A DNA stretch of 27,527 nt from a virus. The stretch is taken from positions 1-27,527 of IMG/VR virus record IMGVR_UViG_3300042389_000136; one strand, 5' to 3'. Under the pieces are notes generated by a model. It saw only the letters and a program-made list of their open reading frames with translations. It was not told the DNA's origin and did not search any database. Made by a program: the position numbers and the translations under genes. How positions within the stretch are numbered: position 1 is the first letter of the stretch; each line of letters opens with the position of its first letter. Below are positions 1-27,527 of this stretch, in pieces.

Positions 1-1
1 G

Positions 2-72
2 AGCGAGTGACCAGAATCGAACTGGCGATAACTGCTTGGAAGGCAGATGTGTTACCTCTACACCACACTCGC
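2..72 (-). tRNA. tRNA-Gly(UCC)
   Basis: The minus strand folds as a cloverleaf. The 7-bp acceptor stem GCGAGTG/CACTCGC is perfect (66-72 with 3-9), the T arm holds GTTCGATTC, and the anticodon loop CTTCCAA gives anticodon TCC, which reads GGA. The outer anticodon-stem pair looks like a T-T mismatch. The discriminator is U at position 2. One further C is visible before the window edge, so a genomically encoded CCA cannot be judged. The 5' end lies 3 bases after a short hairpin that overlaps the end of the lipoprotein gene. Confidence 0.93.
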
Positions 73-75
73 GGG

Positions 76-94
76 TCGGCTAAAAATTAGCCGA
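76..94 (-). other. perfect 8-bp hairpin at the lipoprotein gene end, before tRNA-Gly
   Basis: TCGGCTAA (minus strand 94-87) and TTAGCCGA (83-76) pair perfectly around a 3-nt loop. The lipoprotein stop codon TAG (82-80) is inside the second arm. No U-run follows on the minus strand: the next bases are CCC and then the tRNA. It could be a U-less terminator, a stop-proximal stability hairpin or a processing guide for the tRNA 5' end. Sequence alone does not decide between these. Confidence 0.55.
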
Positions 95-484
95 TGGGCA
101 CAGCGCTGAGTCTGCTGCACCAATAATGTATCCGACAGCCTCAGATTCAACATCTGAAGTCATACCCTGTCCGACCATTTGCCTAGCCATATATTCAATA
201 ATATCTTGAGTGCTAAACCCAGCAGCGAGGGCTTCGCATACTGATTCTCCCATTTCAATTAATTGTTGATCTGTAGCAGAGTTAAGAATTGGATTATTCA
301 TTGACTTAATGCCAAGTAAATATAGTTCCTCGTTTGACAGATTTGAAACACCGTCATCTGTGTTAAGTGGTTCAGGTTCTGGTGCATTCTGGGTAATAGT
401 AACAGTTGGAGCAGGGGAAACCTGAGAAGAACATCCAACTAAGGCAACTCCCACAACTGCTACGGCAATAATAATTTTATTCAT
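80..484 (-). CDS. DUF732-like lipoprotein
   Basis: This 134-residue protein has a lipoprotein signal peptide: MNK, a hydrophobic run (residues 4-17) and the lipobox LVGC, with the lipidated Cys at about residue 18. A Pro/Glu-rich linker follows (about 24-42). The mature domain has the DUF732 pattern known from mycobacterial secreted proteins: a Leu-rich first helix, GESVCEALAAG (about 79-89) and a C-terminal ALCP, with two Cys likely to form a disulphide. I infer export and anchoring on the outer face of the host membrane. Phage lipoproteins often act in superinfection exclusion, but nothing here proves that role. ATG start. It follows a 45-residue ORF with a 2-base gap and precedes tRNA-Gly. 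Family assignment is from motif memory. Confidence 0.8.
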   Translation of the reverse strand: MNKIIIAVAVVGVALVGCSSQVSPAPTVTITQNAPEPEPLNTDDGVSNLSNEELYLLGIKSMNNPILNSATDQQLIEMGESVCEALAAGFSTQDIIEYMARQMVGQGMTSDVESEAVGYIIGAADSALCPSANF

Positions 485-486
485 AA

Positions 487-624
487 TTAATCTTTCTCCA
501 GCAATTCAATAGCCTCTTTAATGGCCTGATTCCATCCTGCAATAAAGGAGGAAATCTCAGTAGATGATGCTGAATTTTTCATTTTCTTTGCCTTAAGTTT
601 TTCAATAACTTTATCGCGTGTCAA
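487..624 (-). CDS. small protein, 45 residues
   Basis: This short ORF begins with TTG at 624, which overlaps the TGA stop of the preceding gene as TTGA (624-621), a typical coupling arrangement. A GGGA ribosome-binding sequence lies about 8 bases upstream. The product starts MTRDKVIEKLKAKKMKN and ends IELLEKD. It is Lys/Glu-rich and predicted to be mostly helical, with one Trp and no Cys. It ends 2 bases before the lipoprotein ATG. I do not recognise a family. Support comes from the TTGA overlap and from its filling an otherwise empty 136-base gap. Confidence 0.6.
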   Translation of the reverse strand: MTRDKVIEKLKAKKMKNSASSTEISSFIAGWNQAIKEAIELLEKD

Positions 625-866
625 TTGTATCCCTTTTCAATAAATGTCCCATCCCAAAACTTGTGGGACTCTTTCCTGTGCTTTCCTTTGCGCTTATCAT
701 CTTCTTCATCATCGTGCATTGACTTATTCTCAGAAGCATACAGCGCACGTTGCTGGGCGGCTGCCTCTGATCTAGTTGAGTGGCATCCTTCTATCTCGTT
801 AGTGCCCTCTTTAACTACCGCATATCCAGAACATCCACCGTAATTTTGCTTAATCTCCCATGGCAT
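621..866 (-). CDS. conserved small phage protein with GCH-EA-QQRALYA motif
   Basis: This 81-residue protein has an N-terminal half with GGCSGYAVVKEGT (about 10-22), then GCHSTRSEAAAQQRALYASE (27-46). The pattern WAVVK...GCH-x-T-x3-A-x2-QQRALYA is one I know from short modules beside or fused to prohead protease and portal genes of actinophages. The C-terminal half is highly charged (DDEEDDKRKGKHRKE) and probably flexible. Its function is not established. ATG start at 866 overlaps the end of the oxygenase gene by 17 bases, and its stop overlaps the next small gene. Confidence 0.75.
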   Translation of the reverse strand: MPWEIKQNYGGCSGYAVVKEGTNEIEGCHSTRSEAAAQQRALYASENKSMHDDEEDDKRKGKHRKESHKFWDGTFIEKGYN

Positions 867-1521
867 TATTAGATCTCCTCCATTCCTCTCGCTGTTTTTG
901 TTGCAGAGGTTTCATACTTTCTTTTTCAATCCTTATGGCCTCTAATTGCTCCTCTGTATATTCTATACTAGCATAGTCCCACGACGCAAGCATAGTATAC
1001 CTATCTCCTGCAATTATCTTGGAAACACTATGAACATTTATTATTCCTGGGTCGAATGCCACAACTGTTCCCGTACTGGGAGAAATTTTTATACCATGAT
1101 AGTCAAATACTAAATCTCCACCATCATAATTATCATTTAAATAAATAATAGTTACAAATTTATTATCCTGCCAAGCATTCGGAGTTCCATCTAATTCAGA
1201 GTTGTCAGAATGTGGATCTGCATATGCCCCCGGAATCCATCTAGCAGCACTAAATGTTAAATTGTTTAGTCTATTTCCAGATGCATCTTCGGCCAAGGCC
1301 CAAAGTTCCTGCCTCAGAGTCTTAAAGTACTCTTCATTTATTGCATGTCCAGAATATTTAGATAGTGGATCAAGCAAGTTCATTACAGATGAATTATAGA
1401 AACATGTATCCATCCACATAGAGTCATCTGTGTTAAAGTATTTTATCAAAATATCGCACGCTTCTGGCGTAAGAAAATCTTGGTACTCTACGATGCTACT
1501 CGTATGCTTTATTTTTTTCAC
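850..1521 (-). CDS. 2-oxoglutarate/Fe(II)-dependent dioxygenase (P4H-like)
   Basis: This 223-residue protein has a double-stranded beta-helix dioxygenase signature: the HxD iron motif H104-S-D106, the distal iron ligand H164 in NVHSVSK, and R174 in GDRYTM, placed to bind the 2-oxoglutarate carboxylate. FVTIIYLND (about 122-130) and GGDLVF are typical prolyl-4-hydroxylase-like strands. The family uses O2 and 2-oxoglutarate to hydroxylate a protein, nucleotide or small molecule; the substrate is not readable here. The C-terminal 40 residues are charged and helical. The start is GTG at 1521, only one base after the tRNA-Gln discriminator. The only Shine-Dalgarno-like bases (GGGAG) belong to the tRNA acceptor, so initiation on a processed, almost leaderless mRNA is plausible. 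Confidence 0.9.
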   Translation of the reverse strand: MKKIKHTSSIVEYQDFLTPEACDILIKYFNTDDSMWMDTCFYNSSVMNLLDPLSKYSGHAINEEYFKTLRQELWALAEDASGNRLNNLTFSAARWIPGAYADPHSDNSELDGTPNAWQDNKFVTIIYLNDNYDGGDLVFDYHGIKISPSTGTVVAFDPGIINVHSVSKIIAGDRYTMLASWDYASIEYTEEQLEAIRIEKESMKPLQQKQREEWRRSNNAMGD

Positions 1522-1522
1522 G

Positions 1523-1593
1523 CTCCCAGACTAGGATTCGAACCTAGATAAACAGATCCAAAGTCTGTTGTCCTGCCATTAGACGATCTGGGA
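1523..1593 (-). tRNA. tRNA-Gln(UUG)
   Basis: The acceptor stem TCCCAGA/TCTGGGA is perfect (1587-1593 with 1524-1530). The anticodon stem is ACAGA/TCTGT, the loop CTTTGGA gives anticodon TTG (reads CAA), and the T arm is CTAG-GTTCGAATC-CTAG. The discriminator is G at 1523 and no CCA is encoded. The next gene's GTG start begins at 1521, one base downstream. The 5' end follows the HNH gene's stop by 5 bases. Confidence 0.95.
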
Positions 1594-1598
1594 TAAAA

Positions 1599-2111
1599 CT
1601 AATTTCCCTCTAAGAGTACCAGAAATACTGGTTTTCTGTCAACAATACCTATAGAGCAGGCCCAGCACCATTCAGGTGGAGTATGCCTACATTGATTTGC
1701 CTTCCGCTTTGCCCAATGGGGCCAGTCTTCTGGACCCGCCTGCGCTCCACAATAGGGGCAATTCTCGCTTTCTAATAGCAGCCTTCCATCATAGCAATCG
1801 GTACAGATATTTTCTAGTATCTCCTGTCGCCGCTGCTTTCTATCTTGATAACTAACTCTTTTAGGGCGTGGAGGAATCGTTCCATCTTCATTTGGTATCC
1901 TATCACTTTTCCATGCGTTACATTTCTTATGTGCAAGTCTCAAATTAGAAATATCTTCTGTTCCACCAGCAGCACGCGGAATCCAATGATCTAGTGTAAC
2001 TTCAGAGTTAGCCTTAAACAGTTTATGGCAGATAGCACAGGAGAATCCGTCCCTCTCCCTGACTAGCCCGATCTTTTCTTTCTTACTAAGCAGAGGACTC
2101 TGACTTGGCAT
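1599..2111 (-). CDS. HNH endonuclease with extra zinc ribbons
   Basis: The ATG at 2111 (170 residues) has GAGAGA about 9 bases upstream; an in-frame ATG at 2129 is possible but poorly placed. The HNH/treble-clef core reads C25-x2-C28, then LDH at 40-42, N56 and H61-x2-C64-N, the usual zinc frame and catalytic His/Asn of HNH nucleases. Two further Cys/His clusters follow: C103/C106/C118/C121 and C141/H143/C149/C152, an unusual C-terminal extension with two likely zinc sites. It could be a homing-type nuclease or a DNA-processing nuclease. It overlaps the previous gene by 26 bases and ends 5 bases before tRNA-Gln. Confidence 0.88.
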   Translation of the reverse strand: MPSQSPLLSKKEKIGLVRERDGFSCAICHKLFKANSEVTLDHWIPRAAGGTEDISNLRLAHKKCNAWKSDRIPNEDGTIPPRPKRVSYQDRKQRRQEILENICTDCYDGRLLLESENCPYCGAQAGPEDWPHWAKRKANQCRHTPPEWCWACSIGIVDRKPVFLVLLEGN

Positions 2112-2313
2112 TGATAAATTCTCTCTCATCTACTACGTCATATGCGTCACGGATAAGTCCAAGTTCGTACTTATCAAAATGGTGTCCGCAGAAGTATAGT
2201 TCTCCGGTGGTAAATTTAGCAACTACCCATGCTTGGGCAGGGCACTTTGGCGCGTCACATCGGTCGTTCTTAGAAATAAGTCTTTTAATTTCTTGCTGAA
2301 CTTCAGTTTCCAT
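2086..2313 (-). CDS. DUF7455-like zinc-binding small protein
   Basis: With the ATG at 2313 this is a 75-residue protein. The core DRCDAPKCPAQAWV (17-30) and FCGHH (41-45) give C19, C24, C42 and H44/H45 as metal ligands. The pattern RCD-x3-AQA...GEL-x-FCGHH resembles the DUF7455 family common in actinobacteria and their phages, whose function is unknown. GGAGG lies 5 bases before the ATG at 2313, which favours this start. An in-frame ATG at 2325 sits 7 bases after a TATAAT box and could serve as a leaderless start (79 residues). Both may be used. Confidence 0.8.
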   Translation of the reverse strand: METEVQQEIKRLISKNDRCDAPKCPAQAWVVAKFTTGELYFCGHHFDKYELGLIRDAYDVVDEREFINAKSESSA

Positions 2314-2331
2314 GGAGTCCTCCATACACTA

Positions 2332-2340
2332 ATTATATCA
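2332..2340 (-). promoter_or_regulatory. extended -10 promoter TGATATAAT on the stop codon of the preceding gene
   Basis: The minus strand reads TGA-TATAAT, a perfect extended -10 (TGnTATAAT). Its TGA is the stop codon of the coiled-coil protein gene (2340-2338). No good -35 box is seen at 17-18 bases, as expected for extended -10 promoters. The seventh base after the box is the A of an ATG (2325), so transcription would start at or next to a start codon. Confidence 0.6.
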
Positions 2341-2628
2341 GTTTGTTTTAAAATGATCGCTAATCTGTTTAACTTGTGTATTTATCTTGTCTAACTTAGT
2401 TCTAAGCGTTCTATTTGATTTATCTAATTCTATATTAACCTGTAGAAGTTTGTCATTCTTTCTAGTCAACTCAAATATTTCTTTTTCTAGTGATCTTACA
2501 TTATCCATACACCTAGACAATGTATTTTCATCGTCCCTTCGAACTTGCCTAGATCTGTATATAACATACAGGCTGTACATATTGCATAAGAATAGCACAG
2601 CAAGAGCGACAAGTAAAATGTTTTGCAT
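2338..2628 (-). CDS. membrane-anchored coiled-coil protein
   Basis: From the ATG at 2628 the product has 96 residues. An N-terminal hydrophobic helix (MQNILLVALAVLFLCNMYSL, 1-20) and a basic RSRQVRR stop-transfer are followed by an about 65-residue Lys/Glu/Leu-rich coiled coil with heptad-like spacing, ending HFKTN. The topology suggests a single-pass membrane protein with a cytoplasmic coiled coil. A short Rz/spanin-like or membrane-tether role is only a guess. An upstream in-frame start at 2697 would read through tRNA-Pro and is rejected. The ATG is one base after the tRNA-Pro discriminator and has no separate ribosome-binding site. Confidence 0.7.
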   Translation of the reverse strand: MQNILLVALAVLFLCNMYSLYVIYRSRQVRRDDENTLSRCMDNVRSLEKEIFELTRKNDKLLQVNIELDKSNRTLRTKLDKINTQVKQISDHFKTN

Positions 2629-2629
2629 G

Positions 2630-2703
2630 TCGGGATGAGAGGATTTGAACCTCCGGCCCCTTGCTCCCAAAGCAAGTGCGCTACCAAACTGCGCCACATC
2701 CCG
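2630..2703 (-). tRNA. tRNA-Pro(UGG)
   Basis: The acceptor stem CGGGATG/CATCCCG is perfect (2697-2703 with 2631-2637). The D arm is GCGC...GCGC, the anticodon stem CTTGC/GCAAG with loop TTTGGGA gives anticodon TGG (reads CCA), and the T arm contains GGTTCAAATCC. The discriminator is A at 2630, and no CCA is encoded. A coding ATG begins at 2628. Confidence 0.95.
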
Positions 2704-2704
2704 G

Positions 2705-2848
2705 CGACTACAGGTAGCCGCGAGTCCTTCTGCTGCACAAAAGACGCTGAAAACACGACTTCAACGCTATAACTCCACAGACTCTTTCGCGTTAACACGG
2801 GATATTTGTATGTAACTACACCATCCTAAGGTCTGCTACCTGTAGCCG
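2705..2848 (-). ncRNA. structured RNA element between tRNA-Ile and tRNA-Pro
   Basis: The 144 bases between the two tRNAs are closed by a 14-bp stem: 2848-2835 pairs with 2718-2705, all Watson-Crick except one G-U, built on CTACAGGTAG/CTACCTGTAG. The stem ends one base from each tRNA. Inside is at least one more hairpin, GCGTTGAA/TTCAGCGT with an 8-nt loop (two G-U pairs), and a possible GAGTC/GACTC pairing. I see no convincing ORF or tRNA fold in it. I infer a co-transcribed RNA released by tRNA end processing. It is not tmRNA (too short, and it lacks tRNA-Ala-like ends) and I recognise no known family. Confidence 0.5.
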
Positions 2849-2924
2849 TGCGGTAGGCGGGATTTGAACCCGCGCATCACCTGTTTATAAGACAGGGGCC
2901 TTCACCAGACTTGGCCACTACCGC
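2849..2924 (-). tRNA. tRNA-Ile(UAU)
   Basis: The acceptor stem GCGGTAG/CTACCGC is perfect (2918-2924 with 2850-2856). The D arm GCC-x12-GGC has a large loop, the anticodon stem CCTGT/ACAGG with loop CTTATAA gives anticodon TAT, and the T arm is GCGGG-TTCAAAT-CCCGC. The variable loop has 6 bases. The discriminator is A at 2849 and CCA is not encoded. Anticodon UAU reads AUA directly, without the lysidine-modified CAU that bacteria usually use. Confidence 0.9.
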
Positions 2925-2940
2925 GTATGAACTAATAATA

Positions 2941-4731
2941 TTAAATTATCTCCATCGCGTCAAGCGTTTGTTGGAGGTCTGGGGGGATAATAAGTTCTTT
3001 GTTATTCGCCTTGCCCATTCTACGTTTTATTTCTTCTTCTGAGTCTTGCTCAAGCATCTCGTACGAATAGATTTCGATCTCTTGTACCGCATCTCTTCTA
3101 GACTTAGCAATAGCATTATAGATCGCGCCACATACGGCATCAGCCAAGTCCTTACTGCCCTTTCTAGGGTGGTCAACTTTATCTCCTCTAATTCTTAATT
3201 GCAAAAGTTCATCAATTAAAAGTTTCAGATCTGGTCCGTGTACCCGCTCTTCTGTTACGAGTAGCGCCATATCCTCATAGTGTTTTTTAGCAACTGATAA
3301 TAGTTCCGTATTAATACCATAATGCTTTAGTTGTTGCATCATGTCATGAGAATTCCATCGGTCGAATGTAACAAGGCTAAGATTAAAACCACGCTCTCTT
3401 AGTTCGATTATATAATCCTTAACTACTGATAAGTCAACGCTAGTAGTAGAAGTTGGTTGCCAATACCTTACTGCATCTACAATAACCTTTGGCGCAGCCT
3501 CTGTCATAGTCCCTGCAATTTTCATTTGCACCCATCCGTCCACATGCGCTAGTGCTACGGCACAATTGTCATGCTTCTGGGCCAAGTCAACATGTACAAA
3601 ATACTGCTTGGAGTCATCTGGCTTAAACCATTCAGCAAATCTTCCATCACTATTTACCGATACCTTGGGATCAGAGAAAGCCTTTTCGATCTTCTCACGC
3701 GACTTGAAGAAGGCGTCTGTGGCCTCTGGGGGCATACAGGCAAATCGCATCAGAGAATCTAGTGGATCGTCATAGAAAGCAATTGTGAAGTCCTCTATCT
3801 TTCTTGTGGGGTTAAATTCCCAGGTAGGACGTTTTAGTGCAAAGATGTGGGGTAGGGCGTAGGAGATGATATGATCCTCTTCCCACTCTACGATGAATTC
3901 ATTACCGTCGTGACCATCAGGTAGATCAGGATCAATCTTAAACCTGTGACTCTTAACAACGGTTTCTTTCTCAGCAATCGCATCGCTATATTTTTGCTGG
4001 ATAAAGTCGTTCTTAAATCGTGGGAAGGAAAGCATAATTACTTTCCCAAAGTCTGGGAAGCGAGAGTTGACAGACGCTCTGTACATCTTGTAAATGGCAG
4101 AGGAAGTCTTTGGACTCTGCCTGCCCGTTGTATTCTCCATCTCAAAGCCGGAAATCTCATCAAGGATCGCAAGCATGACGTTATACCCTTCCCAGGATTC
4201 TGATTCAGAGTGTCCTGAGTGAACGGTTATTTCTTTATCAAATTCAATACTATTGGCTTTGGGAATGTACCTACCCTGGAACCAGGGAGATTTTTCAATG
4301 ATGCGCTTGAATCCTTTAAAGAAGACTCTATTAGCCTGAACAGCGTTGATGGCGATATTGATAATGTCAATGCTGTCTCCTGGCGGCTTCCCATAGTATT
4401 TCGCAGGATCATTTAGGCACAGAAGCAAATGGACGACATACGCGCATCCAATAGTGGAGATAAAGTCCTTACCACCACCCTTGCCAATCTGCAAGATTAC
4501 TTCCTTGCAAGTCTGATTCCATCTACCTTCTGCTTCTTTTGTCCCTATCCATTTCTCCAGCGTTTCTTTTTTATAAATCTGTGTCATGGCACGGATTGCC
4601 TGATACTGATATTCTGATAGGGGTGGTAGGTCAAGATAGTTCTTGTCGGTAACAAATGTTTCTACGGACGCGGGAACCTCCTCAAAGGTGTCGCCATCCA
4701 GGGCGTCCATGAAATCACTAAAATCAATCAA
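2941..4731 (-). CDS. terL: terminase large subunit
   Basis: This 596-residue packaging motor has an ATPase and a nuclease domain. The ATPase has a variant Walker A, GKGGGKD (about 83-89), and Walker B LAILDE with D191 and catalytic E192. The C-terminal RNase H-like nuclease shows D382 (FVHVDLAQKHDNCAVAL), D457 (VTFDRWNS) and D528/D531 (KGSKDLADAV), the usual acidic triad for cutting concatemeric DNA during headful or site-specific packaging. The length is normal for the family. The TTG start at 4731 has GGGTAG 6 bases upstream and overlaps the small-subunit stop by 8 bases, indicating coupling. The next in-frame ATG (4710) lacks a ribosome-binding site. The motor docks on the portal, which is not in this window. 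Confidence 0.95.
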   Translation of the reverse strand: MIDFSDFMDALDGDTFEEVPASVETFVTDKNYLDLPPLSEYQYQAIRAMTQIYKKETLEKWIGTKEAEGRWNQTCKEVILQIGKGGGKDFISTIGCAYVVHLLLCLNDPAKYYGKPPGDSIDIINIAINAVQANRVFFKGFKRIIEKSPWFQGRYIPKANSIEFDKEITVHSGHSESESWEGYNVMLAILDEISGFEMENTTGRQSPKTSSAIYKMYRASVNSRFPDFGKVIMLSFPRFKNDFIQQKYSDAIAEKETVVKSHRFKIDPDLPDGHDGNEFIVEWEEDHIISYALPHIFALKRPTWEFNPTRKIEDFTIAFYDDPLDSLMRFACMPPEATDAFFKSREKIEKAFSDPKVSVNSDGRFAEWFKPDDSKQYFVHVDLAQKHDNCAVALAHVDGWVQMKIAGTMTEAAPKVIVDAVRYWQPTSTTSVDLSVVKDYIIELRERGFNLSLVTFDRWNSHDMMQQLKHYGINTELLSVAKKHYEDMALLVTEERVHGPDLKLLIDELLQLRIRGDKVDHPRKGSKDLADAVCGAIYNAIAKSRRDAVQEIEIYSYEMLEQDSEEEIKRRMGKANNKELIIPPDLQQTLDAMEII

Positions 4732-5239
4732 TTGGTTCTACCCTACCCGTAACCTCTGCAAGCCTCTTTGTTACTTCAACTCTACAATGATCACATTCAG
4801 AAGTTACTTCCTTGAGAATACTAACAAGGATCTCCTGCTTACGCTCTGTCTCTAGTAGTTGCGCGGATACCTCGTTATTCTCTAGAAGTCCCGCCTTCTG
4901 CAACATATCAATTCTTTTTTGCTCAACGTCTGCAATCATCTTCAAGGCGCTCGCCTTTGTGTTGTATTGCTGATTGGCATCTGCCTGGTCTACAGTCTCC
5001 CACGCACGCTGGATGATCATAGAGTAGTGTTGATCGGCTCCTGCTAATGCCTCCTTAGCACGCTCACGAATGCGGCTATCTCCCGAAACTAACTCACGCC
5101 AGGTATCAATATGCTCTAGGACCTGAGAGCGCTTAATGCCCAGGAATTTAGCAATATCGGTAGGGTTCTTTCCCTTCAGCAATTCCTCTACAACCAGATT
5201 CATCTGATCAAAGGAACTGGTTAACTCAATCTCTGACAA
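4724..5239 (-). CDS. terS: terminase small subunit (DNA-binding)
   Basis: This 171-residue protein lies directly upstream of, and overlaps, the large terminase. The N-terminal helix-turn-helix reads GKNPTDIAKFLGIKRSQVLEH (from about residue 23), typical of terminase small subunits and homeodomain-like DNA-binding regions. A long helical, Glu/Lys/Gln-rich segment follows (about 85-150), suited to ring oligomerisation. A C-terminal CDHC pair (about residues 149-152) is unusual and may bind metal. The start is TTG at 5239, with AAGGAAG about 8 bases upstream. Role by position and family: recognition of the packaging site and regulation of TerL. The identity rests on the HTH plus position rather than on a diagnostic motif. 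Confidence 0.82.
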   Translation of the reverse strand: MSEIELTSSFDQMNLVVEELLKGKNPTDIAKFLGIKRSQVLEHIDTWRELVSGDSRIRERAKEALAGADQHYSMIIQRAWETVDQADANQQYNTKASALKMIADVEQKRIDMLQKAGLLENNEVSAQLLETERKQEILVSILKEVTSECDHCRVEVTKRLAEVTGRVEPID

Positions 5240-5525
5240 GTTGCTTCTTCCTTCTGCTCTTCTTAGCCCGTACTATAGTTTTAAGACGGTCTACATAAAA
5301 TGATCTATACTCTCCAGTAGCGCTATCCCGACAATCAATCCAGGTAACATCTAACTTTTCATTATGAGCCATATGTATAAAGGTATATACCGACCTAATA
5401 TTTTTAAACTTGATCTGGTCACCTGGCTTGATTACATCTTTCATGAATGGCAGTTCATAATATACCGTGATATCTGGATTCATGCTGTAAGGAATGTACT
5501 CATAAATTTTTTTCTGACGAGGCAT
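5226..5525 (-). CDS. conserved phage protein upstream of terminase
   Basis: This 99-residue basic protein has a compact beta-rich core: YIPYSMNPDITVYYELPF, then KPGDQIKFKNIRSVYTFIHM and DVTWIDCRDSATGEYRSFYV, ending in a strongly basic tail (RAKKSRRKKQ). The KPGDxIKFK stretch and length suggest a small SH3- or OB-like barrel. I recall similar short proteins just before terminase genes in actinophages, but not a proven function. ATG start with GGAGA upstream. It overlaps the small terminase start by 14 bases, so a packaging-related role is a reasonable inference. Confidence 0.75.
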   Translation of the reverse strand: MPRQKKIYEYIPYSMNPDITVYYELPFMKDVIKPGDQIKFKNIRSVYTFIHMAHNEKLDVTWIDCRDSATGEYRSFYVDRLKTIVRAKKSRRKKQLVRD

Positions 5526-5534
5526 TATATCTCC

Positions 5535-5708
5535 TTAGAGTGAATATCCACCGTTGCGGGTAGGACTCCATACCATTCCAGGTCTATCAAGACCCCGCTC
5601 CATCCTTAGTTTACAGGTTGGGCACGGCTGCCTATCTCTGTCTTCAATCTTGCAAAGAACTTCTACGTCCTCTTTGCAGTTATTGCAGAAGTAAGTATAA
5701 AGTGGCAT
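5535..5708 (-). CDS. FmdB-like zinc ribbon protein
   Basis: This 57-residue ORF starts at the ATG 5708-5706, which shares one A with the TAA of the previous gene (TAATG). The product begins MPLYTYFCNNCKEDVEV and has Cys pairs C8-x2-C11 and C29-x2-C32, with an extra C19. The opening MPLY-x-Y-x-C-x2-C is the hallmark of FmdB/CxxC-CxxC-SSSS putative regulatory zinc ribbons, normally 60-110 residues. The C-terminus is a Gly/Arg tail with Trp. It ends 9 bases before the next ATG. It may act as a small transcription or protein-interaction factor; the exact role is unknown. Confidence 0.8.
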   Translation of the reverse strand: MPLYTYFCNNCKEDVEVLCKIEDRDRQPCPTCKLRMERGLDRPGMVWSPTRNGGYSL

Positions 5709-5995
5709 TAATTTCTCCAGTCGTTCTGTACTGCTACCTTCAATAATACCAGATAGCCTAATAGATCGTCAATATCATTATCCCCAGGGAATTCATTGCC
5801 GCGTGCAAACCTAGAAAGTTTATCATCTATACGCACCTTTAGTTGCTCTGTGTTGTTAGCCTTGGAGAAAACTCGTACTGGATCAAGTGCGCTATTGCCA
5901 TATGCTTTATTCTTATCAATTAAAAATTCAGCAAGTTCGTCACAGACGCGCTTGATTTCTTCATGAGCCTTGTTCCTTTTTTCGCTTTTCCGCAT
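5708..5995 (-). CDS. DUF1599-like (nucleotide modification associated) protein
   Basis: From the ATG at 5995 the product has 95 residues. The motifs K30-AYGNS (30-35), VRIDDKLSR (54-62) and DIDDLLGYLVLLK (74-86) match the pattern of DUF1599, also named nucleotide modification associated domain 1, an all-helical domain found beside phage DNA-modification genes. Its biochemical activity is not established. A longer reading to 6091 would overlap the glycosyltransferase gene by 131 bases and is less likely. AAGGA lies only 2 bases before the chosen ATG, so the start is uncertain. Its position next to two glycosyltransferases and a methyltransferase fits a modification cassette. Confidence 0.7.
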   Translation of the reverse strand: MRKSEKRNKAHEEIKRVCDELAEFLIDKNKAYGNSALDPVRVFSKANNTEQLKVRIDDKLSRFARGNEFPGDNDIDDLLGYLVLLKVAVQNDWRN

Positions 5996-6755
5996 ATTCC
6001 TTAGACACCCTCTCTCTTTCATTGATCCATTGTATATATTGACCATCATTCCAAAACTGGCTACCGTACAACTGATGGACTGCTGTCTCATGTAACAGTC
6101 TGTACTGGCTAGTTAAATAGATTCCCGACTCTTTTATTGCAGGGTGATTATTAAAATACTCTACTTCCTCAACTAAGTCAATAGGGTTGTCTCTATCCCA
6201 ACCCGACCAGTCGAAATTCTCGTCTGTTACTCCCATAAAGTCATAGAAGCCCTTGGTGAATGCTCCTGGCCCTGTAAGTTTATGGACAAAATGCGTGTAC
6301 TCAAAGTCTGGGTCCTGAAATTCTCTTAGCATGGAATTTAGAATAGATTCAAACGCTGGGTGCCCAGCCTCTGCTGCGAACGTCGCGCTGAGTAGATGCG
6401 AGGAATGCTCTGCGTTAAGAAATACTCTGTGTGCCAATACGTCCTCGTTAGGCCATGCATTTATCGGTATGAGACAATGGGTGTCAAGATCGGCGTAGAG
6501 TCCACCGTACTTGTAGACTACCATCACTCTCCAGATATCTGCCTGCATAACTTTAATTGGGCACTTATTATCCCAAATATCCAGCCACTCCTTGTCAAAG
6601 TTTTCTTCAACAAATTGTCTTCGCTCTGGACCAGTAACGTAATTATATTCCCAGTCGGGATTAAGAGTAGTCCATGTCTTTACTGCTTCTTTGGCATAGA
6701 TGGGTAGTGCATCAAATTCGCACTCGTAAGTTTGCCATATCTTTTTAGGAATCAT
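5961..6755 (-). CDS. glycosyltransferase, DXD sugar-binding (GT32/OCH1-like)
   Basis: The 264-residue protein opens MIPKKIWQTYE, the typical start of GT32/OCH1-like sugar transferases (IPKxIxQT). The conserved core ADIWRVMVVYKYGGLYADLD (72-91) contains the R-x3-L/V-x3-GG-x-YxDxD signature, and D89-L-D91 binds the nucleotide-sugar metal ion. No membrane helix or signal is seen, so it should act in the cytoplasm. Acceptor and sugar cannot be read from sequence. ATG at 6755 overlaps the GT25-like gene end by 11 bases. It is part of the coupled methyltransferase-GT-GT cassette. Confidence 0.88.
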   Translation of the reverse strand: MIPKKIWQTYECEFDALPIYAKEAVKTWTTLNPDWEYNYVTGPERRQFVEENFDKEWLDIWDNKCPIKVMQADIWRVMVVYKYGGLYADLDTHCLIPINAWPNEDVLAHRVFLNAEHSSHLLSATFAAEAGHPAFESILNSMLREFQDPDFEYTHFVHKLTGPGAFTKGFYDFMGVTDENFDWSGWDRDNPIDLVEEVEYFNNHPAIKESGIYLTSQYRLLHETAVHQLYGSQFWNDGQYIQWINERERVSKEYAEKRKKEQGS

Positions 6756-7332
6756 TCTCTACCTCAAAGTCTAAATGTGAACCTAGGGACTCGTTCTGTC
6801 CCACAATAAATGGTCCAATCTTTCCATTTACGATCTCGTCCTCCACACAGGAGAACAGATAAAAATCTACTGGGTGGTGCAGGAATCCCTCTTCCGCATT
6901 GTCAAGAACTTTTCTAGCACCACTATTACTTATATAATAGCACGCGGTCCATCCACCAAGCATAATTAATTCTAAATTGCTGGATGATATCTCCCGATTA
7001 ATCTGCTCTAACTGATTCTCTGTAATGCTGAGATCATCTTCTGTAACAAGCATGTATTCTAACTCGCTGTCCACGATGTACTGCCACACAGAGATATGAC
7101 TCAGCCAACAACCCACCTCCCCGTTCTTGCGAGAGATGTTAAAATTATGGTGAGGGTCTGAGGCGTATCTATCTTTTGTGAATTTCGGGAATCTACTCAG
7201 GAAACTTCCTCTGCTCTGCGGGTCCTGGTAATTGCATACCTCTGGATAATGCCTAGTAGAATTTATCACCCGAACTATAGACTCCACATTTTCTTGGCGG
7301 TCCTCCCTAACAGAAACAACGCAAAAATTCAT
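6745..7332 (-). CDS. glycosyltransferase, GT25-like
   Basis: This 195-residue protein starts at the ATG 7332, which has GAGAGA about 8 bases upstream; a TTG at 7347 is the alternative. NGEVGCWLSHISVWQ (70-84) and YMLVTEDDL (93-101) are the two GT25 (LPS galactosyltransferase/procollagen galactosyltransferase-like) signatures: the Gly-Cys-x-Leu-Ser-His turn and the metal-binding EDD at 98-100. It is shorter than usual GT25 enzymes (about 250), so part of the C-terminal fold is trimmed. The start lies one base after the methyltransferase stop. The enzyme probably adds a sugar to a phage- or host-derived acceptor. Confidence 0.85.
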   Translation of the reverse strand: MNFCVVSVREDRQENVESIVRVINSTRHYPEVCNYQDPQSRGSFLSRFPKFTKDRYASDPHHNFNISRKNGEVGCWLSHISVWQYIVDSELEYMLVTEDDLSITENQLEQINREISSSNLELIMLGGWTACYYISNSGARKVLDNAEEGFLHHPVDFYLFSCVEDEIVNGKIGPFIVGQNESLGSHLDFEVENDS

Positions 7333-7333
7333 T

Positions 7334-7885
7334 CTATGATCTCTCAAACACTACGATATTTTTCTTGTACCACCATTCAACGCCATTTAGATCCGCTATC
7401 TTGGGGCGAACATCATCTTTCATTACATAATCATATAACTCAAACATCTTCTGCCAATATTCAAGGGGCTGCTCGTTTATATGATTAGTCCCGCCCTGCC
7501 CTGGGGTGGCGGCAGAGAATAGTACAACATCTGACAATCTTGTAAGATCAAAGATAAACGACCAGGATCTTGCATCCGACAAATGCTCTGCAACTTCTAG
7601 GCATACCGCAAGGTCGAATCTCTGATCTAGGCTAAAGCGTTCAGATATATCTATGGGAATGTAATTTTTAACCAGGATTTTATCTCTAGATACATAATCT
7701 CCATCGACTCCTACTGCCTCGCAACCATGACTCTCAAAGACGCTCGCCCACGTTCCTATTCCGCATCCCACATCAACAACTGTTTTGGGTCGGTACATTT
7801 CATAAACTAAGGGAACTACTTTCTGAGCAGAACCTAATGACCCTGCTGATTGATCATCGTAGAAACTATCATCATAGTGTGTCAT
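7334..7885 (-). CDS. class I SAM-dependent methyltransferase
   Basis: This 183-residue protein has a Rossmann methyltransferase core: motif I VVDVGCGIG (36-44), acidic residue D61 in VGVDGD for the SAM ribose, and CLEVAEHL (95-102), typical of Methyltransf_23/11-type small-molecule or sugar methylases. There is no NPPY/DPPY or Pro-Cys motif, so a DNA N6-adenine or C5-cytosine methylase is unlikely. ATG at 7885 overlaps the TGA of the small HTH gene (ATGA). It is followed immediately by two glycosyltransferases, suggesting modification of a glycan or of a glycan precursor. Confidence 0.88.
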   Translation of the reverse strand: MTHYDDSFYDDQSAGSLGSAQKVVPLVYEMYRPKTVVDVGCGIGTWASVFESHGCEAVGVDGDYVSRDKILVKNYIPIDISERFSLDQRFDLAVCLEVAEHLSDARSWSFIFDLTRLSDVVLFSAATPGQGGTNHINEQPLEYWQKMFELYDYVMKDDVRPKIADLNGVEWWYKKNIVVFERS

Positions 7886-8043
7886 TTAGTCCACTTCCTC
7901 TGATTCTTAATTAGTCCGTACTTCTCTAAATATCTCTGGATAGTCATATGGGAACACCCAGACTCTTTAGCCATTTGCTGAGTTGTTTTCTTTTCTATGA
8001 CGTACCTCTTGCGTAGCCAGTTTACATCCTCATATAACTTCAT
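7882..8043 (-). CDS. small helix-turn-helix protein
   Basis: This 53-residue ORF lies between the resolvase and the methyltransferase, with ATGA overlaps at both ends (8043-8040 and 7885-7882). The product begins MKLYEDVNWLRKRYVIEKK and contains TTQQMAKESGCSHMTIQRYL (20-39), a clean helix-turn-helix like those of small homeodomain-type regulators and resolvases, followed by KYGLIKNQRKW. Its size suggests a DNA-binding module alone. It could regulate the local operon or recruit a partner nuclease. The double overlap strongly supports it being a real gene. Confidence 0.78.
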   Translation of the reverse strand: MKLYEDVNWLRKRYVIEKKTTQQMAKESGCSHMTIQRYLEKYGLIKNQRKWTK

Positions 8044-8603
8044 GAGCGCACCATATTATTAGTTGCATACCAGCCAATGCCGCAGGCATCAGCCACATTG
8101 TCACTCTCTACGGTAACTCCTAGACTCTGGCAGAAGTCTATTGTCTTTTGTTTACGCATCTCTCTAATCTTTGCCTTGTACCAATTCTCAGATTTTTCTG
8201 GGAAGTCTTTCTTAACCTGTTCCTTCTGAGCCTTAGTAAAATTCTTATTGCCAATATATGATTGCCAGGTAATTGGATGTACTTCCACAACCCTACGACC
8301 GTCAGATATCAACTCTGCCATTATAGCACCAAAGATATATGCCATCTTTAATCCCGTGTTTGCACTACGCACCATAATGGCTGCTTCAATAGCCACAAAG
8401 TCGGACGGGATTTGATTCATAATCCCGCGCACCTTTCTTTTGGCGTCTAGAATCCTTTCGTACACATCGCCCCCGTCAAAGAACACCTCGCCCCACTTTA
8501 CGGGCTTATTGTTCTTATACAGACAGAACGCCACGCTGCGCGTAGAGGCATCTATGCCTAGTACTGAGGTTTCGGACGACTTGGCTAATTTAGCGAGAGA
8601 CAT
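8040..8603 (-). CDS. ruvC: RuvC-like Holliday junction resolvase
   Basis: This 187-residue RNase H-fold nuclease shows VLGIDASTRSVAF (D18), FVAIEAA (E73), VEVHPITWQSYIG (106-117) and DNVADACGI with D167/D171, the four-acid arrangement of RuvC. The reaction is symmetric cutting of four-way junctions before packaging or during recombination. The length is near the 170-190 usual for RuvC. ATG at 8603 overlaps the zinc protein by 14 bases, and its TGA overlaps the HTH gene start. It sits in a recombination block with RecA and a Cas4-like nuclease. No RuvA/RuvB gene is seen. Confidence 0.9.
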   Translation of the reverse strand: MSLAKLAKSSETSVLGIDASTRSVAFCLYKNNKPVKWGEVFFDGGDVYERILDAKRKVRGIMNQIPSDFVAIEAAIMVRSANTGLKMAYIFGAIMAELISDGRRVVEVHPITWQSYIGNKNFTKAQKEQVKKDFPEKSENWYKAKIREMRKQKTIDFCQSLGVTVESDNVADACGIGWYATNNMVRS

Positions 8604-8874
8604 TAAACATCCTTAGTAGATCATTTTTATTCTTTGCCTCTTGTCCAGCCACACACTCCGCACATATCGTAGTTTCGTTATATCGACTGAGCATATTTTT
8701 ACATCCCCGTGTTGAACAGGATCTCTTTTTTCCAGAAAGTCTCGCACGTTCCTCATAATATTTTTCACGAATTTTTCTATTGGTTGCATCACGGCAACAT
8801 TCATCTGAACAATATTTTTGGTTATGTGTAGACTTGTAAAACTCCTCTTCACAGCCTTCATTTGCACAAATCAT
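8590..8874 (-). CDS. double zinc-finger small protein
   Basis: This 94-residue protein has two Cys4 modules. The first is C3-x4-C8...C22-x3-C26 (with C27), the second C53-x4-C58...C71-x2-C74, separated by a basic helical stretch (29-50). The modules resemble small treble-clef or zinc-ribbon DNA-binding fingers such as those found in phage recombination regions. ATG at 8874 overlaps the TGA of the Cas4-like nuclease gene (ATGA) and the 3' end overlaps the ruvC start by 14 bases, so the three are likely co-translated. No specific family is recognised. Confidence 0.8.
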   Translation of the reverse strand: MICANEGCEEEFYKSTHNQKYCSDECCRDATNRKIREKYYEERARLSGKKRSCSTRGCKNMLSRYNETTICAECVAGQEAKNKNDLLRMFNVSR

Positions 8875-9656
8875 TTAGGTGGCACCAATGTCCTAACTTG
8901 CTCCACACCCTCGCCATATTTATTATTTTTCGCAGCCCAGCAATGTTTCTTAACTGGGCAATTTGCACACGCATATGACGTTTTTGCGAAACCTCTCGCT
9001 GGGATGATGTTATCAACATACATCGCGTAAACCTCGCGCATCCAGTCGAATGTGTCATTGATGATCTTCTCATTTCGCTCATTCATGCTGACAGGAATGA
9101 CACAGATTTCCTGAGTATTCTTATTCTCATACAACAAGAATCCTTCTGTCGCGCCTTCTACCTTCATGTAGGTAAGTATCTGCAAAAGGTGGTTGGCTGA
9201 TGGCTTCATGGATGACTGACGATGAATGAACTGCTCTTCTTTCGTCGTCTTAATCTCGCCAATGATTTCTGTATCATTCCAGTCCAGCACAACGTCTGCG
9301 AACCCTCTAATCGGAGGATCTTCTGAGAGAATCTCCCGCTCTGTTTCTTTTAGTACGCCAGTTTCTTCTATGATCTTCTGTAGTCGTTCGTGGGCATAAG
9401 TGCCGTTAAGCATGTTAGCGATAGCGGTAGCATCGAATTTCTCGTCAAACTCCTCGCCATTAAACGCAATAAACCAGTATCTTGGGCAGTTTCCATGCCC
9501 GTATCCGATGCTGCTAGGACTAAAGGTTTTCTTCTGCATATCGCGCTTACCGCGACGACGGTCGTTGTACGCTTTGTCAATCATGCCAGAGAACTCTGCG
9601 TAGTCGAAACCGTCTACCTTCTTAAACTTTAAACTCTTAACAACATTCTTGCTCAC
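8871..9656 (-). CDS. Cas4/RecB-like PD-(D/E)XK exonuclease with Fe-S cysteines
   Basis: This 261-residue nuclease shows H89 (GTYAHERL), D121 (RGFADVVLD), E134-x-K136 (IIGEIKTTK) and a downstream HLLQILTYM motif, the order of the RecB/Cas4 superfamily. Four Cys typical of the Cas4/AddB iron-sulphur clamp are present: C57 (GNCPRYW) and C230, C233 and C239 (CANCPVKKHC). Family activity is 5'-3' or bidirectional ssDNA/dsDNA exonuclease. The start is GTG at 9656, overlapping the previous TGA as GTGA. There is no CRISPR array or cas1/cas2 nearby, so I read it as a recombination exonuclease working with RecA and SSB rather than a CRISPR component. Confidence 0.92.
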   Translation of the reverse strand: MSKNVVKSLKFKKVDGFDYAEFSGMIDKAYNDRRRGKRDMQKKTFSPSSIGYGHGNCPRYWFIAFNGEEFDEKFDATAIANMLNGTYAHERLQKIIEETGVLKETEREILSEDPPIRGFADVVLDWNDTEIIGEIKTTKEEQFIHRQSSMKPSANHLLQILTYMKVEGATEGFLLYENKNTQEICVIPVSMNERNEKIINDTFDWMREVYAMYVDNIIPARGFAKTSYACANCPVKKHCWAAKNNKYGEGVEQVRTLVPPK

Positions 9657-9970
9657 AGGCCAAACCTCGCATTGTATTTGAGTGCATCTACTAACTTATT
9701 AATTGCTTCTGCCGTTGTATAATAAACATTCTTTTTCTTAGAGGCTTCTGGCCCCTTCTCAAAGGTGGTATAGTACCTAGACATAATGGCTAGTTTGGCA
9801 GCGATAGCCTGTAGGCGAGTGATAATTTCTGGTGCCTTGGCTGCTGGAACATCTGGCTTGGCAATTAACTTAATAATCAATTCCATGGCCTGGTCTAAAT
9901 CTGGGTCCTGCATAAATTCTGAGAGTTCATTAAACTCTGTAATCTCACTAATTGTTTCTATCACGTTCAT
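9653..9970 (-). CDS. helical phage protein in recombination block
   Basis: This 105-residue, mostly helical protein is acidic at the N-terminus (ETISEITEFNELSEFMQDPD) and rich in Ala/Ile/Leu in the middle (LIAKPDVPAAKAPEIITRLQ). It ends with a Lys/Tyr-rich part, KKKNVYYTTAEAINKL. There is no Cys, membrane helix or known catalytic motif. It lies between an unknown small protein and the Cas4-like nuclease, overlapping the latter by 4 bases. I do not recognise the family. A partner of the adjacent nuclease or recombinase is a guess from position. Confidence 0.72.
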   Translation of the reverse strand: MNVIETISEITEFNELSEFMQDPDLDQAMELIIKLIAKPDVPAAKAPEIITRLQAIAAKLAIMSRYYTTFEKGPEASKKKNVYYTTAEAINKLVDALKYNARFGL

Positions 9971-10259
9971 AAGCCTCTACCAATTCCTCTAGAATATCCC
10001 ACTCTACTACTGCCAGCCGCACCTTAGATGCACCTTCACCTATAATTAACTTGAGAAGTGGATGCATACTTCTGTCTACACGGAATGTATCTGTGCATAT
10101 TTTTGCCCACATCTCCTTGTTTACCGCTACTGACTTAGCAGTCTCCTTATAGTCAACGACAAAGTTGTGCCACTTAGCATCGCCCTTCTGGTACTGCCCA
10201 CGGCCTGAGTTTTTCTGTCCCTTAGCGCCATCGCGCTTTATCTCGTTAGCCTCAGACAT
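9948..10259 (-). CDS. phage protein of unknown function
   Basis: This 103-residue protein has a Gly/Lys/Gln-rich, probably disordered N-terminus (RDGAKGQKNSGRGQYQKGDA, about 9-28) and a folded remainder: WHNFVVDYKETAKSVAVNKE, then MHPLLKLIIGEGASKVRLAV and an acidic C-terminal helix. ATG at 10259 shares one base with the TAA of the preceding zinc gene (TAATG). The basic glycine-rich tail may contact nucleic acid. No family is recognised. Confidence 0.72.
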   Translation of the reverse strand: MSEANEIKRDGAKGQKNSGRGQYQKGDAKWHNFVVDYKETAKSVAVNKEMWAKICTDTFRVDRSMHPLLKLIIGEGASKVRLAVVEWDILEELVEAYERDRNN

Positions 10260-10438
10260 TAGATCCTAATTTCTGAAACATGGCCCTGGCTACAGGTATA
10301 TTGAATAGTTGATCCATCATTATAAAGATATCCATCGTGTACTACTACAGAGCATTCTTGACACTCCATAGATCCAGTAACTTGTTGACCTTCTTTACGC
10401 TTCCTCACTCCCAGGAAGTCCTCTAGAGACTCAGCCAT
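10259..10438 (-). CDS. small zinc-ribbon protein
   Basis: This 59-residue ORF starts at the ATG 10438, overlapping the RecA gene stop by 8 bases; its TAA overlaps the next ATG (TAATG). The product begins MAESLEDFLGVRKRKEGQQV and has C26-x2-C29 (MECQECS) and C49-x3-H53 (YTCSQGH), a compact Cys3His zinc ribbon in which C49 and H53 complete the site. It fills the gap between RecA and the next gene with the same tight spacing as its neighbours, which supports its being coding. Confidence 0.77.
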   Translation of the reverse strand: MAESLEDFLGVRKRKEGQQVTGSMECQECSVVVHDGYLYNDGSTIQYTCSQGHVSEIRI

Positions 10439-11426
10439 AAATCATAGCCTCTAGTGTATCTACAACCTCTGGGTTATCCCTCAAGTACTGCACAGCCTTA
10501 GCGCGACCTTGTAAGCGCTCTCCAAGTACCGTGTACCAGGCACCACCGCGCTCAACTTTACCCATCATTTCTGCAACATCAAGGACTTCTGCAACCCTGT
10601 CTACTCCAACATGTCCTCCCTGGTAATAAAAATCGTACTGACCATTAAGATTGGGTGGACCTAATTTGTTGTAATCTACAATCCAGTTAACGGGACGACC
10701 GACCTTTTGCTGAATGAACTTATCTCCAACCTGAATATCATCCTTTATCTGGTTGGCTTCTGCTTCTGATGACCAGAGTTTGACAACCGTGCTGGAGAAG
10801 AACTTAACGGCCATTCCTCCAGTTGGGATATGTGATGCGTGCATACTGCCAAATTGATTTCTTTGTTGGCTGATGAGTACCAGGAGAGTATTTTGATTAG
10901 CGTAATTAAGCATCTTGACTGCATGTGTCATATCCTTTGCTTCCGCACCGATTTGCTTGGTGTCTTGTAGTTGCTTCAATTCATCGCCATCCTTGTCAAA
11001 GTAGATGGCTGGAAGGAGCGCGGAGATAGAGTCAACTACAATTATATCAACCCCAGCAGTCATTAGGCTTGTGCCTACGTCTACCATATCATTAATAGTT
11101 TTTGCTGGTGAGTAAATAAGTTGAGAAGAATCAACTCCAAGTCCCTCTGCCCAAGAAGCGGAGTATGAGGACTCAGAATCAATCCAGGCACAGGTCTTTC
11201 CATCTTTCTGTGCCATGCCAATCATTTGTAGGCAGAATGAAGATTTTCCAGCGCTTTTATTTCCCCATACCATGACCTGGCGACCATATCCAAGGCCGCC
11301 TTTAAGGGCGAGGTTTAGTCCTATGCTGGGGGTTTGCTGTTTTTGTACGTCTACTTCTGTTGCCAGTTGGATTCTTTGTCTTGTTTTTGGATCTAGTTTC
11401 GCTAGAATTTCTTCTGCTACCATCAT
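10431..11426 (-). CDS. recA: RecA-like recombinase
   Basis: This 331-residue RecA/UvsX-type strand-exchange ATPase has Walker A GNKSAGKS (55-62), the catalytic Glu E85 in WIDSESSYSASWAEGLGVD (matching the E. coli FIDAEHALD region), Walker B VDIIVVDS (126-133) and the L2/GG region HIPTGGMAVKFFSSTVV. It is slightly shorter than bacterial RecA (about 350), with a reduced C-terminal domain. It forms filaments on ssDNA and pairs homologous DNA. ATG ATG at 11426, with AAAGAG about 8 bases upstream. Its first 125 bases also encode, in another frame, the C-terminus of the preceding small protein. Confidence 0.94.
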   Translation of the reverse strand: MMVAEEILAKLDPKTRQRIQLATEVDVQKQQTPSIGLNLALKGGLGYGRQVMVWGNKSAGKSSFCLQMIGMAQKDGKTCAWIDSESSYSASWAEGLGVDSSQLIYSPAKTINDMVDVGTSLMTAGVDIIVVDSISALLPAIYFDKDGDELKQLQDTKQIGAEAKDMTHAVKMLNYANQNTLLVLISQQRNQFGSMHASHIPTGGMAVKFFSSTVVKLWSSEAEANQIKDDIQVGDKFIQQKVGRPVNWIVDYNKLGPPNLNGQYDFYYQGGHVGVDRVAEVLDVAEMMGKVERGGAWYTVLGERLQGRAKAVQYLRDNPEVVDTLEAMIYG

Positions 11427-11583
11427 CGTTTAAACTCTTTTCTAATTCTAAAGCAAACTCTTTAAAGTCTTTTCTTCGACTTGCGGCTATACGATCTATT
11501 ATTGATAGAATAATCTCGTAATCTTTTGATTTTATTACCAACAAGTACTCTTCATCTATACCTGTTAGAATATAGCCTTCCAT
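11302..11583 (-). CDS. small protein whose 3' end overlaps recA out of frame
   Basis: This 93-residue ORF starts at the ATG 11583. Residues 1-51 (beginning MEGYILTGIDEEYLLVIKSK) lie in otherwise non-coding sequence and look like a small alpha/beta domain. Residues 52-93 are read from the recA 5' end in another frame and are basic and Ser/Thr/Asn-rich, with no clear fold. It has its own extended -10 box 9 bases upstream. The N-terminal half is likely real, and the tail may be a by-product of lacking an earlier stop. No family is recognised. Confidence 0.6.
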   Translation of the reverse strand: MEGYILTGIDEEYLLVIKSKDYEIILSIIDRIAASRRKDFKEFALELEKSLNDDGSRRNSSETRSKNKTKNPTGNRSRRTKTANPQHRTKPRP

Positions 11584-11592
11584 TATCTTTCT

Positions 11593-11601
11593 ATTATATC
11601 A
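11593..11601 (-). promoter_or_regulatory. extended -10 promoter TGATATAAT on the MazG-like gene stop
   Basis: The minus strand reads TGA-TATAAT, where TGA (11601-11599) is the stop codon of the MazG-like gene. The ATG of the next ORF (11583) is 9 bases beyond the box, so a start at the usual distance would leave a leader of only 2-3 bases. This is the same arrangement as at 2332-2340. It could drive the small protein and recA. Confidence 0.6.
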
Positions 11602-11940
11602 CCCACGGGTGCCGTGCAACTTTTCCCTATTTTTATTTATTAAAGCCTTATCTCTCAATGTATTATGAATTGATGGTAGTTCTCTAACTCTCATCTTGTT
11701 CATTCCCGCCCATAGATCCAGAACACGAATGATGATATCTGCAAGTTCTTCAACAAACTTCTGATCGCCCTGATTCTTTCGTAATGCTTCTAATGCTTCA
11801 GTAACTTCAGAATGAATCATTGCAAGTTGCTTTGCATAAAAAATAAAGTCATCTTCTGATTCCATACGACTGAGAGGACTCCAAAAACCCTTTTCAATTG
11901 CTGTCTCGTTAAGGCTATTTGCTAAATCATCAAGATGCAT
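11599..11940 (-). CDS. MazG-like nucleotide pyrophosphohydrolase
   Basis: From the ATG at 11940 (GGAGGAG a few bases upstream) the protein has 113 residues. The all-alpha NTP pyrophosphatase signature ExxE(12-28)ExxD is present: E45-x2-E48 in IHSEVTEALEAL and E65-x2-D68 in VEELADIIIRVLD. MazG-like enzymes hydrolyse (d)NTPs or alarmones to monophosphates with Mg2+. In phages they may lower ppGpp or clean the dNTP pool. A longer start at 11982 would run back into the previous gene. It overlaps that gene by 11 bases, and its stop forms part of the promoter box that follows. Confidence 0.88.
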   Translation of the reverse strand: MHLDDLANSLNETAIEKGFWSPLSRMESEDDFIFYAKQLAMIHSEVTEALEALRKNQGDQKFVEELADIIIRVLDLWAGMNKMRVRELPSIHNTLRDKALINKNREKLHGTRG

Positions 11941-12118
11941 CTGGCTCCTCCAAAGTGATCTCAAACATTTCTGTCTCTTCATTAAATTCGATCTTTAGTT
12001 GGTAGTCTGGGTCTACTGGCTTAAGGAGGGCCGCAGGACTAACTTCAATCTTCTGGTATCTCTCTAAAATAGCCATGAGGATTGAACCCAGGCTAATATC
12101 TACTGCTTCTGTACTCAT
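11930..12118 (-). CDS. small acidic protein
   Basis: This 62-residue acidic protein begins MSTEAVDISLGSILMAILER, with a C-terminal half of short beta-like strands (YQLKIEFNEETEMFEITLEE). ATG at 12118 overlaps the polymerase TGA (ATGA), and the 3' end overlaps the MazG-like gene. There is no Cys, membrane helix or catalytic motif. The family is not recognised. It is tied to polymerase expression by translational coupling. Confidence 0.72.
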   Translation of the reverse strand: MSTEAVDISLGSILMAILERYQKIEVSPAALLKPVDPDYQLKIEFNEETEMFEITLEEPDAS

Positions 12119-15100
12119 CCTATATTCCTAACTGTTAGTGTTCCATCTTCCATTTTTCCAATTTGTAAATCAACGATAGTTCCTGCCTTCATCTTTCCCA
12201 ATGCTTGGGGATAGATCTTGGGGAACACAATCAATCTAGTCATTTCCTTATTGCCCTTGGCTACAATAACGTGGGCCATCATCTTACCCGCCTTTGTTTT
12301 GTAGTTAGTAAAGTCTACGACGTAGACCTCTCCTTCTCCAGCCAGGGTGTCGTCCATATAAAGGAATTCAATAAAGGGGTCGGGCTTCCTATTAACTACA
12401 TCTTCTATGGTAACATATCGGTGAATTCGATTGTCTCCAACGAGGAAGAAGTACATATTTCCTGTTTCGATCTGTGTATTTTCGGAATGAAAGATTCCGA
12501 TTGCTCCAGTATCGTCCACTAACTCTACCCTTGACCATCCCTGTCCCTTCTTAATAGACTTGACCATTGCCATCAGGATGTAGCAGCCGTCCTCTGTAAA
12601 GTCTTCCAGAGGAGAAACCTGAGCCTTGATGGATGGAATGATTCCCTTTACGTCAAACTTAGGGATGTTTAGATATTCGTAATAATTCTCTGACTCGTTA
12701 CCCGTTCTTGGATTGTCGTCAAATGCCGCCCCACCGATAGAGTTAAGGGCAGCGATAGCCCGACTATTAACACCACTTCCCTTAGACTGAGAAAACTCTA
12801 GTAATTCTGCGTAAGAGTTGAATGGGCGAGCGGCTATCAATTTATTACTAATGCTTTCACTAATAAACTTAATATCTGCAAGGCCGAATCTGATACTACT
12901 TCCCTGTAGACTAAATTCAATATCTGACTCGTTAACGTGAGGAAGTAGAACCTTTAATCCAAGTCTCTTTGCTTCCAGTAAGTATTCTGTTCGCGCATCC
13001 TTGTCGCCCTCGTTTTTGAGGATAGCAAAAATGAACTCAAGCGGATAGTAATGCTTAAGCCATGCTGTCCAATACGAGAGCATTGAATATGCAACGGCAT
13101 GAGATCGGTTAAAGGAGTATCCAGCATGTGCCTCAAAGTCATGCCAAAGATGCTCCGCGTCCTCTTTGCTAATGTGCTTTGTAGCCCCAGAAATAAACTT
13201 GTCCCTGAATACATCAAACTCTTTTGCGTCCTTCTTCTTACCAATAATTTTACGGACCTTATCTGCCTCTGCCCATGTCATACCTCCAAGGTGGACACAC
13301 GCCTGCATAACTTGCTCCTGATAAATAATAACACCATATGTTCGTTCTGTAAAAGGACGCATTATCTCATGAACATATTTAATCTGCTCCCGCCCCTGCT
13401 TACGAGCGACATAGGCAGCGCCTACTGTATTCATGGCTCCTGGGCGAACGAGAGCATTTGATGCAACCAGATCCTCAAACCTTTCCACACCCATCTTAAT
13501 CAGTAGATTAGTGTATGGGGTTGCTTCTGCCTGGAAGACCCCCTTGGTGAAACCATTGGACAGATCCTGGTATACCAACTCGTCATCTAGGGATATGGAG
13601 TGCAAGTCGATATCTGTGCCACTCCTATCCTTAACAATATCTAAAGTATCCTTGACAACAGAAAGTGTCTTGAGTCCCAGCGCGTCCAACTTGATCAGAC
13701 CAATGTCTGCTGCCTGCTCCATGTCATAGGCAACAACTGGAACGCGACCGCTAACCTTGTCATTAGCATCACTTCTAGTTTCCATAGGAGCGTATTTAGA
13801 AATAGGTTCCTTGGCAACTACCACTCCCGCTGCGTGGACACCTACAGCGCGAATTCTTCCACGCAACTTGCCAGCCAAGTCTGTAACTTCTGGATATTTA
13901 TCTCTGAACCATCTGGTATTCTGGTTAGATTCAAAATCCTCCCAGGTTTCGATACCCTTTAGTGCCTTATTAACATCACCCAGAGGCACCGCATAGACGC
14001 GAGAGGCATCACGCACTACACCCTTATCCTTAAAATACTGGAAGGTAGAGATACTTGCTACGTTCTTAAACTTTTTGCGTAGGTATTCCTTGACCTCGTT
14101 ACGGCGACGATCCATGAAGTCTGTATCAATATCGGGGAAATCATTGCGTTCTGGATTGATAAATCGGAAGAACAGCAGATCGTATTCAATGGGGTCTACC
14201 TCTGTAATCCCAAGCAAGTAGCACACTAGAGAGCCAGCCGCAGATCCTCGTCCTGGACCCACCAAAATATCGCTACCCTTTGCGTACTGAATCATATCCG
14301 CAACAACTAGGAAGTAGGAGGCGAAGTCCTTATCTTTAATTACCTCTAGTTCTTCATTAAGCCTATTAGTATATTCCTCAGTCTCCAGACCCTTGGCGAC
14401 GAGCGCCTGCTGGCACATTTCTGCCAACTGTACATTGGGATCTTTCTTTGGCTGTGGAAGTAGGGAAAGATTCTCATAGTATTCGTAGTCACCAATCTTA
14501 TCAGCAATCTCTAAAGTACTTTCATATATATCTGTGCGATCAATCCCAGACTTCTTATACCAACTGTCAATGTCAAGTCGGCTCTGAATGAACAGGTCCC
14601 AGCCCTCAAAGGAAATGGGGCGTTCTGGGTATAGGTGGTTTAGCCTCTCAAACACATCCTTGATCTGCTTGCCAGACGCATAGGACGCATCCTTATTCAT
14701 GTTGGGCTTGGTAGAAAGGATGAGTAGTGCTTCCTCTACCGCCCTCTGGTCTTCACGGGCAAAGTGGCAGTCGGATGTAGTGACTGGCTTTATCTTGTAT
14801 TCATCTGCTAGATTAAGTAGTGAATGGTTAATCTCTGGGGGATTGTGTGGCTGAACTTCCATGTAGAAGTCATCTTCAAAGCGGTTCTTAAACCACTTGA
14901 GCATGTTGCGAGCCTTCTCCTCGTCCCCACGCTGAATTGCCTTAGTGATAAGACCATTAAGGCATCCTGAGAGAACAATCAATCCGTCACCGTAATCGCT
15001 CAGAACTTCAAAATCGATTCTTGGCTTGCGGTAAAACCCCTCGTTCCAGGCCAACTCAGACAACTTCTGAAGATTCTGTAAGCCATTCTGATCCTTGGCA

Positions 15101-15390
15101 AGAAGGATGATGTGATTGAATACCTGAGTATTGTCGTCGCGGCTCTTGATATCTCTCTTGTCAAATCGGTCTGTCTCTGAGATATAAGCCTCTACTCCAA
15201 GGATCGGCTTTAGACCCGCCTCGCGTGCAGACTTCTGCATATCACGATGGGAAGAAAGTGTTCCGTGGTCAGTAACGGCTAAGGCAGTTTGTCCAAGGTC
15301 TTTGGCTGCTGCCAGCAACTCCGCTGGCGAGGAAAGTCCATCCATTAGACTGTAATGGGAATGAACATGAAGGTGAACTAAATCAGACAT
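12115..15390 (-). CDS. dnaE: DNA polymerase III alpha subunit (DnaE type)
   Basis: This 1091-residue replicative C-family polymerase has an N-terminal PHP domain with LHVHSHYSLMDG (7-18) and LAVTDHGTLSSH. The palm contains GPGRGSAAGSLVCYLLGI and FPDIDTDF, with catalytic D420 and D422; the third acid is D569 in IKLDALGLK. Downstream are GVIIYQEQVM, the HhH-type finger AHAGYSFNRSHAVAYS, and a C-terminal OB-fold (GWSRVELVDDTGAIGIFH). It is slightly shorter than E. coli DnaE (1160). ATG at 15390 with AGGAG upstream. A phage coding its own C-family polymerase is less common than a family A or B enzyme. No separate clamp, clamp loader or epsilon gene is visible, so host factors or the PHP domain may supply these functions. 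Confidence 0.96.
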   Translation of the reverse strand: MSDLVHLHVHSHYSLMDGLSSPAELLAAAKDLGQTALAVTDHGTLSSHRDMQKSAREAGLKPILGVEAYISETDRFDKRDIKSRDDNTQVFNHIILLAKDQNGLQNLQKLSELAWNEGFYRKPRIDFEVLSDYGDGLIVLSGCLNGLITKAIQRGDEEKARNMLKWFKNRFEDDFYMEVQPHNPPEINHSLLNLADEYKIKPVTTSDCHFAREDQRAVEEALLILSTKPNMNKDASYASGKQIKDVFERLNHLYPERPISFEGWDLFIQSRLDIDSWYKKSGIDRTDIYESTLEIADKIGDYEYYENLSLLPQPKKDPNVQLAEMCQQALVAKGLETEEYTNRLNEELEVIKDKDFASYFLVVADMIQYAKGSDILVGPGRGSAAGSLVCYLLGITEVDPIEYDLLFFRFINPERNDFPDIDTDFMDRRRNEVKEYLRKKFKNVASISTFQYFKDKGVVRDASRVYAVPLGDVNKALKGIETWEDFESNQNTRWFRDKYPEVTDLAGKLRGRIRAVGVHAAGVVVAKEPISKYAPMETRSDANDKVSGRVPVVAYDMEQAADIGLIKLDALGLKTLSVVKDTLDIVKDRSGTDIDLHSISLDDELVYQDLSNGFTKGVFQAEATPYTNLLIKMGVERFEDLVASNALVRPGAMNTVGAAYVARKQGREQIKYVHEIMRPFTERTYGVIIYQEQVMQACVHLGGMTWAEADKVRKIIGKKKDAKEFDVFRDKFISGATKHISKEDAEHLWHDFEAHAGYSFNRSHAVAYSMLSYWTAWLKHYYPLEFIFAILKNEGDKDARTEYLLEAKRLGLKVLLPHVNESDIEFSLQGSSIRFGLADIKFISESISNKLIAARPFNSYAELLEFSQSKGSGVNSRAIAALNSIGGAAFDDNPRTGNESENYYEYLNIPKFDVKGIIPSIKAQVSPLEDFTEDGCYILMAMVKSIKKGQGWSRVELVDDTGAIGIFHSENTQIETGNMYFFLVGDNRIHRYVTIEDVVNRKPDPFIEFLYMDDTLAGEGEVYVVDFTNYKTKAGKMMAHVIVAKGNKEMTRLIVFPKIYPQALGKMKAGTIVDLQIGKMEDGTLTVRNIG

Positions 15391-15406
15391 TTATCTCCTA
15401 AATGGT

Positions 15407-15434
15407 GCTAGGGCGGTATTTCTACCGCCCTAGC
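15407..15434 (-). terminator. perfect 12-bp GAAA-tetraloop hairpin between ssb and dnaE
   Basis: GCTAGGGCGGTA (15434-15423) and TACCGCCCTAGC (15418-15407) pair perfectly around a GAAA tetraloop on the minus-strand RNA. No U-run follows: the next bases are ACCATTT and then the dnaE AGGAG. It could be a U-less attenuating terminator, an mRNA stabiliser for the abundant SSB transcript, or a processing site. Lowering polymerase relative to SSB expression is an inference. Confidence 0.65.
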
Positions 15435-15450
15435 GTACCACATTAACTAA

Positions 15451-16116
15451 TTACCATTCAACGTTTGAAGAAGAAGAGCCACTCTCTTCTCCACCAGATG
15501 CTCCTGTGTAGAAAGCCTCTTGCTCAGAGTAAGGAACATCGCGCACAGCAATCTTCTCTAGATCGAACAACTCAAGGCTGTCAAGATCTACTGGTTCCGA
15601 ATCGGTGGGAAGCGGAATAATGCTGTAGTTTGTATCAGTACGCTCTCCCGTGCGCTTAAGACGCCAGGTGTTGGAGGTGATGCTTCCAGTCTCTCCTGCA
15701 TACTGAATAATTTCTGGGGTTGCCGACTTGGGGCCAGTTCCCTGAGAAAAAATTGCAACATATGGATCTTCATTGCCGTCATTGACAAGGATGTTGCAGT
15801 AGAGTCGGCTGCGACCCTTCCATCCAGCCTTTGGGTCACGACGATGCTGCTCGCATCCAAAGCAACTTCCCTGGTCCTCAATGCTGCAAAGAGCCTTGCG
15901 ACGGTAGTCTGATGGATTAGTATGCTCAACTGCAATAAATGCAAGTCCAGCCTTCTCGTTATAATTTGGTGAATCAGGGTCAAGTTCCTGAAGAAATTTA
16001 ATCTTGACACTCTGGCCATCGTTCAACTTAAGCCAGCGACCGCGAGGCCCATCTGATGAAGCGGCTGGGCGATCAATTGTTTGGTTCATGGCCTTAAGGC
16101 CCTTTACTAGTCCCAT
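15451..16116 (-). CDS. ssb: single-stranded DNA-binding protein, zinc-containing, gp32-like
   Basis: This 221-residue protein has a central OB-like region with four candidate zinc ligands, H65, C77, C85 and C88 (VEHT, ALCSIED, CFGCEQ). Phage T4 gp32 uses H64, C77, C87 and C90, a close match in order and spacing. A short N-terminal segment contains two basic patches (RPAASSDGPRGRW). The C-terminus is acidic, Ser/Gly-rich and aromatic-tipped (SSSSNVEW), as in SSBs that recruit partners. It coats and protects ssDNA at forks. ATG at 16116 has AGGAG about 9 bases upstream and a leader of roughly 45 bases from its own promoter. Identification rests on the zinc pattern, tail and replisome context. 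Confidence 0.83.
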   Translation of the reverse strand: MGLVKGLKAMNQTIDRPAASSDGPRGRWLKLNDGQSVKIKFLQELDPDSPNYNEKAGLAFIAVEHTNPSDYRRKALCSIEDQGSCFGCEQHRRDPKAGWKGRSRLYCNILVNDGNEDPYVAIFSQGTGPKSATPEIIQYAGETGSITSNTWRLKRTGERTDTNYSIIPLPTDSEPVDLDSLELFDLEKIAVRDVPYSEQEAFYTGASGGEESGSSSSNVEW

Positions 16117-16164
16117 AATGTATATCTCCTAAGTGTATTGGGCTATAGGATGCCCTGTATTTCT

Positions 16165-16173
16165 ATTATAGCA
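16165..16173 (-). promoter_or_regulatory. extended -10 promoter TGCTATAAT at the primase gene end
   Basis: The minus strand reads TGCTATAAT (extended -10). The primase stop TAA (16168-16166) lies inside the box. A leader of about 45 bases follows, with a small GGGC/GCCC hairpin (16155-16140), then AGGAG and the SSB ATG. It gives SSB its own transcript, as expected for an abundant protein. No clear -35 is seen. Confidence 0.6.
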
Positions 16174-17122
16174 TTCGATATTCGTAGTCTGCAAGGGCAT
16201 TTTCGATACAAGTTCTAATTTGTTCTTCTGTCATGTCGCCCACATCTTTTGCGTTGTTTGGATAAAGCATATCATTATTATAGTGTGCCCACAAGACTTC
16301 TTTTGTTTTAAGTGTATTAGCAATAGTTTTACCAAGTTCCCTGCCTGCTTGATCTGCGTCAGTCATAACAATCACCTTGGTAAAGTTTCTATTAATGTTT
16401 TCCAAATTAATCTTAGACATCGACCCACCCAATGTTGCAATGACATTGGGATAGCCTGCCTGGTGGACTCTAATCGCGTCAAACGACGACTCTACTACAA
16501 TAACTGTGCTACTAGTTCTCCTAGCACGATGAATGTTAAACATCGTCTTATTCCTAGGAAGTCCAGTAGAATTCTTAAATGACTTACCCTCTACCGATCT
16601 GCCAACTAAGCCTACAGGAATTCCATCTGGTGAGTGTACGGGAACAATAACCATATCCTGGCTTGCAGAGTATCCTAGTTTAAAATGATCAATTGATTCA
16701 TCATTTATCCCACGACCATTTAAGTATTCTCTAGACCTATCATTTATCTGAGAATGTAAGCGATCTAAGACACTCTGATCGAAGTCGGCGTACTCAGGCT
16801 TGTCATCCAGAATTTCGCTTAGTTCATCCTCAAAGTTATTTGCTGCCTCTTGCTGGGCAGACATAATAAATCTTAAAGCCTCAAATTCGTTTCGCTTAGT
16901 TAGATTCTTTACCAATTCTACAATAGTCCCGCGAGCCTCACATGATGGATTGAAGCATAGGTACAACCCCTTCTGATGGCTTACTGAAAATGACGGGGTG
17001 TGTCGGTTCCCGTGGAATGGGCATAGGCATAGAAAGTCATTAGAAGTCTCACTAACAACTTGCAGGCCAAGTTGCCTAACTATTGCTCGCATATGCGAGG
17101 GGCTGTAGGTTTCCAAAAGCAT
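16166..17122 (-). CDS. DnaG-type primase (CHC2 zinc finger plus TOPRIM)
   Basis: This 318-residue primase has an N-terminal CHC2 zinc finger with C34, H37, C56 and C61 (CPFHGNRHTPSFSV...LYLCFNPSCEARG). The TOPRIM core has E211 (VIVVESSFDA) and D255-x-D257 (VIVMTDADQAGRELG) for metal-dependent RNA primer synthesis. It is short next to bacterial DnaG (about 580-600), lacking the C-terminal helicase-binding domain, so it may contact the DnaB-like helicase differently. ATG at 17122, with GGAAAG upstream, 8 bases after the preceding gene. The downstream promoter overlaps its stop codon. Confidence 0.92.
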   Translation of the reverse strand: MLLETYSPSHMRAIVRQLGLQVVSETSNDFLCLCPFHGNRHTPSFSVSHQKGLYLCFNPSCEARGTIVELVKNLTKRNEFEALRFIMSAQQEAANNFEDELSEILDDKPEYADFDQSVLDRLHSQINDRSREYLNGRGINDESIDHFKLGYSASQDMVIVPVHSPDGIPVGLVGRSVEGKSFKNSTGLPRNKTMFNIHRARRTSSTVIVVESSFDAIRVHQAGYPNVIATLGGSMSKINLENINRNFTKVIVMTDADQAGRELGKTIANTLKTKEVLWAHYNNDMLYPNNAKDVGDMTEEQIRTCIENALADYEYRML

Positions 17123-17130
17123 TGCTTTCC

Positions 17131-17409
17131 TTATTGTTTGGGTATTAAATTTTGCCCAGAGAAGCCCTCATATAGATAGGACTTCTTTTTACCAACATAG
17201 ACTCCATACACAACGATCTCAAATGCATATGTATCATTAGGTTCATCATAGTCTAAGGAAAATTGTATGTCAAGATCAAGTATCGGAATGTAACCCTGAG
17301 ATCTCATATCACTTTCTATAAGGTTCTCGTATTGTTTTCTTAATCTGGGTATGGCAGAGTCATCATGTATTTGCCCCTGCATTCCGAAACTCTTTAATTT
17401 TTTATTCAT
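17131..17409 (-). CDS. small phage protein under a palindromic promoter
   Basis: From the ATG at 17409 (AGG about 9 bases upstream) the product has 92 residues; the longer reading to 17457 would run through the promoter palindrome and the helicase end. It is basic at the N-terminus (MNKKLKSFGMQGQIHDD), with a helix (PRLRKQYENLIESDMRSQ) and then beta-like strands (LDLDIQFSLDY, YAFEIVVYGVYVGKK). It resembles small proteins next to replication genes, but I recognise no family. Position and the dedicated promoter-operator suggest it starts the primase-SSB-polymerase transcript. Confidence 0.7.
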   Translation of the reverse strand: MNKKLKSFGMQGQIHDDSAIPRLRKQYENLIESDMRSQGYIPILDLDIQFSLDYDEPNDTYAFEIVVYGVYVGKKKSYLYEGFSGQNLIPKQ

Positions 17410-17417
17410 GATATATA

Positions 17418-17446
17418 CCTGTTTGATAATTATATCATCAAACAGG
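17418..17446 (-). promoter_or_regulatory. perfect inverted repeat around an extended -10 box (candidate operator-promoter)
   Basis: CCTGTTTGAT (17446-17437) and ATCAAACAGG (17427-17418) are perfect 10-bp arms with a 9-base spacer, GATATAATT. The spacer supplies TATAAT (17434-17429), and the extended -10 TGATATAAT spans 17437-17429. The helicase stop TGA (17440-17438) lies in one arm. A dimeric repressor bound here would cover the -10 and the predicted start near 17422. As RNA it would be a 10-bp stem, so a terminator for the helicase message is the alternative. Confidence 0.62.
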
Positions 17447-18664
17447 GATATCGTCATAGATCTCTTTTACAACTCCACGGTCAATATCCCAGTCAAGGTA
17501 GAACGCAAAGTTCGTACCATGACGATTCTTTCGTGATACAACTTCAATGATATTAGTGTCTGGGTGGCGGTGTACAGCCATAGCCATATCAGCATCGTAT
17601 TCAATGGCCTTTGACCACGCGACCTGTGATAGCAATGGTGGGGCATCCTGATCGGATACATCGTCCATTGTGGCTGCTGTAATGTCAATAACGGGAATAT
17701 TATTACGAACTGCTAGTAGTTTGAATTCCCGCGAAATGTTACGATTCCGCTCAACCTCAGAATTAGACTTCTTAGTGTCATTAAACAACTGGTGATAATC
17801 CAAGATAACAAGGTCGGGGCGATGCTGATCGATTTTACCCTGGACCGTCTGTGGAGTAACTTCATTTGTTCCCTCGTTAGATACTAGAATAAAACTATTC
17901 TTGTCATCAAAGCGCTTCTTTGCCCAATGATGGAAGTCATCAATATTGATATTGCCACGGGAAAAGTCTGAGGCTCTGAACATACCGCTACCAAGCATGG
18001 TATAAATTCGGTCACGCATATTCTCTGGACTCATCTCTAGAGATACAATCATAGGCTTGAAGCCCTGCTCCCAAGCCTTGCACGCTAGATAAGAGGTAAG
18101 CCATGTCTTTCCGCGTCCAGGCCATCCGATAGCAACAATAAGGTGTCCTGGGGCCATGCCAGTAGGATATGCAAGGTCTAGGGCAGTAAACCCAGTTTTA
18201 ATTCCTGGGCTGCCTCCCATGACTGCTGATCTCTCCTGGACGGCAATAATATGCTTCTCAGCCAATTCATAGTCGGTCAGGTCAACATCTCGCACATTAC
18301 TGGTAAGGCGAGATAGGCTAGCAATCTCTGACTGCATATCAGCCAGAACTCGGGATGCAGCATTATCTTTAAGAGAGGTGCCGCTCTTCATTAGAAGGTT
18401 CCGCATACGGGCAGCCAGATATTCATTCTTCAGTTGATCAAGGTAGTAGCCAGTCTCCGCAGTTACATTTACTGGCTCAAAGTCGCGGAACTTTTCCTGT
18501 AATACATTTACCTCAGGAACAGACTTAAACTTGTAATAATAAGATTTAAGACCCTCCCAAACGTCCTTGTGTGACTGAAAAACCTCATCAACATTATCTG
18601 CGAGAATGGTAGAAATATCCTTATTCTTGCAGACTGAAGTGATTACTGCTGCCTCTGTGTTCAA
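17438..18664 (-). CDS. dnaB: DnaB-type replicative helicase
   Basis: This 408-residue hexameric helicase has a short N-terminal domain (about 1-130), a linker, and a RecA-like motor: Walker A GWPGRGKT (180-187), catalytic E210 in IVSLEMSPENM, Walker B LVILDYHQL (D289), then AWSKAIEYDADMAM and SRKNRHGTNFAF, which matches the family's arginine-finger region. It unwinds 5'-3' at the fork, powering the phage replisome with the primase and polymerase. The TTG start at 18664 overlaps the previous TGA (TTGA). It is shorter than E. coli DnaB (471), mostly in the N-terminal domain. Its stop lies inside the promoter palindrome. Confidence 0.93.
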   Translation of the reverse strand: MNTEAAVITSVCKNKDISTILADNVDEVFQSHKDVWEGLKSYYYKFKSVPEVNVLQEKFRDFEPVNVTAETGYYLDQLKNEYLAARMRNLLMKSGTSLKDNAASRVLADMQSEIASLSRLTSNVRDVDLTDYELAEKHIIAVQERSAVMGGSPGIKTGFTALDLAYPTGMAPGHLIVAIGWPGRGKTWLTSYLACKAWEQGFKPMIVSLEMSPENMRDRIYTMLGSGMFRASDFSRGNINIDDFHHWAKKRFDDKNSFILVSNEGTNEVTPQTVQGKIDQHRPDLVILDYHQLFNDTKKSNSEVERNRNISREFKLLAVRNNIPVIDITAATMDDVSDQDAPPLLSQVAWSKAIEYDADMAMAVHRHPDTNIIEVVSRKNRHGTNFAFYLDWDIDRGVVKEIYDDIPV

Positions 18665-18984
18665 CTCTTTTCCTCAACCATTCTCTTTGTAGCCTCACGC
18701 ATCTTGCGGCGGCGTTCGTCGTCTTCTTTTGATTGTAGCAGCATATCATCTAATCTGTCGAAATTATAGAAGAACCATTGAAGTGGATGCCCCTGCTTAG
18801 TAACACGAAAATAATACTCAAGAAGTTCTCGCGCCCTGTCATAGCCGACTGATTCAATAACGTCTTGCATGGCCCACTTTTCCTTAAACTTATTAAGTCG
18901 GGCGGTCTTGTTATACTTTTCAGTATACAGTTTCTCATAGAGGCTTAGAAGTGCATACGGCTGCTTGGTATCAGCCTTAGCCAT
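18661..18984 (-). CDS. candidate helicase loader or helicase-linked protein
   Basis: This 107-residue, highly charged, largely helical protein begins AKADTKQPYALLSLYEKLYT. It has a compact middle (VIESVGYDRARELLEYYFRV, QGHPLQWFFYNFDRLDDML) and a basic-acidic C-terminal helix (DDERRRKMREATKRM). It lies directly before the helicase with a TTGA overlap. The length, charge and position resemble small phage helicase-loading or replisome-organiser C-terminal modules, but there is no AAA+ motif and no sequence proof. ATG at 18984 overlaps the previous gene by 8 bases. Confidence 0.68.
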   Translation of the reverse strand: MAKADTKQPYALLSLYEKLYTEKYNKTARLNKFKEKWAMQDVIESVGYDRARELLEYYFRVTKQGHPLQWFFYNFDRLDDMLLQSKEDDERRRKMREATKRMVEEKS

Positions 18985-19192
18985 TCTTCAACTCCTTTTC
19001 TATTTCTGAAACCTTGTCAATAATCTTCTCTTCTACAAAACCGTAGACCCTATCAGTTGCAGAGTCTACGCTCTCTCCCTCTCGGACAAAATCCTCTACC
19101 CCTATGGCAACGCGAAGGCTTTCATAGTTGCCAAGATTCCTGGTGAATTGTAGTTCTACTCTAACATGAGTACTCTCACGGCTGCTGGTCAT
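18977..19192 (-). CDS. small phage protein of unknown function
   Basis: This 71-residue protein starts at an ATG, MTSSRESTHVRVELQFTRN, then LGNYESLRVAIGVEDFVREG and a C-terminal helix ending EIEKELKNG. The pattern of a short beta hairpin (VRVELQF, LRVAIGVED) followed by helices recurs in small proteins of replication regions in many tailed phages, but I cannot name a family. It overlaps the neighbours by 17 and 8 bases, which supports coding. Confidence 0.7.
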   Translation of the reverse strand: MTSSRESTHVRVELQFTRNLGNYESLRVAIGVEDFVREGESVDSATDRVYGFVEEKIIDKVSEIEKELKNG

Positions 19193-19412
19193 TATTGTCT
19201 CCTAGAAAGCCTATTCTCAACTTCTCTTTTTCCTCTGTGTAGTCTGTTAGGATAGCATATAATCTAAGCCATCTATCAGATACCGCCAACATTGCATCAA
19301 CATCTCTATGCTCAATGGAAAAATCGAACGCTGCCATTAAAGATGAAGCACATTCACCTAGAATTCCTGACTCATCTAAAACTAAAGGTTCTTTATTTTT
19401 TTTCTTACCCAT
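19176..19412 (-). CDS. small helical phage protein
   Basis: This 78-residue protein begins MGKKKNKEPLVLDESGILGE. It contains helices such as CASSLMAAFDFSIEHRDVDA and DRWLRLYAILTDYTEEKEKL, and one Cys. The folded part is a likely helical bundle. The start lies 3 bases after the preceding stop, and the end overlaps the next gene. No family is recognised. The run of small genes here (19416-18661) looks like an early regulatory and replication-accessory block. Confidence 0.7.
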   Translation of the reverse strand: MGKKKNKEPLVLDESGILGECASSLMAAFDFSIEHRDVDAMLAVSDRWLRLYAILTDYTEEKEKLRIGFLGDNNDQQP

Positions 19413-19415
19413 TTC

Positions 19416-19931
19416 CTACCAATCTGGTTGCTTCCACACGGGGACAAACTCGCCGCTCTTATCCTTAGTATACAAAATCTTATCTTCCTTCATCAAGGCT
19501 TCTAACTCCGCTCTTGACATTAGGTTGCTGTTTGTTACAGTTCCATCTTTTCTTGGCCTGCCTCTATGAACTGTTAGCATATACGAATGTATATCTCTTA
19601 GATCATCCTCGCTGAACAAGAATTTACCTGGCGTTCTACGTTCGTCTAGAGAGTATGTTTGAACGGGTCTTTTAATTTTACCATCCCTGATATAGTCGTG
19701 AATAATCATTTTATCCCGACTAAATATTTTACAAACAGATTTCATAGTGAAAGCCTTTTGCATATTTCTTTTAGCAACAGACCACACATAGGTAACAACT
19801 CTACACTCTGGATAATTCCAGGCTGTGATTAGATCTTCTGATCTACTAATTCTTAAAACCCTATGATGCTCGTTGTTCAAAAAGAAGTATCTTAGGCTAG
19901 TTCCCTTAGTATTTCTAGTTTGTTTAACCAC
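19416..19931 (-). CDS. MerR-like helix-turn-helix protein with AT-hook-like motif
   Basis: This 171-residue protein has an N-terminal domain (RYFFLNNEHHRVLRISRSED, then CRVVTYVWSVAKRNMQKAFT) and a MerR/excisionase-type winged HTH at about 61-115 (FTMKSVCKIFSRDKMIIHDY; FLFSEDDLRDIHSYM). GRPRKDG (124-130) follows, resembling an AT-hook, then a charged C-terminus. I infer a DNA-binding regulator or replication-origin factor. The start is GTG at 19931, with a 40-base overlap with the zinc gene; a later start is possible. It could be the regulator of the palindromic promoter at 17418-17446, but that is a guess. Confidence 0.7.
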   Translation of the reverse strand: MVKQTRNTKGTSLRYFFLNNEHHRVLRISRSEDLITAWNYPECRVVTYVWSVAKRNMQKAFTMKSVCKIFSRDKMIIHDYIRDGKIKRPVQTYSLDERRTPGKFLFSEDDLRDIHSYMLTVHRGRPRKDGTVTNSNLMSRAELEALMKEDKILYTKDKSGEFVPVWKQPDW

Positions 19932-20065
19932 GCCCCAAATGCTCCCTTATTTCTTTTGACAAACCACCTGTTTCCGCATCTTAGGCAGAAAAGGTCCAGC
20001 CTTAATTCGTGTGTGAAGACTCTATCCACAAACACGCTGCCTCCGCATTTTTGATGAGTCATCAT
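19892..20065 (-). CDS. small zinc-ribbon-like protein
   Basis: From the ATG at 20065 (overlapping the preceding TGA as ATGA) the product has 57 residues. HQKCGGSVF (4-12) and DLFCLRCGNRWF (24-35) give C7, C27 and C30, with H4 or H19 as a possible fourth ligand, a zinc-ribbon arrangement with one Cys replaced. The C-terminus is basic and helical (VKRNKGAFGAWLNKLEIL). A longer reading to 20095 has an N-terminus with no support. It may bind nucleic acid. It is followed by the HTH protein with a 40-base overlap. Confidence 0.68.
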   Translation of the reverse strand: MMTHQKCGGSVFVDRVFTHELRLDLFCLRCGNRWFVKRNKGAFGAWLNKLEILRELA

Positions 20066-20817
20066 GCCTGGAATACCTTGCCATCTACGACACATGTGTA
20101 ATCGTGAATTTGAATTAATTGAATGTGTGGGTAATCATCTACCACATGGGCTACGGCAAATCCTGCCTGCCAATTCTTCTGGATAGAGTAATCCATCTTA
20201 TCCTCGTCGCAGAGGTGTCCAATTTCATATCCACGCAATTCTTGTCCAGACAGATTGTATGTCTGAAAGTATGCACCCATTCTGTGTGAATGTCCCCGCA
20301 CTAGAGATACGCCCCAGTTATTTACGTCATTCCTTACAGACTCCCCAGCGTGCTTAGAAATAGACTCTCCATGGTGACCATAGATATCTCCGAATCTCTG
20401 TACTGGAGGCTCGTTCCAATTGTGCCATTCAAAGCCAACGTTTGAATATTCATAAAGTGTGTCTGCCGTTACTAGTTCAAGGAACTGCGGCGCTTTCTTA
20501 GCAAGGTACTCGCCGTGGCGAGTCCAGCCATGATTCCCATCGTGAAAATGGCAATCAGCATTGGGGACGGTCTTTCTAATGTCTTTGAGAAACTGCCTTG
20601 TCTCACGGACTCCTCCATCTTCTAGTGAAATTGACATTTCTAGCGGCTTGTCTGCCGACCAACGACTTGTGGAATCTGCGTCATCAATATCTCCAAGCAA
20701 GTCAACCGCATCAGGCTTCCACCACTTCATTACTTTGAAGAAGAGGTCAACCTTACGAGGGTCGTGTCTGGGAAAGTGAACATCTGAAGCCATCATCCAC
20801 TTTAAATCGTTTGTCAT
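20062..20817 (-). CDS. calcineurin-like metallophosphoesterase
   Basis: This 251-residue protein has the metallophosphoesterase motif series: D12-x-H14 (MASDVHFPRHD), D43 (LLGDIDD), N95-H96 (DGNHGW), H148/H149 (YGHHGES) and GH176-x-H178 (VRGHSHRMG), ligands for a two-metal centre. The fold hydrolyses phosphomonoesters or phosphodiesters. Related phage enzymes include serine/threonine phosphatases, nucleases and nucleotidases, and the substrate cannot be told here. The length is typical. ATG at 20817 with an AAAGA region upstream. It begins 11 bases after the HNH gene. Confidence 0.92.
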   Translation of the reverse strand: MTNDLKWMMASDVHFPRHDPRKVDLFFKVMKWWKPDAVDLLGDIDDADSTSRWSADKPLEMSISLEDGGVRETRQFLKDIRKTVPNADCHFHDGNHGWTRHGEYLAKKAPQFLELVTADTLYEYSNVGFEWHNWNEPPVQRFGDIYGHHGESISKHAGESVRNDVNNWGVSLVRGHSHRMGAYFQTYNLSGQELRGYEIGHLCDEDKMDYSIQKNWQAGFAVAHVVDDYPHIQLIQIHDYTCVVDGKVFQA

Positions 20818-20828
20818 ATTTTATCTTT

Positions 20829-21089
20829 CTATTTATGCGCCTTCATGTGTTGGCGTCTTGTGCATACGAATAGATTATACAGTTCGTTGCATTCTTTGTC
20901 ACCATTTATATGATGAACAGTTTCATAGTCTTTTAGGACTCTTTTGTGATTTAGTTCCATTACTAATCTATGCTCATAGTACCACCCGCCGCCAAAGCAT
21001 TTAGGGTGTTCTGGAACCCAAACTAAAACATATCCGTCTTGGCTTTTTCTCTTTCTTCCTCTCCAATTATGAATAGGAAGGTAGGGCAT
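20829..21089 (-). CDS. HNH endonuclease (HNH_3-like, small)
   Basis: This 86-residue free-standing HNH nuclease has YYEHRLVME (37-45) with H40, the core VHHINGD (58-64) with H59/H60, N72 in YNLF and H81 in RQHMK, the HNH_3-like beta-beta-alpha-Me motif. It is typical of mobile homing nucleases inserted between phage genes and of small phage DNA-nicking enzymes. There is no zinc Cys pair. ATG at 21089 shares one base with the TAA of the preceding tail gene (TAATG), so it has been integrated neatly into the operon. Confidence 0.88.
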   Translation of the reverse strand: MPYLPIHNWRGRKRKSQDGYVLVWVPEHPKCFGGGWYYEHRLVMELNHKRVLKDYETVHHINGDKECNELYNLFVCTRRQHMKAHK

Positions 21090-21505
21090 TATTCGGCTCT
21101 GCCTACTGCAATCATATTAATTGTATAGTTGCCCTTTGCAGATCCTGCATCACCCTTTACTGCCGCAGACGTAAGTGTTAGTACATTAAATTTTACATAC
21201 TCTTTAGTCAATTCAGTAATCACAACTATTCTTCCGGCAGCCACATCATCCTGAGGAGTAAATACTACCGTTGGGATGGCAGGATATGCTGGGCTAAAGT
21301 TGACCTTACCAGAAGTCTTACTTTTGCTCATAGTAATTCTGCGGGAAGAGAATCTCTTATTAGAGGCGCGAGTATCTTCACCGTTAATGCTATCTACTGC
21401 CCCATTTAACTTATTAACCTCTTCTTCTAGTTTATTAATTCTAGATTCAAGGTTCTTGAGGTATGCGTAGTCTATACGAGCGTACGCCTCGTTGATAGCG
21501 CTCAC
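21089..21505 (-). CDS. coiled-coil plus beta-sandwich tail protein
   Basis: This 138-residue protein begins with a helical coiled coil (YAYLKNLESRINKLEEEVNK, about 13-32, then LNGAVDS). A beta-rich C-terminal domain follows (SGKVNFSPAYPAIPTVVFTP, then GRIVVITELTKEYVKFNVLT and GNYTINMIAVG). This resembles a trimeric short tail fibre or H-type-lectin-like beta-sandwich at a fibre tip. The start is GTG at 21505, overlapping the preceding TGA (GTGA). It comes last in the tail gene run. Receptor binding is an inference. Confidence 0.7.
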   Translation of the reverse strand: MSAINEAYARIDYAYLKNLESRINKLEEEVNKLNGAVDSINGEDTRASNKRFSSRRITMSKSKTSGKVNFSPAYPAIPTVVFTPQDDVAAGRIVVITELTKEYVKFNVLTLTSAAVKGDAGSAKGNYTINMIAVGRAE

Positions 21506-21672
21506 TTCTTAGATTCCTCCGTAGGCTGCAATTCAGCAATTTGAGCATCTCGCCTTTGAATTTCTTCTGTTGCCTGTGCCTTTAGCATAGCCATCTGAAG
21601 TTCATAGTTTGAAGTAATCTGACCAATTCTGTTCTGTAGTTCTTGAATAACTAACTCTAATGTATTTGACAT
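21502..21672 (-). CDS. small coiled-coil protein
   Basis: This 56-residue ORF was read directly from the sequence. It starts at the ATG 21672 with AGGAGGG upstream and ends at a TGA overlapping the next GTG. The product begins MSNTLELVIQELQNRIGQIT and continues with a long helix of heptad-like repeats (ELQMAMLKAQATEEIQRRDA), ending PTEESKK. It is probably a helical bundle or tail-fibre attachment or trimerisation peptide. It has its own TATAAT box and leader, closely similar to that of the next small gene upstream. Confidence 0.76.
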   Translation of the reverse strand: MSNTLELVIQELQNRIGQITSNYELQMAMLKAQATEEIQRRDAQIAELQPTEESKK

Positions 21673-21693
21673 ATTTTTCCCTCCTGTATAGAT

Positions 21694-21699
21694 ATTATA
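21694..21699 (-). promoter_or_regulatory. -10 box TATAAT before the coiled-coil/beta tail genes
   Basis: The minus strand reads TAGTATAATATCTATACAGGAGGGAAAAATATG, a TATAAT box about 21 bases before the start codon with a strong AGGAGG sequence. It is nearly the same leader as that at 21963. No clear -35 is seen, and the extended TGn is absent. Confidence 0.5.
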
Positions 21700-21714
21700 C
21701 TAAATATCCCTATC

Positions 21715-21939
21715 TCAGACACTCAAACTATTTAATTCTGATTCTAGTGCTTCTTGCCTCAAATTTAATTTATCAATTTGAGATGTGAACTCGTTAATTT
21801 GATTTTCATTTGGCGAGGGGATTGCATTCTCAGAAATAAGTTCTAGTTCAAGGGCGTACTTTTGATACTGTAGGGCCTTAATCTTTGACCTTATTGATGT
21901 AGCCTTTTCTGAATCAGTCAAAGTTTCGTAGTCTTCCAT
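21715..21939 (-). CDS. small coiled-coil protein
   Basis: This 74-residue protein starts MEDYETLTDSEKATSIRSKI at the ATG 21939 with AGGAGG upstream. Two long helices (KALQYQKYALELELISENA and INEFTSQIDKLNLRQEALE) are joined by a Pro/Asn-rich turn, giving a helical hairpin. It is acidic, with no Cys. It lies between the 839-residue tail protein and another coiled-coil gene. It may be a tail chaperone or trimerisation helper, by analogy with small proteins near fibre genes; no family is recognised. Confidence 0.76.
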   Translation of the reverse strand: MEDYETLTDSEKATSIRSKIKALQYQKYALELELISENAIPSPNENQINEFTSQIDKLNLRQEALESELNSLSV

Positions 21940-21957
21940 TTTTTCCTCCTATCTATA

Positions 21958-21963
21958 ATTATA
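21958..21963 (-). promoter_or_regulatory. -10 box TATAAT after the 839-residue tail gene
   Basis: The minus strand reads TAGTATAATTATAGATAGGAGGAAAAAATG. It lies 6 bases after the 839-residue gene's TAA (21972-21970) and about 18 bases before the next start. The leader TAGTATAAT-(T/A)-box-AGGAGG matches the one at 21699. Confidence 0.5.
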
Positions 21964-21969
21964 CTATTT

Positions 21970-24489
21970 TTATCCTAGAGTCCTAGTTCCAGATTCTCTA
22001 GTTGAAGTGCTTCCATCATTAAATGTGGCAGTAACCCTCCATCGAACAGTTTTACCAACATCTGCACCAGGGTACTGCCATGAGTATGTTGTTGCGGTAG
22101 TGGATGCACTAGTATGGATAATATTACCATTTGCTATATTTACTACCGCATAAACTAGTCCAGTTCTAGTTCTGCTTCCTTGTACATCTGACAAAACGGT
22201 TTTACCTGCGAAGTACCCACTTCTAGTAGTATTTACAGTTACAGTAGCAGGGGGATTAATTACCCAGACATTGCTGATAGTACATGTTACTGTGCCAGCA
22301 AATCCGGTTCCGTTAGTGTTGTCTCCGCTCATTGCTGGTGCCTCCGCACCATTTTGAACTGGTACGTCTACGGTAAATGCTGTTGAAGCATATGACTGTC
22401 CAGTTCTTAAAGATCCATTAGAAATACTTCCCGTATATGTGTAAGAAGAATCATAGTTATTATGGGCTACAGAGCCTCCATAATTCTGCGGCGTCCATAC
22501 AAGGGTCGGATTTAGGGCACTCCTTAGCAATACGGTAACATCTACTGAACCGCTAGTAAGTCCGGTAGATGCGGCTGTAATTGTGTCAAGACCCGCCGAA
22601 CTTCCTCCCGTATATGTCACGCTTGCCGCTCCGTTGGAATTAGTAACTGCGCTTGTGCCACTTAACGATCCTGCTGGACTAGCATCTAAAGAAAATGTAA
22701 TAGTTCTGCCACTTAGCGCTACGTTATTATTAGAAGCATCCTGTAGTTGTGCTGTTATTGTTGATGTACCAAATGTAGATATCGAAGTATCAGATGCACT
22801 TACTGCAATTTTTGTTGCTGTAACATTAGGAGTAACTGAAGAACTGCTGGCCGACCAGGAACCATCTCCTATAGCATTTATTGCTAGAACTTGGAATATA
22901 TATGATGTGCCATTAGTTAAACCAGTAACCGTATAAGATGTAGAAGTGCTTCCAGTTGAAATTGGAGAAGACCATGTTGACCCACCATTACTAGAATGTC
23001 TAACCCTATATCCGGTTATATTAGATCCATTATTGCTAGGTGCAGTCCACGTTAGCGATACTTGTGCATTCCCAGCAGTTCCAGAAACTCCTGTTGGAGC
23101 ATTTGGTACTGTAGCATGAGTATAAGATATGGACAAGGGAATGTTTGTCTGTCCCAGGCCGTCTGATCTTGAATTTGAATAAACCCTTATGTTATATGTA
23201 GTTCCAGCAGTTAAGGAAGAGACAGTTGTGGATGAAGATGTTGTTGCAGCCGACGTAGAAAGAACGGTAGAGTTATCAGAACTCATAACCTGAACAATAA
23301 ATGAATTACCATTCAGAGCATTAAATGCTGAATAAGACCATGAGACTGTAGCCTGTGTACTATTTGAATAGGAAGCATTAATGTTATTCACCTGTCTTGG
23401 ATAGAACATGTTCGACTTATTAAATGCATTAAAGGGGCCAAAAAAATCAAGTCGGTTGGTCGGGGATGGAAGTCCAAATCCTGTTCCAAACTCCACCGTT
23501 CCGACACTACTATCAATATCCTCCCCGATAAAAATCCATCCGTCAGTACTTGATGGGGAGGTGGTTGATGCTGGAACAGATGCCACAGAAATAGGGGTGG
23601 ACGCATCTAGGGTAACTCTGAACCTTTGCCCCGCTACATAATTGGCGCTATTGTACGATTTATAAAGAGTAAATCCCCTAATATAAGCGGCATAAGATTC
23701 AATATAGGATGTGGCAATTGCGTTTACCACATGTACGTCTACTATATTGCTATTGTTAGTAAATACTATTTCATACTCAATGTCTGGGGTGGCTGGGCGA
23801 GTGGTTCTATCATTACGATACATTTGATGATAAAGTCTAAATGTAGTGCTATCTGATTTATACCATATTCTAAAATGCTTGTAGTCTCCGAAGAAATAAT
23901 TTAACCCACGGTTACTAGTAAAAGAAAAACTGTTATCTGGGAATGAACTATCATTTGCAGGATCTAGCCAAATTTGAGCATTGGCATTTACTCCAAATCT
24001 ATTAAGGAAGGCGAAGGTGTAGGAGGGATCATTAGCCTGAACACTACTTAAAGAATTTACTACTGTAGACCCCTTTGCGTTAGTTCCGGTAATTTGCAAT
24101 CTGAAAAAAAATCCAACGTCGTCTGATTGAATTGTGTATAAACCATATGAAGATAGCAATGAACCTCTATTCGTCCAGGGTCCAGATGTAGATGTGGATC
24201 TTTGCCATTGATATGTAACAGAAGTTGGAATTCTATAATCAGAATAATCCCATATAAAAAGTGTGCTGACATCAAATTGGGTTCCTACTGCACCAGATCC
24301 TGAGATGGAGGGAGTTGATAGTGATACTGGCAGATCGGGATATACTATATCCCAGAAACCAGTAGAGTCATTACCCCTCCAGGAAGAAATCTTGTTTGCG
24401 CGTACCCAATCATTGATTGTAGAGGTTCTGAAAACCTTCAATCTTTGGACAATGTTCCAATCAGGATTATTAAATATTTTTATAGTCAT
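21970..24489 (-). CDS. tail/fibre protein with FN3 and invasin-like domains
   Basis: This 839-residue, Ser/Thr/Asn-rich protein has an N-terminal beta-rich head (about 1-160) with an Ig-like part (VTYQWQRS, GFFFRLQITGTNAKGSTV). A jelly-roll-like region follows (about 160-360, WIFIGEDIDSSVG). Next come two FN3 repeats (365-455, TVSWSYSA; 462-554, PNAPTGVSG...VSLTWTAP...YTVTGLTNGT) and a Big_1/invasin-like Ig domain (558-654, ITFSLDASPAG, SVTYTGGS). The C-terminus is an Ig-like part (655-839) ending TRTLG. This is typical of phage surface adhesins binding bacterial glycans. The start is an ATG 1 base after the previous stop, with no strong ribosome-binding site. Confidence 0.85.
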   Translation of the reverse strand: MTIKIFNNPDWNIVQRLKVFRTSTINDWVRANKISSWRGNDSTGFWDIVYPDLPVSLSTPSISGSGAVGTQFDVSTLFIWDYSDYRIPTSVTYQWQRSTSTSGPWTNRGSLLSSYGLYTIQSDDVGFFFRLQITGTNAKGSTVVNSLSSVQANDPSYTFAFLNRFGVNANAQIWLDPANDSSFPDNSFSFTSNRGLNYFFGDYKHFRIWYKSDSTTFRLYHQMYRNDRTTRPATPDIEYEIVFTNNSNIVDVHVVNAIATSYIESYAAYIRGFTLYKSYNSANYVAGQRFRVTLDASTPISVASVPASTTSPSSTDGWIFIGEDIDSSVGTVEFGTGFGLPSPTNRLDFFGPFNAFNKSNMFYPRQVNNINASYSNSTQATVSWSYSAFNALNGNSFIVQVMSSDNSTVLSTSAATTSSSTTVSSLTAGTTYNIRVYSNSRSDGLGQTNIPLSISYTHATVPNAPTGVSGTAGNAQVSLTWTAPSNNGSNITGYRVRHSSNGGSTWSSPISTGSTSTSYTVTGLTNGTSYIFQVLAINAIGDGSWSASSSSVTPNVTATKIAVSASDTSISTFGTSTITAQLQDASNNNVALSGRTITFSLDASPAGSLSGTSAVTNSNGAASVTYTGGSSAGLDTITAASTGLTSGSVDVTVLLRSALNPTLVWTPQNYGGSVAHNNYDSSYTYTGSISNGSLRTGQSYASTAFTVDVPVQNGAEAPAMSGDNTNGTGFAGTVTCTISNVWVINPPATVTVNTTRSGYFAGKTVLSDVQGSRTRTGLVYAVVNIANGNIIHTSASTTATTYSWQYPGADVGKTVRWRVTATFNDGSTSTRESGTRTLG

Positions 24490-24490
24490 A

Positions 24491-27217
24491 TTAAAACTCT
24501 ATGTGTATATCCCCATCAGTTCTACCACTTGATGGTGGGGTGCCACCGTATGTTATCTTATTTCCAGAAGTTGGAGTTGTTGTGTGATTCCTGTATCCAT
24601 TGTTAGAAATTGTATCTGGATTGGTAGTGGTATCTATAAGTATACCATTTCCGGCCTGGTATGTAGTTCCTCCTCCTCCAATGGCTCCTCTTGGATACCA
24701 TACTAAATCATTAGTGGCACCGCTACCTAAAACATAATCAGGAGAACCACTATTATCATATGGGACATTCATGTTTATTGTAGCATTAGTAGAATTTGGA
24801 CCTTGGAATGTAAATGTTGGGGACCTCATAATAATTCTTGAAGCATTATTAGAAGTTGATGCTAGTCCCGTACCCATTATTATTTGCGGTGGAGTCCCCC
24901 ATCCAGATACAGTAGCGCCGACAAGTTGGAATTCTCTATATACTGTAGGTACGGAAGAAGTTACTTGAAGGTATGCGGGAATTGTTTCAGATGGACTGCT
25001 ATACCCCGAAACAAACAGGATCTTATCGGAGTTACTACCTCCGTCTGTCATTTGAATGTAGTTTCCAGAAGTTCCAGTTCTAAAATTGCCGCCAGTAAAA
25101 GTAGAAGCAGTTATTTCTCCACTAAAAGATCCAGTAGCAGCAGATAACTCTCCTCTAATTAATAGTCTTCCCACCCCTGGGCCAGAGCCATCTGGATTAA
25201 ATTCCATAAAGGCCCCAGCATCGCCCACTCGCAATACAGTCTTATTATTCCCCACATACCAGTAGTTATTAGCATTAAGCAATATTCCATCATTGGTTCC
25301 AGAAACATCCTTGCCAATCTTGAATCCATTGGTGGTTTGAAGGACTCCCTTGATGGTTCCACCAGTTGGATTAGTTTGTCCTTCAAAGGTTACTGTTCCA
25401 TTTTTTAATACAGTAAGAGCATTACTTGCGCTTCCACCCGCTCTAAAGACAACATCTGTAGATCCTAGGGTAGTAGGATCATACCAGTAATTACTAGAGT
25501 CAATCTTTATTCCATGCTTGCCCGTACCTCCGACTCCCTTTCCAATCTCTACAGTATTTACTGTAATCTTGGAGTCATCAATAATTGCTGAAACGCCTTC
25601 AATTTCATAGTTTTTAATCTTAACCTGAGGGGTGCCGTCAGCCTTTTTTCTTACTTCAATTCCTGATCCAGTACCACTACCTAGCAAGAAGAATCTAGAT
25701 GGAGCAGTTACGGTATCAGGGTCCTTCCAGAAGTTGCTAAGATTTTCATTGCCGTAATCTTCTTTAATCCATAATTTAGAAATGTAAATCTTCTCAGCAT
25801 CAATATGTATTTCTCCTGGTGTCTGCACATTATTTACAGTTTCTCCGCTCTCCGCAAATATGTGCATCAGGCCAGGAGTTTTACCAGTTGAAGAGGCATA
25901 GGCTGCTACTCTAAATACTCCACCAGGCCAATCTTGTCCAGATAGATGCGCTAGTGATGCTCTTCTCCAGTTCTTTTGTACGGTTTCTCCAGTACCGTCC
26001 CCAGTATTTTGCTTGACATAAAATTCTACACCACTCTTAGTTCCTGCATTCTTAAAAAGAACTAGATAGCCATCGTTTGTATTTGTAGACTCAACTACTA
26101 AAGTTGGAAATCTTAATCCATCAGAACTATCTAAATCCTGACCGCTAACCTTAGTAATATAATCGCTAAAAATTCCTCTAGCACCAAAGACCTCGCCACC
26201 AAATACTGCGGTTCCGGCTGGGATAGTATTACCATCTGGATCTTTATCTCCAGTTCCAGTTATATAAAAACCCTTGCTGTAAATTGCACCAGAATCTAGA
26301 TCAATCCATGTGCCAGCATTTGTAAAAGAGTTAGATTGTGCCTGCGGCTGACCTGGAATATTTGACTCATAGTTGTTAGAAATAAGATTGCCAGTTCTAA
26401 CTTTATCTCCAGAGATAGTTGTAATATCTCCTGCCGCTTCTCCAACCTTTAGGACACCTTGAATAGTGAGTGTTGTGCCATCCCAATATAATTGGTCCTT
26501 AAGAGAAAACTTGCCAGTTGAGTCTACATAGAAAGCCGTTTGGGTATCACGATATCCGCTTCCTACGGCACCAGTTGGATTGCTTGTTGTACCAATATAA
26601 ATTTGACCGCGTGGGGATGTAGCATTAGACTTAATAATAATTGGAGCAGTTGTACCAACACTAATTTGTTGGTTTGCCTGAAGAGTTCCAGTTCTAATTC
26701 GGTCTGCTGTAAGATCACTAATGTATGCGGAGTCAAAGTATTGAATAGGCTTTCCAGTTGTGGCGTCTGAGGGATCTGATTCATTACCCGCGCTGTCTAC
26801 GGCTGTGACATAGAAGTAAACAGTTGCCCCATTTTCCCCTGCTAGTGGAGCGTTTACGTTTATCGTTGCAAAGGAGTCTATACCGCTACCTGGCCTAGTG
26901 GCAGACATAGTATGAATAAGTGTTCCACCTGTATTGCTCTGAGTTGTGTTTGTAAATACCTTGTAGGATACAACGTCAAACTCTAGGTCAACATTGGTCT
27001 TTGTTTTGTTATTGTGGATTACAACAATTTTCTGTGGTCCAGCCAAATTTACTGTAGGAGTGGCAGGGATAGAAGGCTTTAGGTTATCCTTGACAATATT
27101 TAAAGTATAAGTTTCTGACCATTCAGAATAAACATCGTATCTATTTTTTGCTCTTGCTCTAACGAGATAGGAAGATCCTGGCTGCAAGTCTTTTAGTTGT
27201 ATAATCTTTTCTTCCAC
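24491..27217 (-). CDS. tail fibre/tip protein with FN3 domains and J-like repeats
   Basis: This 908-residue protein begins with a GTG, and its first residues are the C-terminal half of an FN3 domain (LQPGSSYLVRARAKNRYD). A second FN3 follows (48-155, FYVTAVDSAGNESDPSDAT). LTADRIRTGTLQANQQI (169-185) and ISGDKVRTGNLISN (268-281) are the repeated linkers of phage host-specificity (J-like, DUF1983-type) tail proteins. Beta-repeat blocks IGKGVGGTGKHGIKIDSSNY (558-577) and IGKDVSGTNDGILLNANNYW (634-653) are diverged copies. The C-terminus is low-complexity. Its role is a tail tip or receptor-binding fibre. GTG shares one base with the previous TAG. Confidence 0.85.
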   Translation of the reverse strand: MEEKIIQLKDLQPGSSYLVRARAKNRYDVYSEWSETYTLNIVKDNLKPSIPATPTVNLAGPQKIVVIHNNKTKTNVDLEFDVVSYKVFTNTTQSNTGGTLIHTMSATRPGSGIDSFATINVNAPLAGENGATVYFYVTAVDSAGNESDPSDATTGKPIQYFDSAYISDLTADRIRTGTLQANQQISVGTTAPIIIKSNATSPRGQIYIGTTSNPTGAVGSGYRDTQTAFYVDSTGKFSLKDQLYWDGTTLTIQGVLKVGEAAGDITTISGDKVRTGNLISNNYESNIPGQPQAQSNSFTNAGTWIDLDSGAIYSKGFYITGTGDKDPDGNTIPAGTAVFGGEVFGARGIFSDYITKVSGQDLDSSDGLRFPTLVVESTNTNDGYLVLFKNAGTKSGVEFYVKQNTGDGTGETVQKNWRRASLAHLSGQDWPGGVFRVAAYASSTGKTPGLMHIFAESGETVNNVQTPGEIHIDAEKIYISKLWIKEDYGNENLSNFWKDPDTVTAPSRFFLLGSGTGSGIEVRKKADGTPQVKIKNYEIEGVSAIIDDSKITVNTVEIGKGVGGTGKHGIKIDSSNYWYDPTTLGSTDVVFRAGGSASNALTVLKNGTVTFEGQTNPTGGTIKGVLQTTNGFKIGKDVSGTNDGILLNANNYWYVGNNKTVLRVGDAGAFMEFNPDGSGPGVGRLLIRGELSAATGSFSGEITASTFTGGNFRTGTSGNYIQMTDGGSNSDKILFVSGYSSPSETIPAYLQVTSSVPTVYREFQLVGATVSGWGTPPQIIMGTGLASTSNNASRIIMRSPTFTFQGPNSTNATINMNVPYDNSGSPDYVLGSGATNDLVWYPRGAIGGGGTTYQAGNGILIDTTTNPDTISNNGYRNHTTTPTSGNKITYGGTPPSSGRTDGDIHIEF

Positions 27218-27527
27218 TATATCAACTCAACTCTGTACTCTATGTCTACCTCAACCCCAGATGGCTTGACAACATAGTCGGATGTTGCATTGCCATTCTG
27301 TGTGCCAATAAGTGATCTGCTGACGAGGGCAAAGTTTGGGTTTACTTCGTCTTCATCATTTATACGAATGGCATCAAGGTGTACTAGTCCTGCGCCAGCA
27401 TAACTTGATGCAGTTATTCTAATCCTGGTAACGTCCCCATTAAAATTACCTGTCTCAGTAAAGTTTCCTAATAATGTGGTTAACTTATCATATCCAGAGA
27501 ATGAAGTGTCGATGGTAAAGTCTGCGT
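27217..27527 (-). CDS. tail protein, C-terminal fragment (starts outside the window)
   Basis: The frame is open from the window edge to the TAG at 27219-27217, giving about 103 residues such as DFTIDTSFSGYDKLTTLLGN, RIRITASSYAGAGLVHLDAI and SDYVVKPSGVEVDIEYRVEL. The pattern of alternating beta strands and the AGLVHLDAIRI motif fits a jelly-roll or carbohydrate-binding-type domain near the tail tip. Its stop overlaps the GTG of the following gene. It is partial, so no further identification is possible. Confidence 0.75.
   Translation of the reverse strand, partial: ADFTIDTSFSGYDKLTTLLGNFTETGNFNGDVTRIRITASSYAGAGLVHLDAIRINDEDEVNPNFALVSRSLIGTQNGNATSDYVVKPSGVEVDIEYRVELI

Follow-up and report, generated by a model that had tools for sequence, protein, structure and literature searches.

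Computational evidence for a promoter nested in a start-hiding RNA hairpin at a phage helicase-primase junction

Introduction

What does an inverted repeat do when it is centered on a promoter element? We analyzed a 27.5-kb phage fragment (IMG/VR record IMGVR_UViG_3300042389_000136, positions 1 to 27,527; this whole stretch of DNA is called the window here), in which two perfectly complementary 10-bp arms surround a TATAAT box at the end of a helicase gene. An earlier note interpreted this symmetry as the operator of a dimeric repressor, placed to block the promoter of the primase-SSB-polymerase genes, and offered a terminator hairpin as the alternative. Here, we compare these readings with others that act through the RNA.

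The inverted repeat and its gene setting

The minus strand of the window carries genes for a helicase, a small ORF, a primase, SSB and the alpha subunit of DNA polymerase III. The DnaB-like replicative helicase gene (17438..18664) lies upstream of the repeat, and the 92-codon small ORF (17131..17409), which matches phrog_17515 (function unknown), is followed directly by the DNA primase gene (16166..17122). ORFs upstream are tightly packed. The PHROG match begins at the Met of ATG 17409-17407. A longer version of the small ORF proposed by the ORF caller begins at 17457, which is an unlikely start because the PHROG profile begins at residue 17. The small protein is conserved between helicase and primase, and its alignment with 23 relatives shows G39-Y40 and L44-D45 among the invariant residues. 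Its predicted structure is confident (pLDDT 92). We found one viral protein of the same fold, and searches gave no useful sequence match and no informative fold match among solved structures (PDB). The distant relatives of the window are Streptomyces phages.

The perfect dyad, CCTGTTTGAT-N9-ATCAAACAGG at 17418-17446, is present exactly as the earlier note described. It occurs once in the whole record, the exact half-site has no other copy in the window, as the note had also stated, and no exact copy of the dyad was found in the viral contigs scanned. Perfect 10-bp arms alone are weak evidence, because 38 of 100 shuffled versions of the window contain at least one such repeat (spacer 3-20). The repeat is longer than first reported, with imperfect 18-bp arms at 17413-17430 and 17434-17451 that are 89% complementary. 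This dyad ranks first among the inverted repeats of the window, and its score of 13 was matched in only one of 100 shuffled windows. The minus-strand RNA has a predicted folding energy of -17.5 kcal/mol (z = -6). The 5' arm of the RNA hairpin (17434..17451) holds the reported arm 17437-17446 and the helicase stop codon, and the 3' arm in transcript sense (17413..17430) holds the reported arm 17418-17427 and an SD-like CAGG. The dyad has no Rfam match above the gathering score, and the only Rfam matches of the window are four minus-strand tRNA genes (Gly, Gln, Pro, Ile) at 1-2924.

A strong stem at the end of a gene could be an intrinsic terminator or attenuator. However, no T-run follows the hairpin on either strand, and the window scan called no terminator-like site near 17.4 kb, making the terminator hairpin of the earlier note hardly credible.

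The predicted promoter and the start region of the small ORF

An extended -10 element, TGA-TATAAT (17429..17437, minus strand), forms the center of the dyad. The TATAAT box occupies 17434-17429, 3 nt after the helicase stop TGA (17440-17438). A consensus scan adds a weak -35-like hexamer, ATGACG (17452..17457, minus strand), across a 17-nt spacer, for 10/12 matches in all; this hexamer sits in helicase codons and its conservation is therefore not informative. The spacing from the -10 element predicts that transcription starts about 7 nt downstream, at 17421..17423. The ATG of the small ORF lies 19 nt past TATAAT and is preceded by a Shine-Dalgarno-like CAGGTA (17416..17421) within the 3' arm. 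This is a modest SD, with an anti-SD duplex of -3.9 kcal/mol. CAGGTA is paired in the predicted fold of read-through RNA, and its computed unpaired probability is 0.20 in that RNA versus 0.80 in promoter-initiated RNA.

Two observations support the promoter proposed in the earlier note: 73 distinct relatives in which a start lies downstream retain TATAAT at the helicase junction, and these phages carry the same extended -10 at the starts of other genes too. Its assignment to the primase-SSB-polymerase genes needs amendment, because the first gene downstream is the small ORF rather than the primase itself. Since the primase gene lies directly behind the small ORF, regulation at this site may also affect primase.

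Predicted masking of the start codon

We calculated the free energy required to open the start region of the small ORF in read-through RNA and in RNA that starts 7 nt after TATAAT. As controls, the 40 nt upstream were shuffled or swapped in from other clusters. The window's own start needs 14.9 kcal/mol to open in read-through RNA and 0.5 kcal/mol in promoter-initiated RNA, and the short promoter-initiated transcript has no fold. Shuffled upstream sides average 5.8 kcal/mol (p = 0.005), and the window is among the strongest cases of masking that we obtained.

We then applied the calculation to related phages. From four helicase scans we obtained 291 junctions, of which 146 are distinct. TATAAT is found near the helicase stop in 78 of the 146, and a usable start lies downstream in 73 of these. 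In many of the remaining junctions, the next ORF runs into the end of the helicase gene, and both TATAAT and hairpin are absent. For the 60 distinct leadered junctions, the median opening cost is 12.6 kcal/mol in read-through RNA, 4.6 in RNA from the gene's own promoter and 8.9 with shuffled upstream sequence. Masking reaches p ≤ 0.05 in the shuffle test at 39 of these 60 junctions and in 18 of 29 cluster representatives, with the other 11 not significant. In 28 of 29 clusters, masking by the native upstream side exceeds the average obtained with swapped sides (Wilcoxon p = 9e-8). When the 5 nt next to TATAAT were held fixed, 11 of the 29 clusters still gave p ≤ 0.05 (binomial p = 7e-8) and 26 beat the swap mean.

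Junctions with a short spacer, in which the start lies 6-10 nt from TATAAT and there is no SD, showed significant masking in 1 of 13 cases. The gap in absolute cost between leadered and short-spacer junctions is partly built in, as the tested region is shorter in the latter, so the p-values are the fair comparison. Masking is not significant in two near relatives that have a leader (L002 and L012).

Arm turnover in related phages

Close relatives with helicases 95-97% identical to that of the window are split, some having the hairpin and others lacking it. One of them (L007) retains a 7-bp version with a single compensated change (CCTGTCT/AGACAGG). Eight others (L003-L006 and L008-L011; helicase 95-96% identical) have TATAAT about 10 nt before the start, no SD and no clear repeat. 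Distant relatives carry wholly different arms at the same place: AACTGTCCTA/TAGGACAGTT in L037, TCCTGAT/ATCAGGA in L065 and GCCTTACTGTCTA/TAGACAGTAAGGC in L272. Across the 73 distinct junctions, arm sequences turn over while TATAAT stays. Where the downstream gene has a leader, the retained feature is, as predicted from these sequences, RNA pairing of the stretch before the -10 box with the SD and start of the next gene.

These comparisons bear on the operator reading, in which the dyad is the binding site of a dimeric phage repressor that blocks the -10 box. The symmetry about the -10 box is what such a site would have, an inner palindrome (CTTGATATAATTATCAAG) is strongly conserved in one set of relatives (the L052-like group), and a related Streptomyces phage has a MerR-like HTH gene upstream of its helicase. 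However, arms from different clusters are unrelated in sequence, and it is the ability to pair with the next gene's start region that is kept instead. The eight close relatives described above retain the promoter without the dyad, the very loss that the earlier note had said would count against an operator. The lack of a second exact half-site in the window and the absence of the exact dyad from the scanned viral contigs also count against an operator, and pairing of this kind is missing at the other TATAAT promoters that these phages have. Because the arms turn over and vanish in close relatives, we rejected the operator as the main reading; it is improbable, and the dyad is probably not a repressor site.

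A hairpin between the helicase and the primase cluster could also act in mRNA processing or stability, for example as an RNase III-type site, and a stable intercistronic stem in a polycistronic RNA is what that would look like. This function predicts neither a start region in the 3' side, nor a central -10 box, nor loss of the stem where the SD is absent, and we regard it as very improbable.

We also considered whether selection acts on RNA or on DNA. Pair counting in 24 sequences (the L052-like group and its nearest neighbors) detected no covariation beyond shuffles (82.3% vs 82.0%). In these sequences, the inner stem and the pairing with the start codon hardly vary, and the outer stem is frequently interrupted. 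Sense RNA is more stable than antisense RNA in 23 of 29 cases before correction, with p = 0.18 after shuffle correction for composition; that test therefore does not prove that selection acts on the RNA and not on the DNA. The inner stem may have a role at the DNA level. The L052-like group also has a conserved TATGnAAT block at the -35 position, -23 to -16 before TATAAT (L052:4230-4262 and similar junctions), although its conservation there was partly selected by the search pattern used. A few other promoters of these phages carry TATG at -23 as well. The block could be an activator box, a -35 variant, or a partner that pairs with the start codon in CATG.

Possible translational coupling to the helicase

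A start-masking hairpin could instead couple translation of the small gene to that of the helicase, hiding the start until a ribosome that finishes the helicase opens the stem and leaving the internal promoter a secondary role. The helicase stop lies inside the 5' arm in the window, so a terminating ribosome would open the hairpin and let read-through mRNA be translated. Placing a ribosome at the stop lowers the computed opening cost of the window from 14.9 to 0.5 kcal/mol. The window and 12 other leadered junctions have TATAAT beginning at most 12 nt from the helicase stop. With a ribosome placed there, the median cost in these close-stop junctions falls from 9.8 to 1.5. Moreover, the small gene of Streptomyces phages Mildred21 and MeganTheeKilla overlaps the helicase by one base or starts 3 bases after it, a coupled layout. 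In contrast, TATAAT lies more than 12 nt after the stop in 47 of the 60 leadered junctions (median 25), and a ribosome halted there mostly leaves the hairpin intact, with the median cost going from 13.0 to 10.9. Coupling also leaves unexplained the conserved -10 box and those relatives in which the hairpin is absent and the start lies 6-10 nt after TATAAT. Because the ribosome at the stop opens the hairpin of the window and mostly not those of the 47, coupling is a live rival and the main one for the window's own copy, but it fits the group less well and is unlikely overall.

Proposed mechanism

From these computations, we propose that the junction carries a promoter nested in a start-hiding RNA hairpin, such that read-through mRNA is masked and mRNA from the internal promoter is translated; we give this reading a probability of about 0.55. 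Read-through mRNA from the helicase side would contain both arms and fold, masking the SD and start codon of phrog_17515. RNA polymerase starting at the internal extended -10 would begin inside the hairpin, about 7 nt past TATAAT, and the resulting mRNA would lack the 5' arm, be unable to fold and be translated. The small gene would thus be made mainly when its own promoter is on, uncoupled from the helicase. The repeat, the conserved -10 box, arm turnover with retained start masking and the large accessibility gap between the two transcripts are the computed support for this proposal. We infer the existence of the read-through mRNA, the activity of the promoter, its start position, and timing or dosage as the purpose.

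The hairpin-free junctions raise a broader and more tentative possibility. Translation from the gene's own promoter alone might be reached by two interchangeable routes, an SD-masking hairpin or a leaderless or near-leaderless, SD-less start that is poorly used internally. Phages would have switched between these routes while keeping the -10 box, and promoter-gated translation would be the selected property of the helicase-primase junction. This proposal is doubtful enough that we offer it only as a suggestion.

Comparison with known switches

In the transposons IS10 and IS50, read-in transcripts fold and mask the transposase start, and the element's own transcript is translated; unlike the junction described here, these are mobile elements in which the arrangement serves as protection from outside transcription. 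In T4, each of the genes e, soc and 49 has a start-masking hairpin that carries a late promoter within its 5' strand (PMC3014915). For e and I-TevI, function has been shown experimentally: early read-through transcripts fold and are untranslated, and transcripts from the late promoter, which lack the 5' strand, are translated (PMC3014915, PMC2988022). The window shares with gene e a promoter inside or just upstream of the hairpin, and the same division is predicted, with long upstream transcripts folding to hide the SD and start and short ones lacking the 5' strand being translated. In both cases, related phages retain the arrangement while sequences vary. A stem pairs the SD and start with upstream sequence, and the promoter, with its -10 in the loop and inner stem and its start site predicted, would give a transcript without the 5' strand. 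The swap tests indicate that the architecture is kept as sequence changes, with no pairwise covariation in the L052-like group and its neighbors. Because these structural features of the T4 switch are present, we describe the element as one that would work like it. Unlike gene e, which has a phage late promoter and belongs to the late genes, the window has what looks like a host-type extended -10 in a replication cluster; and unlike gene e and I-TevI, which are experimentally proven, the window element is predicted.

The hairpin of I-TevI sequesters the RBS only on upstream-initiated transcripts, and similar arrangements have been reported for I-TevII, I-TevIII, segB and Aeh1 mobE (PMC2988022). 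An RBS-sequestering hairpin specific to upstream-initiated transcripts is also predicted here. In contrast to these mobile homing endonucleases, phrog_17515 is a conserved small protein whose gene occupies a fixed position between those of helicase and primase. No published report of such a switch in actinophages emerged from a limited literature search. If our reading is correct, the T4 promoter-in-hairpin switch extends to a large uncultivated phage group that is related to Streptomyces phages, where it sits at a junction of replication genes and uses a host-type promoter. The group would then supply numerous naturally occurring versions of a single switch, some of them hairpin-free and near-leaderless. 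The case also cautions that symmetry around a -10 box need not mean a repressor site.

Other TATAAT promoters

As a check of specificity, we ran the masking test on 74 TATAAT sites that precede genes, taken from the window and three near relatives; five gave p ≤ 0.05, and three of these are helicase junctions. The helicase junction of G010 is of the short-spacer kind, and its masking is not significant. The extended TG is present at about half of the 74 sites, and a few show TTGAC at the spacing of a -35 element, motifs that would be consistent with a host-type promoter. Several TATAAT sites lie exactly 6 nt from ATG. This spacing from -10 to ATG has been reported for leaderless genes in bacteria and is common in Actinobacteria (PMC3160421), and relatives with exactly 6 nt between TATAAT and ATG fit leaderless starts.

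Two further hairpins were observed on the minus strand. The SSB leader (16118-16170) has a TATAAT box upstream of SSB and, about 10 nt beyond it, a short hairpin. Its stem varies with compensation across relatives (GGGC/GCCC, GGAC/GTCC, GAGC/GCTC, GATGG/CCATC, GACGG/CCGTC), its loop often resembles ATCCTATA, and it is likely a conserved 5'-end RNA element. Between SSB and the polymerase gene, a perfect 12-bp stem, GCTAGGGCGGTA, with a GAAA loop (15407-15434) lies just ahead of the polymerase SD and has no T-run.
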